NCBI RefSeq assembly: GCF_000711695.1
Contig: NW_013546950.1
Coordinates: 32,119 to 96,118, forward strand
Reading direction: 5' to 3'
Length of the DNA: 64,000 nt
Source of the DNA: Tilletiaria anomala UBC 951
Lineage: Eukaryota; Basidiomycota; Exobasidiomycetes; Georgefischeriales; Tilletiariaceae
Shown: positions 1-64,000 of the stretch, piece by piece
Numbering within the stretch: the stretch's first letter is position 1
How the letters are laid out: every line of letters begins with the position of its first letter
Notes under the pieces: generated by a model
What the model was told of the DNA's origin: nothing
Database searches by the model: none
Seen by the model: the letters and a program-made list of their open reading frames with translations, nothing else
Made by a program: the position numbers and the translations under genes

Positions 1-423
1 CACGGCGGATGTAAAGTTTGCTATTATGCCGTAGCTCTCGTTCAGAACGTAATTGCGCCCCGTGCCAAAGTTACCATTGGAGCTGCCTTGCCAGTAGATC
101 AGCACTGGGTCGCCTTGGTATGTGTCGCGGTGGAAATTGTACGGGACCGCATTGCTGCCGGAGAGATTGTTGATCCAGATTGGCGAGCCGGTGGTGGCGT
201 TGAGGATGTACAGCCCTTGGGGTTCTGTTAGGGTCGAGACGAGGAGGTGACCATCGATGACGGACGCATTCGGCGAGGTATAGTTCCAATGCACGGACAC
301 TGGTGTTAGGTCAGGAGCGGTGATATACGACGTTGCATTCGTAACGGGATCTTGTTGCGCTAGTGTCAACGCCGGGGCTGCTAGCGCTGCCAGCGAAAAC
401 AAAAACGACTTTGAGCACATCAT
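1..423 (-). CDS. Arylsulfotransferase-like secreted protein, 5' part only
   Basis: The minus-strand frame opens with two adjacent ATGs (423-421 and 420-418) and stays open for 141 codons to the window edge, so the 3' part is missing. It starts with a signal peptide: a hydrophobic run FLFSLAALAAPALTLA followed by a probable cleavage site. Further in are GDPVLIYWQGSSNGNFG and GRNYVLNESYG, which resemble fungal arylsulfotransferase family proteins (Arylsulfotran_2, beta-propeller fold). Several N-x-S/T sites (NAT, NYT, NAS, NLS, NES) fit a secreted glycoprotein. An in-frame stop lies just upstream of the first ATG, which supports this start. Family assignment is from remembered motifs; the substrate is unknown, and many fungal members have no proven sulfotransferase activity. 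Confidence 0.75.
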   Translation of the reverse strand, partial: MMCSKSFLFSLAALAAPALTLAQQDPVTNATSYITAPDLTPVSVHWNYTSPNASVIDGHLLVSTLTEPQGLYILNATTGSPIWINNLSGSNAVPYNFHRDTYQGDPVLIYWQGSSNGNFGTGRNYVLNESYGIIANFTSAV

Positions 424-1589
424 GTCACATGAAGCTGTGGCGCCTGGTCTGACTTGATCGTCGTCACGGCGGTCTAGTTGGGTCAGCGCAAACGCTTGAC
501 TTTCTGTGAGCAGGGGGGACCTCGACTCGAACGCGAGGATGTCGAATGTGGAGGTGTAGACTGCAAGTGCGGTGTATCTCCAGCTGTGTGGTCGGTGCCC
601 AGGGCAGAGAAGATTGGGGGGTCTGCCGTGGTTCGGAGACCCCTGAGCATTGTTGAGTTGGCAAACGAAAGAACGTCGCGGATCAGAATCAAGGATTAAC
701 GCGACGGGAACGCATATGACAATGCTCACCGCTCACTGCTCACTCGCTTTGCGACGAGCTTAAAATGGTGCTACCTCACAGCCCCGCGCTGAAGACTCGC
801 GACCTTCGGGAATGCAGCGCTGGCAGCTTCCTGACTTTCGTAATGGTAATGTCAATGGCGAGACAAAGTTCACCCTCACGACCTTCTGTGCAGGGTACCA
901 AGCACCCTCCCACGGGCCCGAATATGTTAATGCTATAGAGAAGTAGACTCTACCACAGAGGTTGAGACCATGCAATTTGACCATTGATTGATTCAAGAGC
1001 CGCTGAGTCGCAACTTCAAGCGTTATTTGTGGTGGTGGGGAGGGGGGGAGGCTGGCAGGCGCAACGGCCGAGAGCCGAGAGGCGCGAGCTGGCTAGAGAC
1101 ATTCCGCCCCTGAATCACACATCCTTCATCGCATCGTCATTTAGATTCGCTGTGCCAACCTATCACGAGCGAGGTGTGCATATAAAATGCAATTAGTAAG
1201 GGGGCTGCCGGTAGATGGCACGCCACCAGCTGCCATGGAAAAGGCAAGAATGTCGGCGCTCAGTGCCATCAGGCCAGGTCGCGCGCACAGCTTCCCAAGC
1301 GCATGCTGAGCCCTGGACACCGCTTCTTCGACCCACACATGGAGAAACGGCCGCACAGTCTGGACTCGGGAAGCAATGCTCTATCGGCATGGGCTGTACT
1401 TTACTATGCCACATGGGATGAACACCTTGCAGAGTGGACTGGCGCAATGGCTTACCAAGAGGGTTCAAGGTGTCCTCTGCGACATGACTTGCACTTTCAC
1501 CGTACCAGCAAATCCACGGGCCTAGAACGTCAAGCTATGCGTCGATATCATCTACATGCGTCCCCTTGCATGCATAAAGATCCATATGA
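424..1589. other. Intergenic, no gene recognised
   Basis: Short ORFs occur in all frames, but none shows a recognisable domain, a signal peptide or credible splicing. The part next to 424 is presumably the promoter of the arylsulfotransferase-like gene. The rest borders the decayed reductase copy and may be older remains of it. Confidence 0.5.
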
Positions 1590-2460
1590 TTTCCAATAGC
1601 GAGGCCAACTCAGGCTGCATGTGCTCGTCACTCAGCTCGCATTGGAAGGCCTTGGCATTCTCTTGCTACTGCTGTTGTGAGGAGCTCTTCGGGAGCGCAA
1701 CGATTCCGTGTTGCACCGAGCAGCTCAGCATCACTTGCGCTGGTGTCTTCCGCGCCGCCTGAGAAATGGATCGGACCGTCGGATCGTTGAAGTAGTTTCC
1801 GCGTGCAAGAGATCAGTAAGCTGCGTTCGTGCGCAAGGTGGAAGAAATTCAGTCGTCGGCCTTGAACCATGGAAGCTTGGTGCACAATGACTACTCACCT
1901 TGAATGGCCACACCCCTATTCTCACAATGCTTTCTTAGCTCCTTCTGCGCAAAGAAAGGATGGCACTCGACTTGGTTGCAGATTGACCAGACCTTCTTGC
2001 CTTCTTCGCTCTCTGTAACTCCTCGACGTGATGCCTTCCAAAGTTACTGACGCCCAGCAAGCGGATCTTGCTTTTTTCTCATAGCCTAAAGAGCGTCGCC
2101 CATGGCTTCAGGAGAAAGGACTTGCTGCCGTCCGGTTCGTGCAGCAGCACCAGATTGATGTGTGGCATTTGCAGCTTTGCTAATGAAACGAGCGCGGCGG
2201 AGAGTGTCGTTTGGCCACCGCCCATGATGTGTGCAAGGACGTGGACGGCAGGCAGGCGCATGAACTTCTCAGTCGGTAGCATGTATCCCACTGCACTCAA
2301 CAAGGTGATGGCGCTCACTCATTCGTGAACAGTTTCTTAGTGAAAAATAGCTCCTCCCTCGGCACCTTGACCGAGTTGATCGTGTTTGCCCACTACTTTC
2401 TCACTGCGGTAATAACGTGCGTCGTTCACATGTCTGTAACCACCTTGGTCGATGGCATGT
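1590..2460 (-). pseudogene. Aldo/keto reductase pseudogene
   Basis: Minus-strand fragments match the aldo/keto reductase fold in the right order but in changing frames. They are AIDQGGYRHVNDARYYRSEK (cofactor-side GYRH motif), VKVPREELFFTKKLFTNE, LQMPHINLVLLHEPDGSK, KIRLLGVSNFGRHHVEEL (the GVSNF signature), NQVECHPFFAQKELRKHCEN, and NYFNDPTVRSISQAARKTPA leading into an ALPKSS active-site-type motif. At least two frameshifts (near 2420 and 2010) and two in-frame stops interrupt it: TGA just before EKSKIRLL, and TAG between SSSQQQ and QENAKAF. One apparent remnant intron follows VAIQ. No continuous protein can be made, so this is a relic rather than an active enzyme. Confidence 0.7.
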
Positions 2461-2480
2461 ACGAGCTCGAAGGTACACGA

Positions 2481-3020
2481 GGACCCGCTCATGAGTCACG
2501 CTCGGATGCTGAAGCGTGGCATGCTCTATGCCCGTCGGCCAACTTGTTGGTGCTGGACGACTGGTTCAGCATGCCATACAGCGCAAACGAAGAGAAACTC
2601 GGTGACATCGTTGACAGCTCCGAACGGGAGAATCATGGAGCCTGCCGAATACGATTGCAGGTGCCAGGAGCTGGTTCCTCGTACACAGGCACACAGTCAT
2701 CGGTGACATCTACCGCAAGACCGCAAGTCATCCTCTTGTGCTAATATATACCTGGCACGTCGCTGCAGATGACGGTGACGTCAAGTCGAGGAGCGCCACT
2801 CGGAACTCGGAACGCGCCAGCTATGAAACGTCATTCGCTTCTTATGGCCTTCTAAATCCTATTATTGCCCCTTGTCCATCACGCTTAAATGCCAACGAAC
2901 CAAGTCATCCGCTCGAAGGGTACTTGAACAAGGCTTAGCACGCGAGCTCGCAGGAGCGCTGGCGAGGCACCTTGCTAACTACAAGCTGGCAGCGTATGCA
3001 TCCGCGAGCGCCTCATCACG
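2481..3020. other. Intergenic upstream of the cation exchanger gene
   Basis: No supported gene. The left part may hold the eroded N-terminus of the reductase relic; the right part is the presumed promoter and leader of the exchanger gene starting at 3021. Confidence 0.45.
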
Positions 3021-4446
3021 ATGCTGCGCTTGCTGACGACGAGACGAGGCGCCGTGATGACAAGAGGTATCACTGCAAGGTCGCAGGCGGGTACGGGACA
3101 AGGCGGCGTCACGACTGATGGGAATCTTCTGTTCAACCTCAGCGCCTTCATTTCTGGCGTGTACATGCTGGAGCGGGGCGCTGACTCCTTCCTTGACAAC
3201 CTCGCAGTGTTTGCAGGTCGCCTCAGAGTGAGCGAGACGCTCGTCGCGCTGCTGACTGCTGGTGCGGAATGGGAGGAGGTAAGCATGTCGCATAGCATCC
3301 CTATAGAATCTGTATTGCAAGAATACTCATCGTGGCGGCTGTCTGAAATGAACTTCTTGCGTGCAGCTGGTTGTCGTAGCTGCTGCAATGTTTGAGCGCA
3401 ACTCTGCATTGGCGTACGGCAACATCGTCGGGAGCTGCATCAGCAACATCCTTGGCGCTTTCTCACTCGGCCTGCTCTTCGCTGCACCGGGTCCGTCGAG
3501 GCACGCTGCTTCTTCTCTACTGGCTTATGGCAGCGCTGACGATCAAGCCGTAGCACCTAGACCACCTTCAACCACTGCCGGTGCATTCGACGGCAGCGCG
3601 CGGATCTGCGCCATCGCACAGTTCCTCTTCACTGTGCTGGCCTCGGCGCTACTCCTCTCGCCCACGCCATCAGCGAGAGCAAGGTTAATCAAAGGGACAC
3701 TTCTGTTGGCATTTTTTGCAGCGTACATGGGTGCAGCAGCGTGGGCAATCTACAGGGGTGTCCTCGCGGCTCCAGAGGGCAGCGACGACAGCAGCTCCAG
3801 CGAGAGCGGCAGCGGCAGCGACGCGTCATCAACCGATTCCCCCACTGGTACAGAGTTCCAAGCGCAGACAGCTTCTGTTGCTCCTGCAGACACGGACTGC
3901 GAGACAGCACCGCTGCTGCAGACGCGCTTTGTGCGCAGCTCGACAAGCGACTCGCTCGCTGGCGCCGTGCTACGCTCCTTTTTGAGGAGCACGGTAGCAT
4001 GCGCAGCGCGCATGCTCGTCGGCCTGCTGGCGCTCTCGCTGGCGGGGCTCGTGCTGTCGCACTCGGCCGCGGGCATCGCCTCGTCGCTCGGGCTCTCGCA
4101 GACCGCGTTTGGCCTGACGCTGCTGGGCGTGACGACAACGCTGCCAGAGAAGATGCTGGCGGTACTCGCAGGGCATAGGGGCAGCACCAGCGTGCTGGTA
4201 AGCGCCGCGGCGGGCAGCAACATGTTCCTGCTGACGCTGTGCGCTGGCGTCGCGGTGCTTGGTGAGGGGAACGGCACTGCCCCCGTCCCTGTCTCGAGGG
4301 TGTCGATGGCATGGATGCTGCTCTCGTCGGCGCTGCTGCTCGCAAGCGTCCTACACGGCCACCCGACGCGCTGGCAAGGCTGGCTGCTGCTTGTTCTGTA
4401 TGCCGTCTTCCTCGGCTCTTCCCTTGCAATGGATCTAGTGCGATGA
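3021..4446 (+). CDS. Sodium/calcium (cation) exchanger family membrane protein
   Basis: Two exons, 3021-3278 and 3367-4446, flank an 88-nt intron (GTAAGC...GTGCAG, phase 0) and encode 445 residues. The fold is that of CaCA-family exchangers, which move Ca2+ or other cations against Na+, K+ or H+: two alpha-repeat halves separated by an acidic Ser-rich loop of about 60 residues (SSSSESGSGSDASS). The second repeat is clear (FGLTLLGVTTTLPEKMLA, then AAAGSNMFLLTL). The first is degenerate: LVALLTAGAEWEELVV followed by GNIVGSCISNILGA, where GTSLPE and GNxxGSN are usual. About ten hydrophobic helices can be seen. No signal peptide is evident. Ion preference and membrane location cannot be read from the sequence. 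The start is the first ATG before the first helix; Met13 is an alternative. Confidence 0.75.
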
Positions 4447-5065
4447 GTATGACAAGGCAAAATGGCGTGCCGAAGGAAGAGCGTGTGAGAATCTTGCTGG
4501 CTTCGCGTGGTTGCTAGCAGGGACCTGAGGTTTAGATTAAGGTTGCAGTACCATTTCTCAGCCGAGTTGGATGCCCTGTTTCACGCGGGATCCAGCCCCC
4601 TGCGGTGTGGTGCGGTGGGTGCGGTGCAGTACAGCTCTTGCTCTCGCTCTCGCGCACAGGCGCTCTTAGCCCTTATCGGACATGGCTTCCATCGCGGTGG
4701 CCGACACGACATGCGGCATTAGACCAGTGTGCTATCGAGTTGCTAGAGGGAGTCAGTGAGGCCGCGCCTGTTCGCGCGCATCCGCAATTCTGTTTTTCTC
4801 GCTGCGTGTGTGCCTGTGCGCTACGAAGCTGCGACAGTCCCACTACATTTGCACAGTCAGCCAGGGTGACACGCCTCGAGACTCGTTCCAGCACGGACGG
4901 ATGGGTATGACAGCAACTCTTCGCCAAACTGAAACAACAGCCAGCACGTCGGAACTTGGGGTGCTGTTGCATGTATATTGCCTTCGACAGCGCATACGAC
5001 AAGCTCGCACAAGACCAGACGCAAACGGATTGCAGTCCGTGCCGACGTCGGTCAGCCCAGCCAAG
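4447..5065. other. Intergenic between exchanger and thioredoxin-PITH genes
   Basis: The 3' region of the exchanger gene and presumed promoter of the next gene. Short ORFs here have no recognisable content. Confidence 0.5.
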
Positions 5066-8000
5066 ATGCCAACCGCCATCAACAGTGTCGCCGGTGAGTT
5101 CGGTTGTCGCTCGTGGTGGCTATGGTTGGCGCTGGCGCATCCTATGCACGCTTATCGCGGCGATGCGGTGCTGCGCAGAGGAAGGGCGATACTCTGGCCC
5201 GACAGGTTGAGCTTGATGCTGACGACTCACTTCGTTGCGTGCTTCACTGCCACGCGCCTCTTCAGAGCTCGACGCGACCCTCGCCTCCGCGGGAGGCAAG
5301 ATGGTCGTGATCGATTTCCACGCGACATGTGAGTCTGGCGGCGCACATCGCGTGACTCTCTGCTTGCTGTCATCGCTGCCCCGCTGCCCGCTGATACGTA
5401 TTCCCTCCACTCGACACGTGCAGGGTGTGGCCCTTGCCACGCGATCGCACCAATCTACGATCGGCTCGCCTCGCAGTACGCCAGCGACATCTTCCTCAAA
5501 GTCGACGTCGACCGCGTGCCGGACATTGCGCAGCGATATAGCGTCACCGCCATGCCCACCTTTATTTTTATCAAGAACAAGGCCCCCGTCGAAACACTGC
5601 GCGGCGCGAACCCGCAGCAGCTGCAGGTGCTCTGCCAGAAGCACTCTGGCGGCGCGTCCGGCAGTGGAGCCTTCAGCGGAAATGGTCAGAGCCTCTCGGG
5701 AGGCAGCGGCAGCAGTACTAGTGGCAGTGGCAGTGGCGCCGGGGGCGTCAATGCGCCAAATGTACGTCTTGAAAACCTCCTGCCTCTGCTCATCCTTGGC
5801 GGCTACGTGCTTTACGTCCTCTGCAGCAAAAGCTGAGAGGGGGCGTGGCGTGCGGCGCTCGCCGTGGGTTGGGGTATGCAATTTGGAATGATATTGCTTT
5901 GTCTTTCCCCCTTTGCTCGCCTTGTGATTTCTATAGCACTCGGTGCTGACTTCCTCCTTGTCTTGCCTCGGACCTGTCTCCTTGCTTTGCAGAAATCGCT
6001 CCTCTCGCAGATCGACCAATCGCGCTCGCTAGCTCTCAACGAACAATCCGCGCACCCGCTCAAGAGCATCATCAAGGGCCCCAGTGGCGACTCGTACCTC
6101 GCGTCGGACGCTGATGAGCAGCTGCTCATCCAGCTCGCGTTCAGCCAGAAGGTCCGCATCTCGCACATCCTCCTGCACACCACGCCTTCGGCCGCCGCAC
6201 AGGCACCCAAGCGCATCAAGCTCTACGTCAACCAGCCCAACCTCGGATTCGACGATATCGACGACGGCGGCTCGACCGCACCGGCGCAGGAGCTCGAGCT
6301 GGCCGAGGACGACGTCAAGAGTGGGCCCAGCGGCGGCGGGGGGCGCGCGGTGCCGCTCAAGTTTGTCAAGTTCCAGAACGTCGACTCTCTCGCCATCGCC
6401 GTCGTCGCCAACCAGGGCGGCGAGGAGACGACGCGCATCGACGCACTGGACATCTATGGCGTTGCAATGGAGGGTATGAATATGGGCGAGCTGAAGAAGA
6501 TCGAGGCCGAGGCTGAGCCTCGCGGCTGGAACGGGCGCCTGCCGTCGCGCACGGGTCTCAAAGGCGGCTCGGGCGGCGCAACGCCACGATACTATGCCCC
6601 AGGCTTTGCCGGTGGCCACCACGGCTGCGCTAAAGGCGGTGCTGCTGCTGCGACGCTCTCGCCTGACCGCTCGCGCACCTCGGCCGAGACGGACGCTTCG
6701 CATGCATCCACACCTACCGCCTATGGGCACTCGTTGAACGGTGCGGGGGGTGGCGGTGGCGTCACAGGCCACAGGCGTCGCAGCAGCACGTCCACGTCGC
6801 GCACGAGCATCCCCACGAGCTTCGCGGACGATGAGGAGGAGATCGAGCGCGCGTTCAAGCCGATGGCGCCGCCGCGCTTCACGGCCAAGGACGAGGAGGA
6901 CCTGTTGATGCTCGGCGGCCGAGACCCGGCCGCTGCCGCCGGGGATGGCGCCGATGGTGCAATGGGCGATGGAGTCAGCTTGTTCAGCTGGCACACCGCC
7001 CCGCTCGCGCTCGCGCTCGCTCCGCCCCTCGGGGCACTGCTCGGCGCCAAGGCGGAGCACTGGAGCAATGCCATCTTGCTCTTCCTTGCTAGCTTTTGGC
7101 TGTATCAGTTCATCAGAGGTGAGTGCTAGCGGCTGGTTGCGAACGAATCCAAGTTGGTTTGCACAGCCCGCTCACCTCATGTACGTTTGTCAGTTCCATG
7201 GGACATGTACTACGCCGCGCGGACACGCAAGGTCCTGCATGCTGACATGGTTGCCGACGAGCAGCAGAATGAGACGCCGGAGCAGCGGCAGACGCGCTTG
7301 GCAGCGACGGCCGAGCTTCATCGCGCAGAGCTCGTCGCGCTCGTCTGGTGCATCGCCAGCCCCGTCGCTGGCGCCTGGCTGCTGCATTGGCTCCGAGAGA
7401 CGCTCACCGACGGCTCGGACTATCTGAACACCTTCAACATCCGCCTGTTCATGTTCTCTGCTGGCATCAAGCCGTGGATCCATGCGTTCAAGCTGATCCG
7501 CCGCCGCCTGCTTTTCCTGCAGGAAGAGGTGCACTATCCACACTCGCAGGTCGAGCAGCTCTCGCGCCGCCTGCGGCAGATGGAGGCGGAGATTTCGGCA
7601 TTGCGCAAGATCTTCGCGACCAAGGGTGACGTGCGCCTGCTACGCGACGGAATCGACACGCCACTGGCGCAGCTCAGCAGGGCCGTGCGCAAGTATGAGA
7701 AGAAGGAGGAGCACCTCCGCCTCAGCGCCGAGGATAAGTTCAATCTCGTCGAGAGCCGCCTTGAGGATCTCCTGCGCGAGGTCGCCATCAACGCCGAGCT
7801 CATTGAGGTCGAGCGCCGCGAACGCGAGCGCATCGCCAACTTGCCCATGTCCCTGTTCCAGGCCGTGCGCTATGCCTTGGGCCGCAGTGGCGCTGGCTCG
7901 TCGACGCAGCAGCACCACTACCTCCACGATGCCCCGCGAAGCTTGCCGTCCACCACAGCGCTCGGCATCGGGGATACCCAGGGTGGCTTGGGCAGCCCGA

Positions 8001-8488
8001 CTGGTTCGGGCTTCGTGCCGCTGCATCAGTACCCCGCTCCGCCTGGAAAGTCTGCGGGGCCGCCCATTGGGCCTAGCACCAGTACCAGCAACGGCAGCGC
8101 CGCCGCCGCCGGCAGTAGCGGCGCAAACAGTGCTAATGGTGGCCCTTCGCCGACCAGCAATGGAAGTTCTTTGCCAGAGATGTACCTGCACTCCATCCCG
8201 CTCTCGCCCAATTCGCGCTCGGCCCCCTGGTACGAGAGAGGGTCCATGTGGTATTTGTTCCGTGAGTCATGTATTTTCAACATCGGTGATTCACAGTCAT
8301 CGCATGTGCTGACATCCATTTCTCTTGCAGTGCCGCTCAACTTGACCAACTCGGCGCTGAAGCTCGCTGGAGACAAGGCTAAGAGCCTGACGGACGACAC
8401 TTACTACCAGCAGACGATGCAGCAAGCGCATCACCCCGCCTTTGTCGCCGCACAGCACAACTACAAACGCATCGATCACGCAAAGTGA
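5066..8488 (+). CDS. Thioredoxin-PITH protein fused in frame to a coiled-coil membrane protein
   Basis: Six exons (5066-5093, 5266-5328, 5424-5761, 5993-7118, 7194-8261, 8331-8488) join in frame into 926 residues. Residues 1-110 are a thioredoxin domain with the redox site WCGPC and cis-proline AMPTF; the codon for the active-site Trp is split by intron 2. A Gly/Ser linker follows. Residues 144-305 are a PITH domain (DADEQLLIQLAF, LELAEDDVKS, VPLKFVKFQNVDSL), together the TXNL1 architecture of a proteasome-associated thioredoxin. The frame then runs without a stop into a low-complexity stretch (RRRSSTSTSRTS, DDEEEIERAF), two or three membrane helices from about residue 470 (LALALAPPLGALLGA, ILLFLASFWLYQFIR), a helix ALVWCIASPVAGAWLL and a long charged coiled coil. 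That second half resembles a separate family of uncharacterised fungal membrane proteins. It may be a true fusion, or two genes sharing a frame, the second starting near ATG 6475. Confidence 0.7.
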
Positions 8489-8956
8489 TTTCCCTGCCTT
8501 TTTACAGCAACAATCGTTTTCGACGGAGCACATCATATCATCTCGTTTCGGTCCTACAATAAAGGTATCTGGTTATCGCGTCCACTCGTTCATCATCCGT
8601 CCCATTTCCTCTGTTTTCCGCGGCTTTTACTTCCATCTGTCGAAGGGACAGCTTCAAGCAGCTTGCTTTTGCCCCTTTCATCCGAAGGGCCCTACATCAA
8701 ACAGGCAGCATTCATTACGACTACATGGCATTCGAACCATACACGCACTGTTCAGTTTCAAGGTGTGATGATATATCATTAAAAGGAAGTTTCTTTTGTT
8801 CGGCATTCGGTCATTTGTTCGGGGATTCATTTGTTTCTCTCCTTTTTCACACGCACACTTTGTAGCATGCCACTCGATACCAAACACACTGTCAACACAT
8901 CATCTTCTGTGTATGCATGCATGGGAAGCCAGTGATGCGGAAGGGTACATGCAGCG
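8489..8956. other. Convergent 3' intergenic region
   Basis: AT-richer, pyrimidine-rich stretch between two converging stop codons. It probably holds the 3' UTRs and polyadenylation regions of both neighbours. No gene seen. Confidence 0.5.
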
Positions 8957-10102
8957 TTATGCGGCTGGTGGTGCAGATTGGGCGTCTGCCGTCGCTGCCT
9001 CGGTTGATGGAGCAGCTGGCGATGATTTTGGACCTGCGGATTCGACGTCCCGTTGAGCGATCGCAGCTCCGATCGCACGCTTGGCAAGGTAGCCTCGCTT
9101 GTTGGGTGAAGCGTAGTATACTGACGAAGCAAAACGTTAGCAGGCGAGTACCTTTGGCCGTTGCTACAGCTTACTGCCACAAAGACTCACGTAAGTCTCG
9201 CTTCTTTGTTGGCTCTGCAGGCAGTGGGAGCAACTTGCCCTTCTCGATCCACTTGTGTGGCTTGACGAGCGCGGTCAGACTGAGGCGATTGTAGTACCTG
9301 CACTCGACGCTACCCCCTACGCGTTCAATGCCTTTAATAGCGCTTTGTGAAGCTTTGGAGACGATGAGGTTGATACGAGTCCGTAGGCGCGTCGCTCCGT
9401 CGGCGAGAATCTTGACGCCGTCTTTAACCTGATGGATGCAGCGGCTGTGAAGTAGTTCTGCGGCTGTTATGGGCTGGGCGGGATCTAACAGGCCCAGGTC
9501 TATCCAATACTGAATGCGGTCCAGGTTGACGGGTGCGTACTCATGGCCGTGACTTTCGAAGTAAGTAACACATTAGCACTGCATGAAACGCAAGGGTCGT
9601 CCAGTAAAGTGATTTGAGCACCTACATATTTGTAAAGCCTCTCTTTGGGAACCGACGCATGATCGGTGTTTGACCGCCCTCGAAGCCTGGCGTAGGCTTG
9701 CCATTGCCGGACCTTGCCTTCTGTCCCTTGTGTCCTCTTGTAGCGGTACCGCCCCTCCCTGACCCAGGACCACGACCCAGTCGTTTTCGCTTTACGACCG
9801 CAAAACGGTATGCGTCAGACTTGAAGGGGTAAGAGCGCAAAGAAAAAGGACGTGCTCACGTTCTTCGTCGGTACGGCTGGCTTCAAGTTGCCAAGGCTGA
9901 TGGGCCCCAGCGCTTCCGAAGCATATCCTCTCCGTTGAATTGGACCTTGTGAGAAAGCGAGGGTCATTCCAAGTGTCACCCGCGAAGTGCTGCCGATGGC
10001 GTGAGCAGCCTGAGCCGTGGCGGCAGTGGTGGCGGCGGCAAGGGCTCCCGACCCACTGCGCAGAGACAGCAGGCCGAGAGAGCGTGTGAGTGAGGCGGAC
10101 AT
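8957..10102 (-). CDS. MRPL10: Mitochondrial large-subunit ribosomal protein uL15m
   Basis: Four exons (10102-9860, 9789-9626, 9552-9191, 9120-8957) encode 310 residues. Three introns of about 70 nt have good donors and acceptors. The protein begins with a basic, Ser/Ala-rich, acid-free leader typical of mitochondrial import. The uL15 core follows: [20 protein letters not shown], then KSRSG-type KARSGNGK, then [20 protein letters not shown]. The mitochondrial continuation is [20 protein letters not shown]. It binds 23S-type rRNA in the mitochondrial large subunit. The exon-2 acceptor at 9790 was chosen because it puts KN directly before RKRLGRG; an earlier in-frame acceptor would leave a 40-nt intron, too short for this genome. 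The gene is divergent from PRP28, with 405 bp between the starts. Confidence 0.88.
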
Positions 10103-10507
10103 GGTGAGCTGCTACAGGGTGTGTGCACAAACTCTCCTGTAGGTGCGCCTCGAAATTCCGTGAAGCAGTAGCAAAAGGCTTTGAGTATTTCAGATCAGAC
10201 ATGGAAGCAGGCTGGAAGAAGAACGAGAGCTCCGGCAGTGAGAGCGGAGAGGATGGATGAAGGGGACTGACAACGGGCGGAACGGCTTACGGCCGAGAGA
10301 AGTCAAACCTCCTTCTCCTCGATGCAGGTTCAGCTCTGGCTGTCAGCAACTCAGCAGCAAGCCAGCACTCGGATCCATGATTATATATTCGGACCTGGTT
10401 GTTCTATTTATATGCACTTCATGCGCATTGAACAGGGCCCTGAAGACGAGATTACGCCTGCTGTGTACATTCCGAAATCGCAGTGCAGAGCCATTTCTCA
10501 AGGAATC
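10103..10507. promoter_or_regulatory. Shared promoter region of uL15m and PRP28
   Basis: 405 bp between two divergent ATGs, so both promoters must lie here or overlap the leaders. An open frame runs upstream of the PRP28 ATG from about 10322, but it lacks family similarity and is taken as leader. Confidence 0.45.
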
Positions 10508-12927
10508 ATGTCGCGTAAAGAGCCTCTGTCCGTGGAAGCTTTGCTCCAGAAACAGAAGGAGGAGGCAGCCGTCAAGGTGAGTATGCCCTGAGCAACCGTG
10601 ACGTGCCAGCCATTAGCTTTCGCCTCCCTGACTTGCAGCTCGCCTCTTGCGCAGCCGAAATTCATGAGCAAAGCTGAGCGTCAGCGACTTGCTCTAGAGA
10701 AGCGACAGCAGGAAGTCGAGGCTGCCAAGGCCAAGGAAGAGGCCGAGCGAAAGAAGCGAGAGGAGTTCGAGCGCAAGGCAAGGGAGGAGGTGCGCAGCAC
10801 CGCAAATGGACTTAACCGATATGGCACCTCTACCCATACACAAGCTCCGACCGCTCCCAGGGCAGATAGGCAGCGCTATCAAAATGGAGCGTCTGGACCG
10901 AGCCGTGATAGCAGGATGAATGGATATACAGACAAGGATGCACCAGGGCCATCAAGGCAGCCTTACGGACATTCCCACGGTTCTCAATCCTCGAATGGGC
11001 AAAACGCCGGGAAAAGCTCTGCTGGAAAGCCAAATGCACTGCCGAAGAACAGTTACGCATCCCAGGATGGATCTGGTGATGCACCCGTCACCGCCGAAGA
11101 ACAAGAGTTGATCAGGCGACGATATCTCGGTATCAAGCAGGGATCGACAAAGAAGACCCGGCGTATGCTTCAAGATCGCAAATACATGTTCGACCATGAC
11201 ATGGAGGAAGATACGACGGACACCATCAATCCAGTGTTTCAAAACATCATCGAGGCGAAAGCCTTTAGTAGCGCAGCGAAAGCGAGTGGCATAGCACAAC
11301 TTGGATCGCCGAAAGGGACAAGCAGCAGCGCCGCCGCTGCAACTGAAACATTGGAACGACGGCGAGGGGCGCGAAATGCGATGGATGAGAAGCATTGGAC
11401 AGAAAAGTCGCTTGAAGAGATGCGCGAACGGGATTGGCGTATCTTTCGGGAAGACTTTGCGATCGCTGCTCGCGGCGGACACATTCCGCGGCCATTGCGC
11501 AGCTGGAAGGAGAGCAAGATTCCGAAGCCGATCCTAGAGGCCATCGAAATGATCGGCTATCAGGATCCAAGCCCGATTCAAAGACAAGCAATCCCGATTG
11601 GACTGGAAAACAGGGACCTCATCGGCATTGCAGAGACAGGTGCGCAGAGCTTTTATGCTTTCTGTGTGTTACAGGACACTGATTGCATTCTTTCCCTTCA
11701 CAGGTTCGGGAAAGACCGCTTCTTTCGTAATACCAATGCTCGCATATATCTTGGATCTTCCACGGTTGACGGACGAGAATCGGCATCTTGGACCGTATGC
11801 TCTCATTCTCGCCCCGACTCGAGAACTGGCCCAGCAGATCGAAGTCGAGACGCGCAAGTTCGCTGCCCACCTCGGCTTCACATGTGTCTCGATCGTTGGG
11901 GGACGCGACATGAATGAACAAGCATTCAATATGCGCAACGGTGCCGAAATCGTCATCGCGACACCTGGTCGTCTGAAGGACTGCATTGAGCGTCATGTCT
12001 TGGTCCTCGGCCAATGCACCTATGTCGTCATGGACGAAGCCGACAGGATGCTCAACCTTGGTTTCGAAGCTGAACTCAACATCATCTTGGACGCTCTACC
12101 GGTGTCCAATCTGAAGCCAGACACGGAAGATGCTGAAGATCCACTCAAGCTGCTGCGCAGAGAAGGCGAAGACAGGGTCGACAAGTACCGCGTGACCATG
12201 CTGTACTCGGCCACGATGCCACCAGGTGTCGAGCGCATGGCGAAGAAGTATTTGAGAAGGCCTGCGCATATCACAATTGGAGATGCCAATCAAGCAGTCG
12301 GTACCGTCGAGCAGCGAGTGGAATTCATTCAGTCAGATGAGAAGAAGAGGTGAGAGCCGCGACCAGAGTCGAGGCAGTCATTCTTGTCTTATTGACATCT
12401 GCATCTAAATTTTTCCCTGCAGACAACGTCTGATGCAAATCCTACACGCTGGGGTGGATGGCCCAACGATCGTTTTCTGCAGCACCATTATCGACGCAGA
12501 CGGTCTTGGGAAATACCTCGCTTCGGCCGGCTGGAATCCAGCTGTGCTCCACTCCAAGAAGACGCAAGCACAAAGAGAAGAGGCGTTGGCGTCGCTTCGC
12601 TCAGGCGAGGCGCCTGTGCTCGTTGCGACCGACCTGGCGGGACGTGGTATCGACGTGCCGAATGTCGCGCTGGTCGTCAACTTCCAAATGTCCAACAACA
12701 TTGAAAGCTACATTCATCGTATCGGCCGTACCGGTCGTGCAGGCAAGCACGGTGTTGCTATCACCTTCCTCGACAGCGGCGACGAGGAGCTCTACTACGA
12801 TCTCAAGCAGGAGATCTCACGCTCACCAGTATCCAAAGTCTCGCCGGAGCTTGCTCGTCATCCCGCTGCGCAAACCAAAATCACAAAAGAGATGAAAAGA
12901 AAGCGTGCAGCGGAAGATGAGGGCTAA
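10508..12927 (+). CDS. PRP28: DEAD-box pre-mRNA splicing RNA helicase Prp28
   Basis: Four exons (10508-10576, 10655-11639, 11704-12349, 12423-12927) give 734 residues. The N-terminus MSRKEPLSVEALLQKQKEE and then PKFMSKAERQRLALEKRQ is characteristic of Prp28/U5-100K and followed by a charged coiled region. The helicase core is complete: Q motif YQDPSPIQRQAIPIG, Walker A AETGSGKT (split by intron 2), PTRELAQQI, DEAD box VMDEADRML, SAT in LYSATMPPG, DLAGRGIDVPN and HRIGRTGRAG. Prp28 swaps U1 for U6 at the 5' splice site during spliceosome activation in the nucleus. All three introns keep the frame, and reading through intron 2 or 3 meets a stop. The start is the ATG that begins the conserved N-terminus. 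Confidence 0.93.
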
Positions 12928-15113
12928 TGAAACACCATTGAATGGCTCAAAACAGTGCGGAATGTGCAATCTGAACTTTCTGTGCGCAATTGAATTATTC
13001 TACAGTATTGCATGGGCCTGGAACATGGCGTGTCATATAGAGGTGGCACCCACGTGCTGGGCTGGTGAATGAATGAAATGGGTTCGCATGCAAGGGCATC
13101 CTGTTCCAACACCCTCCATGGCGTGTTGATCCCCTTCCCCACAACTCTACTATCCTTCCGTCGGGATGCTGCCACCGCAAGCACCGCAACCAACGGCATT
13201 AGCTTCGTCTTCGACTTCGCCTTCGTCATCGCCATCGTTGAACGTCCCCTTGAACAGGCTGTCAGCTGCGCCGATGCTCGGCACTCGCTACAGTGCATCA
13301 GCTCCGCTCAGGTTCGAGCCAAGCATAGCAAGTGTGAGTAGATTCATAGTCTACTGAGCGGCGTGCGCGCCTTTGCATATCTCCGCCAGCCGAGTGTCCG
13401 GGCTCAGTCGCTTGGCTGCTGTGGCTGCGGCGCGCCAATCGGCCGCCTTGGGCTGATACGCCCACGATGGTGGTATCGTTGCGGTAACGACGGTCCCAAT
13501 TTTGTCTTAGCGTGCAGCAGCAGCGCAGGAAGGCCTTTGTAAGTGCTCTGTTGCAGTTTGCTGCTGCTCGCAGCATCCGTGCGCTGCTCTTGCCCCCGCT
13601 CCTTTCCAGGAGGCGAAGGCAGCATGGCCCGCAGGATGGTGCCGCCTATCAGCGTGTGATCGAAATCTTTGACTTGTTACGCTTTCCGCAAGGACGAATT
13701 GCACTTGCTTTTGCTGCGCATGAGCAGCTTGTTGGACAACGGCAAATGCGGCATGTTTAGGTGAGGCAATGCGGTGTCGAGACTCATGCGGGTCGATGGC
13801 GCTGCGCTGGCGGCAGCGGCAGGCGCAGAGGGCCGGTTATCATCAGCGACATGCTTGCCAGCCCTAGACTTCGCCGCGTCTAGAGCTTCTCAAACCTGAC
13901 GCGCAGCAAGCCACGGGCAATGTCGAACGAATTTCTTTGTTTCGCCCTCATATCAAGCGACCTTTGTTCGCAGCATCTCCTGCCCAAGCAAGAGGAGTAG
14001 TATAGAGCCGCGACGCGCACGTCCTGCTCTTCCACGTTGTCTGAGTCGGCTGCGTGCGGTGCTTGTTCCTTTACAGGACTGCTGCAGCGTACGTCATCCG
14101 TCCCTGCTGCGTCTGGTCCGGCTCACCGCTCGCCGATGGGAGTGAGGGCCATGCTGATACGACAGCTTCTCCTCCGCGCAAACAGGGTCAATCTCGAGGC
14201 AGATACAGATGCAAACGTGGGTGTGGACCTAGATCTCGACTCGGACCCAGAGCTGGCGCTCGAGCGAGAAGCCGAGAAGCCGAGCTGATGAGCCCGGTCG
14301 CTGAGTCTGTTCCCACAGCTGGCGCTGCTCCTGCAGTAGCCCCTACTGTCGCTCCGGCTGCGATGTCCACCACTGCTCTTGCCGCGAGCCCCACAGCGGT
14401 GGGCGGCGCACTCGCTTTGTTGGATCCACGCTTGCTCTTGGTCAAAGCGGACGGCATGGTCTTGGCGGCGGTGCTGGCTGTCTCAGGAGCGTTTCGCGCA
14501 TCCGCGCTCGCACTGTCTGTGCTTCGCATCGTCGAAGCAAGCGAGCCACACTCCAGAGAGCCTGACCGCTAGCAGCGCTGCCACTATTCTCTGTTGGCGA
14601 GGTGGCATGACTGCGGAGGTGGGGGGCCAGGCGTTGCTGTACGCGCGCGACAGATGTCGATGACGACGGATCATCATTCTGCTGCTGCTGCTGTTGTTGT
14701 TGATGGTGGTGATGATGCTGATTGTGGGATCCGGTAAGTGCCGGAGGCGGCACAGGGAGAATCAGGGCCTAGGTGACGGAGTGGTGGTGATTGTGTCCGG
14801 AATCCGAGACAGTCTCGCCGAGCGAGGCACTGGCGAGTGCCGTGGCGCGAGGCGTCCTCGGCGCCGTGTTGCGGAAGCGCCTGCACGGAGTCGCCGTGCC
14901 CTTGCGAGCTGCTAGGCGCAGCTGCTGCTTGCATATGCGCGCCATGCCCCAGCGAACCGCCTGCCCTGCAACCTGCACCTGCATTATCACTGACATAGTC
15001 AACGCCACTTACCACCTCTCTTTTTGAGAAGCCAAAGGAGGAGCACCGTTGTCCACCGGACCCGGAGGCGATGATGTCGTTCCCCACGCCCGCCTCGGAG
15101 CGGTGCTCTGACT
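12928..15113. other. Gene-poor region with unresolved coding-like fragments
   Basis: Many overlapping Ala/Arg/Pro/Ser-rich ORFs on both strands, none recognisable. On the minus strand the frame of the ORF ending at 15114 continues past its stop as a coding-like proline-rich stretch (GTTSSPPGPVDNGAPPLASQ) up to a GTAAGT donor at 15012-15007. A multi-exon gene may therefore extend left, but no consistent splice chain was found. A degenerate CTG/GTT microsatellite lies near 14680-14720. Confidence 0.35.
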
Positions 15114-15641
15114 TTAGGCGCGGCTTGCGCGGGTTGATCGGTGCGCGGGTCTGCAGCACCGGTAGCTGCTGCTATTGCTGCTGATCGGCCCAGCGTTGAC
15201 GCCTGCTGTTAAGCCCGCTGTGCCGCCGTGACGCAGCATCGATGCGATACAGGTCGCCCTGCGGCTGGCGGAGGAGTATTCAGCCTGCATGTACCGCGCC
15301 GGACCCTGACAGCGCCAGCGTCTCGCTGAAGGAAGGATGGGGGCGGATGCTGGCGCTGGTGCGAACCGCTCCACCGGTGCCGCCGTAGGCGGTACTGGGT
15401 ATGCTGGTGACCCTGCTGAACTTGCTGGCGAGAAAGTGCGCGCGGCTGGGGCGGCGCTCCTTGGCACGCTCCTTATCGGTGATGACGAGTGTGGTGTGAC
15501 GTTACGCAGAATGAAGCGGCGCTGGCGTTTCTTGCGATTCCGGGTGCTGCAGCGCCGCGTGATGAGCACGATGGCGATGACAAGCAGGATGATCGGGATC
15601 GGCAGCAGGAACCAGGGCGTGTCGAATGCGCTAGCTTCCAT
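15114..15641 (-). CDS. Possible single-pass membrane protein (exon structure unresolved)
   Basis: Minus-strand ORF from the ATG at 15641, with an in-frame upstream ATG at 15686. It opens with a short ectodomain-like stretch, a strong membrane helix (WFLLPIPIILLVIAIVLI) and a very basic stop-transfer segment (RRCSTRNRKKRQRRF). A Ser/Pro/Ala-rich tail follows, as in many small fungal type I/III membrane proteins. After about residue 105 the sequence looks less like coding and the frame ends at 15114; a splice site has probably been missed. No family is recognised. The helix followed by positive charge is the only real support. Confidence 0.35.
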   Translation of the reverse strand: MEASAFDTPWFLLPIPIILLVIAIVLITRRCSTRNRKKRQRRFILRNVTPHSSSPIRSVPRSAAPAARTFSPASSAGSPAYPVPPTAAPVERFAPAPASAPILPSARRWRCQGPARYMQAEYSSASRRATCIASMLRHGGTAGLTAGVNAGPISSNSSSYRCCRPAHRSTRASRA

Positions 15642-17797
15642 GCCCGCTGCCCGGCAGCGCGGAGGCGAGGCGGCGGTCGAATGCAAAGTCGCGGCGGGTT
15701 GATCTGGTATGATGGTCTAGCATAAACGTATTTGGCGACCTGCTCGAGGAGCTATTTCGTTCGCTGCATTCCCTTTCTTCCGCCTTCTGCAGGGCCTGCC
15801 ATGGCTGCTCTTGGTGAGGCTTTAGCAGGCAGGATGTGATGTGTCTCCTGTGATGGTGCAAGGTCGGGGGAGACCTGAGAGCCCCCATTGGGGCCCACGT
15901 CATACGCTCAAGGAAAGGGAAGATCAAAAAAGAAGCCAAATAGGTGAACGGAGGAAAGACGAGTCATCAGCCTCCTCGATGACTGGCACTGTTCGTCCCG
16001 GCTTGGGCATCGTGTGCGGCGGCCGATGCCTGATCGTCGCGGTCGCGGTGGAGGTCCCGAGTAGGGTCAAAGGGGGTAAAGCGGCGAGGCATCGGTGCCA
16101 AGGTCATAAGGGACACATCTATGTATATGGTGATTGTCGAGCGTCGATACGTTCGCGAGACTCAAGATATTTTGTCTGGAGTGGATGGCTTTCTGCATTC
16201 ATCTACGAGTAGTGGCCAGCTGGAGTAATGGTAGCATGCTCAGCAACGCGATCCTGCCATGACTTGAGGTGGCGTGTGACTGTGTGCGGCGCGCGCCTGA
16301 TGGCTTGTATGGTGGTGATTGGAAGGGGCACTGTGCATTTACTAACAGGGACGACCAAAGCCAGCTCGTCAGCAAATACCACACTCAGATCGACCATATT
16401 CTGCCTGGACTTTTCTTTTGCGAGCTAGTGATTGATACGCTGTGGAACCTTCTTTGTTGCCACGTAGTACGGACGGAGGAAGGCGCTCTCACTTCTGCAG
16501 TATGCCCTCGTGCAGGATCCTGCCAATCGCGTCAAAGGGACTACTATGTCGGGCGAAATTCATGGGGAAGCGTCAATGCACGTGCGGCCGTCGTGATAAG
16601 ACGGCGAGCACGAAGGAGAGGGAGACCGAGAGGCGAGAGACTGGGAGGTTCAAACTTGAAACAGCTGCCTTTGCTACAAGCCCCATGACGCGGGTCCGTC
16701 TCCTCTTGGTTGTACATACTGCAGAGACTTGCGATGGAAATGTATCATGCCGGGCGCCAATACTGAACATGGCGTGTATGAATAAGAGGGCATCCTGCAG
16801 ACACGTGTCCTGTGAGGTCATGTATGGCAACGGCTCAAAGACGATGTGGACGACGACCGACGACAGCGGGAGACGTGTCCAGCGTTGTGGTCTGATGGCA
16901 ATGTAGGGTTGTACAGTTTGCTCGCGGCTAGATGGGAGTGATGTGCGAAGAGCCGTCGAGTAGCGAGCGCCACACGCAAGCAACGTGCAAGCAACGGCAC
17001 CAGAGGGCACTCAAACGGGCGTGTGGCATCCGTGGCAGGCACTGAGCGGCAGTCTTCCGTCTTCGCCACGACCACGTAAAAAGGACACATGCCACCACAA
17101 ACACAAACACACCTCTCAGCCTCGACTCGGGCGTACATGGCAGCTTCGCATACACCTCATATCTGCCCGGCCATCCCTACTGCTCATGCTGATGCCTCGC
17201 GCATTTGTACCTTCAGCACGACGGAAGCGCATAAAGCTGGTGCCCGAGAAACATAGGCACACACGCGTGTGCACGCAAGTCCAGCTTCCGAAGCGCCGCG
17301 CTGTGTTTGTATACATAGATCACCACGCGCGCCGGCGCTCGCTCTTCGCTCGTCTTTCCCTACCACACCTGCGCCGCTTCGACTCACCCGCGCGTCTCTC
17401 GTCTCTTTCTCTCTCTCTCTCCCCCTTGGGACAAGTCTACATCCCACTGAACATTGGTCTGTTCGCTGTGGCCAAGCTCTTGTTGCAATAGTCTTCACCG
17501 GGGCCTCTGTCGGCTTGGCCATCGAGCGCACGCGCGAGCGTGAACTCTCGTGGAACGACCAGGTTCGCCGGCACCCCTTTGCATCCACATTAAATCGCTC
17601 GCGCCAACATAATACCACGCTGCCGCCTGCTTGCATCGCGCAATCGAAGCAGCATCACTACGAGCATACGATAGCAACAGTGGCAGACGTGCACCTCAGC
17701 ATCAGCAGTCGCATCACCGCCACATTCTCCCTCTTGCCCCGTACTCGGACGAGCGAGCAAAAGTACCGACAAGGCGAATCGCGACATATCCGCCGTC
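15642..17797. promoter_or_regulatory. Intergenic and long leader of the Cla4-like kinase
   Basis: No supported gene. The part nearest the kinase is rich in CT runs, including an uninterrupted CTCT tract at about 17392-17427, typical of fungal promoter/leader DNA. ORFs here are compositional. Confidence 0.4.
17392..17427 (+). repeat. Pyrimidine (CT) tract upstream of the kinase gene
   Basis: TCTC/CTTT repeats ending in CCCCCTT about 370 bp before the kinase ATG. Such tracts often lie near transcription starts in filamentous fungi; that role is inferred here. Confidence 0.45.
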
Positions 17798-20700
17798 ATG
17801 TCCGGCTTCCGATACAATGCGGGTCAGTCCACCGCCTCCTCGGGCATGGGCCACTCCACCTCCTTTGGCTCCCTCACACCCTCGCGTCCCGCTCCGCCTG
17901 TCCCGCCGTCCAAATCGGGCAGCAGCAGCGGCAGCAGCAGTAGCAGCAGCTCGCAGCAGAACAGCGCCTTCCTTCCGCCTTTCTCCTCCTTTGGCCCCGG
18001 CAGCAGCAGCAGCAGCAATGGGGGAGCCGGCGGGCTCGGCTCGCTCGGCTCGTCCTCGCTGGGCAGTGGAGGCGGCGCCGGCAGCAGCAGTAGCGGAAGC
18101 AACAGCGGCTTTGGCGGCCCCGGCGTAGGGCTAGGCGCAGGCCTGGCCGGGGCGAGCGCGGCCAAGCTAGGGAATGCCGGCATTGGCCCTGGCGCAGGTG
18201 GCGGCTCATACACGGGCTCTTTGCGGCCCATCATGAGCTCGAACAACTCCTCTTCCAGCAGCTTCGGGCCCGCATCGAGCAACGGCAGTCTCGGCAGCTA
18301 CGGCCTGAACAACGGGCCTTCTTCCGCCGGCGGCAGCACCAGCGGCTTTGGAACAGGCGGGAGCAGCAAGATCCTCCGCAAAGGCTACGTCAGCGTCAAG
18401 GAGGACGGGATAAGAAGCTGGATCTGGAGCAAGAGGTGGCTCGCACTCAGAGAGCAGACGCTCACATTTCACAAGAACGAGGTGCGTTGAAAGTGTGGCG
18501 GAGTGAGAGCGAGGCATGTCTGCATACATTGTGCTGATGCTCCGAATGCCAACGACATGTCCTTCGCAGACAACATACCAGCCCTCGTCGCTGATCTTCC
18601 TCAAGGAGATCACGAATGTGACGCGCACTGACCTGAAGCCGTACTGCATCGAGATCGAGACAAAGGATAAGACGTACTACGTCCAGCTCAAAAACGATGA
18701 GGAGCTGTACGGCTGGATGGACGATGTTTACTCGCGCTCGCCGCTCATGGGCGTCTCGTCGCCGACGAACTTTGTCCATCAGGTGCATGTCGGCTTTGAC
18801 CCCATCTCGGGCGCGTTCACCGGCCTGCCGGAGCAGTGGACCAAGCTGCTGACCACAAGCGCCATCACCAAGGAGGACTACGTCAAGAACCCGCAGGCGG
18901 TGCTCGACGTCCTCGAGTTCTACACGGACATCCAGAAGCGCGAGCGCGACGACTTTGGACTCGGCACACCCACCATGAACCTCAAGCCCGGTGCAACAGC
19001 CGCCAGCGCCAATAGCACGCGCTTCGGTGGCACCGGCTACGCCGGAAGCCAGCAAGCCACCACGGGCCAGGCGCAGCAGGATTTCAGGACCGGCACCCAG
19101 ACCGGCTTCGCCAGCAAGGCATCTGGGCAGCAGCAGCAGCATGCCGGCTCGGGATTCTCGTCAACTCCTTCCTCATCCGCTTGGGGGGATGTCACACGGA
19201 CAGGCTCGGCTGGGTCGAACAATGCGAGTGGCGGCAGCGGCAGCAACTATCGGACAGCCGAAGCGCAGCGGCGCCCGGATCCACCGCAGCAGCAGGGCAG
19301 CACGCAAGACCGGCTCGGCGCTAGCAGCGGCAGCGGCAGTGGTGCCTCCGGCGGCTACGGCGGCAGCGGCAGCAGCAATGCCAACAATGGGCGCGCTTCG
19401 CCTTCCCCGAGGCCGACGAACGCGCCGGCCCCCACGCTTAAGGACAGGAGTCCCGTTGGAGGCGCCGCCAACTCGCCATCGGACTTGTTCGCCAGCAGGC
19501 CGGCGCCCTCAGCGCCTGGCGCATCGAGCAGCAGCAGTGGCGGCGGCACCAGCACTGGCTCCAGCAGTGCAGCGACCAGGCAGGCGCCTGGCGGACCGCG
19601 CGGTGCGCTGCCGAGCAGCAGCAGCATCGGTCGCAGCAGGACAGATGCGAATGATCCTGGTGGCGTAGCGGCGTTGAACGTCAAAGCCAAGGATCTGAAG
19701 CTCTCTGCTGCGCTGCCGACGGACGAGCGCAAGGCACGCAACCCCGCTGACGCGGATGGATCGGGTGCCAAGGCCGGCGCTGCAGGCGCGGTGAAGGCTA
19801 CGCGCCAAGCGCCAGCTGCGCCTGCCGGTGCAGACAAGCAGGCCGCGCCGGCCGTCAAGCCGCTGCAGACAGCCAAGAAGGCCGAACCGGCGCCGTCGGC
19901 CGCTGCTGCGTCGTCCAAGGCTGCTGCCAAGGAGAGCGACCGGCGGATCAGTACAATGACCGAGGCGCAGATCATGGACAAGCTGCGCAGTGTCGTTTCG
20001 CCCGACGATCCGAACCAGCTGTACAGCAAGATCAAAAAGGTCGGCCAGGGCGCATCTGGGTCTGTGTATGTCGCCAAGACGCTTGCGACGGGCCAGCGCG
20101 TCGCGATCAAGACGATGGACTTGTCGCAGCAGCCGCGCAAGGAGCTCATCGTCAATGAGATCCTCGTCATGAAGGAGAGCCAGCACCCGAACATTGTCAA
20201 CTTCCTCGAGTCATACCTCGTCAAGAACAACGAGCTGTGGGTCATCATGGAGTACATGGAAGGCGGAGCTTTGACGGATGTCATCGACAATAACACGCTC
20301 GAAGAGGACCAGATCGCTGCTATTTGCTTCGAGGTGTGTTGTCCCTTCAATTAGCGTGTCTCTTTTCTCAGCTGTTCTTGAGACGCTGACATTCTCTCGC
20401 CTCTCACAGACCTGCAAAGGCTTGGAACACCTTCATGCCCAAAGCATCATCCACAGGGACATCAAGAGTGACAACGTCCTCCTGAACGCGCAGGGCCAAG
20501 TCAAGATCAGTGAGTGACAACGTCACAATCCATTCTTGAACTCAATGTGTCTGACCCGCGCGCCACGCTATTCTACCCTCCCATTTGCTCGCTCTCAGCC
20601 GACTTTGGCTTCTGTGCCAAGCTTACGGACCAGAAGAGCAAGCGTGCCACGATGGTTGGTACCCCGTACTGGATGGCACCAGAGGTGGTCAAGCAGAAAG

Positions 20701-21082
20701 AGTATGGCGCCAAGGTGGACATTTGGTCGCTCGGCATCATGGCGATCGAGATGATCGAAAACGAGCCGCCATATCTGGATGAGGAACCGCTCAAGGCGCT
20801 GTACCTCATCGCCACCAATGGCACGCCGACGCTCAAGAAGCCGGAACGCCTCAGCAAGGAACTGAAAGGTTTCCTGGCCGTCTGCTTGTGCGCCGACGTC
20901 AAATCTCGCGCGACTGCCGACGAGCTTCTCCAGGTGGGTTCCAGAGTAGGGACTTAAGGAGAATGCGGAACAGGACTGACAAGACCCTCTCTTCTCGCAC
21001 GCAGCATGAATTCCTCAAGAAGTCATGCGCGCTTTCGAGTCTCGCGCCGTTGCTGCGCTTCCGCAACCGCGAGAGATCATGA
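17798..21082 (+). CDS. CLA4: PAK-family Ser/Thr kinase with PH and CRIB domains, Cla4 type
   Basis: Five exons (17798-18481, 18570-20333, 20410-20509, 20599-20933, 21005-21082) give 986 residues. After a Ser/Gly-rich N-terminus comes a PH domain from about residue 191 ([33 protein letters not shown]). The CRIB/p21-binding motif follows at about 290-330 ([20 protein letters not shown]), then a long low-complexity linker. The kinase domain runs from about 713: [49 protein letters not shown] plus CRIB plus kinase defines Cla4-type PAKs, Cdc42/Rac effectors controlling polarity, septation and, in smuts, filament formation. All introns keep the frame; the DFG-side Thr codon is split by intron 3. 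The gene converges with the syntaxin gene. Confidence 0.93.
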
Positions 21083-21534
21083 GGACTCTGATCACACAGA
21101 GCATCGAAAGGATGCAATGACAGCAGCACCAGCACCAACACCGCCTAAACCCCATGCGAACGGGATACCTCATCACCTATCTATCAATCTCTGCCGTCGG
21201 ATCTCATCAACTCTCCACCAATCCTCCACTTCACTCTTCCTTACACTGTCCTCCCTGCTTCGAATCTCACGATATTACCACAAGCAAGGAGGACATTCCT
21301 CCAAAAGTGACATTACGAACATATTTCAAGCGGTGTAGGCACGCGACGTTCCTCTTCCATGATGTGTTCCATCCCCCCTTTGTATTTTTGTTGCTATCAT
21401 GCGGCCAACGATGTTCGAGGGAATAGTCACATCAAAAGTACGCCATGCACGCTGGGAATCTTCTTTTGAAACAAAACGAAATAGATTCTGTCCAATGAAA
21501 ACCGAAAAGCATGGGAGACCGAGCTGCTTCTAAA
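21083..21534. other. Convergent 3' intergenic region
   Basis: AT-richer sequence between the converging stops of the kinase and syntaxin genes. Presumed 3' UTRs; nothing else seen. Confidence 0.5.
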
Positions 21535-24500
21535 TCAATACAAAAGTTCCAGTAAAAGATCACGCTCCTTGCTCTTCCTCGCAACGATGTGACGCTGCAA
21601 GAGTTCATGCGCGTCTACCGCGAACAGAGGCTCGGAACGCCTCCTGTATTCGTCGTACAGCTCATTCGAGTCATCGCGGGTCGGACTGGCAACCGCGGCG
21701 GCACGGGCAGGGGCAGGTTTAGACGTGCTGGGCGCCTTTTTGTTCTGCGCCTTTTGTTCTTGCGCATTTTTGTGCTCAGGCTTTGCCTGCTTTGTTTGCT
21801 TTGTCTGTTTTGCCTGATTTGCCTGCGCCTTCTTCTTCTGCTGCTGCTGCTGTTTTTGCTCCTGCGCCTGCTGTGGCTTTTGGTGCATGGCGATGCGTTG
21901 ACTCTTGCCGTTCGTGACGTTGCCAAATGTGAGCTGGTGCGATGGTATTTCGGTAGTGCCGTACTCTTCGTAGAAGTCGCCTCCGTCCCCTCCATCATCG
22001 TAGCCCTCGTCATAGTCGTCTTCGGCTTCATCATCGTCGGCGTCATCATCTGTGTTGCTACCTTGGGAAGAGCCAAAACCGGAGCCCGTAGCGTGCGTGC
22101 TGGTGGGTGCCGCTGCTGCAGTTGACGTCGAGCTGGCAACCGGTTTGGCGGTGTTGCTCGTCTGCGTTGGCTTGCTGGCAGCAGATACGGTACTGTTCGT
22201 CTGTGTTGGCTTGCTAGCAGCAGACGCGACACTACTACCGTTACTGGCATCGTCGCTATGATCGTCGTCACCGTCGGCTGTGCGGCTGCCACCGTTGGTG
22301 CTGTGCGCGTTGTGGCTGTCGTCTCCGTCTAACGCGACATTCTCGGAGCCGTGGCGATGCGTAAGCGCACACCTGCCTCCGGCGCAGGCGGATGCGAAGA
22401 TGACGGTGATGAGAAGGATGATGAGCGCAAGGACGATGCCGAGGATGCAGCAGCGCCTGCGCCTGGCGCGGCGGGCGTGCTCGGCACCCTGAGCGAGGTA
22501 GCTCTCTGCCTCCTTCATGGCCTCTTTGGAGACCTCGGTGGTGTGGAAGATGGCGGAGACCTCGTCACCATGCTCTGTGAGGAGGATGTCAATGTCATTG
22601 AAGAGCGCGGCGAGCTCGGCGAGGGTGCGCTCGATCTTGCGGATGTCCTCGTGGCGCTCCTGGACCTCGCGCAGGGCGGTGCGCGCCTCGCCAGGGCGGG
22701 TGCAGCTGCGCATGGCCTGCTGGAAGAACGCCTGGCCATTGTCGTCGTCATTGAGCACAGCCGACAGCTCCTCAGGCGTCGCGGTCGGGTCGACGCTGCG
22801 GTACTTGCGCTCTGCGCGGGCACGGTACTTTGCACGGAAGGACTGCTCGAGCTCGTAGTAGCGCTGCAGGACGCCCTTGAGGCGCTCCTTGGCCGCCGCG
22901 ATTTGCGCGAGCTGTGTCGCGCGGTCCGGCGACGAGAGCGGGAGGAGCTGCGCCGCGCGGAACATGCCAAGTAGCTTGGCCTTGCACGCGCTCAGAAGCG
23001 AGCGCGCGAGCGACTGTAGGTGTGTCACCTCCTGCTCGGCCATGTGCGCGGACGCCTCGTCGGCTTGGTCGAGCGAGTTGGCGTGCGCAGCGCCGATCGC
23101 GCTGACCTGGTCGTCGATCAGTGTGACCGTGTCCGAGATGTCGGACAGCTGCCGGAAAAAGTCCTCCATCAGATGCGCCTTGGAGCGCCGGTTGAGCATG
23201 CCGAGCTGGCTGTGCTGCTGCTGCTGTTGTTGCGACGGGGGGCCGGCGCAGCGGATAGCAGAGAGGAGCTGGAAAGAGCGTTCACGCGGCATGGCCGCTG
23301 CTGCTGCCGCGGCGTCGTCATTGATGCCGGCGTGTACGAGCGTCGCGCGCCGCTGGACAGAAGCGCTGGGCGCGAGCCGGCTCCCGTTGGCGCCGTACGC
23401 AAGCGTCCCCTCCTCCTTCTCCTCCACTACGGGCGAGATGCCGCCGGCATTCTTGGGCTGTTTCTTGCCGCCGAAACCGAGTCCGCCGAGCCAGCCACCC
23501 ACACCGCGCTTGCCCGCACCAGCCGGTTCTGCCGCTGCGACCGCGGCCGAGGCAGGGCCGTAGCCGATACGAACCTTGTCCGTCTTGCTGATGTTGTACT
23601 CGTACGCGCTGCCACCGCCCAGTGTGGTGTTGCTGCTGGCTGTCGCGCTGCGCGTGACAGCCGTGACGGTGGTGACAGTGGAGCCGTTGGAAAAGGAGCG
23701 CTGCACGCCCCCCTGCTGCGGCGCAGCGGGGCGGGCGTTGCGCAGCGAGACGCTGTCGTCCGACCGGAGGAAGCGCGCGTCGTGCTCCATGGGTGGCTCG
23801 ATGGGGCTGACGTCGTCGATGCCGTACGCGTTGTAATCGCCGTGGCTGTGGCCATAGTTGATCTTCGCCGGGGCGCCGGTACCTGCGCTGCTGTTCGACG
23901 CGTTGGTAGCGTCACGGCTTTCCGACTGCGACTGGCAGGTGGCTGCGGCGCCTGGCGGGCGGGACGAGCGTAGCGAGCCGGACCGCCGAACGCTACTGTC
24001 CCTTCTGACGTCCGCCTGTGCGTGGCTGCCTGTCGTCGTGCCAACGGAAACAGGCGGTAGTGTGGACATGGTCATGGATGCCTGTTGAGCCTGTTGCATC
24101 AGCAGAGAGAGCCGAGCAAAGGAAGGTAGCGAACCAAGCTTCGTCAGTTGATGGCCAGAGCAACGGGCTGCTGGGGTGCATTGTGCACAGAGCAAACGTA
24201 CGCGAAGAGCGGCCAACCGACCTCGTGCAGCCATGTTATCTTTCTCCTTTCCTTTCAACTTTGTCTTCGTCTTCTTCGTCTCTTCTTCTTCTTCTTCTTC
24301 TTCCTCTTCCTCTTCCTCTTCCTTTTCCTTTTTCAATTTCTCCTTCTCCGCAGCGAGGAGCAGCTTGTGCTTTCTCTTCTCGCGCTCCTTGTCTTTTTCT
24401 GCACTGTCCTTGGCGCTTGCGTTGCTGCGGGCAGCAGTCGCATCCGCACCCGCCCTTGCACTCGCCGCGCCAGCACCGGTGACCTTGCGCACACTCTTGT

Positions 24501-25263
24501 ACGCAAACTTGACGGGGGCGCCCGCGAATGCTACTCCGGCGCTGAGGTACGAGGGCGAGGCAGAGGGTGAGCGCGCGCTGGGTTTGCCGAGCCGCTGCGT
24601 CTGCGCTTGCACTGGAGCGGCGTTGGGGAATGTCGGCGTGCTGACGGGTGTGGTGGATGTGTACGCGGGCGCTGACGTCGGTTCAGCAGTGGCAGAGACG
24701 GCGGTGTTTTGGTGGGGTGAAAGGTGGAAGCGCGGTACGGCGAGCCAGCGCCTGCGGACGGCTGTGGCAGGTGGTGTGGCGAGCGGTGTGTGCGGCGATG
24801 CGATGGCCGAGCCAACGGCGAGGTGCAGGCCTGCTGACGGCTTCTGCTGCTGCTGCTGGGCAAAGACTCCAGGTGGAGCAGCCGTTGCGTCACGCGGCTC
24901 AGCAACAGGCTTGCCGTTGCCGTTATTGCTGTAGTGGTCCTGCGATGCCGCGGCGGGTGCGTATGCGTACGTGGAGGGGTTGCCGATGATCTTCTGGCCC
25001 CTGCGCAGCGCCTTGAGAGAGGGCTTTGCCACGTTGTGCACCTCTGCCGGGAGTGGCGAGACGGTGCTGGGTGGCAGCTTGAGTGCGCCTGCGGCGGGTG
25101 CCGGGCTGCGGGGGCGCAGAAAGTAGGGGATGTGGAAGCGCGACGGCGACTGCGTCGAGGAGGACACTGGCAGGTCGGTGGCGGCAGCAGCGAACGACAA
25201 GGACAAGGGTGATGGCGACGGCGACGGTGACGGGGGGCGTGACCGCATGCTCATCGAAGACAC
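21535..25263 (-). CDS. Very large divergent syntaxin-like t-SNARE
   Basis: Single open frame of 1242 residues. The core matches plasma-membrane syntaxins (Sso1/2, syntaxin-1): an Habc start (MEDFFRQLSDISDTVTLIDD), a linker, and an H3/SNARE helix beginning IRKIERTLAELAALFND. A basic RRARRRR stretch and a membrane helix (CCILGIVLALIILLITVIF, about residues 937-958) follow. Three features are unusual. About 600 low-complexity residues precede the Habc region, including poly-Glu and poly-Gln tracts. The zero-layer position, normally Gln, is His898. About 285 acidic, Ser/Thr- and Gln-rich residues follow the membrane helix, where syntaxins normally end. An in-frame 111-nt intron (donor 24201, acceptor near 24091) is possible. 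The true start could lie downstream, and the first third could be a separate low-complexity gene. Confidence 0.65.
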   Translation of the reverse strand: MSSMSMRSRPPSPSPSPSPLSLSFAAAATDLPVSSSTQSPSRFHIPYFLRPRSPAPAAGALKLPPSTVSPLPAEVHNVAKPSLKALRRGQKIIGNPSTYAYAPAAASQDHYSNNGNGKPVAEPRDATAAPPGVFAQQQQQKPSAGLHLAVGSAIASPHTPLATPPATAVRRRWLAVPRFHLSPHQNTAVSATAEPTSAPAYTSTTPVSTPTFPNAAPVQAQTQRLGKPSARSPSASPSYLSAGVAFAGAPVKFAYKSVRKVTGAGAASARAGADATAARSNASAKDSAEKDKEREKRKHKLLLAAEKEKLKKEKEEEEEEEEEEEEEETKKTKTKLKGKEKDNMAARGRLAALRVRLLCAQCTPAARCSGHQLTKLGSLPSFARLSLLMQQAQQASMTMSTLPPVSVGTTTGSHAQADVRRDSSVRRSGSLRSSRPPGAAATCQSQSESRDATNASNSSAGTGAPAKINYGHSHGDYNAYGIDDVSPIEPPMEHDARFLRSDDSVSLRNARPAAPQQGGVQRSFSNGSTVTTVTAVTRSATASSNTTLGGGSAYEYNISKTDKVRIGYGPASAAVAAAEPAGAGKRGVGGWLGGLGFGGKKQPKNAGGISPVVEEKEEGTLAYGANGSRLAPSASVQRRATLVHAGINDDAAAAAAAMPRERSFQLLSAIRCAGPPSQQQQQQHSQLGMLNRRSKAHLMEDFFRQLSDISDTVTLIDDQVSAIGAAHANSLDQADEASAHMAEQEVTHLQSLARSLLSACKAKLLGMFRAAQLLPLSSPDRATQLAQIAAAKERLKGVLQRYYELEQSFRAKYRARAERKYRSVDPTATPEELSAVLNDDDNGQAFFQQAMRSCTRPGEARTALREVQERHEDIRKIERTLAELAALFNDIDILLTEHGDEVSAIFHTTEVSKEAMKEAESYLAQGAEHARRARRRRCCILGIVLALIILLITVIFASACAGGRCALTHRHGSENVALDGDDSHNAHSTNGGSRTADGDDDHSDDASNGSSVASAASKPTQTNSTVSAASKPTQTSNTAKPVASSTSTAAAAPTSTHATGSGFGSSQGSNTDDDADDDEAEDDYDEGYDDGGDGGDFYEEYGTTEIPSHQLTFGNVTNGKSQRIAMHQKPQQAQEQKQQQQQKKKAQANQAKQTKQTKQAKPEHKNAQEQKAQNKKAPSTSKPAPARAAAVASPTRDDSNELYDEYRRRSEPLFAVDAHELLQRHIVARKSKERDLLLELLY
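24261..24330. repeat. TTC/CTT trinucleotide tract encoding poly-Glu
   Basis: Imperfect TCT/TTC/CTC repeat on the plus strand. Read on the minus strand it gives a long run of Glu inside the N-terminal extension of the syntaxin ORF. Likely length-variable between strains. Confidence 0.7.
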
Positions 25264-26388
25264 AGGGTTGGGGATTTAGTTAGAGGAATGGAGGGGGGCT
25301 CAGAGCCGAACGGAGGCCAGCTCGCATTCGCTCGATCGATCGCCGTATGTTTGTGATGGTGTCGGTCGAGAGGCGAGCGAGGGTAGGAGTATCTTTGTGT
25401 ATACTGGGCCAGCCAGGTATGCAAGAGTGACCACAGAGAGGGCGAGGATGCTATCGGGTCCATGGGGAAAAGGTCGAGCCAGTGGATGATGGTAGTGATG
25501 GGGGGAGGGTGGTCAGCATAGCATTGCAGTCTGGTTGCTGCTCTCACCGACTGGACGACTGCTGGAAGAGAAAACATGGCGCCGTCCACACTGGCACTGC
25601 ACCACTCACTGTTGCGGGTGAAGCGCTCGGAGCGGCCGGGCCGCCGGCCGTCGGCACAAGCTGCATAGCACTGTGGCTTTTGGCGGTGTGGAGCAGCGCC
25701 ACCCAAATGTACACGCCCGCTACAGCACCGTTCCCAAAATAAAGTAGGGTTGAGCGTCACTCTTGCGCGACTGGGGTTTATGATGAGCTCTGTCTGATAC
25801 ACGACATGGGACTGCCAACTTTTTCTTTGGACATGGGGAGAAAAGACAAAAGTGGATGAACGCCCGCCCGTACTGGAATCTGATGAGATTGTGAAACATC
25901 AGGTCTTGATGAAAGCGCATCGGAAATGTTTTACGATTTTGCTTATGTGGTATCCTTTGAGATGGAATATATGTTTTCTCACACGATCCAACTTTGGTTG
26001 AGGCTGCATTGGGAATCCGATCCATCCGGCCGACAGGCGCTGGGCACCCCCCGAGGCAATCGCTCGCCACACCTCTTTTCTCCGTCGCTCGATTGCTCGG
26101 TCGGTCGTTTGGCGCGCGCTGAGCACGTACTACATTGTACATATCTTTGCTCATGACATACGTGTGCACGACTTCAAGTGTGGTATGAAGACATCATCGT
26201 TGCTCGGCAAAGGGTACAAGTACAACAAACAAACAAACCGACGGTGACGGTTGCTTTGCTATGATCGTGCCGATGCTGCTGCTGGAAGCGCAAAGATGAT
26301 GGGCAGCAGCGCCGAGCAGTTTCGTGCGTGCTGCCATCAAGATCCCATCCAATCCATTCACCCCGTAGTCCCCGCACGGCTATGCGCC
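25264..26388. other. Intergenic between syntaxin and arrestin genes
   Basis: Contains the presumed syntaxin promoter (left) and the arrestin 3' region (right). ORFs overlap on both strands without recognisable content. Confidence 0.45.
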
Positions 26389-28726
26389 TCAACTCGCCTC
26401 GGGCGGCACAATCTCGTACAGCTGGCGCTCCTTCTCACGCATCCGCCTGCGCATCACCAAGTCCATCTCCCCGCGCTCATGCCCGTAGCCCAAGCCGTAG
26501 CCGTAACCGTAGCCGTATCCATAGCCCTCGCCCTCGCTTTGGCCCTGGCCCTGGTTTTGACCATTGGCACTATGGCTGTCTGCATCGCCGTCTCCGTCGT
26601 CCGCCATAGCGCGGCTGCTGGTGTTCCGACCGCGACTTCGACTGCGGTCATTGCTGTGGCTCGGTGCAAAGCGCACGGCAGCCGAGATGGCGGACGGCCC
26701 GGGAGCACCACCAGCAGCGGGTCCGGGAGAGGGTGACAGCGAAGGCGAGCGCGACAACGAGGGAGACGCGGGCCAAGCGCCAGCACCGACGCACCCGCTC
26801 CCGCTCGTGCCCGTCGGCAAGCAATTGAACGACGGCCTCCGCGAGACGCTGCGTGATGGTGCGCGTGAGTTGGAGCGTGACGGTGCGCGTGAGTTGGAGC
26901 GCGACGCCGCACGCGAGTTGGACCGCGACGAGGAGCGTGACGCGAGACGCATGTGCTCAATGTCCTGCCGAATATCTTCCGCCAGCCGATGCTGCTGCTC
27001 GCGCTCTGCCTCAGCTTCGACGCGGATCAGTCTAATTCGTCCGTCGTAGCAGGCAGCACGAGAGGCGAGACGTCGAGTTAGCAAGGCGCACAGCGATCAA
27101 GCACGTCGAAGGCCAGCCAGCCAGCAGTATGGCGCCACCACTCACTTCTCCAGCGAGTCGCCGCAAGCGCAATGCGTGAAACTCTCATGCTCATTCGGAC
27201 CCGTCCACTCGTCGCGATGCGTTTCCGGCACCGGCTTGTCGTCGAAGGCCGAGTAGCCCGGCAGTCTCAGATTCTCGTACCGCGCCGCGCAGCTCGCTAA
27301 GTTGACGCTCCATGTAGCTTGGTACAGCTTAGATGGCTTCCCGAGCTCCTCCTGCATACCCGGGTACGTGTACTTCAGCGAGAACTGGAACTGGTGCTGT
27401 GGTTTGATGGCGGAGAGACTGCCAGGCAGCGCGCTGCATCGCACCATGTTATCCGTCGGAAGCTTGTTGATCCAGCTGCCTTCAAACGACACATGCTTAC
27501 TGGCGCTCGATGCGTTGTCATTTTCGTCGTCCTCATCATCCTCCTCGTCGCTTCCCTGAGCTTGCTCCTCTTCCCGCAGGATGTCGCTGCCTTTCGATTC
27601 AAAGATCGGAAAGTAGTCCGCCTGGCACGGTTGCATCAGCACCTGTTTGCGAGAGTGCAGATGGAACGTCTGAATCAGGTACAAACTAGCTTCGAGAATC
27701 TGCAGCTCTGGATTCGGGTTCGGGAGCGAAAGAGCTGTGCGAATATACCCGCCCACGGTCAAGTGCTGCGAGCGTGTAGTGACGAGGAGCGGGCCGAGGT
27801 GTTCGACTGCGTCCCGGTGTGTAAAGCTGTAGGCAAGCGACTCGTCTTGACCGGGTAATGCGATGAAAAAGACATTCTAAATGGAAGAAAAAGGTCGCAG
27901 GAAGCAAATTAGCGATGATGAATACGATAAAAAAGATAAGTGCACTGCTCTGTCTCTGTGCTCACCTTTTGGGCAGTGAGCGTCTTTTTCCCTGAGCCTA
28001 TCAGGCCACCCCTTCCTTTGAGCCAGAGCTTGGCCGTGACGCGCTGGTAGAGCCGCCCATGCTTGCTGCGTTCATAGGGTGCCGATTCGTGTGGGACCTC
28101 AAAAATGAAGTCCCACGAGTAGACTTTCCCAGGTTCGAGGCCCAAGTTGGAAGCCCCTTGATGGTCGAGGGATGACCCACCCGGTGACTCTAGCGGGCTG
28201 ATCGGCGAGAGCGGTTGGTGTGTATCTTGATGGGGCGACGAGGGGCCCGCAGAGGAAGCCGCTGTGCTGGGCGGTGATGAGAGATAGGAAGCTCCGCTCT
28301 TTTTCCAAGAGTCTGTATTTCGATCCGGCAGTGTGGCGCGCAAAAGCCTAGACGACGGAAGTGTGACATCGGCTCCTTCTAGCACTTTCGTGATATCAAA
28401 CGGGGTGTTTTGCTCCAAGTGGGCACCACCCGCGAACTGAAAATTGAAGAGGCTTGTCAGCGATGCAGGCACTACATGAAGCGCACGTGATGATATAAAC
28501 TCACACTGAGCATCTCTTTCCCTTCCAGTTTGACCTCCAGCTTTTGAATAATGCCCTTTAAATCTTTTGGCTTGGTATTGCTCGGGATCTTGAGATGGAC
28601 GCTCGCAACATAAAGTGCGGGCCCTGCTCGGTCCGCGCGAAGCTGCTCTTGCGCGCTCTCTGGTAGCTTGGGGTCAATAGGATATAGGTAGACATCATTG
28701 GCATGCGCCGTGATAGACAGTTCCAT
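26389..28726 (-). CDS. Arrestin-like (alpha-arrestin) adaptor protein
   Basis: Four exons (28726-28505, 28436-27966, 27876-27146, 27031-26389) give 688 residues. The N-terminal half has arrestin beta-sandwich features (YVASVHLKIPSNTKPKDLKG, IIQKLEVKLEG, PGKVYSWDFIFEVPHESAP). An arrestin-C-like segment follows (QDESLAYSFTHRDAVEHLGP, LYQATWSVNLASCAARYENL). Alpha-arrestins recruit ubiquitin ligases to membrane transporters; no PPxY motif was noticed. The last exon is very different: a short coiled coil (RVEAEAEREQQHRLAED), a repeated SRSNSRAPSRSNSRAPSR tract, and a Gly-Tyr repeat (GYGYGYGYGYGLGYG). Exon 4 was joined by phase (2+1 nt, codon AAA) at the acceptor 27032; it is the least certain part. 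Confidence 0.72.
26483..26530. repeat. Hexanucleotide repeat encoding Gly-Tyr dipeptides
   Basis: Units of CCGTAG/CCGTAA/CCATAG on the plus strand encode the GY repeat near the C-terminus of the arrestin-like protein (minus strand). Confidence 0.65.
26855..26932. repeat. About 24-bp direct repeats encoding SRSNSRAP units
   Basis: The word GTGCGCGTGAGTTGGAGCG recurs nearly unchanged, followed by a diverged third copy. On the minus strand it encodes the Ser/Arg tract of the arrestin-like protein, so the tract grew by tandem duplication. Confidence 0.65.
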
Positions 28727-31524
28727 CTTGGCCTTCGCGCTTGCACTCTGTCACTTTCTCAATTACGATGCATGTGTCGAGAAGCCGTCCACGGTATCCG
28801 TGGACGGTGGCGAGGGCGCAGGCAAACGGAACCGTACGTAAGGCGGGCCAATGTATGGCGGCCGCCGGGGAGAGTGACCATGGCGATGAGGTCGACGAGA
28901 TGGAGCAGAAAGATTCGACGGTCGAGGCAGTCGAGTTGCGGCGAGGACAAGGGCGAAGAGAGAAACCCATAGCGTTCAGGCCAGGTTGCAGCGTTACGAG
29001 GGTGAGAGGGTACCAAGTAAAGAGAAAGAGCAGTCAGCACCGCGAAGTGCACCATGCAAGCGGAGCAACCAGCAGTAGGTTGTGTACTTCTGCGTCCTGG
29101 TAAAACAACTCACGGCGTGTTATGGATGGGCTGAGGGAACATACAATATTGGTCCCTTTGGCCGTGCTTCTTGCTTGAAAGGTGTAGGGAGGCCTTGTTG
29201 AGGCTAAACCGCCCCGTACTTTCTCGTGACGCTGTATTACTAATACGCTGGTACAAGTGCGAACGTGTCCTCTCGGACCTCGCAGGATGCTAGCGTGCTG
29301 AAGCGCTAAAGGCTGAAGGGACACTCGCCGCCTGAACACCATAAAAGATATAGAAGCCGGCGCAAAGGAGATCTGGTGTGACAGATCAACAAAAAAGCGA
29401 TGCTGGAAAACCCAAAGAGACTAAGACCAATTCTGGAGTGGAGCGTGAGGCAGCAGGTGGGAATCCGCTGCATACTGCAAAAAATGCCGCTGTGACCGGA
29501 ACCATAAAAAAAGAACTACTTATCGGCAGTGGGAGCTAGCACTTTTTTGGCGCACCTCCCGAGTCCCGCTACACCCGTGATCGAGACTCGCCGCTTGCGG
29601 CCTTCCCTTTAAAAGTCCGGAAGCACAGAGCTCTCTCTCATCACTCGGGCTCCCCTCGTTGTGAAACAGGTCGCGTGCAGTTGTCTCTCCACGGTCTCAC
29701 CAGCAGACCGCTTGCCCATGTTTGACCCAGTCTGCTCCAGTCCAACACAGGTCAAATATACTTCGGACCAGTGGCTGATACCTGCAACTGCTTGCCAGTG
29801 TCCCAGGCCCCGTCCCTGCACTCTTCCTTACCACATCGCCGGGAGTGGGTAGAGGGCTGTAGCGGGTACCAGTCCCCAGACCCGTTTCTCAGATGTGCAG
29901 ACCTCGGCTGACATCTGGCTAGGAGGCGACTGCTCGGAGCTCGCCATGACCTCAATGCCAACTGCCAGGACATCTTGTCTGATACTGACACCACATTCCA
30001 GATCCCACATCTCCCGGGCACCAAATACGGAATACCAGTTGTCAGACCTGCCACCAAGCGCCTGACCCATTACAAGCAATGAGAGCACGGTGCATGCCTA
30101 TACATGGTGGAAAATGTTGCGGGGAACTGCAAGAGAGTGGAGATAGCTGGCGCCGCTCCTCGCGCCGGCCGTGCTCTCCTCTATTCGGTACCAGCGGTCG
30201 AGCAGGTCGAGCTTGCCTCTCTTCCCAGACACGCTCCCAGGGAGTTGGGATCAATGTCTCTTTGGCGTATTTTTTTATAGTGCCAGTAATCTCACGCTCT
30301 CCAGATGATTCAAAAGGACAAATGAAAACGGGACAGCTTGGAGCGAGGTGCGAGAGCAAAGAAGGGCTGGAATAAAGCGCTGATTACAGGTAACGAACGT
30401 AAAAAACGGATGTGAGTTCGCTGTTTCGCACGATTTCTGACTGGGGCAAACGGTAGATAGCTTCAAACATGATGCATGGCGGTAACGACACGCTTCGCCA
30501 CTGAAAGACCACCCACATACTTTCAACAGCCATCAGGCATCAAGCGCTCCGGGCCCCAATTTTCCAGGCTCAGGAGAAAAACATGGGGGAGGGATGGTTC
30601 AGGGAGGCTCTCAGGCGCTCCAGTGTAGCTGGCATGAGTATAATTTCTTTAGTCCAGGGTCCATACTCCCCAGGGAGACGTTGTCACACATGCGCAAGGC
30701 AGCCAGCCCATGGAAGCGTTGACGCTTGTCGCCTAAAAGATTGGAAACGTGCAACAAACAAGAGTATGTGCTTACATACGAACCCAGCCCCGATTGATTA
30801 TTTCATATGCAACCGTGCTCACTGTCAACGGTTTGCAGTGGCGGTTGACCATCACTGGCAGCCTATGTAGTCATACAACCATAACCCTTGGACAGCTCGA
30901 GATCGACCCGGCAAGTTCTGGTCGGCCGTCTCCGGTGAAGCGGATTTGTCGACAGAGATTGACTAGCTGTCGACATCGGATATCTGATGTCAACTGCTGT
31001 GGACTGGTCGTCGAACCTCTGTCTACTTGGTCGACTGACTTTAGTCAGTATAGATAAACTGAGCCATTTGAAAAAAAAAACGGTCACAGACCACATCGTC
31101 CTTTTCATACTTTGCCGTGGGTACCCTCCCATTGATGATACGTCCTCTACCGTCGAACTGTGAACGCCTGTTCGCACATCTCGACATTGTTGTTGCGCCA
31201 ACAGATTAGTGAACAGAGAGAGCTGGAGAATAGAGAGAATGCTCCAGACAGGACGGACGGAAGACGGAACGGATCCTCCGAGTTACGTAAGCTTCCTTGG
31301 AAGAAAAAAACCTCCTCCGCTGCTCTTGTTTCAGGATAGAGAGAGGCACAGCGCCCGTGACGCATCGTTCGCGCACACGGATTTGAACAACTCATCACCC
31401 AAGTCTAATTGGGATGCAAAAGACAGCAGACTCACAAGTTTACATCGTCTCTACCCTCTCGAGCTTTATATGAGCCCAAGGCTTTCACGTTCCAATTCGA
31501 ATCTGGACAGCATTAGGTGTCACG
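28727..31524. other. Long gene-free interval between arrestin and ADE13 genes
   Basis: About 2.8 kb between divergent genes. ORFs are short and unrecognisable on both strands, and no tRNA-like fold with matching A and B boxes was found. A cluster of short palindromes lies at 30947-31049, followed by a 10-nt A run, about 480 bp upstream of ADE13. The rest may be old repeat DNA, but nothing identifiable remains. Confidence 0.45.
30947..31049. repeat. Cluster of short palindromes
   Basis: TGTCGACA occurs twice (30947-30954 and 30968-30975). The near-palindrome CATCGGATATCTGATG lies at 30974-30989, and ACTGAC-TTTA-GTCAGT forms a 6-bp stem at 31034-31049. Function unknown; factor binding upstream of ADE13 is one possibility. 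Confidence 0.4.
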
Positions 31525-33030
31525 ATGGAACCCCAGGAAACACCCGCGGCTACGGCGGCGGCGCCTGCCGCGCCGAAGCACCGCTCCCAGCACGAGAGCT
31601 GGGCGTCGCCGTTGTCAGGCCGTTACGCTTCGAAAGAAATGTCGCACCTCTTCTCCAACTCAACGCGCTTCTCCACCTGGCGTCAGCTGTGGCTTGCGCT
31701 CGCGACCGCTGAAAAGGAGCTCGGTCTGCCCATCCCGGACGCAGCGATCGAGGAGATGAAAGCCAATCTGCAGCTGGACGACCACCAGATGAAGCTTGCA
31801 GCGGAAGAGGAAAAGAAACGGCGGCACGACGTCATGGCGCATGTGCACGTCTTTGGTCTCGTTGCTCCCACCGCTGCACCTTTTGTACACCTGGGTGCAA
31901 CGAGCTGCTACGTGACGGACAATGCGGACCTCATCTTCCTGCGCAAAGGGCTCGACTTGCTGCTCCCTAAGCTGGCCATCGTAATCCACCGCCTGGCAGC
32001 ATTCGCGGAAAAGTACAAAGACCTGCCTACGCTCGGATTTACGCACATGCAACCCGCACAGCTGACTACCGTAGGGAAGCGTGCGACGCTCTGGATCCAG
32101 GAGCTGCTTTGGGACCTGCGCAACATTCAGCGCGCTCGGGATGACCTCGGTTTCCGCGGTGTCAAGGGCACGACCGGGACGCAGGCCTCGTTCCTGCAGC
32201 TCTTCGACGGGGACCACGCTAAGGTGGAGGAGCTGGACGAAAAGGTGACCGCATACTTTGGCTTTCCATTTGCCATGCCCGTCGCAGGGCAGACCTACTC
32301 GCGCAAGATCGACTTTGACGTACTCGCCTCGCTCGCCTCATTCTCGGCGACGGCGTTGAAGATGGCGACGGACATTCGCCTGCTGTGCCATCTCAAGGAG
32401 GTTGAGGAGCCATTTGAGAAGGACCAGATCGGCAGCAGCGCCATGGCCTACAAGCGCAATCCGATGCGCTCCGAGCGCGTGTGTGGACTTGCGCGGTGGC
32501 TCGGTAACACGATTAACAGTGCCCGCGAGACGGCTGGCGGGCAGTGGATGGAGCGCACGCTGGATGACTCCGCCAATCGGCGATTGACGATCCCAGAGTC
32601 GTTTTTGACTGCCGATGTCATCCTCACGCTGTTGCAGAACATCTCAGAGGGGCTCGTCGTTTACCCGGCCATCATCCGCAAGCACATCGAGGCCGAGCTC
32701 CCGTTCATGGCGACAGAGAACATTATTATGGCCATGGTCCGCAGCGGCGGAGACAGGCAGGTCTGCCACGAGCACATCCGCGTTCTCTCGCACCAAGCTG
32801 CGCGCGTCGTCAAGGAAGAGGGCAAGGACAACGATCTGATCGAACGGATCAGGAAGGACGAGTACTTTGCTCCCATCGCCGGCAAACTTGACCAGCTGCT
32901 CGACCCAAAGAGCTTCACTGGCCGTGCTGAGCAGCAGGTTGAGGGCTTCATCACTAAGTGGGTCGAGCCAGCCGTTGCGCCTTACAAAGAGCACATCGGC
33001 AACGCTTCCAAGGCGGAACTGTCCGTCTGA
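31525..33030 (+). CDS. ADE13: Adenylosuccinate lyase
   Basis: Intronless 501-residue ORF. Adenylosuccinate lyase cleaves SAICAR and adenylosuccinate with release of fumarate, at two steps of cytosolic purine synthesis. The fumarase/aspartase superfamily signature is present as [15 protein letters not shown]. Other conserved elements are [10 protein letters not shown]-type substrate loop [51 protein letters not shown] and [11 protein letters not shown]. Length and order agree with eukaryotic ADSL. The start ATG is followed by an Ala/Pro-rich stretch before the conserved [12 protein letters not shown]. The gene converges with LSM7, with 96 bp between the stops. Confidence 0.95.
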
Positions 33031-33126
33031 ATGTACCTATAAGCACCTAGTGATACAAAGCTTGCTCTTGGTTAAGTCGAAGCGTGTTATTTTCTTTCAC
33101 GGTCAACGCTTGCGTAGGCCAATGCC

Positions 33127-34080
33127 TTACTCGGGATGCGCGAAAGGACTGAGAAGACGGAGAGAGGAGGTGAAGGAAGGAGGCGAGCGTCAAAAGTCAG
33201 TATTGTGTTCATGAGTTCTTCAAAGGCACCGACAACGACGCACTTTTCAATCTCCTCAAACCCGTCGGCCGGATTGATGACCGTCAATGCAGTACCTCGA
33301 AGCACTGCAAGGCCCAGCGCTCGCTTTTCGCCTGTTAGTTCACCTGTCTCCGGGTCTGAAACGCGAAAGGAGCGATGATGAGGACAGAGGAGAGGAAACG
33401 TAGATATGCCACGAAAGTGGTCGTTAGGCCAATGGTAGACAAAGAGAAACAGTGCGGGGAGGGGCCATACTCACGTCGCACTTCCTCCTCTACTTCATCT
33501 AATACCATGTTCATCAGCTGATCGTAGCCCTTGAGGACGCCAATCACTGTGCACGACGAGGGTCAGGATATGTCAAGAACAATGCAGCCCGAAGGCCTGC
33601 TCGGCCAGCCCAGACTCACCTTCCCGTCCACCGGTGAACTTCACTCGGATCTTCTTGTCTTTGTACTTTCCAAGATCAAGGATGGCCTCCTTTTTTGCTC
33701 GCTCCCCCGATGGGCCGCCGTGTCCACCTCCCCGGCCGCCACGATCTGGTCCGGGAACACCACCGCGACCACCACCTCGCCCTGCTCCGCCGGCACCACC
33801 TCGGCCGCCTGGCCCTGATGAAGAGGATCCAGGCGGCCCGCCACGCGAGTTAGAGGAGGCGCCGCGCCCGCCTCGCGAGAAGCCACGTCCCTAGAGCATG
33901 CATGCGCCGCCCATTCAAGTTGGAAAAGGCGGACGAAAATGCGAATGATGCCCGAAGCGGCGTTTGTACGGAAACGAACACGAAAGAAGAAATATTGGCA
34001 GCAGTATCAGCTTCTGTACACACACTCTCGTGTCAATTAATCAAGTGTTCTTCCGCTTTAATACTCACGCGGTCAGCCAT
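33127..34080 (-). CDS. LSM7: U6 snRNA-associated Sm-like protein LSm7 with N-terminal RGG extension
   Basis: Five small exons (34080-34069, 33890-33620, 33546-33475, 33355-33244, 33148-33127) give 162 residues. The Sm fold is clear: AILDLGKYKDKKIRVKFTGG, then REVIGVLKGYDQLMNMVLDE (Sm1), then RALGLAVLRGTALTVINPAD (Sm2), ending FEEIENPFAHPE. LSm7 is part of the LSm1-7 (mRNA decay) and LSm2-8 (U6 snRNA) rings. The first coding exon is only 12 nt (MADR). The second encodes an Arg/Gly-rich extension (RGFSRGGRG...GGRGGAGGAGRGGG), absent from the roughly 110-residue family norm. The last exon adds only the conserved ENPFAHPE ending; reading through that intron would give an atypical tail. Confidence 0.9.
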
Positions 34081-34173
34081 CGTGAACGTTTATTGGTGCT
34101 GAGCTTGTCGGGATGACTTCCCACACAGTTGAGAAGATGTGACGGACGCTCAATTGTCTGAGTTGCGCAGACC

Positions 34174-34472
34174 TCACCAAAGGTAGGAGTTGGTGATGTT
34201 GCTCTTTAGAGGCCTGTACGCTGGACCCTTCTTTACTTCCGGCGGGGTTGTGATGCGATAAAAGCCCTTCGGATCCCCAAGGAGTGATGGATGTGTAGCT
34301 GATGATCGTTCTCCAGCCACCTGTTGTGCTTTCTCAGCGCTTGAGCGCGTCTGTAGGTGCGACAGCCGTAGGGAGATAGCTGTGTACTTACGGTGAGGAT
34401 TTCATTTTTGCATAAGTTTACCTTTTGGGCCCCCGAAATGTGGGACGCTGATATCGTTTTCCAAACGGTCAT
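34174..34472 (-). CDS. Small unassigned two-exon protein, 75 residues
   Basis: Exons 34472-34392 and 34320-34174 join in phase 0 across a 71-nt intron (GTAAGT...CAACAG). The product begins MTVWKTISASHISGAQKVNL and ends PAYRPLKSNITNSYLW. The composition of exon 2 (THPSLLGDPKGFYRITTPPE) reads like a genuine conserved protein rather than random sequence, and the splice signals are good. It has a basic, acid-poor N-terminus that could be a mitochondrial presequence. I do not recognise the family. It lies 94 bp upstream of the LSM7 start on the same strand. Confidence 0.5.
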
Positions 34473-36262
34473 TGCGAGGACTTCGCGCGCTGAATGCTGT
34501 AATTGTGTAGGCAAATTCGTCTGAAACTGAACAAAACGCTTCGCTACCCCTTCTCATACAGAATTGAAATTCATTACGTAATAGTCAATATCGCGTCGCG
34601 GTGTTCAAGTCAGAAATCTCGCTTTATGAAGCGATTAGCCGGGACGTGTTTATATGGAGTATGACAGATGACAGAACGAACAACCATCATTCGAGTACTA
34701 CCATTGCTCCGCGATCAATCGCCGTTTTCAAGCTCGCGCACATCAAGGTGTGCTTGATGCACCGGAGTGACTCACGTGCATCCTATCCTTTGTTGAAGAA
34801 AACGAGGCTAAAGAGAGGGCGGTAGTGGGAGTGAGCACAGCGTCTTTCGCGGCTTTTGATCACATGCGACAAATGCAACCGTTGCTCATTAGTCACGATA
34901 GATCGTGTGGGACTTTGCACCTTAAAGGCGACCGGAATTCACATGTTTGTCGATGCCGATTGGAAAGCCGTGGAAAGCGGGTTTGGCAAGAAGTGCACTT
35001 GGTATTCAGGATCTACTATAAACATCTGATTCGTATGTCAACAACGCCGCAGAACGCTTGCAGGTCGAGAGCGAGGGCTGCAAAGATGCAGCTGCAAAAC
35101 TAAGGATCATAGGTGAACCCTATGCCACAATGTTAAGGGAAAGGTCAACCTGGATGATGCTAGAACAGCTCCTTCGCACTTTGACCCGTCACTCATTGAC
35201 TCTGCTCTTCGGTGCTCATGTCTGCAGCATCTAGCAGGCGTAACCACGGATCTACACGTGCAAGATATCTTTGCCGCCATTTGTAGCAGTGGTACTGACG
35301 CACATCGCTTCAAGAATCATAAAAATTGCTCCAGAGTAGCATGTTGGATGAGCGAGCTTTCGGAAGACCGACTCCCTTGCGACAAGGACTCGTGAATGCC
35401 TTTTATTCTCCATCACAGCGGTTGAGGCTCAAAAGTAATGAGGAAAAGCAAGAGTATGAGGCTCCGCCTGATTTTTTGGCGCTTGCCGACAAAGGGTTTA
35501 AGCACACACGTGTTGTGACCGAGTGAAGACAGTTGGAAATCCACCTGTCAGGCACTGTGCATCGGTTAGCTGATGGGTATTTCCTCGTCTTCTTTGACCC
35601 GTTAACCAGCGCAACCAATTCGCCGCTTGCTCCACAAAGGATGGTATGATCTTCGGCGTAGGCAAGTAAATGCAACCTCTCCTGATCGAGTTGCATGAGA
35701 AAAGAACATTTGAGTCCCAAGTCGCTTCCCTTCTCAACAAGCACAGGTGGTAGTAGGCATACAAAGTAAGCTGAAATGACCACACTGTATCATGTGCATG
35801 TTGATAGGATGCACTGATTTGGCGATCCAAAGGGCTTGCCTGAGACTAAGAGCGCTCGTAATGAATCCTTTTTGCAAAATATTATGACCCTGCATGCATG
35901 CTTTTGAAAGCCTTTGTAGAGTCTTGATGAAGGTGATGGAAGACTTCAAGGTGTATGCCAGGGTCTTTGTCCAAGGCGTTTTGGTGCCACCCCTTGAGGA
36001 GAAAAAAGGACCCCTTGATGGATAATGTCTGCCGGCCGGTAAAACGCTTTTCCAAGGTTTTGCGGGTGATCGGTGATTACGGTGCGCCAAAAAATTGTAC
36101 CCAGCTCGGAAAGCCCCTCGCCCTCTCACTCACGCCTTGAAAAAGCATCGAGAACTCTTGTATACGAGTTGACTGAGGTGCATGGAAGACTTCACACACA
36201 GCACTCCATAAGCAAGGGAGGTCGAAAACGTAGTTTCGCACAGCAACAGGTGAATTCTCGTC
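34473..36262. other. Gene-poor interval upstream of REX4
   Basis: No intact gene. Contains the promoter of the small gene at its left end, a possible reverse-transcriptase relic (35403-35783) and the REX4 leader at the right. Remaining ORFs are short. Confidence 0.45.
35403..35783 (-). mobile_element. Possible non-LTR reverse-transcriptase relic
   Basis: The minus-strand ORF contains LHLLAYAEDHTILCGASGEL followed by VALVN. This resembles the YADD active-site block of LINE-type reverse transcriptases with the spacing seen after it, but carries YAED instead of YADD. No other RT block could be aligned with confidence, flanking frames are broken and no terminal repeats were found. At best an eroded fragment. 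Confidence 0.25.
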
Positions 36263-37716
36263 ATGTCCCAGCGATTAAACGGCGTTGGCCCCAGCGCCAG
36301 CGGCAGTAATGCTCAAAGCTGCTCGCCAGCTCAAGCGCGTCCAGGCAGCAATTGGAAAGCGCTCAAAAAGACGCTCGTTGCGCCTGCAGCCGCAGGGATC
36401 CCATTGCATGCTACTGGTACTGCAGTGGTCATGTCGAAAATGCAGCTGACAAAGTCACGGCACAAGGCGTTCAAGCGGACAGGGGAGTTGGAGCGGCAAG
36501 TGCAAGAGCTACACATGGGCCGAACGGAGTCACGCACGAACAAGCAAATCGAAAGCAAACACAGCGTGCACCTGACCTCTGGTCTCTCAAAAAGCAAGGG
36601 AAAAGCTAGACAAATCGACGTACAGCAAGAAATCTCTGCCACTTCCACATCATCATCACCCAAGACAGGCAGTCCGGCGCCAACAACGCTGCCATGGTTC
36701 GCAGATGACCTTTCCCCGGCCGACCTGGCGCTCGTTCGGCAGATCCAAGAGGGCGGCAATGCGGTCATGCAAGTCGGAGCTGCGAGCGTGCTTGCGGGAG
36801 GAGCGGGGGTGGGCAGCGAAATTGGAGGGAAACTTACTGCGGATGGGGCGCGGGAAGCGGCATTGAAAAAGCGCGTCATCTTCGGTGGGTGGGACGATAG
36901 TGCGAGTGAAGAGAAGAAAGCGTGAGTACTGGCTTGTCGAATAAATGCCTGTGTAGCCTGACACTATGTTCGTCTGATGCTGACGTCGCGATGGAATATG
37001 ACAGCCCAGGCAGCTATCTAGCCATCGACTGCGAGATGGTCGGCGTAGGCCCACGTGGCGCAGAATCAGCCTTGGCGCGCGTGTCGATCGTCAACTTTCA
37101 CGGCTTTACGATATTCGACACGTTCGTACGAACGCGCGAGCGTGTGACCGACTACCGGACATGGGTGTCGGGCGTGCGTGCTGCGGACTTGCACGGCGCG
37201 CCTTTGTTCAGCGATGTGCAGAAGCAAGTTGCCAAGCTGATCGAGGGGCGCACGCTCGTCGGGCACGCGCTGTCGAACGACCTAACGGCGCTGCAACTGA
37301 CCCACCCGCGGTACCTCATCCGCGATACATCGTCCTTCGAGCCTCTGTGTATGCTCGCGGGCACGAAGCGGCCATCGCTCCGGGCGCTGGTGCGCCTGAC
37401 GCTCGGCATCGAGATCCAGAAGGAGGGAGAGGAGCACTCAAGTGTCGAAGATGCACGTGCTACAATGGCTGTGTTCCGGACGCAAAAGGCGCAGTGGGAC
37501 GCCATGTTGCGAAAAGGTGGCCAACTGCATCAGCAGGGGGGCAGTGCCGATCGCGACGCAGAAGGACAGGAGACACAGACGCAGAAGCAAAGCGAGGGCG
37601 GCACAAAGAGGAAACGCGACAGCGTCCATGATACAGTGCCAGGCGCCAAGAAACAGGTAAACGGGGGGAAACGCGGCACGCCATCGCAGCCAGGTTGGTG
37701 GAAGGCTTCTGCTTAG
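36263..37716 (+). CDS. REX4: RNA exonuclease Rex4 (DEDDh family)
   Basis: Two exons (36263-36921, 37005-37716), 83-nt intron, 456 residues. The N-terminal half is basic and low in complexity (NWKALKKTL, SKSKGKARQ), with a helical segment WFADDLSPADLALVRQIQEG. The C-terminal half is a DEDDh exonuclease: YLAIDCEMVGVGPRGAESAL (catalytic D and E), FVRTRERVTDYRTWVSGV, LVGHALSNDLTAL (D) and HSSVEDARATMAVFR (H and D). Rex4 acts in the nucleolus in 5.8S/ITS1 pre-rRNA processing. A Lys/Arg-rich tail (TKRKRDS) may be a nuclear signal. The acceptor at 37004 gives KKA-PGSYLAIDCEM in frame. Confidence 0.9.
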
Positions 37717-37807
37717 ATTTTTTTTATTGTATCAAAGACAGCGGAGATTTGCATGCAGACAGGCAGAACATATCATACAGAAGAAGGTGCGCGACTTTTT
37801 GGCATGC

Positions 37808-39301
37808 TCAAGGTATAAGCCATTTTCCCTGTTCCTTCATCCCAAATCTGCGTGCACCGAGCCAGACGCCGGAACCTTGTTGGGCATCGCGTACGAGCTT
37901 GGCGAGCGCGCGCACCGGCCTCGCCTCGCGTTCGCGCTCGGCGCGCTCGCGCTGTGTAGTCTTGACGGCGCTCTTCCAGCGGCCCCGCATCTCCTTCCAC
38001 TCGCGCTTGGCACTCTGCGCTGCAGCGCTCTCAGCGCCGCCGTGCCCATGCTGCTGTGCTGCGACTGCCTCGTAGCGCTGCCGCAGCTCCTCAGAGCGGT
38101 GCAGGAGGCGCGCAGCGTCTGAGTCAGGGTCACCAGCAGATGCCAGAGGCGCGAAGGTTTGCGCGACGCGCTGCCCGTCCCAGCGCTTGTGCTGCGCCCC
38201 TGCTGGTTGGCGCGGGCCGAGAATCGGCTTAGGCGGGACAATAAGCGATAGGGTATGCTGACGCGGGACAGCATCTGCGATGTACATCCCCGCGTCATGT
38301 TCGCCTGCATCTCCATCGCCGGCAAGCTCATGCGCACCGGCGAAGCCTGCAGCGCGGATGCTCTGCTGCGTCAGCCGCGGCACGGTCGAGCTGTCCGTGC
38401 CGCCGTGTGTGCGCCAGAGCGGCTGCATGCGCGTGTTGGGTGACAGGTGGTGGTACGTCAGCGAGGCCAGGTTCGTCGTCACGGCGTGCGCGAGAGTGCG
38501 GTTACCCTGCGGGAACAGCGAGGCAAAGCTTGCGGCGCGGCCGCGAGCGCGGTCTTTGCGTGACTTCCTGAGTGCTGTTGCGGCATCGACATAGGCACCT
38601 TTCCCACTGCTACCGCCAGCGTCAGCAGCAGTCGCAGCGCGTCGCAGAAGCTCGCGGCGCTGTCTTTTCTGCACAGCCTTGATGGAACGTAGCGAGCGCC
38701 CGCTTTCGAACGCAGCCTCGACTGAGCGTGGACGCCGATACTTTACCTTCCACGCTCGCATTTGCGCATCGGAGAATGGAGGCGAGTGGGCTGCGGACAA
38801 GAGGAACTGGACGGTGCGCGATGCTACCGTGCGGAATAGGTCGCACGTTAGACTGGAGCCAGGGTCGCTGGGTATCATGCAGGCATAGATGCGTGACGCA
38901 CCATGGTGAGCCAGTTCATCCGGATTCGCCGCGCCGCTTGGCACTTGGGAAGCAATAGCGCCTTTGTATTCCGTCTGGAGCAGCCTCTTGAGATTCTTTG
39001 CAGCTGGCCGCGAGAAGTGCGTGGCGGGTGTGACAGCCCTGAGCAGATGGCGGTATGTGCTGCGCGCCTCCCTTTTCCACGATGCTGTAGTAGCATCAGT
39101 GCTCTCTGAAGGTGCCGCTGCAGCTGCCGTGATCAGCGGCCTACAGTGCGGCGAGCGAGTATTAAACGTCGCAAGCGCCAGACAGTCGGGGACATTGCTG
39201 CTGTCCCTTGCACTGCTGTAACATGCGCGTAGAGCCGCCGACCGCCCCTCGTCGACGAACCGCCTCTTCCACAGGAGAGCAGCATCCACTACTGCCGCCA
39301 T
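37808..39301 (-). CDS. Uncharacterised 497-residue protein, probably mitochondrial
   Basis: Single-exon ORF of 497 residues. The N-terminus is basic and Ala/Ser-rich without early acidic clusters, which suggests mitochondrial import. Next is a helical segment WKREARSTYRHLLRAVTP with an LYR-like look, then KNLKRLLQTEYKGAIA. The middle is basic and helix-rich (IKAVQKRQRRELLRRAA). Near the C-terminus are LSLIVPPKPILGPRQPAGAQ and HKRWDGQRVAQTFAPLASAG, then a charged coiled coil (REWKEMRGRWKSAVKTTQRE). Similar small fungal proteins of unknown function exist, but I cannot name the family with confidence. Length, codon composition and lack of stops support a real gene. It converges with REX4. Confidence 0.68.
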   Translation of the reverse strand: MAAVVDAALLWKRRFVDEGRSAALRACYSSARDSSNVPDCLALATFNTRSPHCRPLITAAAAAPSESTDATTASWKREARSTYRHLLRAVTPATHFSRPAAKNLKRLLQTEYKGAIASQVPSGAANPDELAHHGASRIYACMIPSDPGSSLTCDLFRTVASRTVQFLLSAAHSPPFSDAQMRAWKVKYRRPRSVEAAFESGRSLRSIKAVQKRQRRELLRRAATAADAGGSSGKGAYVDAATALRKSRKDRARGRAASFASLFPQGNRTLAHAVTTNLASLTYHHLSPNTRMQPLWRTHGGTDSSTVPRLTQQSIRAAGFAGAHELAGDGDAGEHDAGMYIADAVPRQHTLSLIVPPKPILGPRQPAGAQHKRWDGQRVAQTFAPLASAGDPDSDAARLLHRSEELRQRYEAVAAQQHGHGGAESAAAQSAKREWKEMRGRWKSAVKTTQRERAEREREARPVRALAKLVRDAQQGSGVWLGARRFGMKEQGKWLIP

Positions 39302-40367
39302 GAAGTCGCTTGTGTGAACTGGACCAGCCTGCTTTCGGCGGAGGCAGCCTCTTTATGCACCTTTGGCGTCAGAATGGTCAACACGTCCCCAGCCACCTTT
39401 GCATCTACCAGCTTTCCCGTGGGTCCATATTGCTTTTACGACCATGCACTACTAACTTTATATGCATTCATTCGCCCTCTCAACGATAGTCTCGTTTGCA
39501 AAGGCGTGGTATTGGTCCCAGCTTGTTCTCTCCTCAATCATCCTTCCTATTTCTCTTGCTTGGTTGGTCAAGTCCTCCTTCAAAAAAAGCTCTCGTGGCT
39601 GCTGCTGACGTCTGACTGGTGTAAATTGACGACAACGGTGAATGAACTGTGTGTGTGTGTGTGTGGTCTAGTGCCCTAACGAGGACGGCAACTTCCCACG
39701 ATTCCCAGTGGGCATGACATGGGAAATTGTCTGCCAAATGACAAAGTAGCGGTGAGAGGGCATGTGCCGAGCCAGGAGCTCCTTGCTGATAGATAGGGCT
39801 TGTCGAGGATGGCTCGCTGTACTTTTGCTTTTGGCAGAGGCTATTCATGCGTGTACACACACACACCTGTCCAGGCAGGCACACAAGCAGGACAGGCTAG
39901 GCAGATAACCCTAACCCCTTTTTCCTCATTCTTTTCTCCTCTTGCGCGCTTTTGTTACTTTGGCTAGCGTAGCTAGTCTGAGTTGGAGGGGTGGCAGAGG
40001 AGGCACTGCGGCACTTTGGCTGGCCGTCGACTGAAAGAGCACACACTGCACAGCATCAGTCACCAGCCACAACCAAGGCAGAGCAAGCAAAAAGCAACGC
40101 ACGACTCACTCTTACCAGAAACCCCCACGCACGCACGCTGACGTGATGCGCGAGTAGGAGCTGTGGATGAAGATGAGATGGTGATATATGAGGTAGATCC
40201 GCATCCTCACCGTACACAATTGCATCCCACAGCCACGCACCCATCCTCATCCTGCCCCGTTAGCCCGTAGATCTGACCGTGTGGCCGACAGGCGCAGCTG
40301 CTTCCCCCCCCAATACACCCTCTCCCTCCGTGTCCACAAGGGCGGGGTTGCACAACTCGCGCCGGCC
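39302..40367. other. Divergent intergenic region upstream of TVP38
   Basis: Holds the promoters of the 497-residue protein and TVP38. A GT microsatellite (about 39648-39664) and an AC run (about 39854-39867) are the only distinct elements. An isolated CCCTAACCCC near 39908 is too short to be telomeric. Confidence 0.5.
39648..39664. repeat. GT microsatellite
   Basis: Uninterrupted GT dinucleotides, matched by an AC run about 190 bp downstream. The two could pair as a weak inverted repeat. Confidence 0.6.
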
Positions 40368-43174
40368 ATGGCCAACCCTTACTTCCCACCCAAGGCATCG
40401 CGCGGTGACGACTACCAGCCGACGCAGCACATGCGGCCCACTACCTCGGCGAAAACAGTAGGCAATGCCGCCACCAGCGGCAGCGGCAGAGAGAGCTTCG
40501 ACGTGGGTGCCATGAATACATCTGCACGGAGGATGAGCTACGGTGACAGCTACCGCGGCGGTCCGCCGACCGACTATGCGGCTGCCAATGGCGATCCCCC
40601 CAGCCATGCCGGCTACAGCGCAAATGCGCCCTTGGGTATGGCAGGGCTCTCTTCAGGTGCCTATCGAGTTCCATCAACACCAGCAATGCAACAACAGCAG
40701 CAGCAGCAATATCAACAGCAATATCAACAGCAATATCAACAGCAATATCAGCACAACACCTACCGTGATCCCTACTCGTACGCACAAGCCTCGGGGCCGG
40801 GTTCCTACGCGCAGCAGCCGATCAGCCCCATGTACCCCCCGCCGGGTCCGCAATCGAATGTTTATCGTCTGTCGTACACACGAAAGCAGGCACCAGTATA
40901 TACTTCCACGTCGGGTGCAAATGCTGCTGCAGGAGCAGGAGCAGCAAGGGGCAGAGGGCAGCCGCCACGGTCGCCCTACGCGCACAACGACCCATTCGAC
41001 GCGCCCAACTCGCACGTCTCGATTCCCCTTGGCGGTGCCAGCTCATCGAAAGGCAGATACGGTGACGAGGGCGAGGCATTCGCCACGTACCCTCCACCCC
41101 AGCGGCCTTTTGCCGGTTCATACGCTGCTTCCGGCGAGCGCAACAACGTACCAAACCGGCCCGAGTCGCCGATCGACGGTGTGTACCACCCTTCTCTGGG
41201 CAAAAAGCTCGACCACTCGAAGCTGAACGAGGAGCAGAAGAAGATCGCTGCGCAATTCCCCGAGGATCTGGACGAGGAAGGCGGCAGTCTGTGGCATTCG
41301 ATGCTCACCGTGCTTAAGGATTGGAGGTCGTACATTTGCTGGAAGTACTTACGTGAGTGGTGCAGATGGGCTCGGGCGTTGTGCCGCCTCCCTGCCTAGT
41401 CGTCTTGTTATTAATGCTTGTGTGTCTTCTCCCTCCCCTTGCCTTCGCGCCGCACTCGAATGCAAAAAACCAACTGCAGACTGGTGGCTCCTGCTGATCG
41501 TCATCCTCCTCCTCGTCGCACTTATGACGATCTACCATCGTCAGATCGTCGACTGGCTCACGCCGTTTTCAAAGAAGATACAGACCATCCCCGCTGGCTG
41601 GCTCATCCCCGTCGCCATTCTCTTCATCATCTCATTCCCCCCGCTCTTTGGCCACGAGATTGTTGCTGTCCTGTGCGGCGTAGTTTACGGCCTCTGGAAA
41701 GGCTTCGGCATCGTCGCGCTCGGCACGCTGCTCGGCGAGATTGGCAACTTTTACGCTTTCAAGTCGTTCCTGAGTGGACATGCGACTCGTTACGAGCGCA
41801 AGAACATAAACTATGGTACGTAGAGCGGCGCGCTTTGCTGTCACCTTTCAACTTCTTCGTCTCTTCTCACATCCACACTTCTCACCTTTGCTTTACCCGC
41901 ACATAGCCTGCATGGCGCATATTGTGCGCGAAGGCGGCTTCTTTGTCATATTCCTCGCCCGCCTCTCAGCCATCCCGGGCCATTTCACCACCGCTGTCTT
42001 TGCCACAGTCGGCATGAGCGTCTGGATCTTTATCCTGGCCGCTGTGCTATCCATGCCCAAGCAGCTCACCATCGTCTACCTCGGCTGGGTTATCGAGCAG
42101 AGCGGAAACAGCAGCAACGAGCCGACAAGCAGCAAGATCGTAAAGTACGTCGTCCTCTTAGTGAGCGTGCTCATCACCCTTGGCGCGGGCTGGTACCTGT
42201 ACGGCAAGATGTATGAGGCCCGCCCCGAGGTGCAAGCGCGTCTCAAGCAGAAGCGGTTCACAATGCTGTCCGAGGCCCGGCGCACGGACAACATCGGCAC
42301 CGCCACCAGACAGCCCAGCAGCACTGCGGAGAACGCGAAACTGTACCAGCACGGCGGACATGAGGACGACGACGGCATCGGCGACAGCCGAGCGGCCGCG
42401 AAGATGTACGGCGCACCGGACCTGCGCTACAGCGGCGCTCAGCAGGGAGAAACGCCCTCCGGCGGCGGTGGAGGTGCAGGACGAGGAGGAGGAAGAGGTG
42501 GGCTGATAGGTGCTGGAGGATGGGCGTCGCGATGGCGCTCTTCCAGCGGAGCAGCGAGTTCGCAAGGTCAGCAGCGGGATCCAGGCGAGGCGGAACGCAT
42601 GCTCTCATCTGCTGCGTCTTTCAGTGCCCTGAATGGCGATGGCGGCGGAGGAGGAGGGCGCGCTGAGGAGAGCAAGTACAAGTATGCCGACTCCTCCAGC
42701 TTGCATTCGCATTCGTACGGTGATGAGACAGAGCACGAGCGTATCACGACGTCCACCTCTGCATCTGCAATGCACCGATACCCCGACCCGTACCACGCCA
42801 ACGACAGCTATGAGGACTTTGGCAAGCGTGAGATGCACGAGTTTGGGCCCTCGATTGGCGCGCCAGAACCGCCCCTGTGCGGCGTCGAGGAGGACGATGG
42901 ATGCGACCCCGACCGCACGCTCGTTGTCGGCACGCAGAACATCGTAAACAGACTTGCGAACCCGTTCGAGCGCTCAACAGGCGGCGGACTCGCAGCTGCA
43001 GCTGCAACAGACTCACACTCGGGGCACTCTTCGCCGCCGCACTACGATGTGGTGCAAGGAGAGAGCGGATATGGTCGTGCGGTGTCTCCGGCTAATTTCG
43101 TCAATGCCAACGATGGCCCCCCGTCTCATGTGCAAGATCCGACGCACGTTTCTATGCACATCTACGCGCAGTAG
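40368..43174 (+). CDS. TVP38: Tvp38-like Golgi membrane protein (SNARE-associated/DedA/VTT family)
   Basis: Three exons (40368-41352, 41480-41815, 41907-43174) give 862 residues. The ATG lies in GCCATGGCC and starts the recognisable MANPYFPPK. The core has several membrane helices: WWLLLIVILLLVALM, GWLIPVAILFIISFPPLFGH, VAVLCGVVYGLWKGFG, and FFVIFLARLSAIPGHFTTAV with VWIFILAAVLSMPKQL. This is the Tvp38/DedA block; related VTT proteins scramble lipids, and yeast Tvp38 is at the late Golgi. Yeast Tvp38 has about 340 residues; here about 310 low-complexity residues precede the core and about 360 follow it, rich in Ser, Gly and acidic residues. The N-terminal region contains QYQQ repeats from a tandem DNA repeat. 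Confidence 0.88.
40692..40751 (+). repeat. 12-bp tandem repeat CAATATCAACAG in TVP38
   Basis: A CAG run followed by four near-identical 12-bp units encoding QYQQ within the N-terminal extension of the Tvp38-like protein. Likely polymorphic. Confidence 0.75.
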
Positions 43175-43413
43175 GTGGACAGAGGCGCTGTACGCGACAC
43201 GACCTATGATTCCACATTCCATCCTGCTGTAGCCAGGTGCCAGCAGAAGCATCTTTTTTTCTTGCAGTGTCACGCAATGTATATTTCGCAGGGATTAGAG
43301 GAAGCCATGACGTCAACAGATCAGCGTGTGCGTGCTAGACAGCAAGTGTGTCGCCATCTACAGTCCGTTAATGCGAGGTCAAACGATAGGAAGAGACAGA
43401 GCTAATATGCCGA

Positions 43414-46400
43414 CTAGCTGTTGGGCCCAGCAGGACAAGAGGCAGCAGAGGCAGAGCCCGCCGAGTCCCCTGATGGCTCTGTCGAGTGGCGCGATGAGCC
43501 AGGCTGATTGGACGCCGGGCCCTCCTTCGGCCAAGCCCCCTCCAGCGCGGTATTTGGGAGACCGCCCGCTCTGGGACCCAGATCCGCTTGGCTTCCGAGC
43601 CATTCTGCCAGAGTGGATGGGTCAAAGCCTTGTTCGTCAAAGCCGGCCGAGGCTGTCGTGTTTAAGTAGGCAGTCAAATCGCTCGGCGGCTGTTGGTTGA
43701 TTCCCGTTTGGTCCCGCAGTGTATCCGTTGACCGACGCTGGACTTGCGCTGCAGCATTGTTTTGCATGGATGCATTAGGCAGCCCAAATGGGTCCAAACT
43801 GCCGCTATCGAGCAAGGTCTGCTGCATGCGCCCGAGCTCAGCCTCCCAGTCGCCCTCTGCCGGCGCGTCGCCTTGCGCTTGCGCGAGCCGGGGGTTCGAA
43901 TCTGGAGGGATAAAGTCGCGCATGCCGAGCTCCTCTGAGGCTGGCAGAATGCCGCTGGAGGCATCCTGCTCGCTGGAATACGAAGCAGACGGGTAGCCCG
44001 CCATCCCAACTTGCTGCCCAGATTGCAGGGCGGCCGTGTATTGTGTAAATTGCTGTTGCCAAGCCGAATAGTCCTCAGCGTTCATGTCTTCGAGTGTGTT
44101 CGCAAAGTCAGGCAAACCAGGCAATGTTGCAAAGTACTGCGCGAGACTCGCGTCGATATGCGATGTGAGCGGATGTTCCGCGTCCATGTCTTCCACGGCC
44201 TTTTGGACGACCGTTGGCGCAGAGAAGAGTGCATCCATAGTGGTCTGCAGTACGCCTGACGAGTCAGCGTTGTATTCATGCAAGTGATGCTCAGATGTGT
44301 CCTCGTCGGAGCCTTCCGAGTCATATTCTTCATCCTCATCTTCTCTGTCATTGACATGTGCGACGCCAGAGCCGCCGCGCATCTGCGCCTGCAGCTGCAT
44401 GGCAATTTGCATCTGCATAGCTGATAACCACGGAAACCCTCCGCCGCCTGTCGATGCAGCAAAATTGTCTTCCGCGAGCGGATGCGCGGAGCCACTTGCT
44501 GTATTTAGCATCATGGATGGCGAGATACGGCCGAATTCCTGATCGCTGATGCGAGGCTGGGCACGCTTTGAGCTCTGGCTCCGGCGAAGGCCGGTGCCGC
44601 TTGCATCCACCATGGCTCTATCCGCACCACTACCACTTCGTGAACACATAGAAGCAGAAGGAGCAGCATGTATGTGTTGCAGCAGCTGATGCTGCTCATC
44701 CATCGCTTCGAATGGCGGTGCTGATGTTCCGAAAGGAACCTGCAACGGCATACTCGTTCCGCCAAATGCCGAAATCGCAGCGCCTCCCCGAGAAAAATCA
44801 GGAAGGGTCGGCACGGGACCGCTAACAGATGAAGTGATTTTTGGTCGCGAAGAATGCGAGAAAGACGATTTGCGCGAGGAAGACGCTTCACTGAGCCCAC
44901 TCTCGCTCTTTCGTGCATCGCGGACGCTGAGCTGCCTTCGTTGCGGACCGACTTGCGAAGTGCGCTGCTGATGTTGGCGTGACTCGCTCAGATGGTCTTG
45001 CGAGAAGGAAGAGTGGTCTGTCAAGTTGCCGTCGCTCGTTGCATCGCTTAGGCTCCACTCCCCGCCCGAAGCCGATGCGTTGGACGAGGTAGATGGCGCT
45101 GAGCCTTCTGGAGGTCCGGCCCCTCCTTGGTTGCTGCTGGATTGCCGATTGGCTCGCGTGCGAGCTTTGTAGCCTGCTTGCTGGTACTCTTCCCGGAAAG
45201 CATTTCGAAAACGATCCCTCAAATCGGTGGCGCTCCGTTGATTCTGGAAAATCGGATCTTTTCCGATCTTCGCCCAGTGAGATCCAAACTGCGACGAAGC
45301 ATGGAGAGTGAGCATGCAACTACCGGTATGCAGAAGTGCGCAGCGCGACTCACCTTGAGGTAGCCTTCGTGCAAGGCCTTCGTCTCCTCGACGGTGAACG
45401 GTCGCTTCTGCTTGCCCTTTCCCTTTTCAAAGATGCTTTTGCCTTCAGAATCCTTTGAACGAATCTTATGCCCATGGTGTGTTTTCGCATTTGGATACTG
45501 GGGAAAGAAAAACGATTGCGGTAAGCCCATGCACCATCTGCTACTAGCTTGAAATGATGAGGCGTAAAGGAAGAAGGACTGACCAGCTCGTGGTAAGCGT
45601 CCGGAAAGTAAGTCCGAAAGCGATCCTTCAAATCGCCTGCAGTACGATTTTCAAATCGATGCGAGAACTCTGGATCGCTGAGAATGATCTTCCAGCTGCC
45701 GACGCCATGTTTGTTACACCCGTCGACGAGCGCTTGCGTTTCATCTTCCGTCCAGCGATGCTTGACTTGGCCATTTCGCGCATTCTTGCGTTGCATCTCC
45801 GCCTCGGTGCCCGGTCCTGGGCCTGCTGTCGCCCCTGCTCTCGTCACTGGGACCGCGGGCGCAGGCACGGGGGCAGGGGCGTGGGCGGAAGCAAGCCCCA
45901 ACGTACCAAATTGACCCGCACCTTGTTGAACCGCATTGGGCTGCATGCCACTCGGCGAGCCCGGACCAGAGCTGAACGGCAGGCCTGCATTGGGTCCTAG
46001 TGACGATGAGAAGCTTGCAGCGCTTCCAGTGTCCGAAGAAGCAGCGCTGGCATTCGAGATGGACGAGATGGGGCGACCGCCACGAGCAGCAAGGTAGCTG
46101 TGACTGAACGTGTCTAGACGAAGCTGCGCCGCCCTGCCTGGAACGTTGCCCGCAAGTGAAGCGGAGAGGGCAGAGGCAACAGTGGAGGCTCTGGAAGCCA
46201 GCGGAATTTTTGACGGCTGCTGCCTCTGAGACCCAGTAAGAATAGCATCTGTCGTAGCACGCATCACTCCAAGTGCAAATGCCGAGGGAACCGGTTCCTC
46301 AGATGAAGACTGCTGGCCTTGCGCTATGCCTGGCGAGCCTCGCTGGCTATCACCTGCGCTGACAGGTGCGCCTTGGCCAGAGTGCTGTTGATGGGGTGGC

Positions 46401-46414
46401 TGTGGAAGACTCAT
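43414..46414 (-). CDS. Double-Myb telobox protein (Tay1/Teb1-like)
   Basis: Three exons (46414-45584, 45497-45354, 45288-43414) give 949 residues. Two Myb/SANT domains sit mid-protein. The first is RWTEDETQALVDGCNKHGVG with SWKIILSDPEF and telobox-like AGDLKDRFRTYF (about residues 215-275). The second is RPFTVEETKALHEGYLKFGS, HWAKIGKDPIF and ATDLRDRFRNAF (about 305-360), interrupted by an intron. The DLKDRFR telobox pattern and tandem Mybs match the Tay1/Teb1 group, which binds double-stranded telomeric repeats or acts as a transcription factor. Both flanks are long and low in complexity; the C-terminal 580 residues carry acidic patches. Telomere binding is inferred from the family, not shown here. 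Confidence 0.8.
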
Positions 46415-47664
46415 ACTGTGTTACGCGGTGCCTCGTGAGCCTTCAATTGACCGCTCTCGCTTGCTTTCTCGCTGCGCTCTCGTCTGCTGCCCCTTGCAGA
46501 CCTTCTAGAGATCCGCAGATCAGACTGACGGGCTTGCAGCTCGGACCGCGTCTACAACCGTCGAAAAGAATACGATTGGCGACACAAACAGCCACCACTC
46601 GTGTTGGAGGCAGCGGTGCTTCTGCGTGCCGCCAGGCGGCCTGGTGGCAAGAAGCGGCGTTCTAAATGCACCCCTGCGCGTCGTCCATTTTTTGTCGCGA
46701 TCCTTCTGGTAGAGCAGTGCTAGCAAGGATGAGCGCTTGCGGGGGCTCACTTGTGCGCAGTTTGACTGCAAAGACTTTGCAAGCTTTGGCCGCGACCTTT
46801 GGAACTCGGAAGTCTGCCCTTCTCCTGGTTGTCAAGCCGCTCCTTTCCTTCCTTCCACCTGGCCGCGTCCGGCTTCTATAGCATCACCAACAACATACCC
46901 GTCCGCACAAGGGACTGCGGATTGTTTGACAAAAACCAGCGGCTCACAGTCTCTGGTTCTTTGATCTCTCTCCTCAGCAGCTGATGGTTTCTCATTGATC
47001 GCTTTCTTTTTTCAACGTGAGAGACTAGGAAGAGGCACTTGAAACCAAGACCGATGCAGCCCTGCATGCACATCTGTGCCCTGCAGCTGCGGACTGGCAA
47101 AGGGCTGCAAACGCTACTGCCCTGCAACGAGTCGTCGATATTTCTTTTTGAATTATTTGAACGAGTCCTGATTGTAGGGTTACATACGTCTCAACTCTCA
47201 CCGCGCTGTGTCCAATGTATCGATCGACTAGTCACACTCCCTCATTTGGATACATCTCAGTAATCCGCAGCCCACGACGAGCCACAGTCGTCGCCGTCAA
47301 GCGAAGAGTCGGCCATGATCCAGGCGCAGCGCATTCAAGAGACATCTGAATTTTAGGGCGGCAGGTTGAACCCACAACCGGAGCGCTCCTTCATTCGGCG
47401 TGCTTGAAGACGTTGCAACGCTAGAAATTTGGTGCTAGGATCCCAGCCATAGTGGCCACCCTGGCCACACCGTATATCAGACCCGGCGTGTGATCTATAA
47501 ACGTTGCTTGTCATAGCTGACCGCCCTCTTAGCGCTATATAGCCTTTTGAATCGGGGCATATGCTCGCAGACAGGGGCTTTTGTATATCCGCGCCTACAA
47601 GTAATAAAAGGAGATCTACAAGTAGAAGGAGATGGGGGAAAGCACGCCTTGAGAAAGTTCTGCC
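46415..47664. other. Divergent intergenic region between Myb protein and METTL16
   Basis: 1.25 kb containing both promoters. A minus-strand ORF at 47353-47733 has no recognisable domain and overlaps the first METTL16 exons, so it is not called. No RNA gene seen. Confidence 0.45.
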
Positions 47665-49809
47665 ATGCATCGTGAGTTGGTCGCCCCATTCGCAGCTTCG
47701 TAAATGCAACGGGGGCTGATGCTTGCGTCCCATCTATGCATCATATTTTCCTAGCGCGCAGCCCTTACGCTCGCCCGGACTTTCATCCCAACTTTGAAGA
47801 GCTTGCCAAAAAGTACCCAGAGCTTGAGCCCTTGTGCGTGTCGCACAACGCAGAAGGCCACCGTGCCTTGAGACAAACATGCATCGAGGGATGCTCTTCT
47901 AATGCTTCCTTTCAAATCTCGCCAGTCTGATACCTTTACCATCGAGCAGAGTTGCTAAGGGCAAGGCTCGTGGCAGTGCGATTGACTACAAGGACCCCGC
48001 TGCCCTGAGATGCTTGACGACGGTGCTACTGCGTCACGACTTCAGCCTGCACGTCGAACTTCGAAGCGACAGGCTTTGTCCACCCGTTCCAAATAGGCTC
48101 AATTACATTCTCTGGCTGCAAGACCTGCTGAAGGAACAGCAGCGTATCCTGGGTGTACTGCGCATCCTACTCTCAGCCGTCGACGCATCGTTGTCGCCCC
48201 CGTCGGCAAAGGCCAATGACGTGGCGCAGGGGGCAGAGCATACAGGATGCCGACTGCCAGCTTGCAAGCGACTCCGTATGGAGGGTCCCGCGGCGCCTGC
48301 TGAGCAGACGCAACATACCCTAGGCCTCGACATCGGCACGGGCGCCTCACTGATCTATCCATTGCTCGGCTGCGCATCAGATGCGAGCTGGTCGTTTGTA
48401 GCGACGGACACCGACGCCGTGTCCATGAGTCATGCCCGCGCTACGCTCGCCAGTGCAGACTTGTTGACGCCGATTCGCAACTTCCCGGAGCGTATTGTGA
48501 TCCTGCAACGGGAGCACAAAGATACAGCTCTCATTCCATCTGCGGATGAGCTGCTTGCAATTGCACCGCCATCGGATGGCGCAAACGAGGAGACAGCACG
48601 GCGGTCACTCGGACCGCTCGCCTCACGCCTCGGTGCCACCGCAGCGAGCTCCACCTCGTCGAGCAGAGCCTCCGATCGCGACGACGTGTACGACTTTACC
48701 ATGTGCAATCCGCCCTTCTATGGCAGCCTTGCCGAGATGCGTGAGTCGGCGTCGTTCAAAATGGCCGGGCCTAGTGCCGCATGCACGGGCAGCGAGCAGG
48801 AGATGCTCACGCCTGGAGGCGAAGCGGCTTTTGTAGGGAAGATGATCGAGGAGAGCATAAAGCTCCACCGCATGCGACAGACAGTGGTCGCAGTGGAGAC
48901 GAACAAGTCAATGGGTGCGTGGACGTGCAGGAGGACATGGTACACCAGCATGCTCGGGCTGCGGAAAAGCGTGACCGAGGTGGTGCAAAAGCTCAAGGTG
49001 CATAAGGTATGTCTCATCGTCTCTCGTACCGTACACAATCTTCGCTCACTGCGCACATCACTTGGCAGATCGACAATTACCTCGTCACAGAACTGCTGCA
49101 AGGCGAGACGAAGCGTTGGGTGATAGCCTGGTCTTTCACATACCTGCGTCTGGACCCGCTCTCCCTCGGATTGAGCCCATCCTCGTGCACGGCCTTCGCG
49201 AGCATCCTCCCGCCTTTTCCCCGCCGCGACGCTATCATCCGATGGGCGTGCGAAAGACGGGGCGGCTCCCACGGTATGGCGTCTGGCACGGTGCATGATG
49301 GTGACAGCAAGCGAATCAGACAGCTGGACGATATACTCGCGTCGCTCTATGGCGCTGTCCACATGCGCCGATCTGTAAGGCCAGCGGCAGATGCAGATCA
49401 AATCGGCCCGACTTGGCACGTCGCCGTGAGCTCGATCACTTGGAACAGGGCTGCGCGTAGGAAGCAGGCTCAAGCTCAAGCGCGTAACGGCGGTGCGGGT
49501 CAAGACAGAATCAAAGACGACGGAAGCAGCAGAACAACGGCTTTCGAGCCACTTTTACTCGCCGAGCTCTCTATCCAGCGCCACGACCCTGGCAGCGAAT
49601 CCGACCTCCACTCAGCGTCAACCTCAGATCCAGATCCGTATGTTGAACCAGAGCCGAAGTGCAACTCAGAACGCGCAGATGCCGCCGCCACAGGCGGACG
49701 AACGCAGAACTCGATGCAACTCAACGCACGCTGGCTATACGGCGCGTCGTACACGCATTTCCAGTCCTTCTGCTCCTACCTCACATCGCAGCTAGCAACG
49801 GACGCCTGA
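47665..49809 (+). CDS. METTL16: METTL16-type RNA N6-adenosine methyltransferase
   Basis: Four exons (47665-47671, 47755-47833, 47950-49006, 49069-49809) give 627 residues. The first coding exon is only 7 nt (ATG CAT C); splicing it yields MHPRSPYARPDFHPNFEELA, the family N-terminus, which a start at 47736 would not. Next come DYKDPAALRCLTTVLLRHDF, RLNYILWLQDLL, the SAM-binding LGLDIGTGASLIYPLLG, and the catalytic motif CNPPFYGS (Asn282-Phe285). WYTSMLGLRKSVTEVV and TKRWVIAWSF close the methyltransferase fold. METTL16 methylates U6 snRNA in its ACAGAGA box and some hairpins. The C-terminal region is variable. All junctions keep the frame; intron 2 is 116 nt. Confidence 0.9.
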
Positions 49810-50066
49810 AAGATCGTGCGGTTGATCATGTGCTGCGCGAGCAGCGTCCTTGTACTCTTGCAGCGTTCAGGAAAGCGAATGATCGTGCGGGGGAAGAGAC
49901 AGCCTAACAATATGCGATCAATTGCGCTCCTTCGTAAAGTAATCATGCCTGCTCCCTGTACAAGGAGCTGCCAAGGGGCGGTCACATTTTCCGCACGTTT
50001 TCGATTGTCTTCGTGCTGAGTCGACTACGGTCGATTGGTTCGAGACATTGGTTATGTTCAGCAAGC
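49810..50066. other. Convergent 3' intergenic region
   Basis: 257 bp between the stops of METTL16 and malate dehydrogenase; presumed 3' UTRs. Confidence 0.45.
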
Positions 50067-51540
50067 CTAGATCTTGGCGTTGCCAACGAAAGCGACGCCC
50101 TGGAAGAAAGGTGCGGGCGTGTCAGCTTGACAGGGTCCTGAGGTGGAACATACACTGGCGGACCACAGGGATCGTTCGCACTGCACTGACCTTGGAGATG
50201 TTGCCAGCGAGGTCCTCAACAGCTTTCTTAATTAGGCCGCTCTCGTAGTCATTCACCTTGCCAATAGGCAGGATCTTCTCGACGCCGTTCTTGCCGAGCT
50301 GGACGGGGACGCTGAAGAAGGCGGTCTGGTCGCCGATGACGTCGATGATTGCCTTGGCGCCAGACTGGTCGCTCGTCAGGTCGACGTACGAGTACTCTGG
50401 CTGGCTGCTGCTTCCCTTGCCCACGGCGGCCTCGAGCACGGCGATGGCAAAGCGCGCACCGGCGTACGCCATCGAAAGCGTTGCGGACCCTGCTCCGTCC
50501 TTGGCCTTGACGACCTCATCGCCACCGAACTGGATGCGGTTCGTCAGCTCCTCCACCTTGGCCTGATCGAAGCTCGTGCTCGGGTTGCTCTGGCTCAGGA
50601 GCGGGACGATCGTCAGACCCGAGTGACCGCCGATGACGGGGACGCGCCAGTTGAGGCTCTCTGCCGGTTTGCCGGCCGCCTCAGAGACGAATGTGCTTGC
50701 GCGCACGACGTCGAGTGTTGTGACGCCAAAGAGACGCTTCGGGTCGTACACGCCCTTCTTCTTGAGCACCTCAGCGAAGATTGGAACGGTCGAGTTGACC
50801 GGGTTGGAGATGACCAGGACAAACGCCTTGGGCGAAACCGAGGCGATAGACTCGGCGATGCCCTGGCAGATCTTGGCGTTGACGTTGAACAGGTCGTCAC
50901 GGGTCATGCCCGGCTGCGATTAATTGAAGGAATGAAAGGGTTACTTTTCTGGATCTTTTGTCATGTAGTGTAGATAAGTCGCAGGTGCGCACCTTCCTCG
51001 GAACACCGGCAGGGATGACGACGATGTCAGCACCTTCGAGCGCTTTGTCCAAGCCACCGTTCTTGTCAGGGAGGTATCCAGTGACGATGGAAGGCGTGTT
51101 GATGTGGGCAATGTCAGCGGCCACACCGAGAGCGTTGACGCTGCGAAGAAGTTCCCAAGGCAGGGAAAGCTGGATGTCAGCATGGGCCGTGGCATGATCG
51201 ATGGCGATAGAGACCGCAGCTCACTCACACATCGTAGAGAGCGAGGTCAGTGATCAGGGTGGACTGCTTGAGCAGCAGCGACAGAGGCTGGCCTGTTGGT
51301 GCGATTTTGCGGGTTCAGTCAACAGGCTGCATTTCATCGTTTCGCGTCGTTAAGTAACACGCACCGATACCACCGGCAGCACCACTGTATTCGTATCGTT
51401 CGGCATGTATAGCGCAGCATGCGAGGGGAAGCAACAGGACAGTTGGCAGGGTCAGCGCTGGACACGAACCTTCGTTCCTGCCACGGCGGACAAACGGCGA
51501 GCGCCGGGCGTGTCACTCACACAACGACGGCCTTGACCAT
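50067..51540 (-). CDS. NAD-dependent malate dehydrogenase with PTS1-like C-terminus
   Basis: Six exons (51540-51521, 51384-51365, 51292-51229, 51140-50993, 50913-50191, 50099-50067) give 335 residues. It interconverts malate and oxaloacetate with NAD. Family markers are the Rossmann start MVKAVVVGAAGGIGQPLSLL, the strand-end [64 protein letters not shown] and the catalytic VPVIGGHSG. The NAD-binding glycine loop is encoded by a 20-nt microexon. The short form has no presequence, and the last exon supplies only [13 protein letters not shown] is a known peroxisomal PTS1 variant. Upstream, the same frame stays open past an ATG at 51762, adding a basic, acid-free leader ending RAFCSK, which could target mitochondria. 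Confidence 0.92.
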
Positions 51541-52445
51541 TTTGGAGCAGAAAGCGCGCGTTGACGAAGGGAGCGGGGAGTGAATGGAAGGTGTATGTGT
51601 GAGCCTGGGGGTGAGGAAGAGTATTGATGGGACGCAGACGGCGGTGTGGTGAAGCGAGAGAGGACAGAAGATCACGACAGGAGGGGTATAGAGTGGAGGT
51701 ACAGGTGGGTAGAGGTAGGTGATCGGAGGATGGATATGTTGCCAGAACGATGGCCGGCGCATGCGCCACCCACCGTCCAACAGAGTCACTTCTCGCAATC
51801 TCTGGCTCTGGATTTGGCTGGGGTGGGTTGGGTGCATGTGAGGCGGGAAGCAGCACTGCACCAGTGTGGGTTGCGGCATGGGGCGCGGATAGCGGGCGAT
51901 GCAATGCGGCGTGTGGCATGTGCGCACTCTTCAACTCCACTCCACTCAGACTTTGCCGGTGCCCGAGTTTCTTCCCTAGGCGTGATTATCGCAACCCCAG
52001 CCAGCTTTCTGCTGGTAGTTCGTCGTTGTGAGAAATAAACTCCGCGACGAGCGAATGGGAGAGAGCGCACAGTCTGCTGTCTGCTGTGTCATGCCATACA
52101 TAGTCTGTTGACACCCCATTCGATTCCAGAGTGGGAAAAAACTGGCTGCCCGGGTCATTGATCGATGGACGATGGATGTCTGACGAGGTATCACCAAGGT
52201 GTCGAAGCTGACTGGCCCATGATGCATGCGTGCTGAAGCGGTACATAATACAGTATGAGGATCCGAGAGTGGATCGCTCTTTACGCTTCTTCATCACACG
52301 CGGACGTGTTCCTCCCGCTTTGTGCGCCAAATGCGTGATAAGACAGGCGCGGCGCAGGATGAGCCCAATCTAAATGCAAATGTAGTACGCCTTTGCAAAA
52401 AGCGGTCGGACTGTACACATGGTTGATAGGAACCCCCCCCTTCTT
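51541..52445. promoter_or_regulatory. Leader/promoter of malate dehydrogenase and 3' region of PCT1
   Basis: The first 220 bp to the right of 51540 are pyrimidine-rich on the minus strand and open in the dehydrogenase frame (ATG at 51762). Beyond about 51950 the sequence is AT-richer and borders the cytidylyltransferase stop. No separate gene. Confidence 0.45.
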
Positions 52446-54708
52446 TCATTCGAACGCCAGGGCCGCCTTGCCAATCTTCTCCAGCTTCTGATCGAGTCCA
52501 TGATGGCGATAAATGTCGACGATCCTTGCGAGCAGGTCGCTTGTCGAGACGCCTGGCGTGCGCCGCGTTGGCAAGAACTTGCCCTGTTCCTTGACGAACG
52601 CGTAGATGTCCTTGCTAGCGCCGCCGCCGCCGCCTGCGGCCGCGGAGCCGGCGTAGGGGTCCTCGTCGTGCGCAACATAGTCCACCTTCAGCTTGTCAAT
52701 CAGCGCCTGGTCAATCACCCACGGCGCGTCCTCCAGCACCTCGTCCACCCAGCGGCAATTGCGCACTGCCTCGTAGCGCTCCGCAGACGTCAGCATCGGC
52801 TCGTTCTTGTGCTGCGCGCAGTTCGCAGATGAGCACACGCCCACGATCAGGTGCACGTGCGGGAACGCCAGCTTCGCTTGCCGCAGCTGGAGCGCGTGGC
52901 TGCAACGGAGAGGCCGCGCTTCTGAGCGTCAGTACCGTGCCCACATCTCACCACAGTCATGGGTGCTCACGCGTAGTGGAACAGATCGTAGACACCATCA
53001 GCATAGATCCGGACCGGTCGGTTCGGATTGTTGCCGCCGTCAGGCGGATGTATGATCTTGTAATCCCGCAGCCCTTCCTTGGGCGCGTAAATGGCATCGC
53101 GGAAGTAGGCGCGAATCTCATCGACGCTCGCCTTTTGGATTGCACCTTGATCTTGCTCCAGCTGAGTCTGCCCGGGTGCGGCATCCCAGCTCGAGCTGCC
53201 CACGTCCTCTGGCGCACTGCCGAAGAGATTGCGTGGAACGCAAGAGCTCGCAACAGCCGCACCGGTTCCTGCTACCGCCACTTCAGCAGCAGCTGCAGGC
53301 TTGTTGCTTACATTTGAAGCAGAGGCGCTGTTTGAGACAGGAACCGCGCCACCCAAGGCGATCTGCTGCGTGACAGTCGTCCGAGCGGCGAACTCGACAT
53401 CCCCATCGTACGGCGTCGTCCCATCTGGGTCGACATATCCGCTCCGCTCCTCCAACGCCGTGCCTTCTGAACGACCAGAGTTAGCGCTGACATCCGCTAG
53501 CGTTTCCGTCTCTGCGCCGGACAAGACGCCCGAGAGGCTGCGCGTTCGCGCAGCTGGCCTAGAAGAAGTCCCGCTCAGTGCTGGTGCGATGGGCTTGAGC
53601 TGGTTTGATAACTCGGCCTTTGGCGTCACACCACCTTGTGCAGTAGCCGCTGTGATCGGCAAGGCTCCAAGGTTTAGAGGGTGTGACCCCGCTCCTCCTG
53701 CTGCGGACCCGGCGGCCACTGAGACTGAGCCAGCGGGTTTGCCACTGCGGCGCGCACGGTCATCGCCCGAAGCAGAGGATTCTCCCTTTCGTTCCTCATC
53801 GATTCTGTTTTCAACAGTAGCACCTGCAGTACCTGGGTAGTCGCTCCCCGCACTAGAGCTCGACGACACACGCCGCAGCGATGAATGGACCTTGACCTGG
53901 CCAGCCGGCATCATAGTCCCATGCGTAATCGCCATAGGGGGAATCTCTGCAGTCCCTGCAGAGAGCGCGGTGTCATGCGCAGATCGCGGTACCAGGTCCG
54001 TCGAGGACGCTGATGTCAGAGCCGCCGCTGCTTGGTTCAGTGTCGATCGAATAGCCGAGCTCTCCTTTTGCGAACAGCGCTGTGCACTCGAGCGTCGTGC
54101 CGGATTTGCATACGCCTCGGCACCGATGCTCGCATACGCCATGCTTGCAGCGAGCCCTGAGTCGTCTCTGGCCGCGGCTAGCGGCGGGCTGGAACTCGCA
54201 GGTGTCTTGTCTGCAGAATACTGGTGTTGCTGCTGCTTCTGTCCGATAGCCGCTGTGGGAGCTGCGCTTGCTGGCTTGGAATCGACCAGGGCCTTGTCTC
54301 GAGCAGAGGTAGGAAATCCAGACATTTGCGCGCCGAGTGCTGCTCCGGACGCACCACTGCCACTACGCGTCATGCTCGCTTCTCGTTGGTGCGAAGCTCG
54401 CAGCGATGAGGCCGAGTCAGAATAGCCAGAAGCATCATCGTTGTCCTCCTGTGGACCCGATAAGAGAAGCCGGTGTCAGTTATCGTGCTTTGGCAGGCTG
54501 CACGTGGGCTGGCCAAGCTCACCTCGCTTGCATCTCTACTGGAGCTGATGAACGGAGGCTCGTCGTCTAGATCATCGAGAATGCCCCCAGCCGCGAGCCC
54601 AGCATTCGCAGTGATCGCATGTCCACCAGTAGCACGCTTCTTGCGATGAAGCAATGCGTGTACATGTCCGTGGGTGTGGCTGTTGGGCACCGGTCGCGAT
54701 GACGCCAT
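52446..54708 (-). CDS. PCT1: Choline-phosphate cytidylyltransferase
   Basis: Three exons (54708-54523, 54448-52971, 52899-52446) give 705 residues. The enzyme makes CDP-choline from phosphocholine and CTP, the rate-limiting step of the Kennedy pathway for phosphatidylcholine. The catalytic domain is at the C-terminal end: RPVRIYADGVYDLFHYAHAL, LQLRQAKLAFPHVHLIVGVC, RYEAVRNCRWVDEVLEDAPW, KVDYVAHDEDPY and RRTPGVSTSDLLARIV (the RTxGISTSD signature). The nucleotide-binding HxGH motif reads HYAH (residues 553-556), the Ala codon being split by the last intron. About 500 Ser/Ala-rich residues precede it, far more than in yeast. The usual C-terminal amphipathic membrane-binding helix is short or absent, the protein ending soon after EKIGKAALAFE. 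Confidence 0.88.
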
Positions 54709-55301
54709 GGTCGCTGCCCCCACAAGTAGCCCCTTTGACAGCTCGGAGCTGATGGGATTGCGAAAGTCTGCCGCGATAGACTTGCTCAACGCTCAGCGTT
54801 CAGCGCTCAGCAGAGAAAATACCGATCCCTGTGTATGGTGCTTGCGAGCCGCGACTCATGAAGCAATTTCAAGACGTCACCTACAGCAGCACGTATGTCA
54901 GCGAACGTCTCGAAGGTAAATAATTGAAGTGCTCCGACTGTTTCATCAATCATCACCCACCTAAAAAGCAACAAGAAGGCTTTTTTGGCAGAGCAATGCA
55001 TCCGCAGAGGAGAGCACGATACTGACGCAGTGCTGGCGGAGTGCAATTCGGAGTCAGCGAGAAGAGTAGGGTTAAGTGTCCACCCGCTGCTCCCGTAGCA
55101 CGAACACACACTTGTCGACACGCGAGGATCTCAATGAGATGCGAAGGCCTCGTTGGTGGAGCACCTGTCTTCTCGGTCTTTACCTCAAAATCGACAGTGT
55201 TATTCAATACTAGGTGTGATTGAGCACAACGAGATTTGAGCTGCGTCAGCGTCGAACAGACTAGAAACGACGAGCTGCAACGAAATGAACAAGGCGATCA
55301 C
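54709..55301. promoter_or_regulatory. Shared promoter region of PCT1 and CNOT11
   Basis: 593 bp between divergent starts. A frame open upstream of the PCT1 ATG (to about 54789) begins with TTG and is taken as leader. A short out-of-frame ATG precedes the CNOT11 start. Confidence 0.45.
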
Positions 55302-56743
55302 ATGGCCACCCATGCCCCCCGACTCTCCCCCTTCCCACCGCCCTCCAGCCTGACGCAAGGACACCTCTTTCGAGCATCTCAGCTTTTGTGCGATGAAAAG
55401 ACCTTGCACATCACCCTGACGGAGCTTCGAGCGGTTTTCGAGGGCATCATCCCTGCTGCGTTCCAATTCGAAGTGCTTCTGGAGCACATCGTGCTATGTG
55501 CTCTTGCTGTCCAAGACTTTGGTCTAAGACAACGTGACGGTGCACATCACGAGGAACAGGCCCTGCTCGCCGCAGAGGCAGTCGCCCTAGCATACCTCGC
55601 TCAGGTCCCTTACGTGATCGCGGGCGTACCGGAATATCTTCAGCCCTTCAGAGATATCGTGGCTGAACTCGCCTCCGTGCTGTCGGTTTGGAATGTCTTG
55701 GGAGGCTCACAGTGTTTGGATGCGCTGGCGAATGGCGACCAGCAACAGCTAGTGAGGGTCCCTCCAGTTTAATCCGCGTTCCCCGCCTGTCACTGACACG
55801 ATGGCGCCGAACTCTCCTGGCAGAGTGTACTGGCCTCGAGGACCGCTTTCGATCTCGTTATTAGCAGCGACATTCCCCGAGAATGGCGCGATGCCTCTCG
55901 CCTATTGCTCGAATCTGCGAATCGAACACTGACCATGAGTGAAATGAGGGTGCGTCCACTTCCGAGGTCGTGTTAGGTGCCTCTGCTAGAAATTTGACTG
56001 TGGCCGCGTTCTTTATGCAGCGCGTCACATCCGTCGTGAATCAACTCCCGGCAGCTTTGCTTCCAGATGCTGACACTACAGTTGGCATCGCTAGGAACAG
56101 CAGTCCGCTGGCATTCGAGGTTTTTTCTAGGCTCATTAGCCTGGCCGAAAGCAGCGGAAGGGAAGCGCCAGATCTGATGGCATACTCTAGCGCACTGCAC
56201 GATCTGCCTCTATCCTTGCGCACTTTCGATCTTTTCTCTCGCCTCCTGCGCAGGGCCGATGTTGTCCATCCTGGCCCCCTCACTCCCGAGAACACAGCTT
56301 TTTCGGACCTGATCCGACAATACGCTCTCGCTCCGTTCATCTCTCGATCCATAAATGCAGTCTCACGGCAGGGCGATTCTGGCGACGGGGATGAAATGAG
56401 TGACGATGAACGCGCGCGAGGCGTCAATCTCGTGAGTGGAGCTCGGACTGATGTTGCGAGCGGAGACAGAACCAAACTGAGTCGCAACATTGCATAACGG
56501 CGCTCCCAGATCTGTCAATTTGTTCTATCGCTGCTTGAAGCCTCCTTGTTGTTCCAATCGGATCCGCTGGCTGAGGCCAACTCTACCAGCGGTGTTCCCA
56601 GTGATGCGCTCCTATCACAGCAGCTGCAAGCAGCCGAGCAATATCGCGAAGCGCTGCTTGTAATGCTTAAGCAGTTTGCACTGGCTCACAGTAGGCTCAA
56701 AGAAGCAAATGAGTTGTACAAGAGGATTGTTCACGAGAATTGA
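55302..56743 (+). CDS. CNOT11: CNOT11-like subunit of the CCR4-NOT complex
   Basis: Four exons (55302-55751, 55824-55949, 56021-56431, 56510-56743), all phase 0, give 406 residues. The C-terminal half aligns by eye with animal CNOT11 (DUF2363): SSPLAFEVFSRLISLAESSG corresponds to the NNPLIAIEMLLKLM block, LPLSLRTFDLFSRLL to MSLHSMEVVNRLT, and VNLICQFVLSLLEASLLFQ to the LVRLVCVFLQSLI helix. The ending FALAHSRLKEANELYKRIV corresponds to FCIEFSRIREAAGLFRLLK. The N-terminal half is all-helical and less conserved. In animals CNOT11 with CNOT10 forms a module on NOT1 of the deadenylase complex; budding yeast lacks it. The match is from remembered sequence and needs a profile search. Confidence 0.68.
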
Positions 56744-56881
56744 CGATTCTCCACAACGAGAATTGTCACATTTGCTTCCATCATTCACATCCTGGACACT
56801 CATACTGATCTTGGTATCAAATTGGATATCAGCGGCCACTTGCGACGCGATCGGAGAAAAATTGCGAGTGTGCCTTCCACT

Positions 56882-57948
56882 TCAGGCCGAGACAATCCAG
56901 ACACACATGGAATGCGCGCGCAGATTGCACGCCCTTTTCCTTGCTTTAATGACCCATGCACTCGTTGCCCATGGGCCACCCTTGTGGCTAGTGTATGACC
57001 TCACACCTGTCAGCTGCGCATCAGTGAAGAGCTCGCAAACTTGAATCGCGGTTGGCAGCGCCAAAGGGGCGTGTAACGGGGTCATATTTACCACCGCTGG
57101 TTCCCACAGGTACATGTACACACTTCGCTCGGTGCCCTTCTGCACGTGCGAGTGCATATCGCAGGCGGCTCCGTCGGGCTCAAGCTGCCGTAGATGACCA
57201 TCGTGGCAAATTCCCCTGACAGAAACGTGAGTCCAAATCGCCAGGCGTGCCATCCGTGGCCGACTTCGCGTGCTGGATGTTGGAGCGCAATCCGCGCCGG
57301 GTCGATCTTGTCGACTTCCACTAGCAGCCAGATGGGATCTGAGTCGGAGGCTCTGACGGAGATAACCAGCACGCCGCACGATGCAAATACAACATACTCA
57401 CAGTCGATGCGGGGAAGGGTTTCAGACGTTAATGGGTTGACTGTTGCGGGTGGTAGGTGTTGCACCACAGCCGTTGACAGGGGGAGCATTTCCAGATCGT
57501 CAAATGAGTGAAGAGTGAGCGGTTAGTTAGAAGACTCTATAGTGGAACTGGTCGCTGAAGGGGTAGCAGTAGACGACTGTGAAATGATGATCGACAAACT
57601 TCCAGACCGCATCAGCGATTTTTGCCGGAAGGGGCCGCAGCGTTACAATCGGCTCGACCTCGTCCTTGTGGAGAAACGCTAGTAGGTTGGTGCTGTCGCG
57701 AGCGACGAGGAGCTTCTTTCCTTCGTAAAATGCGATAGTGCTACCAGCAGGGAGGTACGCCTGGCCTCGGTCGCACATATCTCCAGCATGCCAAACGCGA
57801 GAATGTAATCACGCTTGTTTTTCTTGCTCGTGGCGATGCTCAAGCGGCTGGTGTCTGAACGACGACGAAGAGGTTGGAAATTGAGGGTCAGGGTCATCTT
57901 GCGCAGAAGAAATGGTCGAGTGACAAGAGTTTCGGGTTCACACAGCAC
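56882..57948 (-). pseudogene. Frame-broken coding-like segments, possibly a decayed beta-propeller gene
   Basis: Minus-strand segments look like protein but change frame without credible introns. One reads MTLTLNFQPLRRRSDTSRLS up to DYILAFGMLE, then shifts near 57775 to RGQAYLPAGSTIAFYEGKKL through VVYCYPFSDQFHYRVF and a stop at 57527. A second starts at 57489 (MLPLSTAVVQHLPPATV), contains CEYVVFASCGVLVISVRASD, WLLVEVDKIDPARIALQHPA and FATMVIYGS, then shifts near 57195 to LEPDGAACDMHSHVQKGTER and SVYMYLWEPA, ending at 56882. Alternating strands suggest a beta-propeller; no family is recognised. Either a pseudogene, or a gene whose exons I cannot resolve, or sequence errors. Confidence 0.35.
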
Positions 57949-58237
57949 GCTTTGCTTACCGCCGTTTCATTTTTAATTCCCACGGTACGGTACTTGAGCA
58001 GCTTCATCTCGAGATGAAGCGCGAGATGTTTGGCTCAGGCCAAGATCTGAGCTCATCATCAGGACGACTTCCTTGCTTGAGATCGAGGTATATTACCTTT
58101 ATACCGACTGTGTGTATATTCATACACGAAAAAGTCGAGGCAACGCTCTAAGTACCCTTTGCGACTATTGGAGGACATGATAAAAAAAGGAAGGACTAGG
58201 ATGCTGAGTGCGATCAGCAGTGACGGCGCGCTGAGGA

Positions 58238-59169
58238 TCATGCAGCGTATGAATATTTGCTCTTTTGCAGATGCAAAGGCGATGATTTGTAGAATGCGGT
58301 GAGAGAGAATAATGATGAAGAGCAATTCAGAAGCGGACTGGCACGAAAAGTTGCGACAGGGTGGGATTGTCTGCAAGAAGCTCTCTGTGCGGCGTAGAGA
58401 GAAGGCAATCAGTAGGAGAGGTGGGGAATGCATGTCACTTGCTTCAACCTCACAAAAATTGAAACATAGCGATTTGTCTTGAGTCAGCAACATCAGCTTC
58501 GTCGGACCCGTCATCATCGACGACGAAGCTCTCTGAATTGTGCTTTGCAAAGTGCTGAAGGCCCATGCGATACTTTGTGAACTGCAATGCTGCATCAAAG
58601 GCATGCCGTTCGTCCAGCTTGTCCGCCAGATACGAACTGATCCGGAACAAGGCCTGTTCTGGACTGTTGTTCTGAACTTCTAGAGCGCGTTCTTGCTCTG
58701 TCCGACTCTTCTGATACTCGCTGCTGGAGGTCCACGCCGAGTGATCGGTAGCGACGACGCTGCGGCAGAGAGAGTCGAGCGCAACGATAGTAGAGCGCAG
58801 CTCCGCGAGTGAGCGTTCATCTGGCCGGACACGAGTGTCGTCCATCAAGATGTCGTGCAGCCGCTCGTGCTGATAGGCGCGATATTGTGTCAACATGGAG
58901 CTCACGAAGTCGACGAACGCGTCGAGGGGAACGCAAGGCCCTCGAAAGGGACGCGCTGCTCGACAACCATCATTGAGCACTGTATGAGAGCGATGATGCA
59001 CTTTCCTGGCGAGCAGCGACGCAGGGTACCTGGAGCACAGGCTCAGAATACTTCCCCTCGAGAGTTTGACAGGCGAGTGAATAAGTGAACAAAGTGCCGT
59101 CGTCAAAGCTTGTTGAGACTGCTTCTCCAGAACCCTGATTGGGAAATATGTGTGCTCGGACGACTCCAC
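58238..59169 (-). CDS. Unassigned coding-like exons, perhaps part of the same gene as 56882-57948
   Basis: The longest open frame (59169-58450) lacks an early ATG. It contains a helical, charged segment: AFVDFVSSMLTQYRAYQHER, LHDILMDDTRVRPDERSLAE, then YLADKLDERHAFDAALQFTK. A plausible intron (58453-58371) leads to a short last exon reading QSHPVATFRASPLLNCSSSL and a stop at 58238. In another frame just upstream, GEAVSTSFDDGTLFTYSLAC looks like a beta-propeller strand, but its phase does not join to the helical exon by any donor I could find. A propeller followed by a helical bundle would fit proteins such as APC4, but no motif confirms this. Confidence 0.3.
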
Positions 59170-59484
59170 TTCGATTCACTCGCGTCGCGTCTCTTGTACA
59201 TCAGCTGTTCTCTCACTCACTGCTCTCGTGCTTCGCTCGGCTGCCGGCAATCACGCCGGAGCGCCAAAGACCGGGCCCTGCCCCAGATGAAAGCCCGGCC
59301 TTCCTATAGAAGTGACAGACACCTTCGAACAGGGTGATGATAACGAGGGTCATCTGCTTGTAATGAACGGCTTGGGAACGGATGATATACGGCCCTTGAA
59401 GTGCACAGTCGCATTAGGAGCAGCCTGAGCCTGACACCGAACAAGCACCCGCTCGCTGCGAGTTGCTCATGTCCATTTGCGAAT

Positions 59485-63708
<4,224 letters not shown>

Positions 63709-63739
63709 GCTGTACGCAAGTACGTGTAAATAAATGATG

Positions 63740-64000
63740 TCAATAACTCATATCAGTCAGCGATAGTTGAATGCTTGTGGGTTTTATGATGGCCTGTAGG
63801 CACTCTCCAATACCCATGATATCGCTCAGCAGAGTATCATGTCTGTGCGATCTCTTGACAGTCGTTGCTAGCAGCTTTTCCCACTCGCCCGGTAGCGCCG
63901 CTGTACTGCTCCGCAAAAAGACACCGTTGTCTGGGGCGCAACGCATACGCGAATAATCGCGTGCTCGCAAGCTGATCTTCCAGGAGTCAACAGATTTCGG
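63740..64000 (-). CDS. 3' end of an unassigned gene running off the window
   Basis: An open minus-strand frame runs from the window edge for 86 codons to a TGA at 63742-63740. It reads SWKISLRARDYSRMRC, then STAALPGEWEKLLATTVKRS, then DIMGIGECLQAIIKPTSIQL. The composition is protein-like and the frame is uninterrupted, but only the C-terminus is visible and no family is recognised. It converges with PEX6, the stops being only about 30 bp apart. Confidence 0.5.
   Translation of the reverse strand, partial: PKSVDSWKISLRARDYSRMRCAPDNGVFLRSSTAALPGEWEKLLATTVKRSHRHDTLLSDIMGIGECLQAIIKPTSIQLSLTDMSY

Follow-up and report, generated by a model that had tools for sequence, protein, structure and literature searches.

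At the gene level, the window, a stretch of 64,000 nucleotides from Tilletiaria anomala UBC 951, contains a gene of six exons that join in phase to encode 926 residues and a stop, with all five introns of the GT-AG type. Upstream of it lies a frame at 3352-4446 (+) that by eye we take to be cation-exchanger-like with multiple membrane segments, and downstream a frame at 9622-9855 (-) that, also by eye, is presumably ribosomal protein L15-like. The gene comprises:

5066..5093, + strand: exon 1, with the start codon of the 926-residue protein and an N-terminus like the MVKEVSSA..-type starts in Ustilaginales
5266..5328, + strand: exon 2
5424..5761, + strand: exon 3, the remaining thioredoxin domain and a Ser/Gly linker with AFSGNGQSLSGG; tail-anchored thioredoxins have a similar linker motif
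5426..5437, + strand: redox motif CGPC, read from the sequence
5762..5992, + strand: intron 3, 231 bases, donor GTACGT, the optional intron of the switch proposed below
5762..5836, + strand: in-frame transmembrane tail VRLENLLPLLILGGYVLYVLCSKS encoded by the intron, with its stop TGA
5993..7118, + strand: exon 4, PITH, linker and first hydrophobic segments
5993..6502, + strand: PITH domain, residues 144-313 (the Pfam match starts at residue 141, in exon 3)
6545..6571, + strand: junction motif SRTGLKGGS, in the form common to fused relatives
6998..7118, + strand: two hydrophobic segments (residues 479-497 and 501-521) of the membrane partner, of which the latter extends into exon 5
7194..8261, + strand: exon 5, encoding a hydrophobic segment (565-583), long helices and a stretch of low confidence
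8331..8488, + strand: exon 6, encoding the last part of the fused protein

The first-pass annotation had described six exons agreeing in phase over 926 residues, and its coordinates and phases proved right when the gene was rebuilt. Pfam places a thioredoxin domain at residues 12-97 (E 9.7e-23) and a PITH domain at residues 141-313 (E 7.7e-44); no Pfam family reaches the cut-off in the C-terminal half. In an AlphaFold2 model based on 34 sequences, thioredoxin and PITH are mostly predicted with a pLDDT of about 90 or above, most of the linker falls below 50 and much of the helical part lies between 70 and 90. The protein already deposited for this strain (P0001, 905 residues) matches the 622-residue C-terminal part at 100% and begins at an internal Met, lacking the first 21 residues that are supplied by exons 1 and 2. 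It is also worth mentioning that intron 5 (8262-8330, 69 bases) is in frame and free of stops, so its retention would add 23 residues rather than truncate the protein.

A second claim, that the frame passes the end of PITH without a stop or an intron, was equally borne out, as exon 4 contains the end of the domain (about 6502) as well as the first hydrophobic segment (6998), with no stop between them. The open linker alone is weak evidence for a fusion, because 486 of 5000 shuffles of 6518-6860 are open as well. G+C by codon position is 0.63, 0.72 and 0.75 in the linker versus 0.66, 0.39 and 0.86 in the PITH part, a pattern that gives no support for coding and a difference that a Gly/Ser/Ala-rich stretch might produce. 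The strong evidence is comparative. When 7997 candidates were scored with the C-terminal half, 50 partner relatives passed E 0.001 (own deposit included), of which 24 carry PITH and 15 of these 24 a thioredoxin label too. The motif [ST]GLKGG stands just after PITH in all 24 PITH-bearing proteins, as TGLKGG in 23 and as SGLKGG in P0012, whereas TGLKGG is absent from 26 of 26 partner relatives without a PITH label; a somewhat extended version of the motif occurs in 0 of 240 other proteins compared. The join to a second fungal membrane-protein family, also put forward in the first-pass annotation, is upheld by these counts, which support a conserved union of TXNL1 and a fungal membrane-type protein in one reading frame.

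Both properties of the linker have to be weighed in favor of another arrangement, namely two overlapping transcription units in which a TXNL1 transcript is accompanied by a membrane-protein transcript starting inside exon 4, the fusion being a mere read-through frame. Internal ATGs are present, and in Tilletia, Exobasidium and others the partner is modelled as a protein on its own. Nevertheless, the 24 PITH-bearing protein models or raw frames run past PITH without exception and the junction motif is conserved, so this arrangement appears improbable, and a stand-alone partner transcript made alongside the fusion is possible. An annotation or assembly artefact joining neighbours might be suspected given that several relatives are draft gene models and that Testicularia P0020 and P0050 look wrong by eye; it is nonetheless very hard to sustain when the same join, with one motif, recurs in many independent records, and the conserved junction comes close to refuting it.

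The fusion, real as sequence by this evidence, is not unique to Tilletiaria anomala. The fused form occurs, for instance, in Kalmanozyma, Pseudozyma hubeiensis, Ustilago, Sporisorium, Melanopsichium, Moesziomyces, Violaceomyces and Thecaphora (the Thecaphora model starts within the thioredoxin domain), and smut genomes carry it under labels that include 'related to TRX2 - thioredoxin II', 'PITH domain protein' and 'hypothetical protein'. Separate genes in relatives had been named beforehand as the finding that would speak against the join, and here the picture is divided: ten relatives without a PITH label, grouped as unfused on the basis of gene models, have the partner as a separate protein (eight of them being four of Tilletia plus Exobasidium, Ceraceosorus, Parajaminaea and Sympodiomycopsis), and others are fused. 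The fusion is therefore patchy. The partner tree (31 rows, 21 labelled and 10 unlabelled, row P0050 being only 19% filled) needs 2 changes between fused and unfused states with its deep branches unresolved, and a single fusion origin followed by losses is possible. In the PITH tree, the domains of 8 fused proteins form one clade (support 100/98) on the TXNL1 side, apart from the 2 other PITH loci of the Tilletiaria genome. A smut-type PITH-partner protein labelled Cichorium endivia, a plant (P0005), has the same sequence as Moesziomyces P0007 in the compared part of the junction, which suggests fungal contamination of that assembly. Collections of viral and bacterial contigs contained no fungal record of the locus; one viral-contig locus and 80 kept of 87 genome-contig loci matched, but only within residues 1-92, the thioredoxin part.

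Regarding the partner itself, the Tilletiaria C-terminal half carries the conserved core blocks of an Ustilaginomycotina membrane/coiled-coil family when relatives are compared. It shares with members such as P0032 and P0031 the hydrophobic segments and the FNIRLF..KPW and LEDLLREVAINAELIE blocks, and differs in that these are stand-alone models while in Tilletiaria the partner is fused to PITH; within its own genome, P0032 matches (E 2.8e-90) at the fused locus only. When partner members were compared with Pfam, three families appeared, each in just 1 of 20 members. The partner model was of low confidence (mean pLDDT 56), and a fold search with it retrieved nothing at E 0.001 or below; the partner profile produced 6 weak matches among solved structures (FAM155A at E 0.0045, GCN4 coiled coils, prefoldin), which were dismissed as kin and taken as chance or coiled-coil likeness. 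Neither profile nor fold searches yielded a convincing solved relative or fold for the family.

A feature missed by the earlier reading lies in intron 3, which, if retained, would encode the tail anchor of a 167-residue thioredoxin. Beyond the exon 3 donor the reading frame remains open for 24 codons, adds VRLENLLPLLILGGYVLYVLCSKS and ends at a stop at 5834-5836, and this intron-retained form has one C-terminal transmembrane segment at residues 146-164 with a mean hydropathy of 1.78. Its tail is identical in 14 of 20 residues to that of an annotated tail-anchored thioredoxin from Tilletia maclaganii. A profile of six Ustilaginomycotina tail-anchored C-termini recovers the intron-3 frame at E 9.6e-12, against 0.35 for the runner-up among 1995 window frames; a second profile, built from 90 mostly agaric proteins, likewise ranks the frame first, but only at E 0.0082 with the next at 0.17. 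In pairwise comparisons the tail scored above all 2000 shuffles against 8 of 10 relatives (P0051, P0052, P0054, P0055, P0137, P0053, P0063 and P0056); against P0073 and P0136 it was not clearly better, as 70 and 664 of 2000 shuffles scored as high. The 167-residue form has 2454 relatives at E 0.001, and the best 120 of them, led by Tilletia, Parajaminaea and agarics, include 86 with a hydrophobic stretch near the C-terminus, defined as 17 residues of mean hydropathy above 1.6 inside the last 45. Among those same 120 no identical protein occurs, the best match reaching 50%. Intron 3 is otherwise normal, with GT-AG ends and a CTRAY box 47 bases before the intron end. Its donor reads GTACGT, presumably a weaker one than the GTGAGT of the other four introns, and these bases also code the first two residues of the tail, V-R.

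The intron 3 tail could also be explained as an unused relic of an older tail-anchored thioredoxin gene merged with TXNL1, the 926-residue fusion then being the only product. In agreement with this, just the fused form is seen in the Tilletiaria anomala deposits searched with the C-terminal half, and the best 120 of 2454 relatives include no tail-anchored form from any species named as fused. Even so, this explanation seems unlikely: an unused intron should have lost the frame, the stop, the hydrophobicity and the identities with T. maclaganii, all of which the tail retains, and the Tilletiaria assembly yielded no further tail-anchored thioredoxin, ten additional matches to the 167-residue form all ending by residue 144. 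These own-genome searches scored the best candidates of one draft assembly of 18.4 Mb, in which the locus lies on contig C72, and such candidates yielded neither another TXNL1 nor another tail-anchored thioredoxin or partner gene. Three PITH loci were found, with thioredoxin exons at the fused locus only. The other two, on contigs C84 and C14, are presumably PITHD1-like as judged by eye, and neither contig has a thioredoxin match. No ordinary-size TXNL1 from a named Ustilaginomycotina species appeared among the best 120 of 457 matches.

In seven basidiomycete species, tail-anchored and PITH thioredoxins are only 35-51% identical over the main aligned stretch and are consequently different genes there, which rules out a single gene, shared by all basidiomycetes, that would give both proteins by alternative splicing. 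In a thioredoxin tree of 48 rows, one group unites the fused rows with the tail-anchored rows of Ustilaginomycotina (93/85, 14 rows, not starred), and Tilletiaria stands beside the tail-anchored P0063 (97/93). With constrained groups chosen after the tree was seen, forcing all tail-anchored rows into one clade gave p 0.008, joining all tail-anchored and fused rows gave p 0.0555, and one clade of fused rows gave p 0.036, a value that leans on P0063, a 133-residue frame overlapping in 63 columns. The Ustilaginomycotina thioredoxin may have come from either gene: in the tree it adjoins agaric TXNL1 (84/89), and linker and tail speak for the tail-anchored gene.

Taking these observations together, the favored explanation, with a probability of about two in three, is that one locus makes two membrane-bound thioredoxins sharing one thioredoxin domain by means of intron 3 splicing. 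Removal of intron 3 would produce the 926-residue protein, in which thioredoxin, PITH (in TXNL1 the domain that docks on the 26S proteasome) and a disordered linker are followed by the multi-helix membrane/coiled-coil partner, and this product would place a reductase together with a dock for the proteasome at the cytosolic face of a membrane. Retention of the intron, or a transcript ending within it, would instead yield the 167-residue tail-anchored thioredoxin without PITH, so that splicing of intron 3 would set where the thioredoxin sits. The frames and splice sites are read directly from the DNA, both products are conserved as sequence and no second copy was found in the assembly; we infer the production of both transcripts, membrane insertion and the membrane involved, proteasome binding and regulation of the choice. 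The membrane tether for a proteasome-linked thioredoxin suggested in the first-pass annotation follows from the parts as a candidate function, and represents only half of the coding potential of the locus because intron 3 also reads as the tail-anchored form. As for its history, it is reasonably probable that three genes (for a tail-anchored thioredoxin, a TXNL1 PITH and a membrane/coiled-coil protein) merged and turned into a splice switch decided by the intron 3 donor, Tilletia-type lineages retaining just the tail-anchored product alongside a separate partner, and Ustilaginales mainly the fused one. The locus would offer a candidate example of the products of two genes being kept through alternative splicing after a merger, as well as a natural case of a proteasome-docking reductase on a membrane protein.

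Among known systems, TXNL1/TRP32 and Schizosaccharomyces pombe Txl1 share with the Tilletiaria protein a CGPC thioredoxin followed by a TXNL1-type PITH. The Tilletiaria protein differs in running about 600 residues beyond PITH, with membrane segments, and in having no free C-terminal tail or terminal His. Unfused TXNL1 relatives are 264-338 residues long (best 120 of 457), in a search that admits only about 178-565 residues, so longer relatives could not appear. The terminal His is absent in 39 of the 53 best-ranked unfused relatives and present in 50 of the best 120 of 457. By hand count on the alignment, human D162, R234, M275 and F278 correspond to Asp, Lys, Met and Leu in Tilletiaria, and E136, a proteasome contact in the human protein, to Leu. 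According to two reports, PITH of human TXNL1 lies against Rpn2, Rpn10 and Rpn11, with the C-terminal His (H289) reaching the Rpn11 zinc (PMC12700817, PMC12700798); fission yeast lacks the conserved tail (PMC12700817), and a tail extended past H289 destabilised TXNL1 in human cells in a proteasome-dependent, ubiquitin-independent manner (PMC12700798). The fused protein naturally carries an extended tail of this kind, and because of the destabilisation in human cells its C-terminus may alter or abolish normal docking. The best reading is a membrane-held dock that would present the reductase to membrane-derived substrates.

The second predicted product resembles basidiomycete tail-anchored thioredoxins of about 165 residues (e.g. 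P0051-P0060), for which no family name was found, in its thioredoxin domain, its AFSGxGQxL-type linker and its C-terminal hydrophobic tail. In seven species these are encoded by a gene apart from TXNL1, whereas the Tilletiaria tail lies inside an intron of a TXNL1-like gene. In the open-access literature no paper was found that links a tail-anchored thioredoxin to alternative splicing or intron retention, and titles and abstract openings on TXNL1/PITH, membrane-anchored thioredoxins and fungal isoforms contained no mention of the Tilletiaria fused gene. That one fungal gene can serve two locations through alternative splicing or stop read-through is known from the peroxisomal isoforms of Ustilago maydis. 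Both cases have in common one gene whose product location is set, or in Tilletiaria would be set, by alternative C-termini, the alternative being a peroxisomal signal in Ustilago maydis and, in Tilletiaria, a tail anchor versus PITH with its membrane partner.
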